Shown here: in pieces, positions 1 to 64,000 of the stretch
Layout of the letters: each line of letters begins with the position of its first letter
Position numbering within the stretch: position 1 is the stretch's first letter
DNA from: an uncultured Geobacter sp.
GTDB lineage: Bacteria; Desulfobacterota; Desulfuromonadia; Geobacterales; Geobacteraceae
Length of the DNA stretch: 64,000 bases
Reading direction: 5' to 3'
NCBI GenBank assembly: GCA_903915655.1
Contig: CAIWTU010000081.1
Location: 62,001-126,000, forward strand
The notes under the pieces: generated by a model
What the model saw: only the letters and a program-made list of their open reading frames with translations
Databases searched by the model: none
What the model was told of the DNA's origin: nothing
Program-made: the position numbers and the translations under genes

Positions 1-1
1 G

Positions 2-517
2 CCAGAGATCATCGATCCTGAAACCGGAAACCTCGTTCCCGAGGGCGAAAAAGGTGAGTTGGTGATAACTACCATCACCAAGGAAGGGATCCCCCTCGTC
101 AGGTATCGAACCAGGGACATAACCAGTATTACCTATGACCCTTGTGTCTGTGGTCGAACCCATGCCCGTATCGCTAGAATGAGTGGACGAAGCGATGACA
201 TGCTCATCATCCGCGGTGTTAATATTTTTCCTTCTCAGATTGAATCGGTACTGATGAAGATTGAAAAGGTTGAGCCCCATTATCTGCTTATTGTCGATCG
301 GAAGGATAATCTTGATACACTTGAAGTGCAGGTAGAGGTAGATGAACAGCTCTTTTCCGATGAGGTGAAACACCTGCAGGCGCTTGCTCAAGCCATAGAG
401 AAAGAGATAAAGGATATGCTTGGTGTCACCTGTAAAGTTCGGCTTGTAGAGCCGAAAACAATCCTGCGTAGTGAAGGGAAAGCCAAGAGGGTTATCGATA
501 AGCGAGGGGAGCATTGA
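2..517 (+). CDS. Phenylacetate-CoA ligase, C-terminal part (gene cut by window edge)
   Basis: This is the last ~171 residues of an AMP-forming aryl-CoA ligase (ANL superfamily) that activates arylacetates with ATP and CoA. The reading frame is open from base 2, so the 5' end lies outside the window. The adenylation-domain hinge is visible as YRTRDIT, followed by the CxCGRT and GRSDDM motifs and the C-terminal lid domain with VRGVN-like residues and a basic end (KAKRVIDKR). It is closely similar, block by block, to the complete ligase at 6922-8223, so the transporter cluster is flanked by two paralogues. The exact aromatic acid used cannot be read from sequence. Confidence 0.93.
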
Positions 518-569
518 TCCAGCTCGTAAAACTGCGTTTCAACTACTTCAGGACATAACAGGGGGATTT

Positions 570-1001
570 ATGCAAGTGGACCAGATCTCGATATTCATAG
601 AAAACAAATCAGGACGCCTTGCTGAGGTGGCAGGCATATTGGGAGAAGCCGGTGTCAATATCCGTGCGCTTTCACTTGCAGACACCTCCGATTTCGGCAT
701 ATTGCGTCTGATTGTCAATGATTGTGAAAAAGCCAAACAAATACTTAAAGATAAAGGTTTTACCGTCAGTAAGACCGAAGTGGTCGCTATAGAAGTCCCC
801 GATCGCCCCGGTGGTCTTTCAGACATCCTCCATACACTTGATAGAGAATCGATCAACGTCGAGTATATGTACGCTTTTGTCGAGCGTTGCGAAGAGAATG
901 CCGTAATTATCTTCCGTTTCGATGAAACCGAAAAAGCTATTGAAATACTTCTCAATCAAGGCTTCAACCTCCTGCAGGGGGAACGGCTCTATCGCATGTA
1001 A
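570..1001 (+). CDS. Tandem ACT-domain protein
   Basis: A 143-residue cytoplasmic protein made of two ACT domains. The first is at about residues 4-70, starting with [16 protein letters not shown]. The second is at about 71-140, with the typical [10 protein letters not shown]-like turn. ACT pairs bind amino acids as allosteric ligands. Stand-alone copies of this kind often sit beside aryl-CoA ligase or indolepyruvate oxidoreductase genes, so sensing an aromatic or branched amino acid for this cluster is a reasonable inference. The ATG at 570 was chosen because GGGGG lies just upstream and the ACT fold begins right after it; the longer upstream reading frame has no domain in it. Confidence 0.88.
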
Positions 1002-1039
1002 TTTTTGTTATTTTATCAATATTTTTTTGAGGAGATTTT

Positions 1040-2182
1040 GTGGTGAGATTTATTTCTATTATTGGCGTATTGCTGCTCATCCTTTCGGCAGCTACGGTTT
1101 CAATGGCTGCGCCCACGATACGGATAGGCGGCCTTTTTGCGGTCAGTGGTCCGGCCTCTTTTCTGGGTGACCCTGAAAAAAATACCCTGGAGATGCTTGT
1201 CAAAGATATCAACAGCAAGGGGGGGGTTAACGGCAGCAGAATAGAGTTGGTGGTGTACGATACCCAGGGTGATGCAACCAAAGCGGTGCAACTTGCCACC
1301 AAACTGATCAAGAGCGACAAGGTTGTGGCGATTGTCGGCCCCAGTACCACAGGGGAGACTCTTGCGGTAGTTCCTTTGGCGGAGAAAGAGCAGATTCCCT
1401 TGATTTCCTGTGCTGCCGGAATAAAGATAACTGATCCTGTCAGAAAGTGGGTTTTCAAGACCCCGGCCAACGACCATGTGGCAGGTGAGAAAATTTATAA
1501 TTTTGCCTCCAGATTGAAGCAGAAAAATATTGCTCTCCTGACCGTTTCCGACTCTTACGGCGCTTCAGGCAGGGAACAGCTCAAGGCCTTGGCTACGAAA
1601 AAAGGCTTCGCCATCGTGGCTGATGAAGTATACTCGCCAAAAGATACCGATATGACGGCGCAACTGACCAAGATAAGGGGAGTCAAGCCTGACGCGATTA
1701 TCTGTTGGGGGACTAATCCTGGTCCGGCGGTAATAACCAGAAATATGAAACAGCTCGGGATGAAAACCCCTCTTTATCAGAGTCATGGTGTAGCTTCCAA
1801 AAAATTCATTGAGCTTGCAGGAGCCGATGCCGCAGAAGGTGTTCTGCTTCCTGCCGGTAAACTTGCAGTATATGAACTGCTAGGGAAAAATGACCCACAG
1901 GTAAAGGTTTTGACCGAATACGACAAAATGTATAAAAAAAGTTTTGGAGTGGAAGCATCTACTTTCGGGGGTTATGCGTATGATGGTTTCTATTTGATCC
2001 TTGGCGCCATTAAAAAGGGTGGTTCGACTCCGGAACAGATCAGGACAGGGATTGAGCAGACAAGAAAAATGGTAGGCATTTCAGGTATATTCAACATGTC
2101 ACCCAGTGACCATAACGGACTTGACCTCTCAGCTTTTGAGATGGTTCGCGTAAAAAAAGGTGACTGGAAACTGGCTTACTAA
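1040..2182 (+). CDS. Branched-chain amino acid-type ABC transporter, periplasmic binding protein (copy 1)
   Basis: A 380-residue periplasmic binding protein of the LivJ/LivK (type I) family. It has a signal peptide ending near SMAA, then the family start PTIRIGGLFAVSGPASFLG and a GPSTTGET ligand-loop motif. It begins with GTG behind GAGGAG. It would deliver a hydrophobic or aromatic amino acid, or a related acid, to the permease encoded downstream. The next gene encodes a protein of the same length with matching blocks along its whole length, so the two arose by tandem duplication. The substrate is not known from sequence; aromatic substrates are suggested only by the flanking aryl-CoA ligases. 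Confidence 0.93.
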   Translation: MVRFISIIGVLLLILSAATVSMAAPTIRIGGLFAVSGPASFLGDPEKNTLEMLVKDINSKGGVNGSRIELVVYDTQGDATKAVQLATKLIKSDKVVAIVGPSTTGETLAVVPLAEKEQIPLISCAAGIKITDPVRKWVFKTPANDHVAGEKIYNFASRLKQKNIALLTVSDSYGASGREQLKALATKKGFAIVADEVYSPKDTDMTAQLTKIRGVKPDAIICWGTNPGPAVITRNMKQLGMKTPLYQSHGVASKKFIELAGADAAEGVLLPAGKLAVYELLGKNDPQVKVLTEYDKMYKKSFGVEASTFGGYAYDGFYLILGAIKKGGSTPEQIRTGIEQTRKMVGISGIFNMSPSDHNGLDLSAFEMVRVKKGDWKLAY

Positions 2183-2211
2183 CATTTTTCGTGCTAAATC
2201 AGGAGGAATTC

Positions 2212-3354
2212 ATGTTGAGCATGACTCGTACTCTGTTCGTTGCTTTATTGATAACCGCGCAGGCAACCATTGTCCTGGCTGCTGCTCCACCAATCAAGAT
2301 AGGGGCGCTTTTCGCTGTTACCGGGCCGGCATCTTTTCTCGGTGAACCCGAACGCAACACCGCTCAGATGGTTGTGGATGAAATAAACCAGTCAGGTGGA
2401 ATAAAAGGGCGTATGTTGCTTCTGATTACCTATGACACTCAGGGTGATGCTACAAGGGCGGTTCAGGCTGCCACAAGATTGATTAAAGAAGACAAGGTGG
2501 TTGCAATTATAGGTCCGAGCACCACGGGTGATACCATGGCTATAATACCACTGGTTGAAAAGTCGCAGATACCGCTCATCTCATGTGCTGCAGGAATAAA
2601 GATCACAGAACCGGTAAAACCGTGGGTATTCAAGACAGCTCAGAACGATTCTCTTGCTGTTGCAAAGATTTACGAACATCTGGTAAAAAGAAAAATCACC
2701 AAGATCTCAATATTAACGGTTTCTGATTCATTCGGCTCCTCAGGCCGGGAACAGTTGAAGAATCAAGCTGCAAAATATGGCATTCAAATTCTCTCTGACG
2801 ATACCTATGGACCCAAAGATACCGATATGACTCCGCAGTTGACCAAAATTCGCACCAATCAGTCTCAAGCTCTGATCTGCTGGGGGACCAATCCCGGTCC
2901 TGCCCTCATTGCCAGAAATGCGAAACAACTCGGACTGAAACTTCCCCTCTATATGAGTCATGGCGTCTCTTCGAAAAAATTTATCGATCTCGCAGGCGAT
3001 GCTGCCGAAGGGATAATACTGCCATCTGGCAGGGTTCTGGTGGCCGATATTCTGCCAAACTCCGACAAGCAAAAAAAATCTCTCCTCTCTTACGTCAAGG
3101 ATTACCAGAAACATTACAAAGCTGAAGGTGATCATTTCGGAGGCCATGCCTGGGATGCGGTGATGCTTCTGAAATCAGCCATCTCAAAGTCTGGAGAAAA
3201 CCCTGCATCAATTCGAGGTCAACTCGAAAAAACTAAAAATTTTTACGGTATAGGCGGTATTTTCAATTACTCTCCTGCAGATCACAGTGGACTCGGTAAG
3301 GACGCTTTTGTTCTTGTTGAAGTAAAAGGGAAGGACTGGAAGTTAGTACCTTAG
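2212..3354 (+). CDS. Branched-chain amino acid-type ABC transporter, periplasmic binding protein (copy 2)
   Basis: The second tandem LivJ/LivK-type binding protein, 380 residues, with a signal peptide ending near VLAAAP and the mature start PPIKIGALFAVTGPASFLG. It shares long blocks with copy 1, for example GPSTTGDT, LISCAAGIKIT and CWGTNPGPA. The ATG at 2212 follows a near-perfect AGGAGG ribosome site, so the upstream in-frame codons are not used. Two receptors feeding one permease would broaden the range of substrates. About 100 bases without obvious features separate it from the permease gene. Confidence 0.93.
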   Translation: MLSMTRTLFVALLITAQATIVLAAAPPIKIGALFAVTGPASFLGEPERNTAQMVVDEINQSGGIKGRMLLLITYDTQGDATRAVQAATRLIKEDKVVAIIGPSTTGDTMAIIPLVEKSQIPLISCAAGIKITEPVKPWVFKTAQNDSLAVAKIYEHLVKRKITKISILTVSDSFGSSGREQLKNQAAKYGIQILSDDTYGPKDTDMTPQLTKIRTNQSQALICWGTNPGPALIARNAKQLGLKLPLYMSHGVSSKKFIDLAGDAAEGIILPSGRVLVADILPNSDKQKKSLLSYVKDYQKHYKAEGDHFGGHAWDAVMLLKSAISKSGENPASIRGQLEKTKNFYGIGGIFNYSPADHSGLGKDAFVLVEVKGKDWKLVP

Positions 3355-3461
3355 GACCTCAGTAATTATTCTATCCGGCAAAGCAAATTTAATTGCTCGA
3401 AAACAGCGCAGGTGATGATCTCCCTGCGCTGAATTTATCAACTTCACAAGAAACGGCATCC

Positions 3462-4346
3462 ATGAATCTGTCTCAGCAGGTAATACAATATATCCTTTCC
3501 GGTCTCACTACAGGATCGATATACTCACTCATAGGACTCGGCTTCGCTATTATTTTTAATTCTACCGGGATTATAAACTTTGCCCAGGGCGAATTTGTGA
3601 TGCTCGGTGGAATGCTGACCTTTTTCTTTATTACTGTGGTAAAATTGCCGTTACTGGTCGCCATCCTTTTCGCTATTCTGATTTCAACCCTGGTCGGGGT
3701 GACTTTTGAAAGACTCGCTATCAGACCATTACGAAAGGCAACTCCGCTAAATCTGGTGATTATCACAATAGGCGCAAGTATCCTGATCAGGGGGCTAGCC
3801 ATGATGATATGGGGAAAGGATACCCACTCTCTCCCCATGTTTTCCGGTAACGACCCCATTTTTGTTTCCGGAGCGACCATCCTTCCCCAGCACCTCTGGA
3901 TATTAGGGATTACCCTGCTGGTCATTATTATTAACAAACTCTATTTTTACCACAGTATAAGCGGCAAGGCGATGCGGGCCTGCTCCTATAATCGAAGCGC
4001 CGCCAGTTTGGTAGGGATCGATGTAAAGCGGATGGTATTCTTTTCATTCGCGATAAGCTCAGCTATGGGTTCAGTGGCAGGTATAATCGCCGCACCCCTG
4101 ACCATGACTTCCTATGACGTCGGTATCATGCTAGGCCTGAAGGGCTTCTGTGCCGCCATTATCGGTGGGATGAGCAGCGGCATGGGAACTGTTCTGGGCG
4201 GAATCCTGCTCGGCGTTCTTGAATCTCTGGGCGCAGGGCTTATCTCATCCGGATATAAGGATGCCATAGCGTTCATTATCCTCTTACTTATTCTCTTTAT
4301 AAGACCGCAGGGAATTTTCAGAAAAGCAGAAACCGAAAGGGTTTAA
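3462..4346 (+). CDS. livH: ABC transporter permease, LivH family
   Basis: An inner-membrane permease of about 294 residues with around eight hydrophobic segments. It carries the LivH start pattern (LSGLTTGSIYSLIGLGFAII) and the coupling loop near GKAMRACSYNRSAASLVGID that contacts the ATPases. It forms the membrane channel together with the LivM-type partner next door. The start at 3462 (MNLSQQ) precedes the first membrane segment; the upstream extension is not hydrophobic and is unlikely to be used, although no strong ribosome site is seen. Confidence 0.92.
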   Translation: MNLSQQVIQYILSGLTTGSIYSLIGLGFAIIFNSTGIINFAQGEFVMLGGMLTFFFITVVKLPLLVAILFAILISTLVGVTFERLAIRPLRKATPLNLVIITIGASILIRGLAMMIWGKDTHSLPMFSGNDPIFVSGATILPQHLWILGITLLVIIINKLYFYHSISGKAMRACSYNRSAASLVGIDVKRMVFFSFAISSAMGSVAGIIAAPLTMTSYDVGIMLGLKGFCAAIIGGMSSGMGTVLGGILLGVLESLGAGLISSGYKDAIAFIILLLILFIRPQGIFRKAETERV

Positions 4347-4415
4347 TATAATGATGCATTGCACCGGTTCCCATGATTTATTTCAGGCACTATTTTGCGA
4401 TATTCCGGACATGCC

Positions 4416-5384
4416 ATGTACAAAGTAAAACCTGAAACAATAAAATTCATATTCTTTGCCTCGGCTCTATTATTGCTCCCAATATTTCTATCGGGAGGGT
4501 ACATGATGAATGTACTCGTATTCGTGGGAATAAATACCATTCTTGCCGTAGCCCTGAATCTGCTTCTCGGTTATGCCGGGCAGATATCACTTGGACATGC
4601 CGCATTTTTTGGTCTGGGGGCGTATATTTCCGGTGTTCTTACCGTCACATACGGACTGAATTCCTGGATATCAATGTTCATTGCGGCTACGGCGACCGGG
4701 ATTCTTGCATTCATTCTAGGGTTTCCCATCCTAAAATTGAAGGGTCATTACCTGGCGATGGCGACCCTCGGTTTCGGGATAATCGTTTACATTGTCTTCA
4801 ATGAAACAGTTGCGCTTACAGGCGGACCATCAGGACTCTCGGGGATACCGAATCTCGGCATCGCTTCTTTAACGTTTGACAGTGATATAAAAAATTATTA
4901 TCTGGTCTGGCTCTTTGCCCTCATATCTATTTTTCTCTCATTAAATCTTGCTGATTCCAGAATTGGCAGGGCTCTCAGAGCCATTCATGATTCTGAAGTG
5001 GCAGCAAGGGGGATGGGAGTAAACGTAAGATTGCTCAAGGTACAGATTTTTGCTCTATCGGCGTTATTGTCAGCCGTAGCAGGCAGTCTTTACGCACACA
5101 CGATGACCTTCATATCACCAGCCTCCTTTGGCTTCAACTTTTCGGTAGAACTGGTCACGATGGTTATTATTGGCGGACTTGGGAGTATTTACGGCTCTTT
5201 TCTTGGTGCGGCGCTTCTGACCCTCCTCCCCGAAATCTTGAGGGCTTTTCAGGATTATGACATTATTGTATATGGTCTTTTGCTAATACTCATGACCATG
5301 TTCATGCCTGGCGGTCTGGTACGTGGAGTCCCCGGGATCCTTTTATCCCTCCGTCCGGCCAGAAAGCAGGGGAGAGAATATTGA
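4416..5384 (+). CDS. livM: ABC transporter permease, LivM family
   Basis: The second membrane subunit, 322 residues, with multiple membrane helices. It has the LivM signature NLLLGYAGQISLGHAAFFGLGA and the coupling region GRALRAIHDSEVAARGMGVN. It pairs with LivH. The ATG at 4416 was preferred to an upstream TTG. The stop codon overlaps the start of the next gene (TGATG), which indicates translational coupling with the ATPase gene. Confidence 0.93.
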   Translation: MYKVKPETIKFIFFASALLLLPIFLSGGYMMNVLVFVGINTILAVALNLLLGYAGQISLGHAAFFGLGAYISGVLTVTYGLNSWISMFIAATATGILAFILGFPILKLKGHYLAMATLGFGIIVYIVFNETVALTGGPSGLSGIPNLGIASLTFDSDIKNYYLVWLFALISIFLSLNLADSRIGRALRAIHDSEVAARGMGVNVRLLKVQIFALSALLSAVAGSLYAHTMTFISPASFGFNFSVELVTMVIIGGLGSIYGSFLGAALLTLLPEILRAFQDYDIIVYGLLLILMTMFMPGGLVRGVPGILLSLRPARKQGREY

Positions 5385-6136
5385 TGCTCAGACTGGAGGG
5401 GATAACCAAAATATTCGGTGGTCTTACCGCTCTGGAAAATGTCTCGTTTTCCATAAAAAAGGGAGAAATTACCGGGATTATAGGTCCAAACGGTGCAGGA
5501 AAGACAACCCTTTTCAACATCATATCGGGTATTTATGGCATTACTTTCGGAGACATCTTTCTTGACGGGGAGAAAATTTCACGATTTTCACCCGAAAAAC
5601 TGGCCTTGCGTGGACTTGTCAGGACATTTCAGAATATCGAGTTGTTTTCTCAAATGACTGTTCTTGAAAATGTCATGGTCGGTCTCCATACTAAAAGTAA
5701 AAGTGGCATTTTTTCCTGCGCATTCAAGTTACCCTGCCACCTGAAAGAAGAGCGTCTCATCAGGGAAAAGGCTTTATCCCTCCTTGAATTCAACGGGATT
5801 GCGGATGTGGCCGATATGATTGCAGCAAACCTTCCTTTTGGAAAGGGGCGCTTACTGGAGATTGCTCGCGCCATGGCGCTTGACCCGTCAATTATCCTTA
5901 TGGATGAACCTGCGGCAGGGCTCAATAACAGGGAAACCGCCAAGCTTGCCGAGATAATTCTGCAATTGAAAAAATCAGGTGTAACAGTTGTTTTGGTAGA
6001 ACATGACATGGAGTTGGTGATGGAGATATGTGATTCTTTGGTGGTATTGGACCTTGGCCGCATGCTTGCGACAGGAACGCCCCTCGAGATTCAGGAAAAC
6101 CAGGCCGTGATAACGGCCTATTTGGGACAGGAATAA
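5384..6136 (+). CDS. livG: ABC transporter ATP-binding protein, LivG family
   Basis: A 250-residue cytoplasmic ATPase of the branched-chain amino acid transporter. Walker A is GPNGAGKTT near residue 36. The Q-loop region is RTFQNIELF, Walker B is ILMDEPAAGL, and the switch histidine lies in VEHDM. The signature loop reads LPFGKGRLLEIARA rather than canonical LSGGQ, which is the usual LivG variation. The start overlaps the livM stop by one base. Confidence 0.94.
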   Translation: MLRLEGITKIFGGLTALENVSFSIKKGEITGIIGPNGAGKTTLFNIISGIYGITFGDIFLDGEKISRFSPEKLALRGLVRTFQNIELFSQMTVLENVMVGLHTKSKSGIFSCAFKLPCHLKEERLIREKALSLLEFNGIADVADMIAANLPFGKGRLLEIARAMALDPSIILMDEPAAGLNNRETAKLAEIILQLKKSGVTVVLVEHDMELVMEICDSLVVLDLGRMLATGTPLEIQENQAVITAYLGQE

Positions 6137-6155
6137 TTATTTCGCAGGGAACGGT

Positions 6156-6899
6156 ATGCTGAAAATCAAAAATATAAACACCTATTACGGTCAGGTCCAT
6201 GCGTTAAAAAATGTTTCCATGCATCTGAACGCAGGTGAAATAGTGACCCTTATAGGAGCCAATGGAGCAGGCAAGACCACCGTTCTGAATTCCTTGTCGA
6301 ACATTATACCCGCAAAAACGGGTGAAATAATGTTTGAAAATAATCCTATCCATCACCTCCCTCCAGACAAGGTCGTCGAGCTCGGCATTTCGCAGGTTCC
6401 AGAGGGGCGACAGGTATTTAAACCTCTCTCAGTTGAGGACAACCTGGAACTGGGAGCGTACCTGCGTTACCGAAAGCGAGAGGGGAGGGGGGTAATCAGG
6501 AAGGATATAGAAGGTGTCTATACCCTTTTCCCGCGTCTTTTCGAGAGGAGAAAGCAGATGGCTGGGACCCTCTCCGGTGGTGAGCAGCAGATGCTTGCAA
6601 TCGGACGAGCCCTGATGGCAAGGCCGAGACTGTTGCTCCTTGACGAACCATCCATGGGGCTTGCCCCTTTGGTGGTCAAGGAGATTTTCAAGGTTATTGA
6701 ACAGCTTCGCAGGGAAAAGGGTACGACAATCCTTTTGGTCGAACAGAACGCAAAGGCCGCCCTGACAATAGCAGATCGCGGCTATGTTTTGGAAACAGGT
6801 AAAGTGATACTCGAAGAAATTGCCTCTGACCTTCTGGAAAACAAGGAAGTTCAGAGAGCATATCTAGGTAAAGATAAAAAAGAAATTTGGGAACGTTAG
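6156..6899 (+). CDS. livF: ABC transporter ATP-binding protein, LivF family
   Basis: A 247-residue second ATPase, partner of LivG. Walker A is GANGAGKTT, the signature is LSGGEQQMLAIGRA, Walker B is LLLLDEPSMGL, and the H-loop position carries Q (VEQNA), as is normal for LivF. It follows livG by 19 bases and precedes the second aryl-CoA ligase by 22 bases, so the transporter and ligase are probably cotranscribed and could act together in uptake and activation of an aromatic acid. Confidence 0.94.
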   Translation: MLKIKNINTYYGQVHALKNVSMHLNAGEIVTLIGANGAGKTTVLNSLSNIIPAKTGEIMFENNPIHHLPPDKVVELGISQVPEGRQVFKPLSVEDNLELGAYLRYRKREGRGVIRKDIEGVYTLFPRLFERRKQMAGTLSGGEQQMLAIGRALMARPRLLLLDEPSMGLAPLVVKEIFKVIEQLRREKGTTILLVEQNAKAALTIADRGYVLETGKVILEEIASDLLENKEVQRAYLGKDKKEIWER

Positions 6900-6921
6900 T
6901 ACGTTCCGGTGAGGTATTTCT

Positions 6922-8223
6922 ATGCAGATATGGGACCCTATATACGAGTGCATGCCCCGTGAGGAGCTTGAACAAATTCAACTTGAAAGGTTGCAGGCTA
7001 CATTGAACCGCGTCCATAAATCGGTTACCTGCTACCGGAAAAAATTTGATCAGGCCGGGATTGACCCTGAGGATGTCTCCTCGTTGTCAGATCTGGCAAA
7101 CCTCCCCTTCACCACCAAGGATGATTTGCGACTGAATTACCCGTATGGGATGTTTGCAGTTCCACTAAGGGAAGTCGTCCGCATTCATTCCTCTTCCGGA
7201 ACTACCGGTAAACCGACTGTTGTCGGCTATACAAAAAAAGATATAAAAACCTGGTCGAATCTGGTGGCCCGGTTCATGACTGCTGCCGGGGTTACCCACG
7301 ATGATGTCGTCCAGATCGCTTTCGGTTACGGACTTTTTACCGGGGCTTTCGGTCTGCATTATGGCGCTGAAGCGATAGGCGCCTCGGTAATCCCTATGAG
7401 TGCCGGCAATACCGAAAAGCAGATCATGATAATGCAGGACTACAAGACTACTGCTCTGGTTTGTACCCCAAGTTATGCAATAACAATTGCGTCCAAGATG
7501 GAACAGATGGGGGTAGATCCAAAAAGCCTTTCACTAAAGACAGGCCTGTTTGGTGCGGAACCTTGGTCGGAAGCCATGCGGAGAGAGATAGAAAACAGGC
7601 TTTGTATAAATGCAACCGACAACTATGGTTTATCCGAGATTATCGGACCGGGTGTTGCGGGCGAATGCGAATATAAATGCGGCATGCATCTTTTCGAGGA
7701 TGCGTTTATCCCCGAGATCATAGATCCAGATAGTTGCGAGGTTCTTCCCCGTGGAAGCATGGGTGAGTTGGTCCTTACAACTTTGACAAAAGAGGCCTTC
7801 CCGATGATACGTTACAGAACACGGGACATAACAAGCCTTGATTATTCAAAATGCGATTGTGGCAGGACACTGGTACGGATGAGAAAAACCATGGGCCGTT
7901 CCGATGACATGCTTATCGTTCGCGGCGTGAACGTATTTCCGTCACAGTTGGAAGACGTCCTCTTCGCCATAGAAGAGTGTGAACCTCATTACCAACTGGT
8001 AATAGACCGAGACGGCACCATGGACGTACTGGAAGTCCGTATTGAAGTTACTGAAAAAATATTTTTCGATGAAATGAAAAAACAGAGGGCTTTCCTGGAA
8101 ATGGTAGAAAAACGCATTCATACGCTCCTTGGTATAAGTGCCTCCGTGAAGCTCGTTGAACCGAACAGTATTCCCCGACATGAGGGAAAGGCTGTTCGGG
8201 TTATCGATAAAAGAATAAAGTGA
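6922..8223 (+). CDS. paaK: Phenylacetate-CoA ligase
   Basis: A complete 433-residue ANL-family ligase, the usual length for PaaK. It converts phenylacetate or a related arylacetate to its CoA thioester with ATP giving AMP. The phosphate-binding loop is [15 protein letters not shown] (about residues 90-104). The adenine-binding region is [12 protein letters not shown], the hinge YRTRDIT, and the C-terminal domain carries [18 protein letters not shown]. It is the paralogue of the partial gene at the left edge. As the last gene of the transporter operon, its likely job is in aromatic amino acid or arylacetate use, which is an inference from context. Confidence 0.94.
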
Positions 8224-8514
8224 AATTGACCTGGATGAAAAGAAAAGCCGGGGCGAGCAGCAACAAAGTAGCTGCTAACAGGATAAAATGGGAGTTCTTT
8301 TGAAATGGAAGATTCCAGGCAAGTAGTGTTATGGACTATTTACGTCCGATAAGATATATTATGTCAAGTACGATGGTTCCCATCCGGAAAGCGGGGATTT
8401 TTATCCTGGGAAGAAAATCAAGGGCTTACTTGTGCGGCGTACATCGGTACGCAGCACGAGTAAGCCCGAAAATTGACTAAGCCAGGGGGAAAAAACACCC
8501 TTTCCGGACGTAAC
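8224..8514. other. Intergenic space between convergent genes
   Basis: About 290 bases separate the 3' ends of the paaK operon (+) and the queD-to-S1 operon (-). No gene with a plausible ribosome site is seen. The only clear structure is the long hairpin at 8422-8467, described separately. Confidence 0.7.
8422..8467. terminator. Long hairpin between convergent operons
   Basis: Two 21-base arms, GGGCTTACTTGTGCGGCGTAC and the complement of GGGCTTACTCGTGCTGCGTAC, match at 19 of 21 positions around a four-base loop. There is no clear T-run on either side, so this may be a transcription stop acting in both directions, an mRNA-stabilising hairpin, or a dispersed chromosomal repeat. Its position between two convergent 3' ends fits any of these. 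Confidence 0.5.
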
Positions 8515-9726
8515 CTACCTAACTCTTATCTTCTTTGCCTTGGCAAGGAGCAACTCCCCCAACGTCCCCATCCCCTTGGGTGCTTCGGCAGCTTGTTGAC
8601 GAAATTCGGAGAGCGTCGATTCTTCCTCTTCTGCCGCGCGAGCGGCGCCTGCCAAGATCAAGGAGATCCTGCGGTTCGCGCTGTCAAAACTCTCAACTTT
8701 TACTTCAACGGTCTCACCTTCTTTCAGCACTTCGCGGGGATGGTTTATCCGCTTGCCAGCAGAGAGCCTGGAGATATGTATCAGTCCATCCACTCCATCG
8801 GAAAGGGTTACGAAGGCGCCAAAGGGAGCTAAGCGCGCCACGTGGCCGGTATGGAACGATCCTTCCGGGTAGGTCTGCGGAACCTTCTCCCACGGGTCTG
8901 GCAGGGTCTCCTTGAGACTCAGGGAGATTCTCTCCTTTTCCCGGTCGATGGCTTTTATCACCAACTGTAACTCCTGTCCGACCTGCAGCAGACTACGGAC
9001 ATCCTCTACACGACTCCACCCGATCTCGGAGATCGGCAATAGGCCTTCTATCCCCCCGATATCGACAAAAGCGCCGTAATCCTGAAGGGAGGTGACTCTG
9101 CCGGTAACCGCCATTCCTTCGCTTATGCGCGCCTGCAGCTCTTCCTTGAGCCTTCTCTGTTCGTCTTCCAACAAGGCCCTGCGGGAAATGACGATGTTCC
9201 GTCCCTTTTCAGCGTATTCAGTGATCCGGAAGACCAGATGGCTTCCAATGATCGATTCAGGGTTGTCTATCCTGCGAAGCGACATCTGGGAATAAGGGCA
9301 AAACGCGCGATTTGTGCCAGCCAGTTTGACCTCATACCCCCCCTTTATTTCCTTTTCCACTACACCCTCAACCGGAACGCCTGCCTGCCAGGCCTCCTCC
9401 AGTCGGGTATTACCTTGCGCTCCGCCACCGATTCTGGTCGTGAAACGCATTTCCCCATGGCTTGATGACAGGAAATAGGCGGTGACAGCATCACCCTCCT
9501 TAACAGTCGGATTGCCGTCCTGATCAATAAATTCCTTCAGGTCAACAATACCCTCTCCCTTGTGACCGGTATCGAGAAAAATCCATTCGGTAGTTACCTT
9601 GAGTACCCGCGCAGTAACCTTCTGCCCGGGTGTCAGTAAGCCGCTCTGGTTATTCAGACTTTGCTCAAAAAGCTCTGCAAAGCTCTCATCTTCGGTTGTC
9701 ATTTCCAATTCGTCGTTATTTGACAT
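8515..9726 (-). CDS. Four-repeat S1 RNA-binding protein (ribosomal protein S1-like)
   Basis: A 403-residue cytoplasmic protein with four S1 (OB-fold) repeats: about residues 35-105 (VTARVLKVTTEWIFLDTG), 115-185 (a degenerate copy), 205-272 (GRVTSLQDYGAFVDIGGIEG) and 290-360 (GHVARLAPFGAFVTLSDGVDG). It is shorter than true ribosomal S1 (about 550 residues, six repeats) and resembles the S1-like proteins that bind mRNA or act in translation. It starts with ATG, 28 bases after the creatininase-like gene. Its role in this operon with queuosine genes is unknown. Confidence 0.87.
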   Translation of the reverse strand: MSNNDELEMTTEDESFAELFEQSLNNQSGLLTPGQKVTARVLKVTTEWIFLDTGHKGEGIVDLKEFIDQDGNPTVKEGDAVTAYFLSSSHGEMRFTTRIGGGAQGNTRLEEAWQAGVPVEGVVEKEIKGGYEVKLAGTNRAFCPYSQMSLRRIDNPESIIGSHLVFRITEYAEKGRNIVISRRALLEDEQRRLKEELQARISEGMAVTGRVTSLQDYGAFVDIGGIEGLLPISEIGWSRVEDVRSLLQVGQELQLVIKAIDREKERISLSLKETLPDPWEKVPQTYPEGSFHTGHVARLAPFGAFVTLSDGVDGLIHISRLSAGKRINHPREVLKEGETVEVKVESFDSANRRISLILAGAARAAEEEESTLSEFRQQAAEAPKGMGTLGELLLAKAKKIRVR

Positions 9727-9754
9727 CGGTTTTCCCTTTTTTCGTTAAATAAAT

Positions 9755-10480
9755 TCATAAACATTCTTTAAAATTTTCTATTTCCGTAACTAGAGAGACG
9801 ATTTTTTCTATAATAAGATCGTTGAGCCTTTTCCCCTTTTCAGCCGTAGCCTTTGTGGGGTTTCCCCAGACACCGCCATGCCAGTAACTTCTCTTATTTC
9901 GGACCAATATATCGAGGGGAAAGTTCGGATACTCTTCTTCCCCCCTCCCTTTCAGGAGGTGTGGATGGGAATGCATTATTCTGGATGTTTCTATTTCCCC
10001 CGCGTGGGCATCATTTTCGGTCTCGATAATCCCCCTCCCCTCTTTCTTTGCAAGGGCATATTCTGTGACAACGGCAAGTCGTATGTCAGGGAGCAGGGCA
10101 AGGAGCTCTTCACCGGCATCCTGCAAGGCCATCCGGTGGGAGCCACCGGCATGGCCGGTAACTACAATGAAATTTTTCAGTCCGTGTGAATGAAAAGAGT
10201 TGATGATATCTTTCATCAGTCCCTTCAGGGTCGCGGTTGTTATGGAAATTGTACCCGGATGACATGATGTGGACCTGCAACAACCGTAATGGACCGGTGG
10301 CGCCACAAAAAGCGGTATGCGTTCGGCAGCTCCTTTGCCGACCTCGTACGCCTGAATAGTGTCTGTTGAGAGTGGCAAATGATAGCCATGCTCTTCAACT
10401 GAACCAAAAGGGATGAATACGGTCCGGCAATGCTTTAATCCTTCTTCGAATTCACCCATGGTCATGTATTCAACTATCAT
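9755..10480 (-). CDS. Creatininase-family amidohydrolase
   Basis: A 241-residue metal-dependent hydrolase of the creatininase family, a group that includes creatinine amidohydrolase, formamidopyrimidine deformylases and the mycofactocin peptidase MftE. Metal and substrate motifs are visible: FGSVEEHGYHLPLSTD near the N-terminus, SCHPGTIS, GHAGGSH and HAGEIETS with its conserved Glu. The true substrate cannot be assigned. Its place directly downstream of queE and queD hints at a pterin- or deazapurine-related job, but this is only context. The ATG at 10480 was chosen over an upstream TTG. Confidence 0.85.
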   Translation of the reverse strand: MIVEYMTMGEFEEGLKHCRTVFIPFGSVEEHGYHLPLSTDTIQAYEVGKGAAERIPLFVAPPVHYGCCRSTSCHPGTISITTATLKGLMKDIINSFHSHGLKNFIVVTGHAGGSHRMALQDAGEELLALLPDIRLAVVTEYALAKKEGRGIIETENDAHAGEIETSRIMHSHPHLLKGRGEEEYPNFPLDILVRNKRSYWHGGVWGNPTKATAEKGKRLNDLIIEKIVSLVTEIENFKECL

Positions 10481-10532
10481 TTGCAAAACCTGTCCCGGGG
10501 GGATCTACTACTCAATTCCTACACCCCCCCGC

Positions 10533-11291
10533 TTAGAGAAATCCTGAAAATTTATGGGTCTGTGGTATAATTCTCGTCTCCATAAGGTATCTGCAGGCTA
10601 TTTCCTGGAGTTCGAGGGTTCTCCTGGAGGAGATGCCAGGATTACCATTCGGCAGGGTAAGCGGTTGCAGAATAAGTGGTATACTTTTATCCACGGATGC
10701 TATGATTTCACACGATTTGGAGATTTCCCAATCCGGTGTTTCAGAACTGACAACTATTTTAACTACAGGGTTTTTAGTGGCGGCAATCTGTAAAAAGAAT
10801 CTGTGTTCCGCCCAGAAACCTGCTAGACCTGTGGTCGAGGGAAGCTTGATATCCATGCAGATATAGTCCAGATAATCTATTATCATGGAAAGTTCCTCGT
10901 ACAGGATGCCATTTGTCTCCAGATAAACAGGGAGTATAGGCCGAATTTCCGGCAGCCATTTTTTCAGAATTCCGGAATATAAAAGTGGTTCGCCTCCGGT
11001 AATACTTATGGAATGGTGAACGCTCGGGTAATCTCTTTGCCAGTTACGGAGAAGCATCAAGACCCGGTTCAATGGCAGAGGGTTTGGTTCGGCTGAGAAG
11101 TCGCGTTTACCGGGTGAATTCTCCACCATACAGAAAGCCGGAATCGTGGCTGATTCAAGTTTGCCGGTATCGCAATATTGACAGGTAATATTACATGCAC
11201 AAAAACGTATGAACAGCTGTCTGAGGCCGATAAGTAGCCCTTCCCCTTGTATCGAAGAAAATATTTCAGTCAATTCTGCACTATCACTCAT
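10533..11291 (-). CDS. queE: 7-carboxy-7-deazaguanine synthase (radical SAM)
   Basis: A 252-residue radical-SAM enzyme of queuosine biosynthesis that rearranges 6-carboxytetrahydropterin to 7-carboxy-7-deazaguanine. The compact CX3CX2C cluster-binding motif (CNITCQYC) is near residue 33. TEIFSSIQGEG at the N-terminus and SITGGEPLL are family hallmarks. Its ATG overlaps the end of queD by eight bases, so the two consecutive pathway enzymes are translationally coupled. Confidence 0.94.
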   Translation of the reverse strand: MSDSAELTEIFSSIQGEGLLIGLRQLFIRFCACNITCQYCDTGKLESATIPAFCMVENSPGKRDFSAEPNPLPLNRVLMLLRNWQRDYPSVHHSISITGGEPLLYSGILKKWLPEIRPILPVYLETNGILYEELSMIIDYLDYICMDIKLPSTTGLAGFWAEHRFFLQIAATKNPVVKIVVSSETPDWEISKSCEIIASVDKSIPLILQPLTLPNGNPGISSRRTLELQEIACRYLMETRIIPQTHKFSGFL

Positions 11292-11652
11292 AGTAACTGG
11301 CAGATGCAAAGTCCGATTCCCAGACAGTTATCATTGTGACTGTTATATTTTCATTGTTAAGCTTGTTACCGATTTGTTCAAATAAATATTTGGCAATGTT
11401 TTCAGAAGATGGGGAGATATCTCTGAAGGGAGCCAGTTCATTCAAATACTTATGGTCCAGGGTTTTCAGTATGGTGTTGGTTTCAGCTTTGAGTATCTTA
11501 AAATCGATGCCTAGACCCGAATTATCGAGTTCTTTAGCCGAAACGGTGACCTCAACCTTCCAGTTATGGCCATGGAGATTTTCACAATCACCTTGGTAGT
11601 TAATGAGATTATGGGCTGAAGCAAAATATGAGTGAATTCTTAAACTGTACAT
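11284..11652 (-). CDS. queD: 6-carboxy-5,6,7,8-tetrahydropterin synthase
   Basis: A 122-residue T-fold enzyme that makes 6-carboxytetrahydropterin from 7,8-dihydroneopterin triphosphate, the step before QueE. The zinc ligands H14 (FASAHNL), H27 and H29 (LHGHNW), and the catalytic C23 in GDCENLHGH, are all present. It is the first gene of the minus-strand operon queD-queE-creatininase-S1. The 236 bases upstream, shared with a divergent lytic transglycosylase gene, probably hold both promoters. Confidence 0.95.
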   Translation of the reverse strand: MYSLRIHSYFASAHNLINYQGDCENLHGHNWKVEVTVSAKELDNSGLGIDFKILKAETNTILKTLDHKYLNELAPFRDISPSSENIAKYLFEQIGNKLNNENITVTMITVWESDFASASYYE

Positions 11653-11888
11653 GTTTCCTCTTATGGTTTATCTCATTTGCAATCAGTATGCTTGGACAGG
11701 ATAGCATGAATATTTTCAAAAAGCAAAAGGCTCCGGCAAAACCAACAGTTAAAAACCGACTCACCTTCCCTGCTCTATTACTTCAGCCGAGAAACGGCTC
11801 CAGTTAATCCTTGAACAGGAGTGATTTTTAGTCTATATTTCGAGATCTGCTATAGTCGTTGCTCTGTAAATTTACTAGGTGGGAATCA

Positions 11889-12497
11889 ATGTTAAGGTCC
11901 ACACTTATCAAGTGGCTGCCATTAGTTTTTTTCTTGATCTTGCACCCGGTTCAGGTACAGGCCGATATTTATAAATATGAAGACGAAGAAGGGGTCATGC
12001 ACTTCACCGATGCCCCTACAGACAATCGCTTCAAAATTTTCATGAGGGACATAAAAAAGGACAAAAAACTCCGGACAAATTTTAAATTGGCCGTATCAGG
12101 CCGTAATCCAGAAGAATTTAACGCTATTATCAACTCCCTTTCTGCAGAATATGGCGTTGACACGGCCCTGGTAAAGGCAGTGATTCATGCGGAATCTGAC
12201 TACAATCCGAATGCGGTTTCCCCTAAAGGAGCCAGAGGGCTCATGCAATTGATGCCAAGGACAGCACAGGACCTCAAGGTTTGCAATACCTTCGACCCGA
12301 AAGATAATATCCGTGGCGGAGTCCGTTACCTACGTTTTCTTCTCGATACTTTCAAAGGAGATGTATCGCTTGCCTTGGCAGCGTATAATGCCGGCCTGTC
12401 GAGAGTGTCAAAGTACGGCGGCATCCCACCTTTCGATGAAACGCGCAATTATATTGCAAAAGTTTTAAGTTATCAAAAAAATTACAAAAATAATTAA
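11889..12497 (+). CDS. Lytic murein transglycosylase (SLT domain) with DUF4124-like N-terminus
   Basis: A 202-residue exported enzyme that cleaves peptidoglycan glycan strands. A signal peptide ends near VQADIY. A short DUF4124-type segment (DIYKYEDEEGVMHFTD) is followed by the goose-lysozyme-like SLT domain with catalytic Glu in HAESDYNP, then GARGLMQLMP and AYNAG. The ATG at 11889 follows GGTGGG. It sits nine bases ahead of pgsA in an apparent operon. Confidence 0.92.
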   Translation: MLRSTLIKWLPLVFFLILHPVQVQADIYKYEDEEGVMHFTDAPTDNRFKIFMRDIKKDKKLRTNFKLAVSGRNPEEFNAIINSLSAEYGVDTALVKAVIHAESDYNPNAVSPKGARGLMQLMPRTAQDLKVCNTFDPKDNIRGGVRYLRFLLDTFKGDVSLALAAYNAGLSRVSKYGGIPPFDETRNYIAKVLSYQKNYKNN

Positions 12498-12505
12498 GGC
12501 ATGCA

Positions 12506-13099
12506 ATGTTAATTGACAAAAACAATCCTATCCTGAATCTGCCGAATTTACTCACTACTTTAAGGATTGCATTAATCCCCCTGCTGGTTATCCTTTTAAT
12601 GTCGCCCTCCAGAACTGCCGGTTTCTTTGCAACCGCGATCTTTGCTGTCGCTTCGATAACAGACTGGCTCGATGGTTATATCGCACGGCGAATGAAGATT
12701 GTCACCCCGTTCGGCAAGTTTCTGGATCCTATAGCGGATAAACTTATCGTGGCTGCAGCCCTGATCATGATATTACCATTTGGCCGCGCACCGGCCTGGA
12801 TGGTGCTCGTCATTTTGAGCAGAGAGATAATCATAACCGGTCTCCGTAGCATTGCATCCTCGGAAGGGATTGTAATCGCTGCAAGCAAGCTTGGAAAGTT
12901 CAAGACTATATTCCAGATAGTCGCTATTTTGGCTCTGCTCCTCCATTACGACTACTACTGGTTTTTCGGTATCCGGGACCCATACTTTTACGTTAATATG
13001 CATAATGTCGGTATTTTTTACCTTTGGATAGCAACAGTATTAACCATCTGGTCTGGGGTTGACTATCTGGCCAGGTTTCTAAAAGATATCTTAAAGTAA
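12506..13099 (+). CDS. pgsA: CDP-diacylglycerol--glycerol-3-phosphate 3-phosphatidyltransferase
   Basis: A 197-residue inner-membrane enzyme that makes phosphatidylglycerol phosphate, the first committed step to phosphatidylglycerol and cardiolipin. The CDP-alcohol phosphotransferase signature is complete (DWLDGYIARR, then TPFGKFLDPIADK), with its conserved Asp residues. Hydrophobic helices surround it. The start (MLIDKNNPILNLPNLLTTLRI) has the usual PgsA N-terminus. Confidence 0.95.
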   Translation: MLIDKNNPILNLPNLLTTLRIALIPLLVILLMSPSRTAGFFATAIFAVASITDWLDGYIARRMKIVTPFGKFLDPIADKLIVAAALIMILPFGRAPAWMVLVILSREIIITGLRSIASSEGIVIAASKLGKFKTIFQIVAILALLLHYDYYWFFGIRDPYFYVNMHNVGIFYLWIATVLTIWSGVDYLARFLKDILK

Positions 13100-13140
13100 C
13101 TTTTTTCTGCTCTAGTATCATACTATTAACGGGGGATTTA

Positions 13141-14736
13141 ATGAAGGTTGAAAGTGATTTTCTTGTTATTGGAAGTGGCTTGGCTGGGCTCTCTTTTGCC
13201 ATACAGGCGGCAAAACACGGGAAAGTAGTCATTGTGACCAAGCAGGAAGTCAAAGAATCTGCCACAAATTATGCACAGGGTGGGATAGCCTCAGTATGCT
13301 CTGAAGATGACACCTTTGATGCCCATATACAGGACACTATAGTTGCAGGAGCAGGTGTCTGTCACGAAGATGTAGTTAAGATGGTAGTTGAGGAGGGGCC
13401 GACCGTTATTAAAAACCTTGTTGACTGGGGCGTTATGTTCACCACCAGTGGAAATTCGTATCATTTGACCAGAGAAGGTGGGCATAGCCAGCGCCGTATC
13501 TATCACACTGACGACCTGACCGGCCGTGAGATTGAACGGGCACTGGTTGCTGCGGCAAAGGCAGACCCGAATATCGAGATCTACGAACATCATGCGGCAA
13601 TTGACCTTATTACCGAGTCGAAGATCTGCAAAAAAAATCTCGGTACGAACCGTTGTTTTGGCGCGCATGTACTTGATAACCAGAACAATGTTGTCAGAAC
13701 CTTCATATCCAAGATCACCCTTTTGGCTACAGGTGGCGCAGGAAAGGTTTACCTCTACACATGCAATCCGGATGTGGTTACCGGCGATGGTGTTGCCATG
13801 GCGTACAGGGCAGGCGCTTCTATTGCGAACATGGAATTCATGCAGTTCCATCCCACCACGCTATACCATCCGCAGGCAAAATCTTTTCTTATTTCAGAGG
13901 CGGTAAGAGGCGAAGGCGCGATACTGCGCCGCCGTGATGGCACTCCCTTCATGGAATTTTATCATAATCTCAAGGATCTTGCCCCGCGTGACATTGTCGC
14001 CAGAGCCATTGACAACGAGATGAAGACCCATGGGGATGACTGCGTTTATCTCGATATTACCCACAAAGACCCTAAATTCATCAAAAAACGATTTCCCAAT
14101 ATCTACGAGACCTGCCTGAAATTCAATCTTGATATGACGAAAGAACCTCTGCCCGTAGTTCCTGCAACCCACTATTTGTGCGGCGGAGTTGTATCAGACA
14201 AGAATGGCGAAACCGATATAAAAAATCTCTACGCAATTGGTGAAGTGGCTTTTACCGGTCTCCATGGCGCCAACCGCCTTGCCAGCAATTCTCTCCTTGA
14301 GGCTGCCGTATTTGCGGGGCGAGCCTATCGGCATGCTGTTGAAGAGCTGAACAATAGTGACTTTGTCAGCCCGGTAATCCCCGATTGGGATTCTGGTACA
14401 GCAACTGATAGTGACGAAATGGTAGTTGTATCCCAGAACTGGGACGAAATAAGGCGCTGCATGTGGAACTATGTCGGTATTGTCCGTTCAGATAAACGAC
14501 TGGCACGCGCCATGAGCCGCGTCAAATTGATTCAGGAGGAGATAGTTGAATATTATTGGGATTTTAAAGTTACATCGGACCTCATTGAGTTGCGTAATAT
14601 TGCCACTGTAGCAGAACTGATAATCATGTCCGCTCAGATGCGCAAGGAATCACGCGGCCTTCACTTTAACATCGATTATCCGGGGAGAGACGATCTACAC
14701 TGCCAGAAGGATACAATCGTCAGGAAACAATTTTGA
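13141..14736 (+). CDS. nadB: L-aspartate oxidase
   Basis: A 531-residue flavoprotein that oxidises L-aspartate to iminoaspartate for NAD synthesis. The FAD-binding GSGLAG motif is at residues 11-16. NYAQGGIASV, the active-site HREGGHSQRR-like block (here LTREGGHSQRRI) and HGANRLASNSLLE are typical. The length is normal for NadB. GGGGG precedes the ATG. In an anaerobe, fumarate would be the likely electron acceptor (family knowledge). Confidence 0.96.
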   Translation: MKVESDFLVIGSGLAGLSFAIQAAKHGKVVIVTKQEVKESATNYAQGGIASVCSEDDTFDAHIQDTIVAGAGVCHEDVVKMVVEEGPTVIKNLVDWGVMFTTSGNSYHLTREGGHSQRRIYHTDDLTGREIERALVAAAKADPNIEIYEHHAAIDLITESKICKKNLGTNRCFGAHVLDNQNNVVRTFISKITLLATGGAGKVYLYTCNPDVVTGDGVAMAYRAGASIANMEFMQFHPTTLYHPQAKSFLISEAVRGEGAILRRRDGTPFMEFYHNLKDLAPRDIVARAIDNEMKTHGDDCVYLDITHKDPKFIKKRFPNIYETCLKFNLDMTKEPLPVVPATHYLCGGVVSDKNGETDIKNLYAIGEVAFTGLHGANRLASNSLLEAAVFAGRAYRHAVEELNNSDFVSPVIPDWDSGTATDSDEMVVVSQNWDEIRRCMWNYVGIVRSDKRLARAMSRVKLIQEEIVEYYWDFKVTSDLIELRNIATVAELIIMSAQMRKESRGLHFNIDYPGRDDLHCQKDTIVRKQF

Positions 14737-14743
14737 GGGTTAT

Positions 14744-15019
14744 ATGACAATTGATGAAATCAGAACCGGAATCGACCACTTTGATGACGAGTTGTTGAGA
14801 ATCTTCAACCAGAGGGCTGCCCTGGCTCTCAAAATTGGTGAGATAAAGAAATGTTCGGGGCTTCCTGTTTACGACCCTGAACGGGAAAAAAATATTTTCC
14901 GACGCATGAAAGCGGATAACCCCGGACCTCTCGATGGTCAGGCAATAGTGAGGCTTTTTGAGCGGGTAATTGATGAATCAAGAAGACTAGAGAGAATAAT
15001 GACCAGTAAAGAAGAGTAA
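14744..15019 (+). CDS. Chorismate mutase (AroQ class)
   Basis: A 91-residue all-helical chorismate mutase that converts chorismate to prephenate for phenylalanine and tyrosine synthesis. The conserved Arg/Lys active-site set is seen in IRTGIDHFDDELLRIFNQRAAL, AxKIGEIKK, and PEREKNIFRRM. It is a stand-alone domain; in many Geobacter relatives CM is also fused to PheA. It starts eight bases after nadB and is followed by a lone DAHP-synthase-type domain. Confidence 0.92.
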   Translation: MTIDEIRTGIDHFDDELLRIFNQRAALALKIGEIKKCSGLPVYDPEREKNIFRRMKADNPGPLDGQAIVRLFERVIDESRRLERIMTSKEE

Positions 15020-15035
15020 CTTTTAGGAGGGATTC

Positions 15036-15245
15036 ATGTTGGTAATCATGAAAAAAAGCGCTGACGAAACTGCGCTTGATCATATCAAGGAGTTTTTGAT
15101 AAACAACAATTTCGACATTCACCAATCAACCGGTGCAAATCGTATTATTATTGGAATTATCGGTAACACAGGGGAACTGCAGGTAGAAGATCTCGAAGCC
15201 ATGCCGGGCGTATTGCAAGTGATCAGAATTGCCAAAGAGGGATAA
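15036..15245 (+). CDS. Stand-alone ferredoxin-like domain of DAHP synthase type
   Basis: A 69-residue protein that matches the small N-terminal ferredoxin-like (regulatory) domain found ahead of the barrel in AroF/Thermotoga-type DAHP synthases: MLVIMKKSADETALDHIKE, then the Gly-Ile-Ile-Gly strand and a closing VIRIAKEG. The catalytic barrel that should follow is missing: the stop codon comes at once and the next gene lies on the other strand. It has a good ribosome site (AGGAGG). It may regulate a separate DAHP synthase or the chorismate mutase upstream, or be a remnant of a full gene. Confidence 0.75.
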   Translation: MLVIMKKSADETALDHIKEFLINNNFDIHQSTGANRIIIGIIGNTGELQVEDLEAMPGVLQVIRIAKEG

Positions 15246-15248
15246 CCA

Positions 15249-16058
15249 TCAAGAGACCGATAATGCGGCATATCCAACCACCTCTTCGGAATCTCCCGTC
15301 ACATCCCCACTAGTAGCATACTTTACAAGTTTAACCTTTGTAGCACCAAGTTCAAGAGCTGCAACCATCATCACTGCCACAGGTATGACCCCGCACATAG
15401 AAACAGCCTCTCTTCTGCATACGGCCAGAAGCCCTTCAGGGTTCAGTTCAAAAACCTCACCTAGGGCCATTTCATCCTTCCTGGTTGCCGAAACCGCTGA
15501 CTCGTAGTGGGACATGTCGGAACTTGCAACTATCAGAACTCTGGAACCATATTCTTTGATTGAATGTGCCAAAGCGACACCTAATGATCTACAGGAGGTA
15601 AAATCGTAAAAACCGAGGCAAAGAGGAACAATAGTAACGTTCGGGTTAAGGTGTTGCAGGAAGGGTAAATGGACCTCTATAGAGTGTTCATTTTGGTGTG
15701 CTGATGCATCTTCTTCTACCATGGGGGATTTTGCCCTTATCAGGCCGGAGAGGCTGCTATTTATCTCCGCACGTCCTAATGGAGTAACCCATTCTCCCCG
15801 AGGATAGAGAGCAGCCCTGCTGCCAACTCCGGTATGGTTCGGCCCAAGAATGATTACAGCATCTGGTATTTCGATCTTGCTGTACACCGCCCCGGCAACC
15901 ATCCCTGAATAGATATACCCGGCATGGGGAGCGATAATGCCAAGAACTTTTTCTGCGGGTCCGGGTTCGGACCCGGCTAATAAACTGTCCAGCTCAGACC
16001 CGAGACGGCATGGATTTTTACTGTAAAACCGGCCTGCAACAATTGGGTGACGAATCAT
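15249..16058 (-). CDS. amrB: AmmeMemoRadiSam system protein B (MEMO1 family)
   Basis: A 269-residue MEMO1-like protein, structurally related to class III nonheme iron dioxygenases. Family blocks are HPIVAGRFY, APHAGYIYSG, GPNHTG, EHSIEVHLPFLQ and SSDMSHY. In bacteria it is usually encoded with an AMMECR1 protein and a radical-SAM protein; neither is in this window. Its biochemical role is not settled. It ends only four bases from the convergent upstream gene. The ATG at 16058 has AGGAG nine bases upstream. Confidence 0.88.
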   Translation of the reverse strand: MIRHPIVAGRFYSKNPCRLGSELDSLLAGSEPGPAEKVLGIIAPHAGYIYSGMVAGAVYSKIEIPDAVIILGPNHTGVGSRAALYPRGEWVTPLGRAEINSSLSGLIRAKSPMVEEDASAHQNEHSIEVHLPFLQHLNPNVTIVPLCLGFYDFTSCRSLGVALAHSIKEYGSRVLIVASSDMSHYESAVSATRKDEMALGEVFELNPEGLLAVCRREAVSMCGVIPVAVMMVAALELGATKVKLVKYATSGDVTGDSEEVVGYAALSVS

Positions 16059-16081
16059 CAAAGTCATCTCCTGTCCACATT

Positions 16082-16696
16082 TCAGTCTTTTCCGGTTACA
16101 GCGGGCAAATCTGGTGGGAATCTGTTCTCAATGCTATCTTCAAGCGGCAATTCCTGTTGCTGCTCAAAAATCCCGGCTTCTTCCAGTTCACGCATTTCCT
16201 TGAGAGTCGGCAGGCTTTCTAGATCTCTCAGGTTGAATATTTCCAGAAATCTCCTGGAAGTACCGTAAATCAAAGGCTTTCCCGGAACATTTTTTTTGCC
16301 GAGTATCTTTATCAGTTTTTTATCGAGAAGGGTTCTGAGCACTCCACCAGAATCCACCCCCCGCAGGTACTCGATTTCGGCTCTGGTTATCGGCTGGCGG
16401 TAAGCTGTAATTGCCAGAGACTCGAGAGCGGGCTTGCTCAGCTTGGAAGTAGTCGTTTTTACGAGTCTGCGGATAAACTCGGCATTCGCTTTACAGGTTC
16501 TGAACTGATAGCCTTCGGCAACTTCAGAGAGAAAGATACCTCGTTCATCGGAATTATAATCTCTCAGTAATTCGATTAAGGAGGAGCGAAGATGTTCCTT
16601 GTCATACTCGGAGAGTATATCGCAAATCCTGGCAAAAGAAAGAGGGGAATCAGCTACAAAAATCAGACATTCAACAATCGATTTCAGGTTAGACAT
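16082..16696 (-). CDS. scpB: Segregation and condensation protein B
   Basis: A 204-residue winged-helix kleisin-associated protein of the bacterial SMC condensin complex, needed for chromosome compaction and segregation. Visible family features include SIVECLIFVADSPLS at the start, ESLAITAYRQPITRAEIEYLRGVDSGGVLRTLL in the second winged helix, and GKPLIYGTSRRFLEIF near the end. Its start overlaps the end of scpA by eight bases, so the two partners are co-translated. Confidence 0.95.
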   Translation of the reverse strand: MSNLKSIVECLIFVADSPLSFARICDILSEYDKEHLRSSLIELLRDYNSDERGIFLSEVAEGYQFRTCKANAEFIRRLVKTTTSKLSKPALESLAITAYRQPITRAEIEYLRGVDSGGVLRTLLDKKLIKILGKKNVPGKPLIYGTSRRFLEIFNLRDLESLPTLKEMRELEEAGIFEQQQELPLEDSIENRFPPDLPAVTGKD

Positions 16697-17504
16697 AGAG
16701 TGTTGAAACCTCTGAGAGGAAGGCCCCGTCTGTGTCTGCAACCGCTGGAGTTATAAAAATTTCGGCGAATTGGCCAGTCTGAAGAATTCGTACCATTTTT
16801 AATTTGCACAGTTCCAGTATTGCCAGGAAACTGGCGATCAAATTTTCACGGCTAAAGCTGTTTCTGAAAAGCTCATCGAAACGGAGGGAATTCCGTCCCT
16901 GCAAAATAGTCAGAATTTCGGTAATACGTTCGGATATGCTTACAGCTTCAGCGGTGACCTCATGGAAAGTGTCAACGGGATGTTTTTTTAGTACGCCCTG
17001 AAATGCGGCAATAAGGTCAAAGAGTTCCATTTCCAGGCATTCATCCTCACTACTCGAAATTTCTGGCTGAGGTTCGACCAGTTTGCAGGTGAAGAGGTCT
17101 CTCCCCGCAAGATCCCTGTTATCAAGCATAATGGCTGCATCCTTGAACTTCATGTATTCAAGAAGTCTGCGAATCAGTTCGGCACGAGGGTCTTCATCCA
17201 GGTCAGACGAAACTTCCTCACTGAAAGATGGCAAAAGCATATCTGATTTTATCTGCAGCAGAGTCGAAGCCATTACCAGAAATTCTCCGGCGATTTCCAG
17301 ATTGAGTTCTTTCATGAGCGTGATGTACTCTAGGTATTGACGGGTGATTGTAGAGATGGGAATATCGTAGATGTCGAGCTCATTTTTCTTGATCAAGTGC
17401 AGGAGAAGGTCAAGTGGGCCCTCAAATAGATCGAGTCTGACTTTATAGTCAGTTTCAGATATAGCATTAATATTGCTGATCTTCATTTCCAGATCTGAAG
17501 CCAA
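16689..17504 (-). CDS. scpA: Segregation and condensation protein A (kleisin)
   Basis: A 271-residue kleisin that bridges the SMC heads and binds ScpB. The N-terminal SMC-contact block is DLFEGPLDLLLHLIKKNELDIYDIPI, followed by EFLVMASTLLQIKSDMLLP. The C-terminal winged helix lies around residues 195-260. The start is uncertain: TTG at 17504 has GGGG upstream, and an in-frame ATG lies six codons later. Confidence 0.95.
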   Translation of the reverse strand: MASDLEMKISNINAISETDYKVRLDLFEGPLDLLLHLIKKNELDIYDIPISTITRQYLEYITLMKELNLEIAGEFLVMASTLLQIKSDMLLPSFSEEVSSDLDEDPRAELIRRLLEYMKFKDAAIMLDNRDLAGRDLFTCKLVEPQPEISSSEDECLEMELFDLIAAFQGVLKKHPVDTFHEVTAEAVSISERITEILTILQGRNSLRFDELFRNSFSRENLIASFLAILELCKLKMVRILQTGQFAEIFITPAVADTDGAFLSEVSTLYV

Positions 17505-17578
17505 AGCGGGTTCCCCTTAACGTAAAAACGGTTGCAGAATAAAGGTCGGAATAGTGATCTGATATCAGTTTAAGCGGT

Positions 17579-18562
17579 TTATAACCTGATTGCCTCCCTG
17601 ACCTCCTGCATGATCCGGGCTGCCTCGAATGAGGCTTTGTGGGAGCCTGCCTCCAGGACTTCTTCAGTTAGGCCAGTAATAGCAGCAAGCTCCTTCCGCT
17701 TTTCCCTGAACGGAGTGAGTGCTTCGATGATTTGGTTTGCCAGCAACTTCTTGCATTCCACACACCCTATCTCTGCGGCGCGGCATGCTTGCACAATCTC
17801 CTCACGCTTGTATTCAGCTGTATACAATTTGTGCAGAGTGAATGCGATACATCGGTCGGGATCTCCGCTGTCTGACCTCCGTGGACGTTTGACATCGGTT
17901 ACCATCGACATGACCTTCTTTCTTGTATCCTCTTCAGTCTCGGAAAGAAAAACAGCATTTCCATAAGACTTGCTCATCTTACGTCCATCAAGCCCCAATA
18001 CTTTCGAAGCTTCTGTAAGAAAAGCCTCGGGTTCAGGGAATACTGCGCGGTAAAGATAATTGAAGCGTCTGGCAATTTCCCGCGTAATTTCGAGGTGGGG
18101 CAACTGATCATGACCGACCGGGACCCTGCTTGCCTTGTATAGGAGTATATCTGACGCCATCAGCACGGGGTACCCGAGAAAGCCATGCGTAGCAAGGTCT
18201 TTGGTGTCAAGATTATCAAGTTGCTCCTTGTATGTCGGGTTTCTTTCCAGCCAGGAGAGAGGCGTAATCATCGACAGAATAAGATTCAGTTCTGCATGTT
18301 GCGGCACCCTGCTTTGCACAAATAGAGTACATTTCTGGGGATCTATCCCATAGGCCAACCAGTCTAGGAGCATTTCTTGAATGCTTGGTTGTATAAACTC
18401 TGTATTAGAGTATTCCGTTGTGAGGGAATGCCAGTCCGCAGCAAAGAAAAAACAGTCGTACTTATCCTGCAGTTCTTTCCAATTAGCTAGAACACCGTGG
18501 AAATGACCCAGATGTAGCTTTCCGGTTGGCCTCATTCCACTGACTATGCGGTCTTTTCCCAT
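17579..18562 (-). CDS. trpS: Tryptophanyl-tRNA synthetase
   Basis: A 327-residue class I aminoacyl-tRNA synthetase that charges tRNA-Trp. The HIGH-like motif is LHLGHFHG (residues 16-23) and the KMSKS loop is exact at residues 195-199. It is part of the run site-2 protease-trpS-scpA-scpB, a gene order also found in other bacteria. Confidence 0.96.
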   Translation of the reverse strand: MGKDRIVSGMRPTGKLHLGHFHGVLANWKELQDKYDCFFFAADWHSLTTEYSNTEFIQPSIQEMLLDWLAYGIDPQKCTLFVQSRVPQHAELNLILSMITPLSWLERNPTYKEQLDNLDTKDLATHGFLGYPVLMASDILLYKASRVPVGHDQLPHLEITREIARRFNYLYRAVFPEPEAFLTEASKVLGLDGRKMSKSYGNAVFLSETEEDTRKKVMSMVTDVKRPRRSDSGDPDRCIAFTLHKLYTAEYKREEIVQACRAAEIGCVECKKLLANQIIEALTPFREKRKELAAITGLTEEVLEAGSHKASFEAARIMQEVREAIRL

Positions 18563-18628
18563 CTAATAATTACTCCTTTTTTTGTCTTAAAACCGGTATT
18601 TCACTTTAGAACTTATCTAAAGATGGTG

Positions 18629-19309
18629 TCATCGCATCAAAAAAGTTGTGACTGAATAGACAATAGCGCTTTGCGGGCCAGCAAGAAGTCGTACAGCGAA
18701 TTCGAGAACCGGTGCGAGCAGATATGAGAATATGTTGGTAAAAAAAACCAGTAAAATGATAATAATCATGCCATACGGTTCTATGCGTGAATATGCCGCT
18801 GCCTGGCGACCGGGAAGGAGCCCGACTATAACACGCCCCCCGTCAAGCGGAGGGACAGGTATCAAGTTGAATATGGCTAGGAGCAGATTTATGTAAATAG
18901 AAAATGCCAGCATTAAAATCAGCGGTTCAATAAAAAGTCTGGCTGATCCCTGAAATAAAATGGTTTCCTGCATCGCTGCGAAACTGCGTAATGCAACCGC
19001 GGATAATACGGCAAGAAGAAGGTTTATGATCGGTCCGGCCAGGGCTACCCAGATCATGTCTCTTTTAGGGTTACGAAGATTATTGAAGTTAACCGGAACC
19101 GGCTTTGCCCAACCGATACCTACAATGAACACCATCAAAGTACCGAAGATATCGAGGTGTTTAAGAGGGTTTAAGGTAAGGCGGCCCATGGAGCGAGCAG
19201 TATTATCGCCTAATTTATTAGCAATATACCCGTGAGCAACCTCATGACACGTTATAGCCATGAGCGCTGGAACAAGCATGACAGATAATTTTAACAGGAT
19301 TTTTTCCAT
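18629..19309 (-). CDS. Site-2 protease family zinc metalloprotease (M50)
   Basis: A 226-residue polytopic membrane protease of the rhomboid-unlike S2P/M50 class. The zinc site HEVAHGY is near residue 23 and the third ligand motif is NLIPVPPLDGGRV near residue 145. It lacks a PDZ domain, as in the short YwhC/FtsH-unrelated S2P subgroup. Its substrates are unknown; such proteins often cleave membrane-bound regulators. First gene of the operon that continues with trpS. Confidence 0.9.
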   Translation of the reverse strand: MEKILLKLSVMLVPALMAITCHEVAHGYIANKLGDNTARSMGRLTLNPLKHLDIFGTLMVFIVGIGWAKPVPVNFNNLRNPKRDMIWVALAGPIINLLLAVLSAVALRSFAAMQETILFQGSARLFIEPLILMLAFSIYINLLLAIFNLIPVPPLDGGRVIVGLLPGRQAAAYSRIEPYGMIIIILLVFFTNIFSYLLAPVLEFAVRLLAGPQSAIVYSVTTFLMR

Positions 19310-19414
19310 GGAACCCCTGGCGTTGAAATGAATAGTTTAACCTATAATACATATCAGATCAGGGTTTGAAAGTCAACAAATCGGGAATCTCAGCCGATAC
19401 CCCGAGACTCCAGA

Positions 19415-19456
19415 CAAACAAAAGGAGTCGGGATATATCCCGACTCCTTTTGTTTG
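19415..19456. terminator. Bidirectional intrinsic terminator after glnA
   Basis: A perfect 42-base palindrome: CAAACAAAAGGAGTCGGG, ATATAT, and the exact complement. It has A/T runs on both arms, and lies 18 bases past the glnA stop. It would end glnA transcripts on the minus strand. On the plus strand it could equally stop read-through towards glnA. Confidence 0.88.
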
Positions 19457-19474
19457 TATAACCGTGAGCATTAA

Positions 19475-20887
19475 TTAAATGTCAAAGTAGAGTGCAAATT
19501 CCATCGGAACCGGACGCATACGGACCGGGTTAACCTCTGCTTCGGTTTTGTACTCAATCCATTTTTCGATGACGTCTGGTGTAAATACATCACCCCTGAG
19601 GAGGAACTCGTGATCTTCCTTGAGGGCTTTGAGCGCTTCCTCGAGTGATCCTGGCGCAGAAGGGATTCCGGCAAGCTCTTCAGGTGAAAGTCCGTAGATA
19701 TCCTTGTCAAGAGGCTGGCCCGGATCGATCTTGTTCTCGATTCCATCGAGTCCAGCCATAAGGATTGCTGCAAAAGCGAGGTAACCATTACAGGAAGGAT
19801 CCGGCGTACGGTACTCAACCCGTTTTGATTTCGGGTTTGTAGAAAACATAGGGATACGGAGGGCCGCTGAGCGATTGCGACTGGAGTAAGCCATGTTTAC
19901 CGGAGCTTCAAAGCCGGGAACAAGACGTTTATAGGAGTTTGTAGTCGGGTTACAGATGGCGCAGAGTGCGGCTGAATGTTTGATGATTCCGCCGATGTAG
20001 TAGAGCGCCATCTTTGAGAGTCCGCCATAACCGTCGCCCGCAAAGAGATTGACCCCATCCTTCCAGAGGGAAACGTGGGTATGCATACCGGAACCGTTGT
20101 CCCCGTAAAGAGGTTTGGGCATAAAGGTAACGGTTTTGCCGTTACGATTGGCTACGTTTTTAATCACGTATTTAAACCACTGCAGTTGGTCCGCCATATC
20201 GACCATCGAAGAAAAGCGCATGTCAATCTCGGCCTGTCCACCGGTTGCAACTTCATGATGCTGGCACTCGATACGGATACCGACATTCTGGAGCTCCATG
20301 ACCATCTCGTTTCTCAGATCGTTCTGCGAATCGGTGGGGGGTACTGGAAAATAGCCTTCTTTATGACGCGGCTTGTAGCCAAGGTTCGGGAATTCTTCGC
20401 GGCCAGAGTTCCATATCCCTTCAGAAGAATCGATGAAATAGAAAGACTGGTTTGAAGAGGAGTCAAATCGTACATCGTCGAAAATGAAAAACTCGGCTTC
20501 GGGTCCGAAATATGCGGTATCTGCACAGCCAAGCGATTTCATGTATGCTTCTGCTTTTTTAGCAATATTTCTTGGGTCGCGTGAGTACCCTTCCTTGGTA
20601 ATCGGATCAAAGATATTACAGATAAGGCTCAAGGTGGGGATGGCGATAAAAGGGTCCATTTTAGCAGTAGTTGGATCAGGAATTATGATCATATCGGAAG
20701 CATGTATGGGCTGCCAGCCGCGAATGGAAGAGCCATCGAAACCAAGTCCGTCTTCAAAAATCTCCTCGTCAAACTCACTTATCGGCGTAGAAAAATGCTG
20801 CCAGATGCCGATGAAGTCCATAAATTTGAAATCTACCATCAGCGCGCCATTTTCTTTCGCTAAAGCTACTACATCTTGTGGTGTCAT
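19475..20887 (-). CDS. glnA: Glutamine synthetase, type I
   Basis: A 470-residue GSI enzyme that joins ammonia and glutamate using ATP, the main ammonia-assimilation step. Typical blocks are [12 protein letters not shown], the metal-binding EAEFFIFDD, the latch [12 protein letters not shown], and NRSAALRIP. The Tyr in [10 protein letters not shown] corresponds to the adenylylation site of the beta-type enzyme, so control by GlnE is likely. It follows the PII gene by about 30 bases, and the two are probably cotranscribed. Confidence 0.97.
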
Positions 20888-20918
20888 AACTATCTCCTTT
20901 GTTTAATATGTTTACTGG

Positions 20919-21263
<345 letters not shown>

Positions 21264-21346
21264 TCACCCCCCTCAAATTATTATAGTCAGTGGCAAGCCA
21301 AAAAGCAGATGCAAAACAACCAACATCCGATTCAGTTAGAATGTTA

Positions 21347-21362
21347 TGCAATTATTTTGCCT
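21347..21362 (-). promoter_or_regulatory. Candidate sigma-54 promoter of glnB-glnA
   Basis: Read on the minus strand this is AGGCAAAATAATTGCA. The GG and GC pairs are exactly ten bases apart, as in the -24/-12 sigma-54 consensus (TGGCAC-N5-TTGC), and the TTGCA half is perfect. It lies about 90 bases ahead of the PII start codon. Nitrogen-responsive sigma-54 control of glnB-glnA is well known in related bacteria. The match is partial at the -24 side. Confidence 0.55.
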
Positions 21363-21528
21363 AAAACAGATTTTATGTAAATATAGCTGAATATCAAGAT
21401 CTTGGGCACCCTGAGAAGTAACAAACTGCAGCGGTAGCTGAATTATTAGGCAACCGACAAGATAATCTGCACAATACTGAGGCAGATCAATTATTTCATC
21501 AAAGCTGACAAGATGATTCGCTGAAGAA

Positions 21529-22449
21529 TTATACTGTAAAACCGTTTTCGCTCAGGTCGAGCAGGTTGTATAGTTCTTCAACTTTTGGCATTCTGATCCC
21601 TTTCCGGATCGCTGCTGTAAGCGGAAACTGGAAAATTGCCTGCAGTTCCAGTGGCCTGGACTCTTGCCGATCAATGAGCATTGATGGTTTATATGACCCG
21701 AGTCCCTCAGTAAATTTGACCATATCGTCAGCAAGAGAGTGTTTTATTTTCTCACTGATCCCCTGAGCGTTGGCCGCTTCGATAACTTCACTCATAATAT
21801 CTATGACAAGTCCGCGACTACCTGGATGGCGTAAAAGAGTGTCAACCGGACACAACATGAGTGCGCAGATACCGTTAAATGGGATATTCCAGATGAGCTT
21901 CTCCCATCTTGCTTTTTTCAAATCTGCAACTGCCCGGCATGGGACCCCTGATTCACGGAATAATTTTGCTATCTTTTCTACTCTGTTTGTCTCGGGAGAG
22001 TTATATTCCCCCAGGATAATGCGGCCTTCACCAAGATGATGAATAACACCGGGTTCACCCCGATTGGAGCAGAGGAAAGCCACTCCCCCCAGAACGCGGT
22101 CCGGTCCGAAACATTCAGCCAGAGCCTCTTCATTTCCCAATCCATTCTGTAATGTAAGAATAATCGTCTGCTCGTGCAATAGTGGTTTAATCAGTTCGTT
22201 GTATCTGTGGTTGGCAAAGGTTTTCAAACCGACCAATACGAGGTCAACCTCTCCTATCTCCTCAGAAGTCAGGTATCCCTGTACATTTTCAAGAAAAAAA
22301 TCACCCTCGACCGAATATACATGTAATCCATTCTTTTTCACAACCTGATAGTCACTCCGCAAGAGGTAGTGGACATCATTCCCCGCGCGCTGAAGTCTGG
22401 CCCCGTAATAAAGACCAAGTGCGCCAGCCCCCACTATGGCAATTCGCAT
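21529..22449 (-). CDS. panE: 2-dehydropantoate 2-reductase
   Basis: A 306-residue NADPH-dependent ketopantoate reductase of coenzyme A biosynthesis. The Rossmann motif GAGALGLYYG is at residues 7-16. The catalytic Lys lies in KARWEKLIWNIPFN, and the C-terminal helix domain carries the conserved Glu region (EVIEAANAQGI). The family also contains non-pantothenate ketoacid reductases, so the substrate is probable rather than proven. Confidence 0.87.
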   Translation of the reverse strand: MRIAIVGAGALGLYYGARLQRAGNDVHYLLRSDYQVVKKNGLHVYSVEGDFFLENVQGYLTSEEIGEVDLVLVGLKTFANHRYNELIKPLLHEQTIILTLQNGLGNEEALAECFGPDRVLGGVAFLCSNRGEPGVIHHLGEGRIILGEYNSPETNRVEKIAKLFRESGVPCRAVADLKKARWEKLIWNIPFNGICALMLCPVDTLLRHPGSRGLVIDIMSEVIEAANAQGISEKIKHSLADDMVKFTEGLGSYKPSMLIDRQESRPLELQAIFQFPLTAAIRKGIRMPKVEELYNLLDLSENGFTV

Positions 22450-22485
22450 AAAAAATATACTCCTGGACGAAAATGTAGATCCCGA

Positions 22486-23178
22486 CTACGCCAAATAATC
22501 ATTAAAAATATCATGGAGATATTTCAGGTTAACGCTCTCTAGAGATTCGATAATTCTAACTGCTTCCGACAGTTTTCCTGCAGGGTAGCTGTTGGTAACT
22601 GCCAGAACTGAAATGCCTGCTCCATTCGCCGAAGCAATCCCGGCAGGTGTATCCTCTATGGCCAGGCACTCGCCGGGAGTTATGTTCATATCAGTGAAAG
22701 CTGTAACAAGTCTGCTGAAGGCAAGTAGGTAGCTCTCCGGATCTGGTTTACTTGCAGCGACTTCCGCTGCAGTTACAATAACGTCAAAGGCATCGAAAAT
22801 GTTTAACTGTTTCAATATCGGTTCAATATCGGAGGGCAATGCTCCGCTGCAGAGGGCAAGAGGTATTTCGCCTGACAAAACCCTGATTAAAGCGAGGGCA
22901 CCGGGATAAGGTTTTACGCCATCGCAAATGATTTTTTCAAAAATGGCTCCTTTACGGTTAATCAAATGAAGCAGTTTTTCTTCGCTAATTAACTGTCCAT
23001 TTGATTTGTAGACTTCTGCAAATGCCTCCCGATCGTCAAACCCCATGTAGTGAGTAATATAATCATTCCAGCTATAGGCCATTCCCAAGGGAACGAGAAT
23101 TTCTTGAAAAGCACGGTAATGGATCGGTTCCGTGTCTACAATTATTCCATCAAAATCGAAAATAACCGCTTTCAACAT
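22486..23178 (-). CDS. HAD-superfamily hydrolase, beta-phosphoglucomutase/phosphoglycolate phosphatase type
   Basis: A 230-residue HAD hydrolase with an alpha-helical cap. Motif I is FDFDGIIVDTEP with both catalytic Asp residues. Motif II is LCSGA, the motif III Lys is in SKPDPESYLLA, and motif IV is IEDTPAGIASA. The family dephosphorylates or mutates sugar phosphates and related compounds; the substrate here is unknown. It sits 36 bases from panE on the same strand. Confidence 0.88.
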   Translation of the reverse strand: MLKAVIFDFDGIIVDTEPIHYRAFQEILVPLGMAYSWNDYITHYMGFDDREAFAEVYKSNGQLISEEKLLHLINRKGAIFEKIICDGVKPYPGALALIRVLSGEIPLALCSGALPSDIEPILKQLNIFDAFDVIVTAAEVAASKPDPESYLLAFSRLVTAFTDMNITPGECLAIEDTPAGIASANGAGISVLAVTNSYPAGKLSEAVRIIESLESVNLKYLHDIFNDYLA

Positions 23179-23216
23179 AAAATAGTTGTCTCCTCAATTG
23201 CCAAGTATGGTAAATA

Positions 23217-23570
23217 TCAGACCGATACGGTTTCATTGGGGCTAATATGCTGCGGATCGGTAGAATTAAAGAATGAAAATAACGACATGAAAAAGAAGAG
23301 TATCAGGATAATAAGAGTTATAAGAGAGGGTATAAGACGATTATTTCTTGACGGGCAAGGTGAACGTATAAAACCAAAGACCGTTATGACAACACCGAGT
23401 CCGGCTAAAAGCCCACCTCCGGAAAGTCCATAAAATACAAAGCCAGACTCAAACTCTGCCGTCAGACTGAACAAACTGGAAATTGGCCGATGATAACATG
23501 AGGCAAGTATCACGGAAACGATACCGGCAATTATGCAGTTTAAACCTAGCTGCACAGTACTTTTCCTCAT
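23217..23570 (-). CDS. Small membrane protein of unknown function
   Basis: About 117 residues with three hydrophobic stretches: near the N-terminus, in the middle (FYGLSGGGLLAGLGVVITVFG) and near the C-terminus (ITLIILILFFFMSLFSFF). It ends in a short polar tail. It is not recognised. It starts just after, and by the longer reading overlaps, the end of the sua5-like gene, so the two may be cotranscribed. The ATG at 23570 was preferred to an upstream GTG. Confidence 0.6.
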   Translation of the reverse strand: MRKSTVQLGLNCIIAGIVSVILASCYHRPISSLFSLTAEFESGFVFYGLSGGGLLAGLGVVITVFGFIRSPCPSRNNRLIPSLITLIILILFFFMSLFSFFNSTDPQHISPNETVSV

Positions 23571-23584
23571 AAACCACGCGTTCC

Positions 23585-24193
23585 CTATCCACACCAGCTT
23601 ACATCGCCGGTACCTTTTCGCAGTACTTCAGGAATATCGTTAATAAGACTGATTACTGAACTCACATCGGCAGACAATATCCCGCCATTAATTACAAGGT
23701 CAAGTTTTTTGCCTAATTCTTGTTCCACCTGGACGGGGTCACCAATAGGTTCTTCCCCGGAAATGTTCGCACTAGTAGTTATAATCGGATGACCGAGCTG
23801 TTTAACAATGGCCATACATATCTTGTTATTCGGTATTCTTATTCCGACGGTTTTTTGCCTGGTTACAAGTAAATCGGGAACTACACCTGATGCGTTAAGA
23901 ACAAAAGTGTAAGGACCGGGGAGATATCGTTTCAATATCTTGAAGGAATAATTGCTTACTTTCGAGTAGCATGCAACTTCTGAAAGCTCTGAACATATAA
24001 ATGAAAACGGCTTTTTCATTGCGCGCTGCTTGAGGAGATAGATCCGTTCTATGCCCCGTTTATTGAAAATACTACATCCGATACCGTACGTAGTGTCTGT
24101 AGGATAGGCAATGATCGCCCCCTTTTCAAGTAGTTCCACTGCTTTATTGATCAGCCGGGACTGGGGATTTTCTGAGTTAATATCAATAATCAT
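23585..24193 (-). CDS. L-threonylcarbamoyladenylate synthase (Sua5/YciO/YrdC family)
   Basis: A 202-residue protein with the YrdC fold: IAYPTDTTYGIGC, KQRAMKKPFSFIC, GPYTFVLNA and TTSANISGEEP. Members make threonylcarbamoyl-AMP for the t6A modification of ANN-decoding tRNAs. The length fits the short YrdC/YciO class, lacking the C-terminal Sua5 domain. YciO-like proteins have weak or uncertain activity, so the assignment to t6A synthesis is probable only. Confidence 0.87.
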   Translation of the reverse strand: MIIDINSENPQSRLINKAVELLEKGAIIAYPTDTTYGIGCSIFNKRGIERIYLLKQRAMKKPFSFICSELSEVACYSKVSNYSFKILKRYLPGPYTFVLNASGVVPDLLVTRQKTVGIRIPNNKICMAIVKQLGHPIITTSANISGEEPIGDPVQVEQELGKKLDLVINGGILSADVSSVISLINDIPEVLRKGTGDVSWCG

Positions 24194-24273
24194 TCCAACT
24201 CTTTCAATTCTAAGGGAGAAGATTGGCCATAAAAAAATCTTTATATGTTTATCAAGACAGCATCAGTTTCAAA

Positions 24274-24735
24274 CTATCGGCCGGTATGACCAAACCCGCC
24301 GTCATTACGGCCCGTTTCCTCTAATTCCGATACTTCCTGCAAAGTCACTCTGGTAAATTTTGAGAAAATTATCTGGGCAATCCGATCACCGTTTTTAACC
24401 GTAAACGGCCCGGTTCCATGATTTATAATGATAACCCCAAGTTCGCCTCTATAGTCCGGATCCACTGTTCCCGGTGAATTCAGCAGTGTGATTCCATGAT
24501 ATAATGCCAGTCCGCTGCGAGCTCTTATCTGAGCTTCATAACCATCCGGTAGAGCAAGCACGATTCCAGTCGGGATGAGAGATCTATCGCCAGGGGAAAG
24601 AGTAAGGTCTGACGGAAGTTCCGCGTATAGATCCATCCCTGCAGAATGCGGGGTCATGTACCGGGGGAGCGGATTAACGCTTCGTCCGGGTAAACGCTTT
24701 ATCTTGACGATGAAAGAGTCCATTTGATCTGCCAC
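24274..24735 (-). CDS. dut: dUTP pyrophosphatase
   Basis: A 153-residue trimeric dUTPase that hydrolyses dUTP to dUMP, keeping uracil out of DNA. All five motifs are present: [17 protein letters not shown], the central [14 protein letters not shown] with its catalytic Asp, GDRIAQIIF and the C-terminal [11 protein letters not shown] lid. The start is either GTG at 24735, overlapping the preceding stop region, or an ATG four codons on. Confidence 0.95.
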
Positions 24736-25992
24736 TCAGAGGGAAATAATTGAAGGGGTTATCTGGAGACCTCTTAATTTCCCAATAACCTGCAGCGTAA
24801 GGGAGTCATCAACAAAAAGCTCTCTACTGAGATGCATAAGACTCTCTTGATTAACTTTTTCTATACCACTGGTTATCTCTTCTATTGGTGTATGCCGGCC
24901 GAAATATATCTCATCCTTGGCGAGTCTCGTCATGATGTTATCACAATTTTCAAGTGAGAGGAGAAGACTCCCCTTTAAATGTCCCTTGGCCAGATTAAGT
25001 TCCTGAGTGGGGACTGGATCATTTTTCAATTTGCATATTTCTCTCTGGGTAATTTCTATTACTTCCAGCAACTGCTCCGAAGTTGTTCCGGCATAGACTA
25101 CTATAGTACCGGCGTCGGAGTGAGATGTAATATATGAGTAAACAGAATAGGCAAGTCCACGATTTTCGCGAATCTCCTGGAAAAGCTTGGAACTCATGCT
25201 TCCTCCGAGAACGGTATTCAGAATGTAGCCCTCGTAACGAAAATGGTGGTTTTGCGGCAAGGCCTTTGTACCGAGGCAGAGATGAATTTGTTCAAGGTCC
25301 TTATCTATGGCTTCCACCCGCTTTTCATATACAGGCTCTAAAGATTCCGCGCTAAAGCCCCCTTCAGGCACAGAAGAAAAAAGGCCGGTCAGGAGGTGGA
25401 GGAGCTCATCATGTTCTACATTCCCTGCCGCTGTGATGATAACATCGTCAGCCTTAAACCTTTCTTCTCTGGATGCAACTAATACGTCGCGGGTAAGGTT
25501 TGAAACGCTTTCTTCGCTGCCGATAATTGACATGCCGAGAGGATGATTTTTCCAGAAGTTCTGATAATAGAGATCATGTATGTAATTATCAGGAGTATCC
25601 TTCAACATCCAGATTTCCTGAAGAATAACCTTGCGTTCTTTTTCTATTTCATCGGGATCAAATAGAGAATTTAGGAATATATCTGAAAGGAGATCTACTG
25701 CCTTTGGGAGGTGTTCAGTAAGAACTTTAGAATAGTAACATACATATTCCCGGCCGGTAAAAGCATTGAGAATACCACCGACTGAATCGATTTCCATCGC
25801 GATATTGCGTGCGGTTCTGCGTGCAGTCCCCTTGAAAAGGAGGTGTTCAATGAAATGGGTAACCCCATTGATTTCAGGCCTTTCGTGGCGAGAACCGGTA
25901 GTTACCCATATTCCAATAGTAACGGAATGGAGTCGAGGTATCTTCTGCGTAATAACCCTTATTCCGTTATCCAACACTGATTTTGTTATCAT
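24736..25992 (-). CDS. Zinc-dependent peptidase, M16 (insulinase/pitrilysin) family
   Basis: About 418 residues, the size of the single-chain bacterial M16B processing-peptidase-like enzymes. The inverted zinc motif HFIEHLLFKG is at about residues 50-59, with the downstream Glu in EIDSVGGILNAFTGREY. The second domain is inactive, with the R/Y pair in ENRGLAYSVYSY. It lies directly after pnp, a common arrangement, and may be cotranscribed with it. The ATG at 25992 (MITKSVLDNG) gives the standard family start. Confidence 0.92.
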   Translation of the reverse strand: MITKSVLDNGIRVITQKIPRLHSVTIGIWVTTGSRHERPEINGVTHFIEHLLFKGTARRTARNIAMEIDSVGGILNAFTGREYVCYYSKVLTEHLPKAVDLLSDIFLNSLFDPDEIEKERKVILQEIWMLKDTPDNYIHDLYYQNFWKNHPLGMSIIGSEESVSNLTRDVLVASREERFKADDVIITAAGNVEHDELLHLLTGLFSSVPEGGFSAESLEPVYEKRVEAIDKDLEQIHLCLGTKALPQNHHFRYEGYILNTVLGGSMSSKLFQEIRENRGLAYSVYSYITSHSDAGTIVVYAGTTSEQLLEVIEITQREICKLKNDPVPTQELNLAKGHLKGSLLLSLENCDNIMTRLAKDEIYFGRHTPIEEITSGIEKVNQESLMHLSRELFVDDSLTLQVIGKLRGLQITPSIISL

Positions 25993-26043
25993 AGCTGTAA
26001 TTATACCATTCAGAAACAAAATTACCCTGAAGTTCGTCCGACC

Positions 26044-28131
26044 TTAAGGGAGAGAAGAGCCAAGTGCTTCTTTACGTGAAAGCTTGATTTTGCCCTGTTT
26101 ATCGACGCCGATACATTTCACCAGTACCTTGTCGCCTTCCTTTAGTACATCGCTGACATTCTTTACCCGCTCGGTATCAAGCTCGGAAATATGAACCAGA
26201 CCGTCCGTCCCAGGGAAAATTTCGACAAAAGCGCCAAAATCCATTACCTTTCTGACCGTCCCCATGTAAAGTTTTCCTTCTTCGGCCTCGGCTGTCAGAT
26301 CTCTGATCATTTTTATGGCTTTTTCGCATGCTGCCATATCATGGCTCGCGATATTAATTTTACCGCTGTCCTCGATATCGATCGTAACTCCGGTTGCCTC
26401 GGTTATCCCGCGAATATTCTTTCCACCCGACCCTATAACGTCGCGTATCTTGTCTGTTTTAACATAAATGGTGGTAATGCGGGGTGCAAAAGGAGAAAGT
26501 TCACCCCTGCCGGAAGCCAGAGTTTCGGACATCCTTCCAAGAATATGCAATCTTCCCTCTTTAGCCTGTTGAAGGGCTTTTTGCATGATATCCTTGGTTA
26601 CACCAGTTATTTTTATATCCATCTGCAGAGCCGTAACGCCTTTGGCTGTTCCGGCCACTTTAAAGTCCATATCGCCCAAGTGGTCTTCATCACCAAGTAT
26701 GTCCGTAAGGATAGCAACGTTTTCGCCCTCTTTTATGAGGCCCATTGCTATTCCTGCCACCGGTGCCTTGAGGGGGACCCCGGCATCCATCATCGACAAC
26801 GACCCGCCGCAGACAGAAGCCATCGAAGAAGAACCATTGCTTTCAAGGATTTCAGAAACGATCCTGATAGTGTAAGGAAAATCATCGAAAGCCGGAAGAA
26901 CCCTTTGGAGAGCACGCTCCGCCAGTTTTCCGTGACCAATTTCCCGACGGCCTGGAGCCAGTCTGTTACTTGTCTCGCCTACCGAATAGGGAGGAAAGTT
27001 ATAATGAAGGAGGAAGCGCCTCTTACTTTCACCGTAGAGTGAATCGATACGTTGTTCGTCTATGGAAGTTCCGAGAGTGGCAGCCACAAGTGCCTGCGTT
27101 TCCCCTCTGGTAAAGAGACAAGATCCATGGGCCCGAGGTAGAAGCCCTACCTCAGAGGTAATCTTTCTGACGGTTTTGGTGTCTCGGCCGTCAATCCGCT
27201 CACCAGCAGTAATTATATGTTCACGAACCAGTTCATATTCCAGATCACCCAAAAAATTCTTGATCTGCTTCAGGCTGCTTTCATATTCAGGTAAAAGCGC
27301 CAGGAGAACTTCTTCACTGATAGCGGCAAGGGAATTATGCCTGTCAGCTTTGGTTTTAATGCGGACTGCATCTTTAATCTTGAACAAAGCCAGATCTCTT
27401 ACTCGTGCTTGAAGCGCTGTGTCAACAATCAGTTCTACAACCTCTCGTTTCGGTACGCCAGCCTTGGCACGAAGTTCTTCCTGCGCTTTTAAAATGGGTT
27501 GAATAGATGCGTGTCCGAAGAAAATGGCATCGAGCATATCTTCTTCCGAGACCACTCCAGCTCCCCCTTCGACCATTATAACCGCATCCCTGCTTCCGGC
27601 AACGACAATATCGATGTCGCTCTTTTCCGACTCATCGGCAGTGGGGTTACAGAGAAGCTGACCGTTTACCCTGCCGACCTTTACCCCGGCTATAGGGCCG
27701 AGGAAAGGGATATCTGAGAGTTCCAGGGCTGCGGATGCTCCGATCATTGCCAGAATCCCGGGATCATTATCCTGGTCTGCCGATATAACTGTCGCCATAA
27801 CCTGCGTTTCATTCAGATAGTTCGATGGAAAAAGGGGTCGCAATGGTCTGTCTATCAGACGACAGGTCAGCACCTCATTTTCCGTGGGACGCCCTTCCCG
27901 CTTAAAAAAACCGCCCGGAATCTTGCCACCAGCATACGACTTTTCCTGGTAATTTACTGTCAGCGGGAAAAAATCCTGCCCTTCCTTGATATTCTTTGCG
28001 GCAACAGCTGTAACCAGCACCACAGTGTCTCCGCAGGTTACTGTAACCGAACCATTAGCCTGCTTTGCCATCTTTCCGGTTTCAATAACTATTTTTCTAT
28101 CTCTGAAATTTATCTCTACTTTATGTTCCAT
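26044..28131 (-). CDS. pnp: Polyribonucleotide nucleotidyltransferase
   Basis: A 695-residue 3'-5' phosphorolytic exoribonuclease of the degradosome. It has two RNase PH domains (about residues 10-220 and 310-545), a KH domain (about 550-610, with [10 protein letters not shown]) and a terminal S1 domain (about 618-688, [29 protein letters not shown]). The length is standard. It follows rpsO, from which it is separated by an intrinsic terminator, as in many bacteria. Confidence 0.97.
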
Positions 28132-28237
28132 TGTAATTACGGTCTCCTAAACTTGTTTGTAATGGTTGTTGGGGCCGTCGATAAAGTCACCAAATTTTAG
28201 CAGGCGCCAATTTGGTAGCTGTATCCGCGCCCCCAAC

Positions 28238-28264
28238 AAAAAAATAACAGGCCTCAAGCCTGTT
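28238..28264 (-). terminator. Intrinsic terminator between rpsO and pnp
   Basis: Read on the minus strand: AACAGGC, loop TTGAG, GCCTGTT, then A and seven T. The stem-loop and T-run form a textbook factor-independent terminator 55 bases past the rpsO stop. Partial read-through would still feed pnp. Confidence 0.9.
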
Positions 28265-28318
28265 CAGGGAATTACTAAAGGCAATATACCCCTGATCCAA
28301 GAGATATACTGCCTTTTT

Positions 28319-28585
28319 TTACCTTCTGATGCCGAGCCTTGCGATTATGGCACGATATCTTTCCACATCTTTCTTTTTGAGATAATCAAGCAGCCTTCTG
28401 CGCTGACCGACTATTTTCAGCAGACCGCGTCTGCTGTGATGATCTTTTTTATGAATCTTGAAATGATCAGTTAAATAAACTATTCTCCCCGTAAGAATTG
28501 CAATTTGCACTTCAGGGGAACCCGTATCGCCTTCATGGAGCTTGAAGTTATTGATAATTTCCTGTTTTTTCTCAGTAACCAGCAT
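28319..28585 (-). CDS. rpsO: 30S ribosomal protein S15
   Basis: An 88-residue primary 16S rRNA-binding protein. The pattern [38 protein letters not shown] and [12 protein letters not shown] is unmistakable. A strong AGGAGGTGAG ribosome site precedes it. It sits in the order truB-rpsO-pnp common to many bacteria. Confidence 0.98.
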
Positions 28586-28762
28586 ACTATCTCACCTCCT
28601 TTCAAATTTATTATATTCTAAAAATCAATATTTTATCGATAAGTAAACAGTCTTCTTTTCTACCATAAAGGCTCTGACCTGTAAAGGATAAAGCTGGCAA
28701 CAGCTTTTTGCGACGAATACCCCCAACGAAAGAGCAAGAAAACGCCTAAAAATAAATATACT

Positions 28763-29677
28763 CTAGTTAAATACCCTTAAAAACCGCATGTTCTTAACGT
28801 CCTCCATCCATTCGGGAGAAATTATCTCCGCCACAGCCAGGAGCTTGCTATTGTTAGAGAGGATAACCTTCTCACCTCTCTGGAAACCTTCCTGGGAGAA
28901 AGCCAGAAAATCTTTTACTGAAGGAATTACACCATGTCGTATTTTAACAATACCCTGCTCCGTCAATGTCAAGTCGCGAAGGTGTGATAGAGAAAAATAA
29001 GTTGAAATAATATGTTCGGATAAAAGACCTTGATCCCTCAATAATGAAAGTTTCTCGATTGTGACAGATATATCCTGACTAAATATACCGCTCTTCTCGC
29101 GATGGAGCCTGGCGAGATGGGCGCCACAACCAAGCATGTCACCTATGTCATTTGCCAGAGTACGAACATAAGTGCCACGTGAGCAAAGGACCCGAAAAGT
29201 GATATCCGGCAGTTTTATATTTTCAATTTTAATTGAAAATATAGTGATACTGCGGGGCTCCCGGGTTACGTCCAGTCCTTGTCTAGCCAGCTTGTACAAA
29301 CGGATACCGGACTGTTTAACAGCAGAAAACATGGGCGGCAGCTGATTTTTAGTACCAACGAAAGAAGTGCAAACCTCTCTTATCATATCATCGGATAAAT
29401 GATCGTAAGCCCCTTCACGAACAACATTCCCGGTGTAATCCTGGGTATCGGTAGCACTACCCAGGCGCATGACCGCAAGATACTCTTTTACAGACTCATC
29501 AAGATAAGATATCGCCTTTGTTGCTTCACCAAGCGCTACTGGCAATACACCTGTGGCGAACGGGTCGAGAGTGCCGGTATGTCCGACTTTCTTCATTTTC
29601 AGTATCTTACGTACGCTGCTTACAACATCATGTGATGTGATCCCGGCAGGCTTGTTTATTACCAGAAAACCATTCAT
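28763..29677 (-). CDS. truB: tRNA pseudouridine(55) synthase
   Basis: A 304-residue enzyme that forms the universal pseudouridine 55 in the tRNA T-loop. The catalytic Asp is in GHTGTLDPFATGVLPVALG, preceded by NKPAGITSHDVV, with the thumb/PUA-like C-terminal part from about residue 235. Its start lies three bases past the end of the nrnA-type gene. Confidence 0.96.
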   Translation of the reverse strand: MNGFLVINKPAGITSHDVVSSVRKILKMKKVGHTGTLDPFATGVLPVALGEATKAISYLDESVKEYLAVMRLGSATDTQDYTGNVVREGAYDHLSDDMIREVCTSFVGTKNQLPPMFSAVKQSGIRLYKLARQGLDVTREPRSITIFSIKIENIKLPDITFRVLCSRGTYVRTLANDIGDMLGCGAHLARLHREKSGIFSQDISVTIEKLSLLRDQGLLSEHIISTYFSLSHLRDLTLTEQGIVKIRHGVIPSVKDFLAFSQEGFQRGEKVILSNNSKLLAVAEIISPEWMEDVKNMRFLRVFN

Positions 29678-29680
29678 CTG

Positions 29681-30631
29681 CTATAATACCGTTTCAAGAT
29701 AAGTAAAAATAGTTGCCTTCGCCTCTTCTATTGAACCGGATATCTTGCAACCTGCGGCATTGTGATGACCACCTCCGCCAAATGCCGCTGCCAGTGCCGA
29801 GACATTGACTTTACCTTTGGACCTGAAGCCGACTTTATAGACCCCTGTTTCTATCTCTCTGAAAAAGATCGCAACCTCAACCCCGCGAATTGAACGGGGA
29901 TAGTTTACAAAACCATCTGTCAAATCTGATGTAGCGGAGGTTTTTGCAAGCATCTCCAGGGTCACAGTGATAGATGCAACATTACCGCGGTCGACCAGAT
30001 GGAGGGTGCTGAGTGCCAATGCAAGGAGTTCGAGCCTTTTGCAAGGCTGACTTTCATAAAGCTTTTCGGCAACGAACCAGGGATTAACACCTAATGAAAC
30101 CATCTCACCAGAGATGGAAAACGCTTCAGTATCGGCATTGGAATAGCGGAAGGAACCGGTATCCGAGACTATGGAGGTGTAGATACAGAGTGCCGTTGAA
30201 TAATCAATCTCACACCCCGATGCTTTAACTATCCGGTAAACTAATGCACCTGTAGCCGAAGCAGCAGAATCAATCAGGTTTATATCGCCGAACTTCTTGT
30301 TGTCTGGATGATGGTCTACATTGATGATTTTCCCGAATTTATTTGATGCGGTAACAGTTTCACCGCTGCGCAGAATGTCACCACAGTCAAGGACAAAACA
30401 GATATCGAAATAACGATCAGGAATGTAGTTCAGAACTGTATCTGCAAGCGAAAGAAAATTGTAATTATCCGGAACCGGATCAGGAAAATATACAGCTACA
30501 TCTTTACCTGAGTTGCGCAAATAATTTGCAAGAGCCAGGCTGGAACCGACAGCATCTCCGTCAGGATTTTCATGGGCAGTAATGAGGAATGTCTTATTTG
30601 CAGTAATTGCACCCATCACACTAGGTATCAT
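29681..30631 (-). CDS. nrnA: DHH-family phosphoesterase (NrnA-like nano-RNase/pAp phosphatase)
   Basis: A 316-residue bifunctional oligoribonuclease and 3'-phosphoadenosine-5'-phosphate phosphatase. The DHH-domain metal motifs are HENPDGDAVGSSLAL near residue 20, DCGD, and VDHHPDN; the DHHA1 substrate motif is GGGGHHNAAGC near the C-terminus. It overlaps the end of rbfA by 11 bases and is followed by truB, the usual neighbourhood for this protein. Confidence 0.93.
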   Translation of the reverse strand: MIPSVMGAITANKTFLITAHENPDGDAVGSSLALANYLRNSGKDVAVYFPDPVPDNYNFLSLADTVLNYIPDRYFDICFVLDCGDILRSGETVTASNKFGKIINVDHHPDNKKFGDINLIDSAASATGALVYRIVKASGCEIDYSTALCIYTSIVSDTGSFRYSNADTEAFSISGEMVSLGVNPWFVAEKLYESQPCKRLELLALALSTLHLVDRGNVASITVTLEMLAKTSATSDLTDGFVNYPRSIRGVEVAIFFREIETGVYKVGFRSKGKVNVSALAAAFGGGGHHNAAGCKISGSIEEAKATIFTYLETVL

Positions 30632-30983
30632 CAGAACCCTTTTTTGAATGTATTTCAGTTAAGATATTTTCTATGTGCCTGCCGTATTCCATCGATACAT
30701 CGTACTTGATAAGTATTTCAGGGACGTGACGAATCCGGAGATGGCGGGCAATTTCCTTCCGGATAAATCCTTTTGCGCTATTCAGGCCTGCTTCAGAGCT
30801 TTTTTTCTCTTCATCACTTCCGATCACGCTGAAGTAGATGGTAGCATAACTCAAATCATCGGTAACCTTTACACCGGTGATCGTAACGAAACCTATACGG
30901 GGATCATTCAGACCCTTGATCAGAAGACGGGAAACCATCTCATGTATGGACTCTGCTACCTTATCTGAACGTTTGTAGATCAT
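30621..30983 (-). CDS. rbfA: Ribosome-binding factor A
   Basis: A 120-residue KH-like protein that binds the 30S subunit during maturation of the 16S rRNA 5' end. Family blocks are RSDKVAESIHEMVSRLL, DPRIGFVTITGVKVTDDLSYATIYFSV and LRIRHVPEILIKYD. It lies between infB and nrnA in the conserved translation operon. Confidence 0.95.
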   Translation of the reverse strand: MIYKRSDKVAESIHEMVSRLLIKGLNDPRIGFVTITGVKVTDDLSYATIYFSVIGSDEEKKSSEAGLNSAKGFIRKEIARHLRIRHVPEILIKYDVSMEYGRHIENILTEIHSKKGSDDT

Positions 30984-31034
30984 TATTGATATACCTGCTT
31001 GATGTTATTTTAGTATTCGTCCGGCAAGATACTT

Positions 31035-33698
31035 TTAAAGAGTAGATGCAATCTTCTCTATCTCGTAAGATTCGATAACATCGCCTATCTTGATATCATT
31101 GTAATTTTCGAGTGATATCCCGCACTCGTAGCCGGAGGCAACTTCTTTAACATCGTCCTTGAATCGACGCAGGTTGGAAAGTTTACCATCAAAAATCACT
31201 ACATTGTCACGTAGAAGACGGGCAGGCATATTCCTGACGATCTTTCCATCAAGGACATAACAGCCACCGACATTACCATGTTTGGGGACAGAAAATATTT
31301 CACGAATCTCCGCACGACCAAGTTGTTTCTCCCTGAGGGTAGGTTCAAGGAGACCTTCCATTGCTTTCTTGATGTCATCTACAGCATCGTAAATGATATT
31401 GTAGAGACGCAAATCGACCCCTTCCTTTTCTGCAAGCGATTGAGCCTTCACCTCAGGGCGGACGTTAAAGCCTAGAACAATTGCGTTACTTGCTGCAGCA
31501 AGATTTACATCGGTTTCCGTAATAGCGCCAACCGAAGCATGCAAAACAACAAGTCGTATAGCTTCGGTAGTCAGTTTGCGCAACGCATCTGCTACAGCCT
31601 CCACCGATCCTTGAACATCACCTTTAACGATGGCATTGAGTTCCTTAACTTCAGCTTTCTGGATCTTTTCGTAGAGCTGCTCGAGAGAAAGCTTGCTTGT
31701 TTTGGCCAGTTCGGTTTCCCTCATCTTTTGCTGCCTGTGCAGGGCGATCTCTTTAGCCATCTTCTCATCGGGAAGGACAATAAAAACGTCTCCGGCATCG
31801 GGCACGCCGGTAAACCCGACTACTTCTGCGGGCATCGAAGGGCCGGCAATGGTTATCTTGTTACCGCGTTCATTCTGCATGGCTCGAACCCTGCCATAAT
31901 GAACCCCGGTTACAAAATAATCTCCACCCTTAAGAGTTCCTTCCTGTACCAGTACTGTTGCAACAGGCCCCCTCCCCCTGTCCAGCTTCGCCTCTACGAT
32001 CGTCCCACGTGCCGGTTTATCAGGATTAGCCTTCAATTCCATAACGTCGGCCTGGAGAAGTACCATTTCCAAGAGTTCTTCGATATTAACACGTTTTTTT
32101 GCCGAAACTTCGACGAAAATCGTCTCCCCGCCCCACTCTTCAGATACAAGACCGAACTCCATCAGTTCCTGCTTCACTCTTTCCGGTTTAGAGTCGGGCT
32201 TGTCTATCTTGTTGATGGCGATAATAATAGGGACGCCAGCAGCCTTTGAGTGATTAATCGCCTCACGGGTCTGCGGCATAACACCGTCATCCGCAGCTAC
32301 AACCAGGATGACAATGTCGGTTACCTTTGCCCCCCTTGCCCGCATTGCGGTAAAGGCCTCATGTCCTGGAGTATCGAGAAAAGTGATCTTCCTCCCTTTT
32401 AACTCCACGTCATACGCGCCAATATGCTGGGTGATTCCACCTGCTTCGCCGGCGATTACATTGGTTTCTCGAATAGCATCGAGGAGAGAGGTCTTGCCGT
32501 GATCGACATGACCCATAATTGTCACTACCGGAGGACGTTTTATAAGGGTTTCTGGAGCATCAGTAAGTGATTCGAGCATTTCATCAAGATCAAGAGCAAC
32601 GTTCTCGATCTCATAGCCAAAGTCAGAGGCCATGATCCCCGCTGTTTCAAAGTCGAGAGGATGATTGATAGTAGCCATAAAACCCATCTTCATAAGAAGC
32701 CGGATAAGATCGTTGGCCTTTGCACCCATCCGTTTGGCTAGCTCGCCAACAGTAATGCTTTCCGTAATCTTGATGATCCTTTTTATTGCCTTGGGTGTGG
32801 TGATCTCTGTTTTCTTGCCGACAGAAACCTTTTCCCTTTTCTTTCCTTTTGATGAACGAGGACCTGGCTCAAAAATTCTTTCTCGTTTTTCGATTATTTC
32901 TATCTTTTTGAGCCCATCCTTCTTTTTGCTGACTACGGTGCCTTTTTTCACCGATTTGTCTACTTCAACAACAGGCGCTTCTTTACCTTTTCTCCCCTTT
33001 TTACGATCATCAATCGCCGGCGCTTCAACAACTGGCGGAGTGGCAGCAGTTTTTTCGGCTATTTTAGGCGAGGAATCCGGTCTGGCTGAAGGTCTTGAAA
33101 CCGGTTTCGGCGGGGTATACTGCTGCCGCTCAGCCGGCTTTACCTGCGGTCTCGCGTAATGTATCTCTACTTTACCAAGGATACGGGCTCTACCCGGCAC
33201 CAGCTTTTCCACCTCAACTACTTTTTCAGCCGGAGGTATCTGCTCGACAACTGCGGCTGATATTTGAGCGCCCGCTGTCTCAACGATCAATTCTACACCG
33301 TCATCAACCACTCCCTCTTTCGAAGGGGGTTTGACCGTATCTTTAGCTTCAGGGGCAAAAATAACTTCGTCACCCTCCGACTTCTTTTCAAAAGGAGGAT
33401 TTTGGGCTGTGACAAGATCCTCATGAAGGGTTTCTGGTTGAGCAAGATCAGCTGGCAACTCCGCCACGGTTTCTGCCACAACTTTTGGCCTCCGGCGAAT
33501 AACAGTAGATTTTACCCGAACTTCATCCGGTGAACTATCGTTTTTTTGCGGGGGGGCAATAATTTTAGTTACGGTATCATCATCAATAATTGCCATATGG
33601 CTCTTGACCTCAATCCCTATAGCTTTTAACCTGGCCATAAGCTCCTTATTATCTATACCCATCTTTTGTGCCAGTTCATGTACACGGGTCTTATTCAT
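31035..33698 (-). CDS. infB: Translation initiation factor IF-2
   Basis: An 887-residue GTPase that brings initiator tRNA to the 30S subunit. It has an N-terminal IF2_N helix pair, then a long Pro/Glu/Val/Lys-rich linker (about residues 60-310). A second IF2_N copy starts near 313 ([25 protein letters not shown]). The G domain has [11 protein letters not shown] (near 395), DTPGHEAF and NKIDKPDS, and domains II-IV follow. Its ATG overlaps the preceding YlxR-L7Ae gene by four bases. Confidence 0.97.
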
Positions 33699-34294
33699 CT
33701 ATTGTGCACCTCCCCCATGAAATTACGATATCTTTCGATCTCAAGCTTTATAGCCTCTACAAATCCATGACCTTCCAAAGCAACTACACTCCGCGGGCTC
33801 TTACCGATGAGAGAACCAAGTCGATCTTTGTCAAAAAGCGTAAAATGCTCAACCGAATTGATTTTCAAAAAAAGAACAATCTTCTGCCTGATATCTGCGG
33901 AAATGTCTGCTGCAAGAAGAAGAACCCTGTTATTAAAGTTTTTTCTGAGTGATTGCATTACCATATCGGTACCTGAGACTACCTTGCCAGCCTTATTGGC
34001 AAGCGAGAGGTATGACGCAATCCTCTCTTCCATTATGTAAATTACCTGCGCGATCAGACTGTCCGCCGACTCGATCTGCACATCACCCTTGAATGCCCTA
34101 GAAAACTGTTTTTTTGTTAGGGCAGCTCTCAGACAATCATTGTCGCTGCAGACATATGCGCCACGACCCGGGAGCTTGCACAAGAGATCCGGGACGAGAA
34201 CCCGGTCAGGTGCAAGAACGAATCGTAAAAGTTCTTTCTTGCATTTGACCTTGCGACATGCAATGCAACTTCGTTGCGCCTCTTTTCTCGGCAT
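33695..34294 (-). CDS. YlxR-L7Ae fusion protein
   Basis: A 199-residue fusion. The N-terminal ~85 residues are a YlxR/DUF448 nucleic-acid-binding domain ([28 protein letters not shown]). The rest is an L7Ae/YlxQ-like RNA-binding domain ([31 protein letters not shown]). In Bacillus these are two separate genes, ylxR and ylxQ, between nusA and infB. The fusion keeps the same place here. YlxR-type proteins have been linked to RNase P and transcriptional control in other species; the exact role here is unknown. Confidence 0.9.
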
Positions 34295-34296
34295 TG

Positions 34297-35562
34297 TTAT
34301 TCTTTATTATCCTCAGCAGAATCGGCTACTGGCTGCAAGAAAGTGTCGGATTCAATCGGATTTCGATCTACAGTTTCAGTGACGGTTATCGCCTCACTCT
34401 GCACACCCTCAGAATTGCCCTCTGCAGGTTCAATAATTGTACTAGCTGATTCTACGGCATCGTCCTGTAAAGCTCCAGCTTCTTCTGCCCCGCCAAAAGA
34501 TGCATATAGCATCATCTCTTCATTAGCTGCACGCGACTCACTCTTGATATCGGTTTTCCAGCCTGTAAGACGGGCAGCCAGTCGAACATTCTGTCCGCGC
34601 TTGCCGATTGCCAGAGATAGCTGGTCATCTGCGACTATTATCTCCATGGAACGATTATCCTCATCGATGTACACTTTGGAAACCGTGGCCGGTGCGAGAG
34701 CATTGCATGCAAAACGGGCTATATCTTCAGACCATGGAATAATATCTATCTTTTCACCACGAAGTTCGGAAACGACATTCTGCACCCTGGTCCCGCGCAT
34801 TCCAACACAAGCCCCAACAGGGTCAACACTGGAATCATGAGAATAAACAGCGATTTTGGAGCGACTGCCGGACTCCCTGACGACACCTTTGATTTCAACA
34901 ATTGATTCACTGATCTCAGGCACCTCAGCCTCAAAAAGCTTTGCCAGAATCAATGGGCTGGTTCTGGAAAGGAAGATTTGAGGTCCCTTTGGGCTCATAC
35001 GAATATCGGTTATCAATGCCTTTATCCGATCTCCCTGCCTGTAAACTTCACGGGGCGCCTGTTCATTCTGGGGGAGAATGGCTTCTGCACGGCCCAAATC
35101 GACGACTATGTCACCCTTTTCAAAACGTCGGACTATGCCGTTTATCAATTCACCCTTACGGTCTTTGAATTCATCAAAAATTGTTTCACGTTCCGCTTCC
35201 CGGACCCTCTGGATGATAACCTGTTTTGCAGTTTGTGCTGCTATACGGCTAAAATCACCGGCTTCCAGCTTCATGCCGAGAGAATCGCCCAGTTCAACGT
35301 CAGGGTCTACTTCGCGCGCTTCTTCAAGATTGATTTCTTTATAAGAATCCTTAACCTCATCCACAACGGTAACAAACTCGAACAACTCAACTTCACCGAC
35401 CTCTTCACTGAAATGCGCCTCAAGTTCCCGAGTGTTCCGATATTTCTTGTTTGCAGCAGAAAAAACCGCTTGTTCCAACGCTTCGAGGATAATCTTCCGG
35501 TCTATCCCTTTTTCTTTTACAATTTGATCGATTGTATGTTTGAGGTTAAAAGTCGTTTCCAC
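34297..35562 (-). CDS. nusA: Transcription termination/antitermination factor NusA
   Basis: About 421 residues. The N-terminal RNA-polymerase-binding domain (about 1-125) is followed by an S1 domain ([24 protein letters not shown]), KH1 ([19 protein letters not shown]-like block), and KH2 with the [21 protein letters not shown] signature. The acidic Ala/Glu-rich tail replaces the C-terminal repeats of enterobacterial NusA. The start is uncertain: GTG at 35562 lies eight bases after AGGAG, while in-frame ATG 35568 is only two bases from it. Confidence 0.95.
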
Positions 35563-35666
35563 ATCCATATCTCCTTGATCCACCCTTTGAATTACAAACT
35601 GTTCTTGTAATTAATTATGTAAAATAGATTCAGTTTAAATGATACAACAGTGACTCTTCTTCAAAG

Positions 35667-36146
35667 CTAAAACACGAATTCAAGGTTAGCCTTGGCCACT
35701 TTATCAAGAGGGATTTCAGCTCTCTGCCCTTCCTGAAGATGTATAGTTATCACCCTGTCTGTAATACTCACGAGGGTACCCAGAAAAGTCTTTCTCTTGT
35801 TCCCCGCATCATCAGGAATTGCTTCAAATGTTTTTACCTTAACCAGCTGTTCTATATTCTTTACGTAATCATCGACTGTTTTTAAAGCGCGATTAAGTCC
35901 CGGCGAAGAAACTTCAAGGATAAACTTGGCTGATATCGGCTCTTCAACATCCAATACAGCAGAGAACTCTTTACTTACTGAAGTGCAGTCATCAAGGGTG
36001 ATCCCACCTGCTTTATTGATAAAGAGGCGCAAGATCATCTGTCGACCCTCCCGCTTGTACTCCAACTCAACAAACTCCAAACCCAAAGAGGCTGTAATAT
36101 CTTCGGCAATTTGCTGAATTTTTTCTAATGCTGACGTATTAAGCAT
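35667..36146 (-). CDS. rimP: Ribosome maturation factor RimP
   Basis: A 159-residue 30S assembly factor, first gene of the rimP-nusA-ylxR-infB operon. Family blocks are LGLEFVELEYKREGRQMILRLFINKAGGITLDDC, EEPISAKFILEVSSPGLNRALK and the C-terminal SH3-like part. An intrinsic-terminator-like hairpin lies about 20 bases ahead of it on the same strand, suggesting control of operon entry. Confidence 0.95.
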   Translation of the reverse strand: MLNTSALEKIQQIAEDITASLGLEFVELEYKREGRQMILRLFINKAGGITLDDCTSVSKEFSAVLDVEEPISAKFILEVSSPGLNRALKTVDDYVKNIEQLVKVKTFEAIPDDAGNKRKTFLGTLVSITDRVITIHLQEGQRAEIPLDKVAKANLEFVF

Positions 36147-36164
36147 AAAACCATATCCCTTAAA

Positions 36165-36192
36165 AACAAAAAAGCGAGCTTTACAAGCTCAC
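36165..36192 (-). terminator. Terminator-like hairpin in the rimP-nusA leader
   Basis: On the minus strand: AGTGAGCTT, loop GTA, AAGCTCGCT, then a run of T. It lies between the presumed promoter region and the rimP start, so it would act as an attenuator of the rimP-nusA-infB operon, or stop antisense transcripts coming from the mobile element. NusA-sensitive leader terminators ahead of rimP are known in Escherichia coli. Confidence 0.7.
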
Positions 36193-36336
36193 TCTCTAGT
36201 GAACATAAATTGTTTTCACTAACTAACACGTATATATGGGAAACGCAAGTATTATTTTAGAGATTGTGCATATTTTAGGCCGAAAACGCCCGTTTCGGGT
36301 CTATTCAAAACCATCTATTTTATTCAAAAAAAGATA

Positions 36337-36365
36337 TTGACTTGCCATTACTCTTTTGGTATAAA
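36337..36365 (+). promoter_or_regulatory. Sigma-70 promoter of tRNA-Gly
   Basis: TTGACT and TATAAA are separated by 17 bases, an almost consensus -35/-10 pair. The expected start of transcription is about ten bases ahead of the mature tRNA. Confidence 0.8.
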
Positions 36366-36381
36366 CGCTAACACTTGTTGA

Positions 36382-36456
<75 letters not shown>

Positions 36457-36464
36457 AAGAATTC

Positions 36465-36497
36465 AAGGGTTTAGGCTAACAGCTTAAACCCTTTTTT
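36465..36497 (+). terminator. Intrinsic terminator after tRNA-Gly
   Basis: AAGGGTTTA pairs with TAAACCCTT around an inner GGCT/AGCT stem, and the T-run of six overlaps the end of the stem. It lies nine bases past the tRNA CCA. Confidence 0.85.
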
Positions 36498-36596
36498 CTT
36501 ATCCGCGCCACCGTTGTTTCCGTTTTTGTTTCCGTTTGTCTGTGAATAACTAAGAAATGCAGTGAGACATACTGAAAAATGTTGCAACATACCAAG
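36471..36596 (-). pseudogene. Possible C-terminal remnant of an integrase gene
   Basis: A short reading frame with no start and an in-frame stop upstream encodes about 41 residues ending QTNGNKNGNNGGADKK then GFKLLA. Asn-Gly-Asn-Lys-rich tails of this kind, from memory, occur at the ends of tyrosine integrases whose genes abut tRNA genes. The placement, reading towards the tRNA, fits. No catalytic residue is present, so the call rests on a low-complexity tail and position only. It also overlaps the tRNA terminator. Confidence 0.25.
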
Positions 36597-36629
36597 TCAG
36601 GTTGCTTTCACCTAGCACATCTCCCACAC

Positions 36630-36938
36630 TTACTCCAAGATGCTCTCAAGTATACTCCTGCTACCGCTTTGAGGCGATAACGTCAATGAGTTGAGCGCAA
36701 CCCTCTCACCAGTTGATTCACTGTTTTTCAAGCTCGTAGCTAATGAAGCATTTATTGTTTGTGGACATAGCGCACTACCCTCCATGATCGTCAGTACCTG
36801 TTTTCCCCGATCTGTCGAAAGAAATTGCTTGATCGCCTCGTGGGTGAACGTCGCCTGTTTTCTGCTTTTACGCAGACGTTCGAATGCATCGATGATTTCC
36901 GGATCATAGGTGGAAAGCTTGAGCGAGTACAAGGCCAC
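36630..36938 (-). CDS. ParR/StbB-like partition protein
   Basis: A protein of about 102 residues, starting with GTG one base after the stop of the ParM-like gene. The N-terminal half (LYSLKLSTYDPEIIDAFERL, then basic KSRKQATFTHEAIKQFL) is the size and pattern of small ribbon-helix-helix centromere-binding proteins such as ParR/StbB. The C-terminal half is polar. In type II partition modules this protein binds centromere repeats and caps the ParM filament. The function rests mainly on gene order and size. A longer upstream reading would overlap parM. Confidence 0.65.
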   Translation of the reverse strand: MALYSLKLSTYDPEIIDAFERLRKSRKQATFTHEAIKQFLSTDRGKQVLTIMEGSALCPQTINASLATSLKNSESTGERVALNSLTLSPQSGSRSILESILE

Positions 36939-36939
36939 A

Positions 36940-37827
36940 TCACACCCCCTTGGCAAAGGCGAGCGACTGAAATCCCCTGGCATTGGCATATTCCGGTTCC
37001 GGCATAACAATAACCTCGATGTTTCTGGCGGGAAGGCCGTTCTTCAGAAAGGCAGCACCGCCGCCGAACAGCAGGACGCGATCAAAATCTGCATGCATGC
37101 CGACATGGGCCTGCAACTCGCCCTGGATATCGCTAATGATGTGCTCAATATACGCAACGCCGGCTTCCTGAATTTCCCGGGTAACATCGTGGCGTTCAAA
37201 GCCGTATTGCAGATATCCCTTTTCAATCAGGAAAGCTATTTCTACCGGCGTGAAGGTACCTGACGGTGCAAGGTCTTTGATGCGAGGAAGGAGGAAGCTG
37301 GTCGCCATCTGGTGGACGCCACGCTTGTTGAGCGTTTTGCCATGGATGATCTGCTTCTTCTGGGGTGAGAACAGGGTGAAGATGATGGTGTTAAATCCGA
37401 TATCGATGCCGAGAACATTGCCCGTCGGTCTCTCAGGAAGTCCATCGAGATAATCCCTCAAGCCTCCCATCCCCTGCGGGAAAACTGCCACATCCTTGAT
37501 TGTGCCCCCGGTCAGTGACTTAGCCAAGGCCGGCACGGCTCCCCCTGGCTTATGCTGCTCCTGCCAGTAGGAGTACGGCAGCCCGACGGCGAGAAGAAGG
37601 TCACCCTCACAGGCAGCCTGTTTCAGACACTGTTCCACAAATACCGGATAGTAGCGAACCAACTCTTCCATCGTTTTGAGATAGGAAGAGCCGGAAGACA
37701 TCAGGGAATCCTCCCCGACCAACAAATTGTCTCCGTTGTAACTGAACGCGGAGATAATCCTTCCCTTACGCTCTCCATAGATCCATTTGGCCGAAGAAAA
37801 CCCGAGATCACACACCAGCACATTCAT
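36940..37827 (-). CDS. ParM-like actin-family plasmid segregation protein
   Basis: A 295-residue actin/Hsp70-fold ATPase. The phosphate-1 motif is CDLGFSSAKW (residues 6-15), phosphate-2 is GIDIGFNTI (about 140-148), and the adenosine motif is LFGGGAAF (about 254-261). ParM filaments push sister plasmids apart. The ATG at 37827 has GGGGGTGG upstream. An array of 12-bp repeats resembling a parC centromere lies just upstream and a ParR-like gene just downstream, which completes a type II partition module. This is unusual in an element seated in a tRNA gene and implies an extrachromosomal phase. Confidence 0.85.
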   Translation of the reverse strand: MNVLVCDLGFSSAKWIYGERKGRIISAFSYNGDNLLVGEDSLMSSGSSYLKTMEELVRYYPVFVEQCLKQAACEGDLLLAVGLPYSYWQEQHKPGGAVPALAKSLTGGTIKDVAVFPQGMGGLRDYLDGLPERPTGNVLGIDIGFNTIIFTLFSPQKKQIIHGKTLNKRGVHQMATSFLLPRIKDLAPSGTFTPVEIAFLIEKGYLQYGFERHDVTREIQEAGVAYIEHIISDIQGELQAHVGMHADFDRVLLFGGGAAFLKNGLPARNIEVIVMPEPEYANARGFQSLAFAKGV

Positions 37828-37869
37828 ATCCACCCCCAGAAAATTATGTGAGACAATCACGCCTCCATA

Positions 37870-37895
37870 CTAAATATCTATAGAGGGGGCAGGTA
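37870..37895 (-). promoter_or_regulatory. Shared element promoter/operator motif, copy 1 (parM)
   Basis: On the minus strand it reads TACCTGCCCCCTCTATAGAT then ATTTAG, 48 bases ahead of the parM ATG. The same motif recurs before alpA-trfA and before the transfer operon. TATAGAT looks like a -10 box; no -35 hexamer is seen at the usual distance, so the conserved C-rich half may bind an activator or a special sigma factor. Confidence 0.7.
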
Positions 37896-37902
37896 ACGGT
37901 GG

Positions 37903-37996
37903 CAAATATGGTGATAAATTTGGCTACAAATTTGCCACCTCTGCAACTTGGCGCAAATTTGGTAACAAACTTGGTACCAAATATAGGGCAAATAGG
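37903..37996. repeat. Candidate parC centromere: 12-bp-period direct repeats
   Basis: Eight copies of a CAAATTTGG-like unit begin at 37903, 37915, 37927, 37944, 37954, 37966, 37978 and 37989, mostly 12 bases apart (about one helical turn). Copies include CAAATATGG, TAAATTTGG, CAAATTTGG and CAAACTTGG. The parC of plasmid R1 is built from 11-bp repeats just upstream of parM, so position and periodicity both fit a ParR-binding centromere. Confidence 0.75.
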
Positions 37997-38005
37997 GGTA
38001 GGTGA

Positions 38006-38638
38006 CTATTCGACCCCATTAACAGGGCCAGGGTCCCTGCCTGTTCCATTAAGGAGTCGATCCAGCCGCTGAACATATTCGTGCATCTGATGCACCGATT
38101 TAATAGCGAAGTAGACATCATCCCAGGTCTTGCCACGGGCTTCGATGCCTGGGCGTTCAGGAACCGACGCAACAAAAGTTTTTCCTTTAGAATTCCATTC
38201 GATCATCAGAGAATCCGGTTTGGACCGGTATTTCCCCTTCTTCTCCGATCTGATCTTAGCCCCCTCGTACATGCTGAGATAGATTTCCGGAAAATCTCTT
38301 TTCAATGCTGCATGAACAGCACTCTCGTTCTCGTCGTCAGGAGCAGATTTCAGTGCTGCAACTGCCACAAACGGATCAAACCGCCAGCCGAGACACCATC
38401 GTCCAAAGGAAAAACCTTTCCGCTTGCATGCGTTTGCCAGCCTTGGGTCGATATCGTATTGACGGCGGTACTCGCTTCTTTCCATGACTGAGATTTTGCC
38501 CATATCGCGCAGCAGATCGTAGACCAAATCCACGGACGTTTTCTTCAGAGCCCTGGTGATTTCAATAACGCTGTGACCTTTCGAATACGCTTCGATGATC
38601 CGGCTGTTGAGCAGTTCTTCAATATCTTCGACTTTCAT
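38006..38638 (-). CDS. Element protein with HTH-like N-terminus and HicB-like C-terminus
   Basis: A 210-residue protein not firmly recognised. Residues ~10-45 (SKGHSVIEITRALKKTSVD) look like a helix-turn-helix. The C-terminal third (WNSKGKTFVASVPERPGIEA, then RGKTWDDVYFAIK) resembles the HicB antitoxin fold, where a beta sheet carries VxxPxxPG. No HicA-like toxin gene is adjacent. AAGGAG lies ahead of the start. It is probably a regulatory DNA-binding protein, with the parC-like array directly past its 3' end. Confidence 0.5.
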   Translation of the reverse strand: MKVEDIEELLNSRIIEAYSKGHSVIEITRALKKTSVDLVYDLLRDMGKISVMERSEYRRQYDIDPRLANACKRKGFSFGRWCLGWRFDPFVAVAALKSAPDDENESAVHAALKRDFPEIYLSMYEGAKIRSEKKGKYRSKPDSLMIEWNSKGKTFVASVPERPGIEARGKTWDDVYFAIKSVHQMHEYVQRLDRLLNGTGRDPGPVNGVE

Positions 38639-38658
38639 TTCAGGCTCCTTGTCCTAAT

Positions 38659-38698
38659 ACAAACTTTTCTATAAAGACTTTTCCTTAGAAAAGTTTGT
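38659..38698. repeat. 13-bp perfect inverted repeat upstream of the HicB-like gene
   Basis: ACAAACTTTTCTA and its exact complement flank a 14-base loop in the 68-base gap between two minus-strand genes. No T-run follows the stem on the minus strand, so an operator or a regulatory mRNA hairpin is as likely as a terminator. Confidence 0.7.
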
Positions 38699-38706
38699 TA
38701 GTTGGA

Positions 38707-39186
38707 TTATTTGACAGATTTCCTGCGCTGTTTTTCCATCGATTGCCGTTCCAAAGCTGTCAAGGAAAGGTACAGTTTTCGACATTCCCCCCTGCAGCTG
38801 CGCAGCATGTTGTAGGCAATCTGGCGGATACGTTTGATCTTGAACGCCGGATACTCGATGTGGAAATAGATGCGAAGGTTGTTGGCAACGTCCTGCACCG
38901 ATACCCGTACTCTGGGTCTCCCCTCTTTCGGGAGATATGAACTCAGAACGTAGCGCTCAATCTTGCCGAAGTTCGGGAATGCGAGCATCAGCGCTCGCTT
39001 GTCTGATTTGAAATACATGTTCATCCGGGCGACGTACCATTCATCTGTCCAAAGGCGGGAAAGCAGTTGCATTGCGTGTTGATCTTTCTCGTCCAGAGGA
39101 TCAGTCAATAATCCCTCGCCAACCATTCTTTTCAGTGCTTTCAGCGGAATTGGTCTAAATTTTGTTGCTGCTTGCTCCAAATCCAT
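38707..39186 (-). CDS. Hypothetical element protein
   Basis: A 159-residue basic protein with no recognised family. It is rich in Arg/Lys, especially in the last 45 residues (RIRQIAYNMLRSCRGECRK), which suggests nucleic acid binding. It starts 30 bases after the sigma-like gene and has a GGAGG-type ribosome site, so the two are probably cotranscribed. Confidence 0.55.
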   Translation of the reverse strand: MDLEQAATKFRPIPLKALKRMVGEGLLTDPLDEKDQHAMQLLSRLWTDEWYVARMNMYFKSDKRALMLAFPNFGKIERYVLSSYLPKEGRPRVRVSVQDVANNLRIYFHIEYPAFKIKRIRQIAYNMLRSCRGECRKLYLSLTALERQSMEKQRRKSVK

Positions 39187-39216
39187 CGTTTACCTCCCTG
39201 ATTTTATGGCCTGCAT

Positions 39217-39777
39217 TCATAAAGCGAAACACTTGGGGTCAATGATGCCCTTCTTAACGAGCTGCTCTATCCGTCGAAATGCTCTCTTGTGAATGTCACG
39301 AATATTTGACGGGACACACCCAAGAAGATCTGCAATCTCGTAATTTGACATACTTCCTTCCATGCCGATTCCGAGGGCATAGTAAAGGACCTGTTGCTCC
39401 TTGTCCGTAAGGTGATGGCGCACAGACTGAAAGATCATCTCGATATCAGGATCTTTCTGTCTTCTATCGGCTCTATTTTCGGTAACGAACGTCAGGTCTT
39501 CTGAGCAGACATGCGAGGGAATCGAATTTGATCCATGTGTCAGAATATTCGGCGACGGAGTTATGACACTGATATGATTTCGGAATACCTTCCAGAACAC
39601 TGCCTCGAAGGCAAGGTTCTTCTCCCTGCTGCGGATTGCCGCGATAATTGCGGCTTCAAAGGCTTCCTGCATGTAGTCACATTCTTCATACGGTGAAAAA
39701 TTGCGGTACTTGGCGATATAACCCTTGATTGCAGACTCATGCTCACTTACCCATGCCATTGCTTGCTGAAAGTCCAT
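39217..39777 (-). CDS. Small sigma-70-like factor of the mobile element
   Basis: A 186-residue protein with the layout of a short sigma factor. A region-2-like stretch at about residues 20-72 (YRNFSPYEECDYMQEAFEA, then FWKVFRNHIS) is followed by a linker. A region-4 helix-turn-helix at about 120-178 reads LTDKEQQVLYYALGIG, then MSNYEIADLLGCVPSNIRDI. No anti-sigma gene is obvious. GGAGGG precedes the ATG, and a terminator hairpin lies right upstream. An element-encoded sigma factor could drive the three shared-motif promoters, which is a hypothesis. Confidence 0.72.
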   Translation of the reverse strand: MDFQQAMAWVSEHESAIKGYIAKYRNFSPYEECDYMQEAFEAAIIAAIRSREKNLAFEAVFWKVFRNHISVITPSPNILTHGSNSIPSHVCSEDLTFVTENRADRRQKDPDIEMIFQSVRHHLTDKEQQVLYYALGIGMEGSMSNYEIADLLGCVPSNIRDIHKRAFRRIEQLVKKGIIDPKCFAL

Positions 39778-39794
39778 CGGGGAACCCTCCAGAT

Positions 39795-39834
39795 AAAAAA
39801 AAGCCGGCTTCGGGTAATCCCGATAACCGGCCTT
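39795..39834 (-). terminator. Intrinsic terminator ahead of the sigma-like gene
   Basis: On the minus strand: GCCGG, an inner CGGG-ATTA-CCCG hairpin, CCGGC, then eight T. It ends transcripts coming from alpA-trfA and the small downstream gene, and lies about 20 bases ahead of the sigma-like start codon, so that gene needs read-through or its own promoter. Confidence 0.85.
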
Positions 39835-39900
39835 GCTTTCGCCATCTTTCTTAGCTAGTTGCCGTGCCGTAACGTATTCAGTTGTAAACTTGCAGTTAAG

Positions 39901-40212
39901 TTAGAAACTGATCCCTAAATTTGTCGCAATACCAACCAACTCGGAAACAGATGACTTCTGCCTGATATGATTTTCCACTTTGCGGCGGATCTTGACAGTA
40001 TCCCAACCTGTCTGGATGTACTCACCAGCAACATGAACAGATCCATCTTCAGCGATACTTATGTGGTGATCTCTTATTGCCTGCTCAATGACAGAAATAT
40101 CTGGCCTTCCTTTGTCCAAACGATAACCATTCCTGTCAGAGACCAGCGACATTCCCTTTTTTCGAAGGTAAGTAACCACAACGTCCATCAGCTTATCATT
40201 CGGGCATTTCAT
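39901..40212 (-). CDS. Hypothetical protein downstream of the replication region
   Basis: A 103-residue protein of unknown family. Its mix of charged segments (KIRRKVENHIRQKSSVSELVG) is compatible with a small DNA-binding or regulatory protein. The start at 40212 has GGAG upstream. It lies just past the iterons on the trfA strand and ahead of a terminator. Confidence 0.5.
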   Translation of the reverse strand: MKCPNDKLMDVVVTYLRKKGMSLVSDRNGYRLDKGRPDISVIEQAIRDHHISIAEDGSVHVAGEYIQTGWDTVKIRRKVENHIRQKSSVSELVGIATNLGISF

Positions 40213-40239
40213 CAAACTTAATCTCCAATCACTCGCTTT

Positions 40240-40253
40240 CGCGCACGTGCGCG
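40240..40253. repeat. 14-bp perfect palindrome beside the iterons
   Basis: CGCGCACGTGCGCG is fully self-complementary and very GC-rich in an otherwise AT-rich gap. It lies 27 bases upstream of the hypothetical gene start and about 90 bases from the iterons. It may be a repressor operator or part of the origin. About 40 bases further on, the minus strand carries TTATCAACA (40291-40299), one mismatch from a DnaA box. Confidence 0.6.
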
Positions 40254-40341
40254 TTTTGGTTAGAAATTGGTTAAAAGAAGGTTAGCGGGGTGTTGATAAC
40301 CTTGTAACCAAGCGATTGTTTTCAGAAATCAGAACCATGCC

Positions 40342-40468
40342 GGTCGGTCATAGGTCATGGGTCGGGTCGGTCAAAAGTCAATATTCAGGTCGGTCAAAAG
40401 TCAGTAGCAGTCGGTCATAGGTCAATAGTGAGTCGGTCATAAGTCAATATCCGGTCGGTCATAGGTCA
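40342..40468. repeat. Six 16-bp iterons: candidate replication origin (oriV)
   Basis: Direct repeats of RGTCGGTCAWARGTCA start at 40342, 40365, 40388, 40409, 40431 and 40453. The spacing is 21-23 bases, two helical turns. Only the first base and two internal positions vary. The last copy overlaps the trfA stop codon. Iterons beside an initiator gene are the hallmark of theta-replicating plasmid origins. The sequence differs from the 17-bp iterons of RK2. Confidence 0.88.
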
Positions 40469-41305
40469 ATACTTTCGGATAACGACGACTAGCTCACCCT
40501 TAAATTCCCACGACTCCAGAAAACCCGCCTCTTTCAGAAGACTGAGGGCCTTTTTCAACTCCGCCTTGAAATGCTTCGCACTCATTCCAGAACCGCACAG
40601 CTTAGATAACGTCTCGATCTTGACCGGATACGGCTTGCGGTGACTGGCCCAATAACCGAACAACTTGGAAGCAATACCGTCAGGCAATGAACGTCTTGTT
40701 TCCCAGGTCACCCGGGTCAGAAAATCTTCGTCGAACAGCAACTGCATTTCCTTGCAGATCCAGACCTCCCATCGGGAAAGATTTTCATCCCGGTCGTTTC
40801 TGGACATGAATTTTTGAATCAAGGAGATGCTGATGAAACTGTCCAGTCGCTTCGACTGAATTCTGAGTGCTGTGGCCTGCATGCGACTGAGACAGGTACG
40901 CAGCCTTTCGTAATTCTGTCCCTTGATAGGCCACCCGAGTGCTTTGATGAATGAGTAGGGAGTAAACGTGACACATTCACCCAACTGGATTTTTTTGATC
41001 AGATGCATAAGGTGCATCCAGACAAGCTCATCATCCTGTCGCAGTTCTTCGCCGCGATATATGACCTGCCCATCTCCGATCACTGCTATTTCAGCTTCCT
41101 TCATGAACACGCGGGGAAGGTTCCTGTTGCGGCAATTAAAGAGAGCTGAACGCAGGATCTCATTCGGCATTGCCCGTTGTCCTTCAGGCCAATCGGGCAG
41201 ATATTTCGGTCTAGCGGCAAAGCTTGCCAGCAGTTCCTGGAATGAATCCTGTTCATGTAATTCCTTTGAATCTGTGAACAGAAGCGGTTGAACATTGTCA
41301 TGCAA
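40466..41305 (-). CDS. trfA: TrfA-family replication initiator protein
   Basis: A 279-residue initiator of the TrfA family (broad-host-range IncP plasmids), which binds iterons, opens the origin and loads the helicase. Matches to RK2 TrfA are visible by eye: WPEGQRAMPNEILRSALF with CRN (residues 39-60), YRGEELRQDDELVW (about 83-96), then SRMQATAL and SHRKPYPVKIETLSKLCGS. Only a short N-terminal region replaces the long TrfA-44 extension. It starts with TTG, supported by AGGAGG six to seven bases upstream. It follows alpA by about 45 bases and probably shares its promoter. Confidence 0.9.
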   Translation of the reverse strand: MHDNVQPLLFTDSKELHEQDSFQELLASFAARPKYLPDWPEGQRAMPNEILRSALFNCRNRNLPRVFMKEAEIAVIGDGQVIYRGEELRQDDELVWMHLMHLIKKIQLGECVTFTPYSFIKALGWPIKGQNYERLRTCLSRMQATALRIQSKRLDSFISISLIQKFMSRNDRDENLSRWEVWICKEMQLLFDEDFLTRVTWETRRSLPDGIASKLFGYWASHRKPYPVKIETLSKLCGSGMSAKHFKAELKKALSLLKEAGFLESWEFKGELVVVIRKY

Positions 41306-41349
41306 CAGTGGCCTCCTGACCGGTGTTGAAGAGTTGTCTCCTTAAAAGC

Positions 41350-41523
41350 TCAGACACTTTTCCGTGCTTCAAGCCAGGATTCAACGTCTTCGGATCTCCA
41401 GCGCTTGCATCCCATCAAGATGACCGGCTTGGGAAAATTCTGATGCCTCAGCACCCTCCAGAGTGTTGCTCTCGATACATTCATGATCTCCATCAAGTCA
41501 CGCTGCCTCAAAAGTGCTTCCAT
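41350..41523 (-). CDS. AlpA/excisionase-like small DNA-binding protein
   Basis: A 57-residue protein with a MerR/AlpA-type helix-turn-helix. It starts MEALLRQRDLMEIMNVSRAT. The wing is FPKPVILMGCKRWRSEDVE, followed by SWLEARKSV. AlpA-type proteins act as excisionases or as activators of integrase genes in mobile elements. It has a strong GGAGG ribosome site eight bases ahead of the ATG and the shared promoter motif 40 bases ahead. It is the first gene of the alpA-trfA operon. Confidence 0.85.
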   Translation of the reverse strand: MEALLRQRDLMEIMNVSRATLWRVLRHQNFPKPVILMGCKRWRSEDVESWLEARKSV

Positions 41524-41556
41524 TGCTTTTCCTCCGTTCTTGGTGTTTCTCCCTGT

Positions 41557-41582
41557 CTAAATATCTATAAGGGGGGCAGGTG
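41557..41582 (-). promoter_or_regulatory. Shared element promoter/operator motif, copy 2 (alpA-trfA)
   Basis: On the minus strand it reads CACCTGCCCCCCTTATAGAT then ATTTAG, 40 bases ahead of the alpA ATG. It matches copy 1 at 23 of 26 positions. Confidence 0.7.
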
Positions 41583-41630
41583 CAATTCGTGTTTTGACCG
41601 GAAAAAACCATCTAACTGCCCAACATTTAA

Positions 41631-41804
41631 CTAGAAAAAAATTTTGATCTGAGAATATCCAGATGCGTGAAGGCTATTCATGCCGAGTGGAACCGGCAGA
41701 CCGATGCTGGTCATCTTCGCCAAGTTGGCTCCTTTGCCCCCCAGTAGTTTTTTCATCTCAGCCACGCCTTCAACCTTACCGTTGCTAAAAAAATATATGT
41801 CCAT
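41631..41804 (-). pseudogene. N-terminal fragment of pyruvate phosphate dikinase
   Basis: A 57-codon reading frame whose first 41 residues match the very start of pyruvate phosphate dikinase: [13 protein letters not shown], then [17 protein letters not shown] and GLPVPLG. The full enzyme has about 880-900 residues. After residue ~41 similarity ends, and 16 unrelated residues lead to a stop. It is therefore a truncated leftover of a chromosomal gene carried inside the element, between alpA and the transfer operon. There is only a weak GGGA ahead of the ATG, so expression is doubtful. Confidence 0.8.
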
Positions 41805-41880
41805 ACTGTGCGTTTCCCATTGTCGCCAGATGACTCTCAGCGCACCTCAACTTGATTCTCGGCTCCCGAGGATCATCGCC

Positions 41881-41905
41881 AACCTGCCCCCCCTATAGAT
41901 TATTT
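41881..41905 (+). promoter_or_regulatory. Shared element promoter/operator motif, copy 3 (transfer operon)
   Basis: AACCTGCCCCCCCTATAGAT then TATTT, 32 bases ahead of the first gene of the transfer operon and on its coding strand. The orientation relative to the gene is the same as in the other two copies. No -35-like hexamer is found 17 bases ahead of TATAGAT. Confidence 0.7.
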
Positions 41906-41932
41906 CTATGAACAACTCGATCAGGAGGTCCT

Positions 41933-42541
41933 ATGCCGGTCAAATCATTGAGCATCGCAACGCTTGTCCTGCTCGTTCCGTTGGCAAGCCATGCCACGGA
42001 CATTCGCCAGCGACCATTCAGCTATTCATTCGAAGCTGTGGTTGCAAAGGAAAGTGACCAATTCGTGGTCTGCTCAGATTGTCCTGACAATCGGCTCTCC
42101 AGGCTGCCCATGACTCCAAAATTGGCTTTGCGATTAACGGCACCTCTCAACCCGGACGTTCCTAATACGCCTGTAACTCAACAACAAGTGCAGAGCACAA
42201 AAGCTCAAGCCAACGTTAAACAGGTTCGACTCGTCCCCATTCAGTTCGATTTCGACAGCGCAAAGTTGTCCATCCCAGAACGCGAGAAGCTCAATGGGCT
42301 ACTGGCTAATTTGCCGAGAAACAGCACGCTCGATGTGACGGGGTTTACCTGCACGATTGGCAGAAGTAACTACAACGAGGAACTGTCGATCAGGAGGGCG
42401 AACCATGTAGCCGAAATTATTAAAATTAATGGGCTAAATGTGGGGACTGTAGAGGGAAAAGGCAAGTGCTGCCCTGTTTCGACTGATAAGCGCCTGAACC
42501 GGCGTGTGGAAATTCTGGAACATCAAAAGGAGGAGTTGTGA
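41933..42541 (+). CDS. OmpA-like peptidoglycan-binding exported protein, first gene of the transfer operon
   Basis: A 202-residue protein with a signal peptide (cleavage near SHATD). After a poorly conserved region, the C-terminal OmpA-like domain spans about residues 100-200: VPIQFDFDSAKLSIPEREKL, then ELSIRRANHVAEIIKINGL, with the Asp/Arg pair that binds meso-diaminopimelate. It has an unusual CTIG and CCP cysteine pair. AGGAGG precedes the ATG. It probably anchors the secretion apparatus to peptidoglycan. The stop overlaps the dsbC-like start. Confidence 0.8.
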   Translation: MPVKSLSIATLVLLVPLASHATDIRQRPFSYSFEAVVAKESDQFVVCSDCPDNRLSRLPMTPKLALRLTAPLNPDVPNTPVTQQQVQSTKAQANVKQVRLVPIQFDFDSAKLSIPEREKLNGLLANLPRNSTLDVTGFTCTIGRSNYNEELSIRRANHVAEIIKINGLNVGTVEGKGKCCPVSTDKRLNRRVEILEHQKEEL

Positions 42542-43290
42542 AGCTGATTAACAACAAGAAAATGACGATTGGCGGCTTGATGCTGCTTATCGTGACTGCG
42601 GCGGGGTTCTCCATGGCGAATGACGATGTGAGAACCGAGAAAGAGAACCTGATGAAAAGTTTTCCAAATCTTAGAGTTGACGGCTTCAGAGAGTCGCCGC
42701 TCAAGGGCCTGTATGAGATCACCGCTGGAGAGCAGGTATTTTACTTCAGCCCCGAAGGTTACCTCTTCTTTGGTGAAATCTGGACCAAGGACGGCAAGAA
42801 CCTTACTGCAGAAATGCGAGAGAAGGTAGCGGCAGAACGGATAAAGGACCTTCCCCTGGATAAAGCCCTGAAAATAGGTAACGGCCCCAAGAAGGTCATC
42901 GAATTTACCGACCCAGACTGCCCCTATTGTCGCCAAGTAGACAGATTCCTCTCGAAGCGGGCTGACGTGACCCGTTACGTCTATTTCGTCCCGTTACGCA
43001 AAATACATCCCGACGCAGAGAAAAAGGCTCGTTACATCCTGTCGCAGCCAGACAGGGACAAAGCATTCCATGACGTATTCGAGGGTGTGCTGGACGGCAA
43101 GCCGATCTCCATAGCCGATGGCGCACAGCAACAGCAACTTGAGGATATGGAAAAGATTGCCGTTGGGCTGGGCGTACGAGGAACACCGGCACTCTGGATC
43201 GAAGGTGCTCACGTGAATGGTGCAGACATCCAACGGATAACCGGGTTGCTGGACAAGGGAAAGGAGGTGAGCAAGCCGCAATCGCACTGA
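42538..43290 (+). CDS. DsbC-like periplasmic thiol:disulfide isomerase
   Basis: A 250-residue exported thioredoxin-fold protein. After a signal anchor comes a DsbC-type dimerisation region (about 30-100), then the catalytic CPYC at residues 128-131 in FTDPDCPYCRQV and the cis-Pro loop RGTPALWIEG. DsbC-type isomerases are found in several F-like conjugation operons and help fold cysteine-rich subunits. The huge cysteine-rich TraN proteins downstream are likely clients. GTG start, overlapping the previous stop. Confidence 0.9.
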   Translation: MKLINNKKMTIGGLMLLIVTAAGFSMANDDVRTEKENLMKSFPNLRVDGFRESPLKGLYEITAGEQVFYFSPEGYLFFGEIWTKDGKNLTAEMREKVAAERIKDLPLDKALKIGNGPKKVIEFTDPDCPYCRQVDRFLSKRADVTRYVYFVPLRKIHPDAEKKARYILSQPDRDKAFHDVFEGVLDGKPISIADGAQQQQLEDMEKIAVGLGVRGTPALWIEGAHVNGADIQRITGLLDKGKEVSKPQSH

Positions 43291-43344
43291 ATCTAATTGG
43301 CAACTCTGTCTGACCATCACACCAACAGCTTAAAGGAGAAATGA

Positions 43345-43644
43345 ATGCACAAACGGAAACTACTTCTGATGACCGCCGTTGCGATGATCGTAACCCTGGT
43401 GGCATCCCAGGCCATGGCCCTCGTTGCCCCGGTAGCCGGTTCATTCGGATTCGAGGCCTACGACTTCTTCATCAACAACATCCTCAAGGGACCTTTCGGC
43501 GCCATCGCCGGTGTCCTTTCGATCATTGCCGGCGTCGTCGTCATGATCCAGCAAAAAATGGTTCCGGCAGTCCTCTGTATTCTTGGAGGGGTGCTCGTCA
43601 TCAACTCGGACAAGATCGTTACCTCACTCGGGATGATCATCTGA
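43345..43644 (+). CDS. traA: Conjugative pilin (TraA/TrbC-VirB2 type)
   Basis: A 99-residue protein: a long leader with a signal segment (LLLMTAVAMIVTLVASQAMA), then two hydrophobic helices, GPFGAIAGVLSIIAGVVVMI and MVPAVLCILGGVLVI, joined by a short QQK turn. This is the layout of F-type and VirB2 pilins. Position directly before traL supports the call. It has an AGGAG ribosome site. Confidence 0.85.
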   Translation: MHKRKLLLMTAVAMIVTLVASQAMALVAPVAGSFGFEAYDFFINNILKGPFGAIAGVLSIIAGVVVMIQQKMVPAVLCILGGVLVINSDKIVTSLGMII

Positions 43645-43703
43645 CCACAACCAGGGGGGCGAAAGCCCCCCTCACCAGCGGGCAACCCTGAACGGAGTTG
43701 AAA

Positions 43704-43970
43704 TTGATTCGCAAGTTTCCGCAATACCTGACTCAGCCATTCCAGGTTCTCTGGTTCGAACCGGACGATCTGGCAATCATGACGGCGAGCTTTATCCTCG
43801 CCCAACAATTCGGGGGATATCTCTGGCTGACGATGATCATCGTTCCATGGGCATACAGCCGCTTCAAACGGCAGTACCCGCGTGGCTTCCTGCGCCATGT
43901 GCTTTATTTCATCGGTCTGGCTCCGATGACAGGATACCCGCAGTTCTTCGAAAGTGATTTCCAGGAATGA
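43704..43970 (+). CDS. traL: Type-F conjugation protein TraL
   Basis: An 88-residue inner-membrane protein with the TraL pattern: FPQYLTQPFQVLWFEPDDLAI, a double hydrophobic stretch and RFKRQYPRGFLRH in the cytoplasmic part. It takes part in pilus assembly with TraE. The TTG at 43704 has GGAG six bases upstream; an upstream TTG would sit directly on that site. Confidence 0.88.
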   Translation: MIRKFPQYLTQPFQVLWFEPDDLAIMTASFILAQQFGGYLWLTMIIVPWAYSRFKRQYPRGFLRHVLYFIGLAPMTGYPQFFESDFQE

Positions 43971-43992
43971 CTACTACAGAGGGAGCATTGAA

Positions 43993-44571
43993 GTGAACCT
44001 CGACATATTTTTACAGAAAAGTTCCAATATATTCGCCGAAAACCGGCTGCTCAAATTCGTCGTTGTGGCACTGGGCATTGCCGTTGTTATAAACACCGCC
44101 GGGTTGTTCATGGCGCTGAACAGCCAACGGGTGATCCTCGTCCCGCCGACCATCAATTCCAAGATTTCTGTCTCAGGCGACAAGGCCTCTGATGAGTATC
44201 TGAAGGAATTCACCCGCTACATCCTGAGTCTGGCTCTCACGTACAACCCTGTCAATGCCCGGTCGCAGTTCAGTGAACTGCTGGCGGTCTATGATCCCGC
44301 CGAGTTTCAGGCATCACGGAAAGAGCTGTACGAGCTGGCGGATAAAATTGAAAACACCAAGGCGTCCAGCGCCTTTTACATCCATGCCATCAACAATGAC
44401 AGCGAGAAACGCAGGCTGGAAGTCACCGGCACCAAGAAAACCTACATGGTGGACCAGAAGGCGGAAGACGTCCTGAAGGTCTACATCATTGAATACCGAT
44501 TCGATAACGGAAAATTTATCCTGGTGCGGCTCTATGAGAAGCCGGCATTGGGCGAAAAAAAGGGGGCATGA
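43993..44571 (+). CDS. traE: Type-F conjugation protein TraE (VirB5/VirB8-like role)
   Basis: A 192-residue single-pass inner-membrane protein: a short cytoplasmic start, one hydrophobic helix (LKFVVVALGIAVVINTAGLF), then a periplasmic domain with NVNAR-like FTRYILSLALTYNPVNARSQF. It is the usual neighbour between traL and traK and a core structural element of the F pilus machine. GTG start eight bases after GGGAG. Confidence 0.9.
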   Translation: MNLDIFLQKSSNIFAENRLLKFVVVALGIAVVINTAGLFMALNSQRVILVPPTINSKISVSGDKASDEYLKEFTRYILSLALTYNPVNARSQFSELLAVYDPAEFQASRKELYELADKIENTKASSAFYIHAINNDSEKRRLEVTGTKKTYMVDQKAEDVLKVYIIEYRFDNGKFILVRLYEKPALGEKKGA

Positions 44572-45503
44572 TGCGCAAGGTTGCTTTATTGGCCGCATTG
44601 CTGGTTCCGGTGTTTGCACAGGCGGCAGAGCATGGTGGTGGACAGAAACTGAAAACCGCGATTGAGCAGGTAGCTGAACAACCAGCCGAGGGAGAATTTC
44701 CCACGGTAGTTCTCCCGGAAGCGACCACGAGTGTCAGGCTGTCCAGTTCGGACATGAATCGCATTTCCTGTCCGACTGATATCCGTGAGGCGCTGACATC
44801 CACCGAAAAAGGTCTCACCATCAAGATCACCGGCAAGGATGCCTTTGTGAAGTTCAAGGTAACCAAAAAAGGTGACAAATTTGCCTATTCGACAACACCG
44901 ACCGAACTCTATGTGGTCTGCGGCGATGAGACATTCAGCATGGTTATCTTTCCGCAAAGAGTCCCCTCCCAAACCATCCGCCTGACGTCAGGAAAGGACC
45001 GGAAGATCAAGGAGAACCTTTCTCTCTACGCGGGACTGCCGTTCGAGAAAAAGGCTCTCAAAGCCATCAAAGATGTTTACACCGAAAACATTCCCGATTC
45101 CTACAGTGTCAGCAGAAGGGAGAAGCGTTTCTTCTCGTTCCGGGAAATCCTCCTGACTCTCAAGCGGACGGTAGATATCGAAGGCGAAGGTCTCCGGATC
45201 AAGGAGTACGAAGCGTCTCTGCGGGGCGAGAATACCGAGTTCAAGATGAACGAGAAGATGTTCCTGAAAACGGAACTTGCCGAGAACCCGGTGGCAATCT
45301 CACTTGAGCGTCACATCCTGCGGACAGGCGATACCTCACGCGTATTCGTCGTGGAGCAGCGGGCCGAGAAGCTTGAATCCCGGAAGCTGGCCGGGGAGTT
45401 GCCTGTGATGGACGGCACCAAAACCGGGCAGCCGGAAAAACAGACGATAAAGACCAAGCCAAAGGCACAAGAAGCGGACCAGGAGGCGGACGATGAAAAA
45501 TAA
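44568..45503 (+). CDS. traK: Type-F conjugation protein TraK
   Basis: A 311-residue secretin-like periplasmic protein (VirB9 counterpart). A signal peptide (cleavage near AQAAE) is followed by SVRLSSSDMNRISCPTDI, the typical TraK start of the mature domain, and by beta-rich segments. The C-terminus is a charged linker (KPKAQEADQEADDEK). The start overlaps traE by four bases (ATGATG). Confidence 0.9.
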   Translation: MMRKVALLAALLVPVFAQAAEHGGGQKLKTAIEQVAEQPAEGEFPTVVLPEATTSVRLSSSDMNRISCPTDIREALTSTEKGLTIKITGKDAFVKFKVTKKGDKFAYSTTPTELYVVCGDETFSMVIFPQRVPSQTIRLTSGKDRKIKENLSLYAGLPFEKKALKAIKDVYTENIPDSYSVSRREKRFFSFREILLTLKRTVDIEGEGLRIKEYEASLRGENTEFKMNEKMFLKTELAENPVAISLERHILRTGDTSRVFVVEQRAEKLESRKLAGELPVMDGTKTGQPEKQTIKTKPKAQEADQEADDEK

Positions 45504-46770
45504 ACTGCTCTCCTTCTGGAACAAGCTGAGTGGAAACCAGCGTCGTTATGTTGTTTGGGGCGGTGCCGTGTGTGCTTTTATCGCGGTTTATTTATTGGGG
45601 AGCATGGTTATGAACCGGGGGAAGTCTACGCTACCGGTGAAGAGTGCCAAGCATACTACTTTGGATATCGAACCAAAGCTTCTGGAGAAATCACAGTTCC
45701 TTGAAAGCCAGAAAGAGATTGCCAAGCGTGACGACAAGCTTGCCGAACTCCAGCAGAAGCTTGATGAAATCACCCGTGAGAAAAAAGGTGATGTGGTGGC
45801 GCCGCCACAGATGCAGGCTGGTGTGTCACCATCTCTGCCGGGTGACACTCGCATTTCCGCCACGGCACTACAACAGAGCCAATCACAAAAAGCCGGTTCT
45901 GGACGGACAGTAATGTCCAAGCAACCGTTGCCGCCACCCCCGCCGATTCCGCAAAGCAATATATCACTGCCCCCACTGCCAGCCACAGCGCAAGGAATGC
46001 CTGCTGGACAGCTACCATCAACCCCGGAAACCGAGATCGGCGACATCACTATCGTGTCCCATTCCGGGTCAGGTAAATCGGCCAAGGTTGAAGCGGATGA
46101 TAAAAAAAAAGACACAGCAACCGGGTCGGTCTATCTGCCTCCTTCCTTTATGGAGGCGACCCTGTTGAGTGGCTTGGACGCTCCCACAACATCGGAAGCC
46201 AAAGGTAATCCGGTGCCGGTGCTACTCAGGGTCAAGACACCGGCAGTTCTGCCCAACAGCGTCAAGGCAAATCTCAAAGGCTGTTTCGTTATCGCCGACG
46301 GCAAGGGAAACCTGGCTACCGAGCGGGCGGAACTGCTACTGGTCTCCTTGTCGTGTCTCGACCGCAAGGGGCAGGCGGTTGTCGACCAGAAAATCAAGGG
46401 ATTCGTCGTAGACGAGGATGGCAAGATCGGCCTGCGAGGCCGGGTCGTGGCCAAGATGGGCTCCATGATCGCCAGGAGTATGCTGGCTGGTTTCTTTGGT
46501 GGTGTCGGAGATGCCATCAAGGCTTCAGCCACCACCATGTCGGTAAGTCCTCTCGGTGCTACCCAGACCGTTGACCCGAAGGATATTGCCATGTCCGGAG
46601 TCGGGTCAGGTCTGTCAAGCGGGTTCAAGGAGATCCAGAAGTTCTATATGGAATTAGCCCGACAGACCATGCCGGTCATCGAGGTTGGAGCTACGAAACC
46701 GGTGACGCTCGTCATCAGTGAGGGAATCAACCTGGAAATCAAGAAGATCTCCAAGGGAGGCGGAAAGTGA
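45493..46770 (+). CDS. traB: Type-F conjugation protein TraB (VirB10-like)
   Basis: A 425-residue channel protein spanning both membranes. It has one N-terminal membrane helix (RYVVWGGAVCAFIAVYLLGS), a coiled coil (about residues 65-95), a Pro-rich stretch (PPPPPIPQ, PPLP) and the C-terminal VirB10/TraB beta-barrel domain from ~190. TraB domain blocks include LKGCFVIADGKGNLATERAE and GFVVDEDGKIGLRGRVV. It overlaps traK by 11 bases. Confidence 0.93.
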   Translation: MKNKLLSFWNKLSGNQRRYVVWGGAVCAFIAVYLLGSMVMNRGKSTLPVKSAKHTTLDIEPKLLEKSQFLESQKEIAKRDDKLAELQQKLDEITREKKGDVVAPPQMQAGVSPSLPGDTRISATALQQSQSQKAGSGRTVMSKQPLPPPPPIPQSNISLPPLPATAQGMPAGQLPSTPETEIGDITIVSHSGSGKSAKVEADDKKKDTATGSVYLPPSFMEATLLSGLDAPTTSEAKGNPVPVLLRVKTPAVLPNSVKANLKGCFVIADGKGNLATERAELLLVSLSCLDRKGQAVVDQKIKGFVVDEDGKIGLRGRVVAKMGSMIARSMLAGFFGGVGDAIKASATTMSVSPLGATQTVDPKDIAMSGVGSGLSSGFKEIQKFYMELARQTMPVIEVGATKPVTLVISEGINLEIKKISKGGGK

Positions 46771-47261
46771 AGAAAATCCTGATAGCCATAGGAATGCTGA
46801 GTATGAGTGGGTGCGCCCTGCTCAATCCCTACGAAAGCAGTTTCAGTTGTCCAGAGAGCAGTAAAGGGAAATGTGTCTCCGTCCAGACGGCGTACAGCGA
46901 ATCAGCCTCTGGAGCGCTTCCGGTCAAAGAGACTCAAGTGGATCATGCAACCGAAGAGTGTGGCTCTGAGAATATTACTTCCGGTTCCTGCAGCGACGGA
47001 AAGAAGGAAGCGACGCTGAATCCTCCGCCGAAAGATAACGGTACCTACAACCGGTACCGAACCGCGCTTTTTGACAAGTTCAGCGGGCTATTGAAGGAGC
47101 CTGTATCACCTGTCGTGGCACCGCCAAAAACCATGAGAGTCCTGCTTCTGCCATACACCGGGCAGGATAACGAATTCTATATGCTGCGCTACGTCTACTT
47201 CTTTGTTGATGAACCGCGCTGGCTCCTGGGCGAAACGGTGTCGTCCGGTGAGGAGGAATAG
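46767..47261 (+). CDS. traV: Type-F conjugation outer-membrane lipoprotein TraV (VirB7-like)
   Basis: A 164-residue lipoprotein with a short signal and lipobox MSGC, followed by LLNPYESSFSCPESSKGKCV, the TraV cysteine pattern. It works with TraK and TraB in the outer-membrane core complex. GTG start overlapping the traB stop by four bases. Confidence 0.9.
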   Translation: MKKILIAIGMLSMSGCALLNPYESSFSCPESSKGKCVSVQTAYSESASGALPVKETQVDHATEECGSENITSGSCSDGKKEATLNPPPKDNGTYNRYRTALFDKFSGLLKEPVSPVVAPPKTMRVLLLPYTGQDNEFYMLRYVYFFVDEPRWLLGETVSSGEEE

Positions 47262-47264
47262 CAC

Positions 47265-49712
47265 ATGGGCATCATGTCGGCACTTTTTGGCAAGGATGGT
47301 GGCATTACCCGGGGAGAATTACGGCGAATGTCTCAGCGGGAGAAGTTTTCCGACCACTTCCCCTGGATCGCCTATGAATCCAAAAAACAGATCTACCTTA
47401 ACACTGACAACACCTTTGGCATGATGTGGGAGTGCGCTCCCCTGGCTTTTGCCTCGGAAACCAGCATCAGGACTCTGGAAGGACTTTTCCGCGTTAATCT
47501 TCCGGAGGGGTCGGTCATGCAGTTCATTCTGTTTGCCGATCCGTATGTGCAGCCGGTTGTTGATGCCTATGGATCACTGAAGACCCGCGAGAGCAAGCTG
47601 GTGCGCGATGTTTCGGACAATGTTTCCAATTTCTTTCAGGAGGGAGTGGAAGGTCTTGGCTGTCTGAGCGGTATCCCGATCCGTAACTTCAGGATGTTTT
47701 TCACTGTCAAGTTCCCGGTGAAAGAGATCACTCATGTAAACCTGGAGGAGGTGTTCGGGACGATCCAGGAGGTACTGCGCGGCGCCGGACTTGCTCCGGT
47801 CGTGGTCGAACCGGGACGCCTGCTGGAGTGGTTGCGGCGCATGCTGAACGAAGACCCTTCCAGCAATGCAAGTCATTACGACGATCGTAACATCATACGC
47901 AAGCAGGTTTTGCTCGCCACGAAGATCGAGAAACGCTTCACTTCGCTCAAGTTTGACAACCGGCACTTCCGCTGTGTGACGCCTAAAGCCTTTCCTCTTA
48001 ATGGCAATCCGATCCAGACCAACCAGCTCTTCGGCGGGATCATGGGTATGGCGACCGACTCAGACCAGATTCGGACACCGTTCTTCTTTACCCTGAATAT
48101 CCTCCTGCGCAACCAGAAGAACAAACTCCACACCAAATGCAACATGGTCCTGCAGCAACAGGGAGTCGGCAGTTTCGCCCCTTCGCTGGCGCGGAAGAAA
48201 GACGAATACCTCTGGGCGGTTGACGAACTGGAACGGGGCACCAAGTTCTACCGGATCATCCCGATCATGTGGGTCTACGGCAGCGACGAGTGGCTGGTGA
48301 ACGAATCGGTCACAAGAGCCAAGCGGGTGTGGGAGGGGCAAGGGTACGTCATGCAGGAGGATAAGGGGATTCTTCCCATCCTATTCATCTCATCATTACC
48401 GTTCGGCCTCTATGATACCGGCAGCAATATCGACACCCTCGACCGGGACCACATCCTTCCCGTGGACAGCATCGCCGTTACCCTGCCAGTGCAAGGTGAC
48501 TTCTCCGGATTGGGCAAGCCGGTGATGCTCTTCGCTGGCAGGAAAGGGAACCTGTTCGGCCTGGACATCTTCAATAAAGGGGTCAACAACCACAACGCCA
48601 TGGTCTGCGCCTCCAGCGGCGCCGGCAAAAGCTTCTTCATCAACTATCTGGTCTACAACTATTTCGCCATGAAATCGAAGATCCGGATTATCGACATCGG
48701 CGGGTCTTACAAGAAAATGACCAAACTGTTCGGCGCACGCTATCTGGACTTCAGCGAAGACTCCCAGGTCTGCCTGAACCCCTTCACCAACATCATCGAT
48801 CCCGAGTACGACATCCCGGTCATCGCTCCCATCGTTGCCCAAATGGTCTTTTCCAGCGGCAAAACCATCCCCAGCGAGACAGAGATGACCCTCATCAAGG
48901 GAGCGGTTCGCTGGGCCTGGCAGCAGGAAGGGAATGAAGCCGGTATCGATACCGTCTACGAGTACCTGTTCAATTTCGACCAGTACTCCTCGGAAGGTGG
49001 CGAGATCAAGGAGGCTGCTTCCCGACTCGCCTTCAACCTGGCCGATTTCCGCAGTGACGGGGCATTTGGCCGCTTCTTCAACGGTAAGAGCAGCCTCGAT
49101 ATTTCCAACGATGAGTTTGTCGTACTTGAACTGGAGCATCTCAAGTCCCGTAAGGAACTGTTTCGGGTCGTCACCCTTCAGGTGATCAATGCGGTTACTC
49201 AGGATCTCTATCTCTCTGACAAGTCGGATCAGCGACTGATTGTCTTTGACGAGGCCTGGCAGTTTCTCGGTGAGAGTTCGACCTTGAAGGAGGTCATCGA
49301 GGAAGGTTACCGCCGTGCCCGCAAATATGGCGGCAGCTTCACCATAATCACCCAGTCGGTGCTCGACATGAAACTGTTTGGCGGGGTCGGCGACGTTATC
49401 CGGAATAATTCTGCCTTCAAGTTCTTTCTGGAATCATCAGACTTCGAGAAAGCCCTGGACGAGAAGCTGTTGGACTATGACGAGTTCACCATGCGGATTC
49501 TGAAATCAACCAAGAGCAACAAGCCCAAGTATTCGGAGATTTTTATGGATACCCCGTTCGGTGCCGGCGTTGGCAGACTGGCGGTCGATCCGTTCTCCTA
49601 CTACGTATTCACGTCTGATGCGAGCGAGATCGCTGAGATCGAGGCATTGGTGGACGGCGGAGTGAGTTATGAGGATGCAATCCGTGAGATGGTCAAGAAA
49701 TACCGCAGTTAG
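47265..49712 (+). CDS. traC: Type-F conjugation ATPase TraC (VirB4-like)
   Basis: An 815-residue cytoplasmic ATPase that powers pilus assembly. It has an N-terminal TraC_F domain (HFPWIAYESKKQIYLNTDN) and Walker A SSGAGKSFF at about residue 450. Other motifs are RIIDIGGSYKKM, and Walker B LIVFDEAWQFLG at about 657 with RKYGGSF and IITQSV. The length is close to F TraC (875). It is essential for F-type systems. Confidence 0.95.
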   Translation: MGIMSALFGKDGGITRGELRRMSQREKFSDHFPWIAYESKKQIYLNTDNTFGMMWECAPLAFASETSIRTLEGLFRVNLPEGSVMQFILFADPYVQPVVDAYGSLKTRESKLVRDVSDNVSNFFQEGVEGLGCLSGIPIRNFRMFFTVKFPVKEITHVNLEEVFGTIQEVLRGAGLAPVVVEPGRLLEWLRRMLNEDPSSNASHYDDRNIIRKQVLLATKIEKRFTSLKFDNRHFRCVTPKAFPLNGNPIQTNQLFGGIMGMATDSDQIRTPFFFTLNILLRNQKNKLHTKCNMVLQQQGVGSFAPSLARKKDEYLWAVDELERGTKFYRIIPIMWVYGSDEWLVNESVTRAKRVWEGQGYVMQEDKGILPILFISSLPFGLYDTGSNIDTLDRDHILPVDSIAVTLPVQGDFSGLGKPVMLFAGRKGNLFGLDIFNKGVNNHNAMVCASSGAGKSFFINYLVYNYFAMKSKIRIIDIGGSYKKMTKLFGARYLDFSEDSQVCLNPFTNIIDPEYDIPVIAPIVAQMVFSSGKTIPSETEMTLIKGAVRWAWQQEGNEAGIDTVYEYLFNFDQYSSEGGEIKEAASRLAFNLADFRSDGAFGRFFNGKSSLDISNDEFVVLELEHLKSRKELFRVVTLQVINAVTQDLYLSDKSDQRLIVFDEAWQFLGESSTLKEVIEEGYRRARKYGGSFTIITQSVLDMKLFGGVGDVIRNNSAFKFFLESSDFEKALDEKLLDYDEFTMRILKSTKSNKPKYSEIFMDTPFGAGVGRLAVDPFSYYVFTSDASEIAEIEALVDGGVSYEDAIREMVKKYRS

Positions 49713-51672
49713 CCTGATGATGTCTCTGGCATTTTGCGGCACGTCTGCTTTTGCAGTCGATGGGAAGACTGCCGGCCAGAATGCCGGTCAAACAGCGCTC
49801 TCCCGATTCGGCAGCAAGAGTACCGTCAACAGCAACATCTCGTTGCCGATGACCAACTCCTCGAACCTCATGCAGACTGTGAATGGCGCTACAAGTTTTC
49901 CGGCAACTTTGAGTGCTCCTTCTTCGGCAAAATTTTTGGAGATAATGATCCAGCCGTCAGGAACCGGAGACCTGCAGCAGGTTATCATCAGTCAGGATCT
50001 CAATACTGATGGCACCATCGACAATGTCCACGCCGTACCGTCGCTAGTTTCAGGTGTCTGCGCCAATGGTTTCATCTCCTGCAATGCCGGTAGCTGGACC
50101 AACTGTAAATACTACACGTGGGCCGCCGATGTTGATGGCCGGGTCACTGAAGTACCGGCTTCCATTACCGATCTCGGTGGCTGCTATTGCATCAACAGCA
50201 GTTGCGGCAGCAACCTGGTCTGGGTCAACAGCGCCATCGTGCTGAAAGATATCGGCGGTGGTATTGTCAATGCCGTTCATACCAGCAATACCCAGTTCAC
50301 TATTACCAACGTCGCCACGGATATCACCACCATCTCCTATTACGGTCAGGTTACCACCCAGACCAATAACGCTGCCTCCAATGTCTCGGCTTTTGCTTCA
50401 TCGCCGACCGTATCTACCCTGTCGGGTTACTACACCAACTGGCCGCAGTTGACTGCGGCGCGGGATTCCGCTGCCATTTCCCAGTCATCAGACCCGAGCA
50501 GTTTCTACTACATGATCTCCAACTCAGGTGCGGCGCGGGAAGCACAAGGCAAGGCAAGCACCTGCACCGTCGACCGGGCTGGTCGTGTTGATACGACCAC
50601 CAAGTCCTTCAACGACTCAGGGAACAGCGCACTCTGTACCGATCACCTGGTCTACATGCGGGTTCATAAGGTCGATGATATGACCTACCAGCTGGAATAC
50701 CTGGACACCGGCCCGGGAGGACCGGGATCAGCCCATAACAATTGCGGCGGCAGTCCGGGTGGAGATGGCTGGCATAACGTCAAAACCGTCACCGTGTCCA
50801 CACCTGACCCGGCCAAGCTCGGTCAGCTCATGTCAGCGACCTTCAACATGAACAATATGAGCGGCGGCGGCTGCAATTCCGCTTCGGCTTCGGTCGACGG
50901 GGTCATTAACGGTTTCGATACCTCCGTTCAGACCGGCATTGTCTGTCCAGCAAAGGGTGCTCAAGGGGTGTCGTTCGACTGGAGCTATTTCTTCGACTTC
51001 AAAGAGGATACCTACACGGAAGCCGTTGAGGATAAGTGCGCTACCCTGGCCAACGACCCGGACTGCCGTCTGAAGGAAGAGGATATCGATGGTGTCGTGA
51101 CCTACCAGAACTTCAATCCGACCGGCTTCAACCCACTTCCTTCCTGTAAGAATTTTACCGGACAGGTGGGTACTAACAAGATCTGCCGCGACTGGTGGCA
51201 TAAGAAGCGTACCTATGTCTGCGGCAGTCAGCAGTACGACTTCTCCGATGTGGCGACCCGTTTCGGGAAGGTGGTCTCCTCTGCAAGCGACAACACAGCG
51301 AATCTGACGTTTCAGGACCCACGTCTCGGCCCCACGGGCTGGAACATTGCCAACGGCAGCATCAACCTGCCGCAACGGGACCCGGTCTCAGAATGTGAAG
51401 TAGCCTGCAAAACCCGCATCGCCAAGACCGATACCCAGGTAACGACGACCGGTACCGTCACCGACATGCGTGTTCCCGCCCAGTCATACGACATTTTCTA
51501 CAAGACCTGCATCAACAACAGCTGTCCTGCCGACCCGGGCGAAGAAATCGTCATCGATTGCCAGTGCATCAACGAGTTTGCCGAGGCTGCCACGGTCATC
51601 CAGACGCTCAGGCTGGCAGGCAAAGACAATATCTGTTCCAGCGGCCAGAAGCAGCCAATGCAGTCGAGGTAA
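49669..51672 (+). CDS. TraN-like cysteine-containing exported protein (first of two)
   Basis: A 667-residue exported protein that starts with a signal peptide (cleavage near SAFAVDG). It carries paired cysteines and a family block near the C-terminus: CRDWWHKKRTYVC, then VPAQSYDIFYKTCINNSC and CQCINEF. Its start overlaps traC by 44 bases; GGAG six bases ahead of the ATG supports this. It is probably the N-terminal half of a TraN system split into two proteins, since the classical TraN C-terminal end is encoded by the next gene. An independent adhesin is also possible. Confidence 0.7.
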   Translation: MRMQSVRWSRNTAVSLMMSLAFCGTSAFAVDGKTAGQNAGQTALSRFGSKSTVNSNISLPMTNSSNLMQTVNGATSFPATLSAPSSAKFLEIMIQPSGTGDLQQVIISQDLNTDGTIDNVHAVPSLVSGVCANGFISCNAGSWTNCKYYTWAADVDGRVTEVPASITDLGGCYCINSSCGSNLVWVNSAIVLKDIGGGIVNAVHTSNTQFTITNVATDITTISYYGQVTTQTNNAASNVSAFASSPTVSTLSGYYTNWPQLTAARDSAAISQSSDPSSFYYMISNSGAAREAQGKASTCTVDRAGRVDTTTKSFNDSGNSALCTDHLVYMRVHKVDDMTYQLEYLDTGPGGPGSAHNNCGGSPGGDGWHNVKTVTVSTPDPAKLGQLMSATFNMNNMSGGGCNSASASVDGVINGFDTSVQTGIVCPAKGAQGVSFDWSYFFDFKEDTYTEAVEDKCATLANDPDCRLKEEDIDGVVTYQNFNPTGFNPLPSCKNFTGQVGTNKICRDWWHKKRTYVCGSQQYDFSDVATRFGKVVSSASDNTANLTFQDPRLGPTGWNIANGSINLPQRDPVSECEVACKTRIAKTDTQVTTTGTVTDMRVPAQSYDIFYKTCINNSCPADPGEEIVIDCQCINEFAEAATVIQTLRLAGKDNICSSGQKQPMQSR

Positions 51673-51678
51673 AAACAG

Positions 51679-54600
51679 ATGCTATTCCGTATCGCCTACT
51701 CAATTCTCTATGCCGTTCTTCTGCTCTCCCTCTCCGGTGTAACTACCACGGCTCAGGCTGTTGTCAGCTGCCAGGACACCATCTCGACCGGTACCACCTA
51801 TCGCTACATTGATGCCCTGGCGTTCTTCACCGAATTCAACGGCAAGACCTACGCAATCGCCAAATCAGCCGTCAGTGGAAGTCAGTCGCTTCCCGACATC
51901 TATTTCGACTTTTCGGCGAATATCAGTCGGGAATATCTGATGACCGGCACCGACACGGCATCGCTCAAGAGGATGCTCTCTCTCGGACAGTTCGGGTCGG
52001 CCAACCCGGTCAGCGTGGACAGCCAGCAGACACTGGATTTCCTGATCAAGCGCTATGGTACCTATCTGGGGACAGCAACCTCGGATAAGAGCACCTACAT
52101 CGACGCCTGGAAAGAGTTCGGGCCTGTCGGGTTCACCGCTGTTGACGGATCAGGTCTTCCATTCACAAAATGGCCGGCTGCTGGCGCCTATACCGGGCAG
52201 GACCCACAGGCAGTCGTCATGGGAAGTGACGGGATCTGGGCCAGCGGTCTCGATGGGACAAGAAGCTCACAGATCGTAGAGTTTCCTGGCAAGCTCGACT
52301 GTGCCCTGTCGTACATCGATCCGGGCACGATCACCCCTCCACCGCCGCCACCTCCACCGCCACCACCTGATCCCAATGCCATCAACAACATCATGTGCGG
52401 TCAGGATCTGAATAACAACGGCTATGCCGGTGACCCGGGAGAAACAGCCAACTGCATTCAGACGACTCAAGGACAATTCTGCCCGGTCGGTTCCACGGAA
52501 TGTGTCGAAACCTATACGGCACCGGTCTGTCCGGCTGGCTCTAGTCTGGAGACAACCCGTGATATGTGTCAGGCAACGGCCCAGAACGTGTGTAGCAGCG
52601 GCTACACCTGGGACTCTGGTATCGACAAATGCATCGCGATTGTGGTCTGTCCGGAAAACGGTACCTTCAATCCGGTTGCCGACCGCTGTGAGAAACTGGT
52701 TCAAAACGATTGTCCCGTTGGCTATACCTATGACGCCAACCCGGCCAGCCAGACCTATGACCGTTGTGTGAAGTCGGCAACGTGCACTGACGGGGGAGCA
52801 TTCATCGCGGCCAAGGATCGATGCGAAAAAGCATGGATGCCGGTCTGCGACACTGCCAATGGCTATGCCTACAATGGCACGACCGGTAAGTGCGAACGCT
52901 CACCGATCTGTACCTATGGCAGTTACAACGCCACCTACAATCTCTGCGTCCAACCCTTCGTGCCATCATGTCCAAGCGGCTACAGCTATAACAGTTCCCG
53001 GGGTCGCTGCGAAAAAGCTCCCGAATGCCCGGCAGGCACCACGTACAATGTGGTCACAAACAAGTGTGACGCCATCACCGGTGCCAGCTCACAACAGGTC
53101 TTATCCTGTAGTCCTCAATCATTTCTTTGCGCACCGTATGCCGACTCCTGCTGCAATGTAAGTATTTCCTGCCCCAATGGCCCCCAGGGACAGGTGAGTG
53201 TTGCTGCCAATTACTGTTGTCTTGGCTCTGATGCCATCACGATTCAGTCACCCCTCGACCTTCTGACCCGAACCGAGTTGACCAGTACCGGTTATGCCCT
53301 GTCGGCGTTGCAATGCGACAGCGTCGGTAACTGCAGCTACTATTTCATGGACCGTTATTGTTCCGATGGGTCACCGGCAAGTGCCTGGATGCTGTCCGGG
53401 TCATTCACGATGGCCTCGACACAGATGGTCTGTCCTGCCGGTCAGGCTCTCATCAATGGTAATCAGTGTCTTTCCGCCACCAACCCGACCTGTTCCGGCG
53501 GCAACTTCGACCCAAACATGGATGTCTGCTGGGCTGCCTATACGCCAACCTGCACCCAGGGGACGTATGACAGTGCCAGCGGGCTGTGCATTCTTGCGCC
53601 TTCCTGTCCGAACGGCACCCTGAACACCACAACTGACCTCTGTGAGGCAACCATCACCAGGGACTGCGGCACCTACTCCTTTGATGCTGCCGCAAATCTC
53701 TGTTTCTCTTCACCGGTATGCGCCAATGGTGCTTACGATGTAACACTCAACGTCTGCCAGGCCACGCTGACCCGTAATTGCGGCACCTACAGCTGGAGCC
53801 AGGCTGACTTCAAGTGCCTTCAACCCGTTGCATGTCCCAAAGACCCTACCTTCTCCCAGGCCGCTACCACTACGTTCTCAACCACGCTCGACAAGTGCGT
53901 ATCAGAAGTCCAGCACGACTGTCCGGCGGGAACGACCTATACGCCACTTCCTATCGGCAAGTGCGAGGCGGTGCCGATCTGCAGTGGCGCCGGCATTTAC
54001 AATCCGCAGAAGGACAGCTGCTTTGAGGGGTTCAATACCTGTCCGCTCGGGACTCAGTACGCTTGCATGGAATACCAGGGCAAGATGCAGTGTTCCCCGA
54101 ACCCCTGTTTCAATCCCGGAGCGCCTGGATCTGAGGTGACGACCACTCTTGACGAGTCCATGCTTCAGAATGACGGGCCGAAAGATGCGAACGGCAACTG
54201 CCTCGGCCAAATCTACATTTTCAACGGCAAGGCGTCGCGTTGCCGTCCCCCCGGCTTGACGGTCGGGTACCTCAACAACTGCTGCGAGAGCGACAAGGTG
54301 GCTTCGGAGGATACCGGCACCAGCATCTCGACAGCGGTTCAGGGTATCCAGATGGCCTATGAAATCGGTCAGGTCGCCTATTACGGCAACGCACTGGTGA
54401 CCGGTGCCGCGCAGATTTCGGCAATATCTACAACCGCTACCGGTGCAGTCACCTCCATGACAGTTGTTTCCGCTGCCGGAACTACGACAACACTTTCGGG
54501 AGCGGCGGCAACAGGTGCATACGCAACCATGGCCAGTGGTGCTACAGGAGCATCGGCCATCGGTGCCGGACTTCAGGCCTATGCCGCTGCACTGTTCAAT

Positions 54601-55053
54601 CCGGCCACCATCATCATCGCGGTAGTCGTCCTGGTAGTGATGAAGGTGCTGATGGGGAGCGGATGCGATCAGGGTGACATTCAGACCGGGATGCAGAATG
54701 CCGCCAAGGATTGTCATTACGTGGGGGACTATTGTTACAAAAAATGGCCGCTGGTGGGATGTGTGCAGAAGGCCAAAAGCTTCTGCTGCTTCAACTCGAA
54801 AATGGCGAGGATCATACATGAACAGGGGAGACCACAACTTCAATCGTTTCAGCCGAATGGCGGCTGGGGTGTGCCCGAAGCACCCAACTGCCGCGGCTTT
54901 ACGCCAGACGAATTCCAGGCACTGGACTTTTCGAGGATCGATCTTTCGGAATACTTTGAAGACGTACAGAAGGATCTTGCTACCAAGATTGATGGTTCAC
55001 AACAGACCATCATGCAAAACATCCAGAACAAGTACCAGGCGACACCGAAATGA
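51679..55053 (+). CDS. traN: Giant TraN-like mating-pair stabilisation protein with cysteine-module repeats
   Basis: An 1124-residue outer-membrane protein, nearly twice the length of F TraN (602). After a signal peptide and a ~200-residue domain comes a run of eleven prolines (about residues 220-230), then about 19 modules of the form C-x(10-20)-C, mostly CPxGxxYxxxxxxC, in two blocks (about 280-475 and 580-780). A Gly/Ala/Thr hydrophobic stretch follows. The C-terminus has typical TraN residues: CYKKWPLVGC, FCCFNSKMARIIHEQGRPQL, PNCRGFTPDEF. TraN proteins bind recipient surface proteins and stabilise mating pairs. Confidence 0.87.
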   Translation: MLFRIAYSILYAVLLLSLSGVTTTAQAVVSCQDTISTGTTYRYIDALAFFTEFNGKTYAIAKSAVSGSQSLPDIYFDFSANISREYLMTGTDTASLKRMLSLGQFGSANPVSVDSQQTLDFLIKRYGTYLGTATSDKSTYIDAWKEFGPVGFTAVDGSGLPFTKWPAAGAYTGQDPQAVVMGSDGIWASGLDGTRSSQIVEFPGKLDCALSYIDPGTITPPPPPPPPPPPDPNAINNIMCGQDLNNNGYAGDPGETANCIQTTQGQFCPVGSTECVETYTAPVCPAGSSLETTRDMCQATAQNVCSSGYTWDSGIDKCIAIVVCPENGTFNPVADRCEKLVQNDCPVGYTYDANPASQTYDRCVKSATCTDGGAFIAAKDRCEKAWMPVCDTANGYAYNGTTGKCERSPICTYGSYNATYNLCVQPFVPSCPSGYSYNSSRGRCEKAPECPAGTTYNVVTNKCDAITGASSQQVLSCSPQSFLCAPYADSCCNVSISCPNGPQGQVSVAANYCCLGSDAITIQSPLDLLTRTELTSTGYALSALQCDSVGNCSYYFMDRYCSDGSPASAWMLSGSFTMASTQMVCPAGQALINGNQCLSATNPTCSGGNFDPNMDVCWAAYTPTCTQGTYDSASGLCILAPSCPNGTLNTTTDLCEATITRDCGTYSFDAAANLCFSSPVCANGAYDVTLNVCQATLTRNCGTYSWSQADFKCLQPVACPKDPTFSQAATTTFSTTLDKCVSEVQHDCPAGTTYTPLPIGKCEAVPICSGAGIYNPQKDSCFEGFNTCPLGTQYACMEYQGKMQCSPNPCFNPGAPGSEVTTTLDESMLQNDGPKDANGNCLGQIYIFNGKASRCRPPGLTVGYLNNCCESDKVASEDTGTSISTAVQGIQMAYEIGQVAYYGNALVTGAAQISAISTTATGAVTSMTVVSAAGTTTTLSGAAATGAYATMASGATGASAIGAGLQAYAAALFNPATIIIAVVVLVVMKVLMGSGCDQGDIQTGMQNAAKDCHYVGDYCYKKWPLVGCVQKAKSFCCFNSKMARIIHEQGRPQLQSFQPNGGWGVPEAPNCRGFTPDEFQALDFSRIDLSEYFEDVQKDLATKIDGSQQTIMQNIQNKYQATPK

Positions 55054-55706
55054 TCAGGCGCACAGGATTGGCAGTGATAGCTCTGGTGCTTGGTGTTTCG
55101 TCGGTGCAAGCCAAGGTGATTGGTACTTACGGAACCACGTACCGAATCACGGAACGGGATGCCCTGGCCGAGATCGAAGAACGGGCCCGGAAAGTGGACT
55201 GGAACAAGGTGCTGGACAAACGCAAGGTCGAGAACTACCAGGGACCGCCGGACAAGATGCAACTGCCGCGAGCGAAGCGGAACCGGAGCTTCCCGGTTGA
55301 CATGAGCTATACAACCGAGATCGACGTACCAGACGGCAAGGGGGGCATTCTCTACCCCAAAGGTTACACCTTCAACCCGCTCGAATACGTGACCTACCCG
55401 AAAACGCTGGTGGTCATCGATGGCGCCGACCCGGAACAGGTGAGGTGGTTTGCCGCCTCCGAGTATGACAAGCGACTCGACGTAACGCTCCTCCTCAGCG
55501 AGGGTAATTTCGGGGCCGTGTCGAAGAGGATCAGTCGTCCATTGTTCTATGCCGACCGGAAGATGATCGAACGCCTCAAGCTGAAGGCCGTACCATCGGT
55601 CATCAAGCAGAAGGGTCGGTTGATGGAGGTAACTGAAGTGGCTCTGCCGGTTGGCAAGGCAAAAGCTGCGTCCAGATCGTCACAAGACAAGAAAGGAGCC
55701 CAATGA
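55050..55706 (+). CDS. traW: Type-F conjugation protein TraW
   Basis: A 218-residue periplasmic protein with a signal peptide (cleavage near VQAKV) and the TraW mature start KVIGTYGTTYRITERDALAE, then YPKGYTFNPLEYVTYP. TraW works with TrbC and TraU in pilus assembly; in F the order is also traW-traU-trbC. It overlaps the upstream and downstream genes by four bases each. Confidence 0.92.
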   Translation: MIRRTGLAVIALVLGVSSVQAKVIGTYGTTYRITERDALAEIEERARKVDWNKVLDKRKVENYQGPPDKMQLPRAKRNRSFPVDMSYTTEIDVPDGKGGILYPKGYTFNPLEYVTYPKTLVVIDGADPEQVRWFAASEYDKRLDVTLLLSEGNFGAVSKRISRPLFYADRKMIERLKLKAVPSVIKQKGRLMEVTEVALPVGKAKAASRSSQDKKGAQ

Positions 55707-56173
55707 ATTCACTTATTACTCAATCACTCTGCATGGCTGGCATCTTGGCGCTTTGCGCCGGCTGCTCACACGAATCCTGGACAAACGTCGAAGAAACAAC
55801 CCGGCTACCGTCCATCGCAGCGCCCATCCTGGCACCTGTTAACTGGGTAGCCAAGGCAGGCAGGGCTGTCACCAGCAAGTCGTCGGAATCGTCGGATACG
55901 GATAGAGGCAAGCAGTTTGTCCTGTCGCGAAGAGTTATGGATGACTTCAGCAACGACGGGAAATTCATGGAAGAGTTGCTAGCAGTGCAGAGCCGATTCC
56001 GTGCCCAGGACTGGGGTGCTGTTTCGCCAGAGCAACTACAGGCCAACAGCAGTTCCAATCATGGCAAAGGATCTGTCGGTCGATATCCGATCGGAAGCAA
56101 GGGAGCAGCCATCATCATCACGGACGAAGGGTCCGAATTCAAGGTGCGATATGAGGATGAACCTGAGCAATAA
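55703..56173 (+). CDS. Putative lipoprotein inside the transfer operon
   Basis: A 156-residue protein with a lipoprotein signal (lipobox LCAGC near residue 20). It then has a polar, Ser-rich body without a recognised domain. It lies between traW and traU with overlaps at both ends, so it is translated as part of the operon. Its role is unknown; it could replace a missing accessory such as an exclusion lipoprotein, which is speculative. Confidence 0.65.
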   Translation: MNSLITQSLCMAGILALCAGCSHESWTNVEETTRLPSIAAPILAPVNWVAKAGRAVTSKSSESSDTDRGKQFVLSRRVMDDFSNDGKFMEELLAVQSRFRAQDWGAVSPEQLQANSSSNHGKGSVGRYPIGSKGAAIIITDEGSEFKVRYEDEPEQ

Positions 56174-57179
56174 CATAACTATCATAGCATTGGTCACGCT
56201 TTTTCTGACAGTACCGGTTGCCTACGGGGCAGGTGGAGCCTGCAAGGGTAAGGTGCTCAACCCGGTGACCGATATTTGCTGGCAGTGCATGTTCCCGGTG
56301 AAGATGGGGAGCGTCTCCTACGGCAATGGCGCCGAGCCGGCTCCAGGCAACATTACCTCGCCGGTCTGTGCCTGTCCGGACAGCAAAGGGATACTGATCC
56401 TTGGCGTGTCAACCGCGTTTTGGGAGCATGCCCGACTGATCGAGACGGTCAAGGACCCGTTCTGTTTCCCGGTCATGGGCACTGGCATGACCAACCCGAA
56501 ACCCGGCTTCTCTTCAGGCGAGATTCGTAGCAAGGAGTATGGCGATTCGGACTTTGCCTTCCAGCAGGCTCATTACTTCTACTTCCCGGCCTGGTCAATC
56601 CTGAAACTGTTCATGGATTTCCCCTGCGCCGAGAACCGGGCGTTCGACCTGGCCTACATGACGGAAGTGGACCCGATGTGGAACGATGACAGTCTGTCGT
56701 TCATCATAAACCCGGAGGCACTCCTGTTCGGCAATCCGGTGTCGCAGTTGGCGTGCGTTGCCGACAGCGTGGGAGCAACCATGTCCTACCCAATCGATCC
56801 CCTGTTCTGGTGCATGGGTAGTTGGGGATCGTTCTACCCCCTTTCGGGGAGCATGATCGAGAACAACCCCTTCAATGTGAATGCGGGCTTGGCGGCCCGG
56901 ATGCTGTTCAAGCTCGGGCGAGAGACGCTCCTCTATGATACCGGCATCAACCAGTGCGCCAGTGCCGGGGTCGTGACACCGATTCTCGTCAAAAGCAATT
57001 ACCGGCTCCAGATAGCAAGACCGGTACGGGGAAACGACTGCATACCCATTGGCAGGCCGTCGCTGATTTGGGGGACTGCGAAGAATCCACCCTTCGGCAC
57101 AACCAACACCTCACCGGATAATTTTCTCTGGTCACTGACACGAAGGAGGGTCTGTTGCGTCGGCTATGCGCTCAATTGA
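56151..57179 (+). CDS. traU: Type-F conjugation protein TraU
   Basis: A 342-residue exported protein close to F TraU (330). Signal peptide, then CKGKVLNPVTDICWQCMFPVKMG, CACPD, and many conserved Cys and Trp residues (SPIDPLFWCMGSWGSFYPLSG-like block). The ATG at 56151 gives a proper signal peptide and overlaps the lipoprotein gene by 23 bases. Needed for DNA transfer more than for pilus extension in F. Confidence 0.94.
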   Translation: MRMNLSNNITIIALVTLFLTVPVAYGAGGACKGKVLNPVTDICWQCMFPVKMGSVSYGNGAEPAPGNITSPVCACPDSKGILILGVSTAFWEHARLIETVKDPFCFPVMGTGMTNPKPGFSSGEIRSKEYGDSDFAFQQAHYFYFPAWSILKLFMDFPCAENRAFDLAYMTEVDPMWNDDSLSFIINPEALLFGNPVSQLACVADSVGATMSYPIDPLFWCMGSWGSFYPLSGSMIENNPFNVNAGLAARMLFKLGRETLLYDTGINQCASAGVVTPILVKSNYRLQIARPVRGNDCIPIGRPSLIWGTAKNPPFGTTNTSPDNFLWSLTRRRVCCVGYALN

Positions 57180-58141
57180 TGTCCTGTTTATTTATCGCTG
57201 CACCCTGGACGGTATCTGCTGCCGGTAATCCTGGATATATCACTACCCCCGATACCTGCTGCATCGTGGACAAGATCGTCGAGGATACGGTTTATCTCAA
57301 TAAAGTGGGCATGTGTAGCGGCAAACCCGGCAGAGCCTTCATCCAGACGAAGCTTAAAAAGGTGAAGGTCGTTGTGGATGGAAAAGCGTGGAAGGAGACT
57401 GACGTGGAAGGCCTGAGTGTGTCAGATCTTGCCAATACCCTGGCCAAGGCCGACCAAATCGCAGAGCGATTGACAGTTCCCAAAAACCGCAATGAACGCG
57501 AAATGTCGGATTTGGCCGGAACGCTTGATTTCTATTACCACTCGGATGAATTCCAGCTGCGCGTATTGAGTGAGACGGAACGAATCAAGACTGAAGTCTT
57601 TGGGGACAAGGTCACCAGCTACTACGCGGATAAGGCCAAACAGGAAAGCAAAGGGAAGCTCAGCAACTCCGAACGAATCTATGTTTTCGTTTCCTCCGCC
57701 ATGCCGCTCCACACGATCAGAAACTATGCCGCTGCGGTGTCCCGCCTAGGAGATCCGAACGTCACCCTCGTCATGCGCGGGTTCATCGATGGGATGACGA
57801 CGATCCAGCCGACCATCAGCTTCATCGCCTCAGTACTGCTGCGTGACCAGTCGTGCCGCCCACAGGAAGGAGAATGCGAGATGGTACCGGCAAGCCTGGC
57901 GGTAGATCCCCTGTTGTTCCGGCGGTACCAGATTGACCGGGTACCCGCCGTGGTTTATGCCCGAGGGCTCAAAGCTGAGGATGCCGGCTTGAGTGAAGGT
58001 GATTCCAAGAATGCCACTATTGCGGATTTCCATACGGCGTACGGCGATGCCCGCCTGGAATATCTGCTTGATCAGATCCAGAGGGAAACAGGATCGCAGT
58101 CCCTGGCCGCTTTGCTTTCCACTCCGGCAAACAGAAACTGA
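57155..58141 (+). CDS. trbC: Type-F conjugation pilus assembly protein TrbC
   Basis: A 328-residue periplasmic protein with the type-F TrbC domain: IYVFVSSAMPLHTIRNYAAAV, TLVMRGFIDGM, then VDPLLFRRYQIDRVPAVVYA, which resembles a thioredoxin fold without the active cysteines. The N-terminal third carries extra Cys. A TTG start is supported by AAGGAGG five bases ahead. It follows TraU, as in F, and overlaps its end by 25 bases. Confidence 0.9.
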   Translation: MRRLCAQLMSCLFIAAPWTVSAAGNPGYITTPDTCCIVDKIVEDTVYLNKVGMCSGKPGRAFIQTKLKKVKVVVDGKAWKETDVEGLSVSDLANTLAKADQIAERLTVPKNRNEREMSDLAGTLDFYYHSDEFQLRVLSETERIKTEVFGDKVTSYYADKAKQESKGKLSNSERIYVFVSSAMPLHTIRNYAAAVSRLGDPNVTLVMRGFIDGMTTIQPTISFIASVLLRDQSCRPQEGECEMVPASLAVDPLLFRRYQIDRVPAVVYARGLKAEDAGLSEGDSKNATIADFHTAYGDARLEYLLDQIQRETGSQSLAALLSTPANRN

Positions 58142-58164
58142 ATAAGGAAAGAGGGAACATACGC

Positions 58165-58557
58165 ATGAATGATGAAACCAGCATGGAGACAAACATCTCT
58201 CAGGAGACTGAAGACAACAAGGATGCCGTTTCGGTACCTAAAGAGTATCCCAAAAAGCATCCCAAACAGCATCCAAGTCTTGTTTCCATGATAGCGATCT
58301 GTGTGGTGGTCTCTATAGGAGCATCTTTGGCCACCATAGTTGGCTATGACCGATGGTTCGCGCAGAAGGTAGTTGCAGTCGATATCAAGGGGTACATCGC
58401 TCAGCAGCGGGACAACTATCTGGCCGGCAAACTGAATGATGACGAATTGAAGAAGAGTTTCGACCGACTGGAAAACGTCATCACGGCAATTCCAAAGAAC
58501 CGGGTGATCATCATGGGTGACGCGGTGGTACGCAATGCCGAAACCGTTAAACCTTGA
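58165..58557 (+). CDS. TrbI-type conjugation protein
   Basis: A 130-residue inner-membrane protein with a charged N-terminus rich in Lys, Pro and His, one hydrophobic helix (about residues 39-60) and a periplasmic domain that ends in VITAIPKNRVIIMGDAVV. The length equals F TrbI (128). F TrbI affects pilus outgrowth and retraction. Confidence 0.8.
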   Translation: MNDETSMETNISQETEDNKDAVSVPKEYPKKHPKQHPSLVSMIAICVVVSIGASLATIVGYDRWFAQKVVAVDIKGYIAQQRDNYLAGKLNDDELKKSFDRLENVITAIPKNRVIIMGDAVVRNAETVKP

Positions 58558-59029
58558 TTTCCATAACTGGCGGCTCTGGCTGGCTATCACTTGCCTGATA
58601 GTTGCGGGAACTCTGATCCCCTACAAGTTCAGTGTCACTCTCACGCCTTCTCTCAAGCACCGGATCTACTGGCTCACGCGTAACCCGGACAAGGTGGTGA
58701 GGGGTGATTACGTACTGTTTCACCATAAGGAATTTGCGGCCAAGGTTGGTATGAAAAAGTCGGAGGAGATGCTGAAAGTCATCGGCTGCAACGAAGGGGA
58801 TCAGCTCACCGTCGATGCTGAGAAGAAGTTCTACTGCAACGGCGAGTATTTGGTCCGGGCCAAAGACATCTCACTGAAGGGTGAACCACTGCAGCACTTC
58901 GTCTTCAATGGTCAAATCCCCAAGGGAGTCATGTTCGTCATGGGACAGCACAAGGACAGCTACGACTCCCGCTATTTCGGTTTCGTGGACAAGAACCGCA
59001 TCCTGGCGAAAGCCTACCCGATCTTTTGA
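58535..59029 (+). CDS. S26-family signal peptidase (TraF/TrhF type)
   Basis: About 164 residues. One N-terminal membrane helix (WLAITCLIVAGTLIP), then the serine-lysine catalytic pair of S26 peptidases: Ser in LTPSLKHRIYWL and Lys in LKVIGCNEGD. The block GVMFVMGQHKDSYDSRYFG is the usual C-terminal signature. In related elements such an enzyme trims the pilin precursor or cyclises pilin. It starts at ATG 58535 or an upstream GTG (58517), overlapping trbI. Confidence 0.87.
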   Translation: MPKPLNLDFHNWRLWLAITCLIVAGTLIPYKFSVTLTPSLKHRIYWLTRNPDKVVRGDYVLFHHKEFAAKVGMKKSEEMLKVIGCNEGDQLTVDAEKKFYCNGEYLVRAKDISLKGEPLQHFVFNGQIPKGVMFVMGQHKDSYDSRYFGFVDKNRILAKAYPIF

Positions 59030-59039
59030 GAGGAATTCC

Positions 59040-59291
59040 GTGCCCATTGAGAAACTCAACCCCCTGCATTACATGGGGCCGGCTGCATATACCGGCTTCT
59101 GGCAGAAACTCTTCGCGACACTGCTCTACGGTTTCTGGGGGCGTTTCTTCTTCGTTGCCCTCGTGGTCTCGGCCTTCTGGGTTGGAGTCCGACAGCGGAA
59201 TCCGACCTTGGCTGCCATCTGTCTGCTGCTGGCGGCAATCGTAGCCTATGGCGGCGGAATCATGAACCTGATCAGATCGTTCACGGGATAG
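59040..59291 (+). CDS. Small membrane protein of the transfer operon
   Basis: An 83-residue protein starting with GTG behind GAGGAATT. It has two hydrophobic helices (FFFVALVVSAFWVGV and LAAICLLLAAIVAYGGGIM). Not recognised. Position between the signal peptidase and a larger membrane protein suggests an accessory of the secretion complex. Confidence 0.65.
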   Translation: MPIEKLNPLHYMGPAAYTGFWQKLFATLLYGFWGRFFFVALVVSAFWVGVRQRNPTLAAICLLLAAIVAYGGGIMNLIRSFTG

Positions 59292-59299
59292 GAGAGAAC

Positions 59300-60040
59300 G
59301 TGTCGAAGGATAGTAACAGCACTCCGGATATCATGCCGGTACCGCCAAGCAATGAGATCCACCCGCGAGGACTCCTGGAGGCAATCTCTTACATCGATCA
59401 GAACTTCGCCAACGAACTGGGGGGTTGCATGATCAAGTCCCGCTTCCTGACCACCAAGCAGCGACTTGAATTTATGGAGGTGGGATTCAGGAGTTCATTT
59501 GCCTCGGGGATAGTTTCGGCATTTCTGACTCCTGTTGCCATAGGGGTGATCGAACAGTACATCCCCATGTTCGGTGACCCGTCGCCGACCTTCTTCGACA
59601 AGTTCAGCGCCTTCCTGTTGGCGCTGGGGTTCTCCTTGGGCTACGCCATCTTCATGGCGAAGGCCTCCACGTGCTTCATCGGCGAGTACACACGTGCCAT
59701 GGTGCTAAACCTCCTGGGCGGAATGATCTTCGGGGCCATCGTCAAGGCGATTGTGGCCTTCATTGCCTTCCATTTCCTCTATTTCAAAATCTTCACAGAC
59801 AATAATGTGGTGTGGGCAGTGACCAAGCTCTACTACACCAAGACCTCTCAAGGCACCGTTACCTCGATATATAACTGGGTCCAGGGATTCAAGGGGATCT
59901 TCCTCATTTCCGCCTACTTTGTCCTGATTTCCACGGCGGTGTTCATCATCATTCCCATTATCGCCATGCTGGTCGCATGGAGGCGCAACCGTAAACTGAT
60001 CGCTGCAGGAGTAGTACATGTCGATACGGACAGTATCTAG
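59300..60040 (+). CDS. Polytopic membrane protein of the transfer operon
   Basis: A 246-residue protein with about four membrane segments after a ~65-residue cytoplasmic N-terminus, ending in a basic tail (WRRNRKLIAAG). It is not recognised. It begins with GTG eight bases after the previous stop, and its end overlaps traG by 23 bases. It takes the place where F has trbB-traH, but has no similarity to TraH. Confidence 0.68.
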   Translation: MSKDSNSTPDIMPVPPSNEIHPRGLLEAISYIDQNFANELGGCMIKSRFLTTKQRLEFMEVGFRSSFASGIVSAFLTPVAIGVIEQYIPMFGDPSPTFFDKFSAFLLALGFSLGYAIFMAKASTCFIGEYTRAMVLNLLGGMIFGAIVKAIVAFIAFHFLYFKIFTDNNVVWAVTKLYYTKTSQGTVTSIYNWVQGFKGIFLISAYFVLISTAVFIIIPIIAMLVAWRRNRKLIAAGVVHVDTDSI

Positions 60041-63000
60041 GCTCATTCTTACGGCACTCTTGGTGCTCATCCCAACCATGGCTTTGGCTCTGGACATGGA
60101 GTTCTATGTCTGGGGTGGCCATGACGCCGTGGTGAACGCTTTCGGCAAGCTGGCGCTGATCTTCGGTGACAATGCTTACAAATCGCTCTATTTCGTGGTC
60201 ATCACCGCCGGGCTCTTCTTTGGCGGGGTGACGGTCTTTGCCAAGTCGCTTGGAACTGCCAACGGCTCAGTCATGACCTGGATCGTGCCGACCCTGATCG
60301 GCGTCATGGTCTATCTCGCTCTGGTCGTCCCCAAGGGGACAATTCACGTGTACGACCCGGTCTTCAACAAGAACCAGGCGGTGGGCGGAATACCGGACGG
60401 TGTTGTGGCAGTGGCCGGTATCCTGAACAAGATCGAGCGGGGTCTGGTGGATATCGTCACCACTGCCGGTGATCCGTTAAACTACCAGACGCAGGCCGGT
60501 GGAAAAGGATTCCTGGGTCTCGCCCAACTCACCAGCATTCCCCTGTCAGCAGTGGACAGCAATCTGGACGCCTCCATGCGGCGCTATGTCAAGGATTGCG
60601 TTTCCTACGCTCTGATGAATCCCAATGCCAACCTTACGGTGGATGAGCTGAGGAAGACCACCACCAACTTTGTTGGCTCCCTGGACAAGGCGGTCAACCC
60701 GGCCATCTGGACGGTCTACTTCAATGCCGCCAACCCGCAGGGCCAAGCGCTTACCTGTACTGATTCCTGGACCAACATAAAGGCGGCGCTCACCCCGGCC
60801 AATCTGGGAAAGAATATCGAATCGGTTTGCGCCAATCTTGGTTACGACGTTACTGATGCCGCCGCTTTGACCCAGTGCAAGACGGTTCTGAATAACGTCA
60901 ATGCTGGAACCGGCCTCGGAGCTGCGAGCATAGATGACTTTCTGAAGCAGGCCTACGTCTCCCAGCGACTGGAGGAGATATTCCGCAGCGGCAATGCTGC
61001 CGGTGCCACCAATTATCAATTCCTGCTTAGCGCTTCCGGTGCCATGAAGTCAGCCAACGAGTGGTTGCCGATCATGAAGGCGGCGCTAACCGCCATTGCA
61101 GTGGGGCTGCTGCCGTTTCTGGCACTCTTCATACCCACGCCGCTGATCGGCAAGGCTGTGGGAATCATCGCCGGCTTTTTCATCTGGCTGACTGCCTGGG
61201 GTGTCACCGATGCCATCGTGCATCAGTTTGCCGTCGACTACGCAAACCAGGCTTATGAGATGGTGCGGCAGAACAAGCTGGGGATGGATGCTCTCTATTT
61301 CTTCCCCGATCAGACCGTAAAAATCCTCGGCATGTTCGGCACTCTCCGGATGAGCGGGATGATGCTGGCTACAGTTATTACCGGGATGTTGATCCGGTTC
61401 GGCGGGCACGCCATGGCAATGATGGCCGGGGGGATGGTCAATCAGGTGCAATCGGCTGGCAGCCGGGCGGCACACGAGGTGGAAGATCCAGCCGGCAGGG
61501 CTTCTGCCATGCAACGCAATGTCTCCGCTATGCCGACTCAAGCCTGGAGCAATGAGCACAGTTTTCAGGCCAGACAGGCGCAATCGCTGGTCGGTATGTC
61601 GGCCAAGACCACGGCGTCGAGCGATATGATCCGGGACTTCGGGATGGAGTTTTCGAGCAGGATCTCCGCCGATAGCGAGATTGGGAGGTCAATCGGTTTC
61701 GGTGGAAGTGGTAGGGCCATGCGTGAGGGTGGTCTGTCATCTGCCTACGAATTGAAATCATTTGATGGCCGACTGGGTCTCGACAAGTCGGCTGCAACCA
61801 AGGATGTTGTTTCAGGCAGCTATGGTGGCGACACTCTGGCATTTGCCAAAATGGGAGTTGCCAATGACCGGGCCTTGGCAAATGTCTTTGGTTCCGGTGA
61901 AAACTACTCTGACTTCCTGACTGCCAACATGGACAAGAGTGTCGGGCAACTGCAGGGGGAGATGGGTGCTTATGCCGCTGCCAGGTCATTGGGTTTCACT
62001 GGAAATTGGCGAGATTTCCATGCCATGCGTTCTGAGGTTTCGGCCCTTGGGGACTTTGCCAATGCCGATGCGGTGAACAGGATTGCCGATAACTACGGGA
62101 TCTCTTCCGGACAGCTCATGCAGATGAACGCCCAGTTCCAGCAGAGCAAGCACGCTTCGGAGGTAACCGGGCTCTCGAATCAAATGGGCGGTCCGGTTGC
62201 TGCCGGCACGGAAGTTGGCCATGTCTTGGCAACGGAAACCGGTGGCAAGATCCAGGGAATCTATGCAGGTGGTGGTTACGACAACTATCAGCAGCTCACT
62301 AGCAATGATGTTTCAGGGAGGATCGCCCGCAATCAACTGGTCCACGCAGCAGCGGACCAGATGGTTGGCCGGATTGCTCCGCAACTCCAGAACGATCCGG
62401 AGATGTACCAGAACGGCCATCTGACCGAACGGGGATTTGCCGAAATGCAGAAGGCGATGGAAGGGCAGAATATTAACTTCACGACATCTGACGGCAAGAG
62501 TGCTGTCAATGTCGGCATGGATGGCGGGATTGTCAACTCGTCTGATTCCGGCACCGTTGCCAAAGGTGACAGAGGACAGGCTCTTGAAATGCAGAAGCAA
62601 CTTCGTGCTTCCGGCTTCCAGAGTGCTGCAGCCCATGTCGCCAAGCTGTCCGGCCAGGCATTTGACTACAAGGCTGATTACGACCGGAACGGTAACCTCG
62701 CGTCATTTGCCGTTGATCAGGGTGGCCGGGTGCAGAAGTTTGATCTCGGTCAGAGTAAAACCGGGACTGATATCGAGCGTCTGGATCGGAACGTGTCGAC
62801 CACAGACAAGGGGCTGCGCAAGACAGTCGGGGACTTCATCAAAACTGGTTACGAGAACCAATCCCTGAATGTCTCGCGCAAATCCGGCAGCTACATGATT
62901 CAGGCCGGCGGCAAGCAGATGATGGTCAATGGCGACTGGTATTACGCCAAGAATGAGAAAACCGGCAATATGGAGGTAGTCGGAGGTTCATTCTCCAACG

Positions 63001-63626
63001 GGCTTGACGGTAATGTCCTTATGTACGCCAAGGACAAGGATGGCAACCTGCACTACTCCCAGGTTCAGGGAAAGATGGACAAGAGCGGGAATCTTATTGC
63101 TGGGCAGCGTTCCGAAATCACTGAGGATCAGTTTGTTCAGTCGTCACAGCAGGGAGCGGCGGTTGTCAGTACCAGGTCTGGTGGTGGTATTACCGGGAGT
63201 ATCCGTGCCGATGGCGGGGTCAAGGCGGATTATTCGAGTTCGCAGGTGGTTGGGACTAGGGTTGAATCCAAGCAGAATCTGGCTGGGAGTGCAGCTACTC
63301 AGGAATTCAGAGAAGGACGCTCTATTGATGCAGGCACGGCAGCCACTACGATTGCAGTTGGGCAGGGAGCACTGCATGAGACGGCAGGAATAGTTGGGGA
63401 TGTTGCAAAGACGGTTGGCCCTTATAAAGCTGCAGTTACAAAGCGAGAAGAAGCAGCTAACGCTGCTGCAAGCGCGGCTGATCGTGAGATCATGAATACC
63501 GCTGAGCAGCAAGCTCGAAATGTTCAACAGCAGGTGCAAAGAACCAGCAAAATTCTACAACACCAGAGCAAAACCTCGCCACTCCCTAGAGGCGGTGGAC
63601 CACAGCCACGAGGCACTAGGAGGTAA
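60018..63626 (+). CDS. traG: Type-F conjugation protein TraG
   Basis: A 1202-residue inner-membrane protein. Several N-terminal membrane segments form the TraG_N domain (MEFYVWGGHDAVVNAFGKLAL, then VVKAF-like helices, up to about residue 480). A long, largely hydrophilic periplasmic C-terminus is rich in Gly, Ser and Gln. In F, TraG aids pilus assembly with its N-terminus and mating-pair stabilisation plus entry exclusion with its C-terminus. F TraG has 938 residues, so the C-terminal part here is longer. Confidence 0.92.
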   Translation: MSIRTVSRLILTALLVLIPTMALALDMEFYVWGGHDAVVNAFGKLALIFGDNAYKSLYFVVITAGLFFGGVTVFAKSLGTANGSVMTWIVPTLIGVMVYLALVVPKGTIHVYDPVFNKNQAVGGIPDGVVAVAGILNKIERGLVDIVTTAGDPLNYQTQAGGKGFLGLAQLTSIPLSAVDSNLDASMRRYVKDCVSYALMNPNANLTVDELRKTTTNFVGSLDKAVNPAIWTVYFNAANPQGQALTCTDSWTNIKAALTPANLGKNIESVCANLGYDVTDAAALTQCKTVLNNVNAGTGLGAASIDDFLKQAYVSQRLEEIFRSGNAAGATNYQFLLSASGAMKSANEWLPIMKAALTAIAVGLLPFLALFIPTPLIGKAVGIIAGFFIWLTAWGVTDAIVHQFAVDYANQAYEMVRQNKLGMDALYFFPDQTVKILGMFGTLRMSGMMLATVITGMLIRFGGHAMAMMAGGMVNQVQSAGSRAAHEVEDPAGRASAMQRNVSAMPTQAWSNEHSFQARQAQSLVGMSAKTTASSDMIRDFGMEFSSRISADSEIGRSIGFGGSGRAMREGGLSSAYELKSFDGRLGLDKSAATKDVVSGSYGGDTLAFAKMGVANDRALANVFGSGENYSDFLTANMDKSVGQLQGEMGAYAAARSLGFTGNWRDFHAMRSEVSALGDFANADAVNRIADNYGISSGQLMQMNAQFQQSKHASEVTGLSNQMGGPVAAGTEVGHVLATETGGKIQGIYAGGGYDNYQQLTSNDVSGRIARNQLVHAAADQMVGRIAPQLQNDPEMYQNGHLTERGFAEMQKAMEGQNINFTTSDGKSAVNVGMDGGIVNSSDSGTVAKGDRGQALEMQKQLRASGFQSAAAHVAKLSGQAFDYKADYDRNGNLASFAVDQGGRVQKFDLGQSKTGTDIERLDRNVSTTDKGLRKTVGDFIKTGYENQSLNVSRKSGSYMIQAGGKQMMVNGDWYYAKNEKTGNMEVVGGSFSNGLDGNVLMYAKDKDGNLHYSQVQGKMDKSGNLIAGQRSEITEDQFVQSSQQGAAVVSTRSGGGITGSIRADGGVKADYSSSQVVGTRVESKQNLAGSAATQEFREGRSIDAGTAATTIAVGQGALHETAGIVGDVAKTVGPYKAAVTKREEAANAAASAADREIMNTAEQQARNVQQQVQRTSKILQHQSKTSPLPRGGGPQPRGTRR

Positions 63627-63629
63627 TGT

Positions 63630-63968
63630 GTGATTGAAAAGATACTATTCGTTTCTGACGGGATCATTGCAATTATGGGGAATGGGTACACGGAAGAGGC
63701 CAAGACTTTTGCACAGGGTCTTAATCTCACCCTCATTGATGGCCGCAAACTCCGACAGATGATCGATGTTGCCAGCAAAACAATTGCTGTATCAGCACCC
63801 TCACCAGCTCCAACGCCCGCGCCGTCACAACCAGCAGCGACATCGCCTGTTTGTCCAAAGTGCAGTTCAGAAATGAAAAAACGCGTGGCACGCCAAGGTA
63901 CCAATGCTGGTAAGGAATTTTGGGGATGTGTTGCATATCCCAAGTGTAACGGTACTAAGCCGATATGA
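63630..63968 (+). CDS. Short protein: Mrr-like endonuclease tail plus topoisomerase-type zinc finger
   Basis: A 112-residue protein. Residues ~8-45 (GNGYTEEAKTFAQGLNLTLI, then DGRKLRQMI) match the last helices of the Mrr_cat restriction-endonuclease fold. A Pro/Ala/Ser linker follows, then a four-cysteine zinc ribbon: CPKCSSEM, and GKEFWGCVAYPKCNGTK. The catalytic D-x(n)-QxK core expected upstream is absent, so this is either a truncated gene kept as a DNA-binding protein or a normal short form. GTG start six bases after AGGAGG, translated right after traG. Confidence 0.75.
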   Translation: MIEKILFVSDGIIAIMGNGYTEEAKTFAQGLNLTLIDGRKLRQMIDVASKTIAVSAPSPAPTPAPSQPAATSPVCPKCSSEMKKRVARQGTNAGKEFWGCVAYPKCNGTKPI

Positions 63969-64000
63969 TCATTGATAAGAGCATGGCGGAATCTCAATGG

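Follow-up and report, generated by a model that had tools for sequence, protein, structure and literature searches.

A putative sigma-70-family factor and a probable shared bipartite promoter in conjugative elements of the Geobacter/Desulfuromonas group

To our knowledge, conjugation in Gram-negative bacteria is under master regulators of the activator type, AcaCD and SetCD being examples; setC and setD are FlhDC-related. Sigma factors that reprogram the host polymerase are encoded by phages, for example gp55 of T4 and gp28 of SPO1. A sigma-like protein, Orf7, is encoded by Tn916, an ICE of Gram-positive bacteria, and we know of no shared promoter set or satellites for it. According to the available text of PMC4605294 and PMC5704250, AcaCD of IncA/C plasmids is an element-encoded master activator of the transfer operons, and the integrative mobilisable island SGI1 carries an AcaCD target site before xis, thereby sensing its helper. 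The SGI1 mobilisation protein MpsA is described as a tyrosine-recombinase type in the available part of PMC6414798, and SetCD of SXT/R391 ICEs as an ICE-encoded activator of transfer genes in that of PMC4344509. The sections available from PMC9632896 and PMC6540685 contain nothing on ICE-encoded sigma factors. In the open-licence PMC literature, the sigma factor described here, its promoters and its satellites were not recognised, which is not proof of absence.

The present element resembles the AcaCD/SGI1 pair in that an element-encoded transfer switch would be combined with satellites carrying the helper's target site. It differs in that AcaCD is an FlhDC-family activator and not a sigma factor, and in that the promoter itself would be the recognition site here, with clade variants, four of which stand in tandem in one satellite. 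SetCD is an ICE-encoded regulator of transfer genes, but it is a two-gene (setC/setD) activator and not a sigma factor. The phage proteins gp55 and gp28 are also mobile-element sigma factors that reprogram the polymerase, but they belong to lytic phages, whereas the factor found here is ECF-sized and is encoded by conjugative elements and plasmids. Orf7 of Tn916 shares with it the location of a sigma-like protein in an ICE, in this case of a Gram-positive host.

The window is a stretch of 64,000 nt from the draft genome of an uncultured Geobacter sp. (3.36 Mb, 171 contigs). The attL site lies in a tRNA-Gly gene (36412..36458), and an attR identical to it over 47 bp (C95:15174-15220) adjoins the gene of a tyrosine integrase of 477 aa. 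On the minus strand, the window encodes a ParM-like actin (36940..37860; likely start ATG 37827; family matches weak and below curated cut-offs), the protein o38006 with an N-terminal HTH-like part (38006..38638), the protein o38707 (38707..39186), the sigma factor, the weakly conserved small protein o39901 (39901..40215; 30-50% in most elements), a TrfA-type replication initiator (40466..41305; E 8e-53) and an AlpA-like HTH protein of the excisionase/regulator type (41350..41523). Six iterons of 22 nt beside trfA (40339..40471) probably represent oriV. On the plus strand, an OmpA-like gene (41933..42541) is the first gene of an F-type transfer operon and is followed by DsbC-like, TraE, TraK, TraB, TraV, TraC, TraN, TraU and TrbC genes.

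Judged by its sequence, the 186-aa product of the gene at 39217..39777 (minus strand) is a member of the sigma-70 family, with a sigma-2-like N-terminal part, a region-3.0-like GSNSIPSHxC motif and a sigma-4 part. TIGR02937 matches 23 of 24 family members at E ≤0.001, the window copy scoring exactly at the cut-off (42.9; residues 10-172 aligned), and 20 of 24 carry Pfam Sigma70_r4 (E ≤0.01), the window copy lying just below the curated cut-off. Region 4 of RpoD/SigA was matched in a PDB profile search. The matches listed in a fold search are sigma factors nearly throughout, with SigL as the best match and a best E-value of 4.7e-3, none reaching 0.001. For region 2, no Pfam match was obtained, and SigA/RpoD could be aligned here only without significance; a structural model places helices at residues 3-70 with moderate confidence. 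The protein is like the ECF sigma factors (TIGR02937) in its size, its sigma-2-like and sigma-4 parts and its best fold match, but differs from them in the region-3.0-like motif. ECF promoters have a GGAAC-type -35, whereas none of this or any other type is conserved in the four clade A promoter classes compared. A phage origin was rejected: the phage records searched gave no match, and no candidate from viral contigs was confirmed.

Near-identical stretches had originally been noted upstream of the first transfer gene, of alpA-trfA and of parM. The sequence ACCTGCCCCCYYTATAGAT indeed occurs in three exact copies at these loci (37876-37894 and 41563-41581 on the minus strand, 41882-41900 on the plus strand), compared with 0.03 matches expected from shuffles even when three mismatches are allowed. 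The coordinates and the agreement of copies 1 and 2 at 23 of 26 bases are consistent with the sequence, and the distances of 32, 40 and 48 bases to the start codons hold when counted from the T of GAT. The draft genome has four exact copies, three of them in the window. The only copy outside the window (C95:8108-8126) stands before a second transfer operon, which also belongs to the set of partition, replication and transfer operons proposed earlier. With up to three mismatches, the draft genome yields six matches versus one with the reversed pattern. A shorter pattern with up to two mismatches gives eight versus eight in the control, so that inexact matches in this genome are at control level. 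One inexact site (C81:127039, two mismatches), located before a second recombinase gene, was found again in related elements.

In sequence, the shared site looks like a promoter with a -10 element GAT[TA][AT]T and a C-rich box upstream, but without a conserved -35. The C-rich box starts 14-17 nt upstream of the -10 and reads CCT[GT]CCCCC in most clades. Before parM (37870..37895, minus strand), the C-box ACCTGCCCCC and the clade-specific TATA are combined with the -10 GATATT (37878-37873) and a predicted +1 at 37866. The promoter before alpA-trfA (41557..41582, minus strand) has GATATT at 41565-41560 (predicted +1 at 41553), and that before the first transfer operon (41881..41910, plus strand) has GATTAT at 41898-41903 (predicted +1 at 41910). 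With the -10 frame picked by eye before counting, all 56 compared sites (56 of 56) have a purine at the expected +1, and 49 of them have a pyrimidine at -1. A -10 box had been anticipated in the frame TATAGAT; the box stands, but a shift of the hexamer by 4 nt downstream gives the better frame. The absence of a -35 hexamer was confirmed, none being conserved across operons, and a sigma-70 -35 before the sites was rejected.

To compare related elements, 141 genomes of the order were analyzed. The 44 exact sites of the window type are confined to 12 of them. A sigma of the window clade (≥65% identity) is encoded in nine genomes, all of which have at least three exact sites; among the other 132 genomes, three have one exact site each. 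At two mismatches, the clade A pattern gives 70 matches and the reversed pattern about 35; sites are therefore taken into account only if they are exact or supported by the clade. The bases before GAT are clade-specific (A, TATA; B, TCGT; C, YATA; D, NNAA; E, NNTA; H, NNCA), and each variant recurs before non-homologous operons. The 5-mer similarity within elements is 0.818 versus 0.445 when permuted (0 of 20000 permutations as similar). Genome G096 contains three A elements and one H element, each kind with its own promoter variant, which indicates that the reader is element-encoded. G068 also has both an A and an H sigma, but its H element showed no promoter. Where genomes lacking a B sigma have B-type sites, these mostly lie in ICE fragments, G012 aside. 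In clade D, no site was found upstream of trfA in eight of eight loci with a relaxed pattern, and the int362 site has TA instead of the D code AA. Clade I and J promoters are without the C-box of clades A-H, and no promoter was identified in clade K.

Only the sigma factor and o38006 were detected across clades A-J among the genes of the regulatory region. For each of AlpA, TrfA, o39901, o38707 and ParM, at least one clade has kept the site although the protein was not detected in its fetched stretches (for o38707, those of B, I and J), and the last four were rejected as general readers for this reason. AlpA was rejected because it is undetected in the fetched D, E, H and I stretches, whose transfer promoters keep clade-specific sites; of the two readers originally proposed, the sigma-like protein fits. 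We infer that the likeliest reader is the element's own sigma factor and not the co-conserved o38006, a candidate for a rival regulator or a par adaptor. The comparative evidence supports the earlier idea that partition, replication/excision and transfer would share a promoter served by an element-encoded factor. Sigma residues 67-68 track the DNA variant, as do 22 others of the 185 adjacent pairs (23/185), and a residue-base code was therefore rejected as proof of binding.

Against the sigma explanation stand the exceptions in clades D, I, J and K and the position of the C-box, which is too near by about 8 nt for sigma-4 at the usual -35. A joint action, with sigma reading the -10 and the bases upstream and o38006 or another element protein reading the C-box, would suit a bipartite site of near-fixed spacing and the detection of sigma and o38006 together in clades A-J. 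We consider it rather unlikely, as, by eye, satellite sites share no extra conserved half-site with ICE promoters. It is improbable that host sigma-70 at the -10 is assisted by an element activator, most likely o38006, whose binding to the C-box would replace a -35: the clade-variable bases lie directly beside the -10, in the part of a promoter that is read by sigma regions 2.4/3.0, neither PDB nor Pfam searches supported an activator fold for o38006, and it adjoins parM in most clades, suiting a par role. This arrangement does agree with a box ending near -17 without a -35, with the HTH-like part of o38006, with its distribution, which is almost as wide as that of sigma and excludes only clade K, and with an inter-clade divergence at least that of sigma. 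A repressor operator overlapping ordinary promoters would explain why the motif overlaps the -10, but is highly improbable, since no -35 precedes the motif and AlpA, the obvious repressor candidate, is undetected in several clades that keep the site. Chance or merely inherited similarity, favored by nothing beyond the common origin of the elements, has a negligible probability given the 0.03 matches expected and the concerted change of promoters before non-homologous operons.

The gene of the sigma factor, our preferred reader, is preceded by a conserved RNA leader (39779..39869, minus strand), in which a stem-loop with outer GGC/GCC excludes an intrinsic terminator. Among 38 sigma homologues, 32 have this terminator/anti-terminator leader, and these 32 all belong to clades A-F and H; the window copy is among the more divergent ones. 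Rfam gave no match at gathering score, either in a scan of the window or for three leader stretches at permissive E-values; c-di-GMP and other known riboswitches were rejected (best E-value 0.037, far below gathering). Sigma synthesis would be controlled by attenuation in the leader. A terminator and the iterons sit between trfA and the sigma gene, so that sigma may or may not regulate its own gene.

Smaller parasitic elements seem to copy the promoter to sense an active helper element. In these satellites (AlpA, usually with integrase and replication genes), the promoter is that of the helpers except for the clade-specific bases; exactly these bases are exchanged, with a spacing of 15 or 16 nt to match. 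The satellite with four variants in tandem could respond to several kinds of helper. AlpA and the site are found together in 11 of 30 AlpA loci versus 0.62 expected, with a pattern fixed after first inspection, and an SGI1-like site before an excisionase-type gene is thereby present at the sequence level. An integrase was seen in seven of the 11 loci, that is, in all seven that were read further, once as broken frames. Four of these seven encode a protein of about 334 aa that is tyrosine-recombinase-like (Phage_integrase 1.7e-4, below cut-off) and in this respect resembles MpsA. A sigma factor was detected in five of the 11 genomes with a satellite and is of the matching type in two (G104 and G023, not G000, G007 and G011); helper-satellite matching within genomes was discarded as evidence, two of five being too few to count.

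We assign a probability of roughly 0.77 to the following model as a whole. A small sigma-70-family factor would redirect the host RNA polymerase to the element's bipartite promoter, so that the partition and replication/AlpA genes would be turned on jointly with two transfer operons, the main one and the transglycosylase-TraD operon. The terminator/anti-terminator leader would hold back sigma synthesis, so that relief of attenuation would be the trigger in this order of events. Satellite integrative mobilisable elements, whose alpA or replication genes stand behind the same promoter, would respond to the helper's sigma.

On balance, we lean towards the view that a family of conjugative elements in the Geobacter/Desulfuromonas group has a sigma factor of its own as master switch, released by a new RNA attenuator, that the promoter codes have diverged with the sigma clades, and that satellites track these codes, some by a single exchanged variant and one by its tandem array of four. 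If true, a transfer-specific sigma factor with several natural promoter codes would be a clean system for studying the evolution of sigma-promoter specificity. A few DNA bases would predict the helper to which a given satellite responds, and it would be directly testable whether satellites eavesdrop on their helpers.

Three exact copies of the motif are present in the window, and a scan of the 3.36-Mb draft genome returned a single further exact copy, on contig C95. This contig carries the other end of the element: 47 bp of the tRNA-Gly end are repeated there beside a 477-aa integrase. The fourth site lies upstream of the LT operon, with genes for a lytic transglycosylase and a coupling protein of the TraD type; the genes after these correspond to ones annotated as TraF and TraH in pPRO1, a plasmid relative. 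With this site, every known main operon of the window element is headed by the motif. Six 22-nt iterons beside trfA (window 40339-40471) probably represent a plasmid-type origin inside the integrated element, and the repeats (AAATTTGG...) between the gene at 38006-38638 and the parM promoter (window 37901-37997) are probably a par centromere.

The exact motif scan of the genome collection yielded 45 stretches; for 21 of them, neighbours or flanking sequence led to assignment to the window element family. The remaining 24 lie in unrelated records, and the AC preceding the motif, a family feature, is present in only one of them (L036). Among 141 genomes of the order, the 44 exact sites are confined to 12. 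The sigma-70-family protein of the element (hereafter sigma; 186 aa, window 39217-39777, minus strand) has homologues of at least 65% identity in nine genomes, all with at least three exact sites. G065, G067 and G112 have one exact site each and no sigma at this identity; these sites look like remnants or fragments. Up to two mismatches gave 70 matches in the 141 genomes versus about 35 with the reversed pattern, so inexact matches alone carry little meaning.

When 38 sites from four non-homologous classes of promoter are aligned, conservation runs without a break from ACC through GATnAT; inside the search pattern it is by construction, sites reached via the sigma gene being free of this bias. 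No -35 element is found in this alignment. The examined operon heads number 56, from elements of sigma clades A (that of the window), B, C, D, E and H; A is represented by four elements rather than all, and the count does not extend to the trfA heads of D or to clades F, I, J and K. The relaxed pattern fits 53 heads, three were placed by eye, and the frame of one additional site was reset manually. The -10 box reads GATTAT, GATATT or a near variant. In a pattern spotted by eye prior to counting, a purine lies 12 bases past the first base of the -10 box in all 56 sites, with T or C just before it in 49 (31 non-identical sequences). This spacing would correspond to a normal initiation distance. 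From the start of the C-box, the C-rich upstream half, to the -10 box there are 15 nt in A-D, 16-17 in H and about 14 in E.

The four bases before GAT vary by clade in the 56-site set: TATA in A, TCGT in B, CATA/TATA in C, GCAA/ACAA/AGAA/TGAA in D, GCTA/CATA in E and TACA/AGCA in H. These clade bases are common to promoters of unrelated operons in one element. Within-element 5-mer similarity is 0.818 versus 0.445 when sites are swapped among elements inside each operon class (0 of 20000 permutations as similar; 56 sites), and 0.867 versus 0.476 for nine representative elements only (0 of 20000). Scans with B and D patterns found 42 sites, 38 of them at parM, alpA, LT or first transfer operon (tra1) genes; two others belong to a satellite array, one lies at a contig edge and one, with two mismatches, lacks such a gene. 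Reversed patterns gave zero (B) and one (D). In G096, one cell holds three A elements with A sites and one H element with H sites. G068 has both A and H sigmas, its H contig stopping before any promoter is seen. A second recombinase gene (int362, 362 aa; contig C81, 127903-128991, or L062 2904-3992) has its own CCTTCCCCCCCAATAGATATA-type site. Its counterparts in three D elements are 98-99% identical, against only about 55% identity for the sigma of those elements, and its site in D elements has TA, which counts against a clade code. Also weighing against the shared-promoter reading, the relaxed pattern detects no site at D trfA operons. Clade F has its own promoter form before tra1 (four places, three genomes), and no shared form was identified in K. 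In the more distant clades I and J, the two transfer operons have in common a stretch that differs from the A-H promoter. In I (L145) it is 49 nt long and 98% alike. In J, both transfer operons of pPRO1 share an identical stretch of about 43 nt, with a looser likeness in pSD; no copy was found upstream of parM, rep or sigma in the J plasmids. The sigma genes of pPRO1 (L163) and pSD (L164) are annotated as hypothetical proteins.

The proteins encoded at 38707-39186 (undetected in B, I and J) and 39901-40215 (I and J), AlpA (D, E, H, I and J), TrfA (I and J) and ParM (I) are unlikely to be the general reader of these sites, because each is undetected by tblastn, in stretches up to about 17 kb, in clades keeping sites. 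The HTH-like protein encoded at 38006-38638 is a conceivable reader. Sigma, the likelier candidate, is placed in the sigma-70 family by sequence matches. Its AlphaFold model is moderate (pLDDT 70, pTM 0.42), and the top fold-search matches are sigma factors, SigL first (E 4.7e-3), none reaching 0.001. Its conserved GSNSIPSHxC aligns at RpoD region 3.0, in an alignment that is not significant. Region 3.0 of sigma factors has a contact role.

The sigma gene is preceded by an RNA leader. A strong hairpin with a T-run, 15-25 nt upstream of the start codon, is present in 32 of 38 homologues (clades A-F and H) and missing in six: those of I and J, two of K, and two from F elements (L138, L139), where a divergent second sigma gene stands in tandem immediately behind the first. 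Upstream of the terminator lies GGCACGG-stem-GGCAAAGCC, whose outer GGC/GCC pairing takes bases from the terminator 5' arm, so that the two structures would be mutually exclusive. The outer helix never varies and hence provides no evidence of pairing. With the inner stem included, pairing holds in 84% of cells, and covariation scores 0.191 versus at most 0.093 in slid versions and 0.090 in shuffled ones (0 of 500); 35 of the 500 shuffles reached the observed number of pairs changed on both sides. Searching 141 genomes with a model made from 20 leaders gave 39 copies, spread over 30 genomes and including that of the window (39779-39869, minus strand): 33 directly before a sigma gene, four before tra1 of F elements, one before a homologue of the 39901-40215 protein gene and one weak. 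Rfam gave no match for the leader, which is predicted to form a conserved terminator/anti-terminator architecture. Against sigma autoregulation from the alpA promoter, the transcript would need passage through the iterons and the leader terminator.

The promoter type is also carried by satellites, smaller integrase-bearing elements. In L160, an integrase is followed by four promoters within about 200 bp, of different clade types in tandem (7593-7380, minus strand; ending in TCATA-GATTGT, CTCGT-GATTAT, TGCAA-GATATT and TGCAG-AATTTA), and then by an HTH_36 protein gene; no sigma was detected in this genome at E 1e-8. A satellite AlpA query matched 69 of 141 genomes, and the promoter lies about 90 bp before alpA in 11 of 30 returned loci (0.62 expected by Markov resampling), with the pattern fixed after first inspection and several of the 11 loci being close relatives. 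One satellite resides in the window's own genome (contig C93, L257/L269; L269 11594-13564). Seven of the 11 were read further: an integrase precedes in all, and a primase (four), a DnaB-type helicase (one) or a gene like that of the L160 HTH protein (two) follows. Four of the seven also encode a protein of about 334 aa that resembles tyrosine recombinases; MpsA is described as a mobilisation protein of this kind (PMC6414798). The 11 sites keep much surrounding sequence and exchange the clade bases: TATA in two, TACA with the H spacing of 16 in four and AGAA/GGAA in five. Helper and satellite types agree in only two of five satellite genomes with a detected sigma. SGI1 is described as exploiting the activator of its helper (PMC4605294).

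Follow-up and report, generated by a model that had tools for sequence, protein, structure and literature searches.

A putative sigma factor encoded by an integrative and conjugative element of Geobacter, with compact candidate promoters lacking a spaced −35 box

It has long been asked how integrated conjugative elements turn on all of their functions in a coordinated manner. The closest tested plasmid-encoded sigma factor is SigN (ZpdN) of the Bacillus subtilis plasmid pBS32, which was shown to direct RNA polymerase, and the activation of which raises plasmid copy number (PMC6751061, PMC10601692). Conjugative transposons of Clostridium difficile carry sigma-like accessory genes, in which only a −35-binding HTH is recognisable and for which the targets are unknown (PMC3158075). 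ICEclc of Pseudomonas knackmussii is reported to be activated via host RpoS and three transcriptional regulators encoded in a single operon (PMC3395598, PMC4063739).

The locus analysed here was found in a window of 64,000 nucleotides (the whole stretch of DNA that was analysed, G000:C81:62001-126000) from the 3.36 Mb draft genome of an uncultured Geobacter sp.; the relatives that have names are Geobacter, Pelobacter and Desulfuromonadales MAGs. Judged from sequence, the locus belongs to a family of chromosomal elements in iron-reducing bacteria that carry their own small putative RNA-polymerase specificity factor and four matching start signals for replication, partition and transfer genes, and that are most likely switched on as a unit. 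As with SigN, a sigma-70-family factor is found on a mobile replicon, with a (here predicted) regulon on the same replicon. SigN has ordinary −35/−10 regions, LexA control, autoactivation and no repN activation, whereas here compact sites stand at replication, partition and transfer operons, and the factor gene has a leader RNA and no site of its own; the two are likened by role.

Like the C. difficile transposon proteins, this is a sigma-like protein on an integrated conjugative element (PMC3158075), but in the present case the two domains are both recognised and probable target promoters are identified, so that a factor and its probable promoters can be named together, where earlier sigma-like genes of such elements were noted without targets (PMC3158075). 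The rarity of sigma factors in conjugative elements, which had been part of the original prediction for this DNA, has to be qualified by that same report of sigma-like proteins (PMC3158075). The coordinated activation predicted here has a parallel in ICEclc, which is reported to use host RpoS and the element's own regulators, while the present element encodes a putative sigma factor of its own. Word searches of the open-access literature returned no report of this sigma family.

The element and its sigma-like protein

Left of 36.4 kb the window holds ordinary chromosomal genes, which we take by eye to be infB, nusA, rimP and neighbours, and the mobile element starts at a tRNA-Gly gene (36382-36456). 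The sole other exact copy of the 47-nt tRNA-Gly 3′ end was found on contig C95 (G000:C95), 7 kb from the fourth promoter site described below and beside an ORF of 477 aa that, by eye, looks tyrosine-recombinase-like. Pfam Phage_integrase was matched by a second ORF, in L066. The locus thus has the att site and recombinase of an integrative and conjugative element, and its conjugation machinery is complete, with TraA/L/E/K/B/V/C/W/U/G-like genes and an operon for SLT, TraD, TraF and TraH, the latter as annotated in the relative G007. The minus strand carries, in order, parR-like, parM, orfX, orfY, sigma-like gene, orf104, iterons, trfA and alpA, followed on the plus strand by a long F-type tra operon (Table 1). 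This order is largely conserved among related elements, including that within the ompA-tra operon.

The parM start was assigned to an internal ATG having a good ribosome binding site, and ParM is conserved at 71-97% across most elements. The ParR-like protein gave no match in Pfam, and orfX and orfY, which follow the sigma gene, matched no family in family searches. Upstream of parM (window 37895-37990), AAATTTGG/GGTACCAAAT-like repeats were seen, possibly a partition centromere. The right end of contig C81 (L066 3595-7961) carries cargo genes, among them those for a ClpA-like ATPase and a PP2C-like phosphatase, both recognised by eye in the translation. Past the right att copy, L134 15219-15420 (G000:C95) is similar, not identical, to the left end of the same element, and may belong to a second related element or remnant in tandem on C95.

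Table 1. Features of the element in the window (positions in the window; regulon membership is predicted)
Feature	Position	Strand	Evidence or remark
att core, tRNA-Gly 3′ end, left element boundary	36412-36458	+	47-nt repeat
ParR-like gene, predicted regulon	36630-37010	-	downstream of parM in nearly all elements
ParM-like actin partition gene, predicted regulon	36940-37827	-	NCBIfam ParM PRK13917 E 2e-9
Site 1, putative parM-parR promoter, CCTGCCCCCTCTATAGATATT	37873-37893	-	same position in related elements
orfX (orfX210), third gene of sigma operon	38006-38638	-	conserved; absent from some loci
orfY, second gene of sigma operon	38707-39186	-	absent from TCGTGAT class
Sigma-70-family factor (putative), 186 aa	39217-39777	-	TIGR02937, fold matches, relatives
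Structured leader RNA of sigma gene, intrinsic terminator end	39796-39880	-	model R1, covariation
orf104, upstream neighbour of leader	39901-40215	-	down to 30% identity inside one motif class
Iterons, tandem GTCGGTCATAGGTCA repeats beside trfA	40340-40468	.	5 copies of 18 nt
TrfA-type replication initiator, predicted regulon	40466-41305	-	Pfam TrfA E 8e-53
AlpA-like HTH protein, first gene past site 2	41350-41523	-	Pfam Phage_AlpA E 2.6e-5
Site 2, putative alpA-trfA promoter, CCTGCCCCCCTTATAGATATT	41560-41580	-	same position in alpA-bearing related elements
Site 3, putative ompA-tra operon promoter, CCTGCCCCCCCTATAGATTAT	41883-41903	+	
ompA-dsbC-traA/L/E/K/B/V/C...traG operon, F-type conjugation, predicted regulon	41933-63626	+	Pfam TraL, DsbC, OmpA

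The sigma-like ORF is intact and conserved, with 97-98% identity in two other genomes and relatives down to ~25-30%. Searches with NCBIfam TIGR02937 (‘sigma-70 family RNA polymerase sigma factor’) aligned residues 10-172 with positions 7-163 of the 165-position profile (E 3.8e-11), with a score exactly at the 42.9-bit cut-off, and matched 12/12 aligned relatives. Pfam detected region 4 alone in the window protein, just below cut-off (22.2 vs 24.1 bits), and Sigma70_r4 in 11/12 relatives (best E 3.5e-7), while its region 2 model gave weak matches in 6/18 N-terminal halves (best E 0.016); a profile of the N-terminal half produced no match among PDB sequences.

An AlphaFold2 model consisted of two helical domains and a low-confidence linker (residues 74-107), and the structural matches of the whole model were almost exclusively to sigma factors. 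In the model, residues 113-173 superposed on Taq sigma-A region 4 with an rmsd of 1.6 Å over 61 residues, and the C-terminal half on sigma region 4 at 1.6-1.7 Å. When the N-terminal half was modelled alone, its best neighbours were region 2 of several sigma factors (Z 5-6.9) and few unrelated chains; Foldseek of this half alone gave no significant E-value, with sigma region 2 at the top of the re-alignment only. No variation among relatives was seen in SPYEECDYMQEAF, the FW helix, GSNS, PSH or most of the HTH, and the clamp-helix segment of region 2 also ranks with the best conserved parts of the factor.

A sigma-70 region 4 HTH is therefore recognised, and region 2 (core-binding helices, −10 recognition) is assigned from TIGR02937, the fold and the conserved SPYEECDYMQEAFEAA / FEAAFWKVFRNQI segments, the Pfam match to region 2 being weak. 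In this layout region 2 covers ~residues 1-72, followed by a class-specific loop (73-92), a linker and region 4 (112-176), and the region 2.4 helix appears to be replaced by a conserved TPxP...GSNS[IV]PSH loop. The original prediction of a sigma-like protein with region-2-like and region-4-like segments was borne out by the TIGR02937 match over residues 10-172 and by both domains in the fold; the profile searches for the two regions returned a divergent region 2 as well as the HTH. On these profile and fold matches, the 186-residue protein is a genuine but divergent member of the sigma-70 family.

ECF (group 4) sigma factors consist of regions 2 and 4 only, in ~180-190 residues. The present protein resembles them in its two domains and its 186 aa, and its fold matches include AlgU, SigE, SigH and SigL, but it differs in a superfamily score just at cut-off, in the apparent replacement of the 2.4 helix by a loop and in sites without a spaced −35 box. 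A cognate anti-sigma factor, as known for ECF factors, was not identified; the genes that follow, orfX and orfY, match no family.

Relatives of the factor were found by protein search in 34/141 genomes of the order and in a few more in the class, and ~30 related elements carry it, most of them with the site set. None were found in phages or viral contigs by protein searches, or in plasmids by distant DNA search; a plasmid protein search returned relatives only in pPRO1 (Pelobacter propionicus) and one Geobacter anodireducens plasmid, both annotated hypothetical.

Compact promoter-like sites and their variants

Exact matches to CCTGCCCCC-NN-TATAGAT are located at 37876-37893 (-), 41563-41580 (-) and 41883-41900 (+), upstream of parM, alpA-trfA and ompA-tra, against a chance expectation of 0 from dinucleotide shuffles. 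A fourth site, on the minus strand of a further contig of the element (G000:C95:8103-8125), precedes an SLT transglycosylase operon, which in the relative G007 goes on with TraD, an HD protein, TraF and TraH. A genome-wide search at 3 mismatches returned the four sites and one further weak match, and the intact motif occurs nowhere else. The three identical promoter-like sites of the original prediction are thus real, but they number four and agree in the core, with differences in the 2-bp spacer and in the downstream sequence. Their description as lacking a normal −35 box holds, as no conserved sequence was found upstream of the sites at −35 spacing. No own site was found before the sigma gene.

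Within the motif, conservation is concentrated at positions 0 to 10 and ~15 to 21; there is little of it at −35 spacing, and the conserved sequence spans only ~21 bp, unlike ECF promoters with −35 and −10 ~16-17 bp apart. At the SLT sites, the start codon comes ~12-17 nt after GATTAT, a stretch that also holds a ribosome binding site, so that a −10 element must lie inside the motif. A C-run acting as −35 with a −10 located 17 bp downstream was considered and rejected, because the sites have no hexamer in common at that distance and the SLT operons would be left with almost no leader. The two motif halves are ~2 bp apart, whereas the usual −35 to −10 spacing is 16-18 bp, and such half spacing is unlike that of the sigma promoters known to us. 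This misfit, which offers no ready account of how region 4 would reach the C-run, is the least understood point and counts against the sigma reading given below; if a two-domain sigma factor reads such a compact promoter, the usual −35/−10 geometry is called into question.

Elements with a factor at least 65% identical carry the same motif at the same promoters in every case, while in those with a more diverged factor the exact motif is absent and a variant takes its place. The variants are TATAGAT, TCGTGAT, AAGAT, CATAGA and ACAGAT, and one variant is common to all sites of an element; CCTTCCCCC is combined with TCGTGAT, CATAGA, GAAGAT/CAAGAT or ACAGAT, and TGTCCCCCC with TAGATAT. The class of the distant fourth (SLT) site matches its own element. 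In genomes with the factor, pattern matches cluster at element promoters in the element-specific form, while 22 genomes without the factor gave 5 scattered matches, none with a class core.

No clear motif form was seen in the most distant elements (G116, G071, pPRO1). Long duplicated upstream sequences, unlike the common motif, were observed in the distant elements L163 (G058) and L061 (pPRO1), at the two transfer operons of each. In L110 and L128 (G020, G104), TCGTGAT-class sites stand before SLT operons and the factor detected belongs to another class; this mismatch is probably due to a second, incompletely assembled element.

Co-variation and the reader of the sites

The variable core positions are 0.87 identical between sites within an element (82 site pairs), compared with 0.37 for the same promoter in different classes (651 pairs), and the upstream flanks are at 0.33 both within elements and across classes. 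When ompA sites were exchanged among 12 elements, none of 20,000 shuffles reached the observed agreement, and in a test of six classes, each represented by a single element, the true pairing was the best of 720 permutations; since the elements are kin, the shuffle figures are not strict probabilities, and the class-level test is the fairer one, with only six classes. Signals of unlinked promoters change together inside an element, so the reader must be element-encoded, and since factor and signals vary jointly between elements, the element most likely controls its own activation as a unit. The observation behind the original prediction was confirmed, on better support than could be known at the time, and its interpretation, a link between factor and motif, is supported by this co-variation across ~30 related elements.

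The reading that we regard as probable is that an element-encoded alternative sigma factor directs host core polymerase to four compact element promoters. The factor would bind host core RNA polymerase and guide it to four promoters of the form (A)CCTKCCCCC-N2-xxxxGATWAT, in which GATWAT and the preceding variable bases would serve as −10 element and the C-run just upstream as second recognition half. Partition (parM-parR), replication (alpA-trfA), the type-F mating-pair operon (ompA-traG) and the SLT-TraD-HD-TraF-TraH transfer operon would thereby be activated jointly. Each element family would use its own signal variant, so that co-resident elements of different classes would not cross-activate, and the recurring element-specific signals suggest in this way how related elements avoid mutual activation in one cell. 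Against this reading stand, besides the half spacing, a region 2 that is divergent and escapes Pfam at its threshold, and a GATWAT that host sigma-70 might use together with a separate activator. A wider proposal, which we put forward tentatively and hold to be possible at best, is a sigma family dedicated to integrative and conjugative elements, with the region-4 half ~2 bp (instead of 16-18) upstream of the −10 half, with replication, partition and transfer in one regulon, and with an undescribed RNA switch gating the factor.

The first residue of the recognition helix is V in elements with CCTG (11 elements), S/T with CCTT or CTT (Ser in G019), L with TGTC and R/G with ACAC, and it changes whenever the first motif half changes. 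Within the factor, class specificity is highest in the loop after region 2.3, and the 4 variable bases of the motif are likewise class-specific. The patterns in helix and loop would be consistent with recognition of the C-run by region 4 and of the second half by region 2; linked descent could also explain them. The natural variants of factor and promoter make a direct swap test possible. A sigma-like regulator (activator or repressor) that binds the C-run via its region-4-like HTH, with host sigma-70 using GATWAT as −10, would account for the similarity of GATWAT to TATAAT at several positions, for the missing −35 box, as at activator-dependent promoters, for the detection of region 4 only by Pfam alone and for a half geometry that is odd for a sigma factor. 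We nevertheless rate it as rather unlikely, given that region 2 is supported by TIGR02937 and the fold, with its clamp-helix segment so well conserved, that class specificity peaks in the 4 variable bases and the post-2.3 loop, and that a good GATWAT is missing at some sites (GAGATT, GAGTAA in G019).

Other element proteins were considered as readers. The sigma factor was the only candidate found (HMM) in all 43 loci, each of the others being missing from some, but the loci were collected by the factor and its presence in all is by construction. AlpA was rejected because it is missing from several classes, orfY because it is missing from the TCGTGAT class, and orf104 because it diverges strongly within one motif class. 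The tra proteins were rejected because some are 95-98% identical between classes with different motifs: in mosaic elements, AAGAT-class tra proteins are up to 95-98% identical to those of the TATAGAT class, and the tra promoter has the motif of its own class. Class tracking by orfX210, ParM and the factor gave AUC values of 1.000, 1.000 and 0.999 (orfX 1.000), so that orfX210 and ParM follow the classes as well as the factor does, through gene linkage, and co-variation alone does not single the factor out.

Being linked, in the same operon as the factor and perfect in class tracking where present, orfX is the main rival reader, the sigma-like protein then doing something else. This reading, in which another element protein, most likely orfX210, reads the motif, is improbable to a greater degree than that of a regulator: orfX was not found in G458, G360, G401, G116 and G071, of which G360 and G401 possess the sigma factor along with a common promoter motif of their own, it has no family match that points to DNA binding, and AlpA, orfY and orf104 are excluded by absence or within-class divergence. 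Structural or replication-linked DNA (e.g. a TrfA or ParR site), homogenised by gene conversion and with no promoter role, would suit the one site near partition-like repeats and the one near the replicon, but is very improbable, as the sites are alike over ~21 bp with both flanks unrelated, which is too short for ordinary gene conversion, all are oriented toward the downstream operon ~30-75 bp before its start, and trfA was not found in G058 and G122p, yet the transfer operons there share element-specific upstream sequences.

Leader RNA of the sigma gene

In most elements the sigma gene is preceded by a leader with the layout GGCACGGCC-hairpin-GGCAAAGCC, after which a terminator hairpin and T-run lead straight up to the ribosome binding site. 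Covariation in the leader was 0.234 vs 0.142 in shuffled alignments (0/500), above shuffled and slid controls. The model R1 matched the window leader at E 2.1e-15 and gave 33 strong copies at sigma genes (window and 32 others); the leaders outside the window include those at L172-L200. Second leader copies numbered five: those in G120, G123 and G062 stand at tra operons, while in G020 an orf104-like gene is preceded by one. No Rfam family matched the leader at E<=1 in 20 loci, and the window gave no match close to the gene either. A riboswitch for c-di-GMP or cGAMP, considered from the look of GGCAAAGCC, was dropped for lack of an Rfam match.

With covarying helices, and with a terminator stem and T-run before the ribosome binding site, the leader has the features of an attenuator or riboswitch leader. 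A GCC strand is common to the conserved helix and the terminator, which makes it plausible, from the predicted pairing, that the leader alternates between the two. By a choice between terminator and antiterminator, the leader RNA would then probably determine the level of the sigma factor. As alpA, trfA, orf104, the leader and the sigma gene follow one another on the same strand, feedback would be possible. Compared with the near-identical elements G068 and L033, orf104 and the leader (window 39796-40215) are far more diverged than the neighbouring genes, which suggests local replacement.
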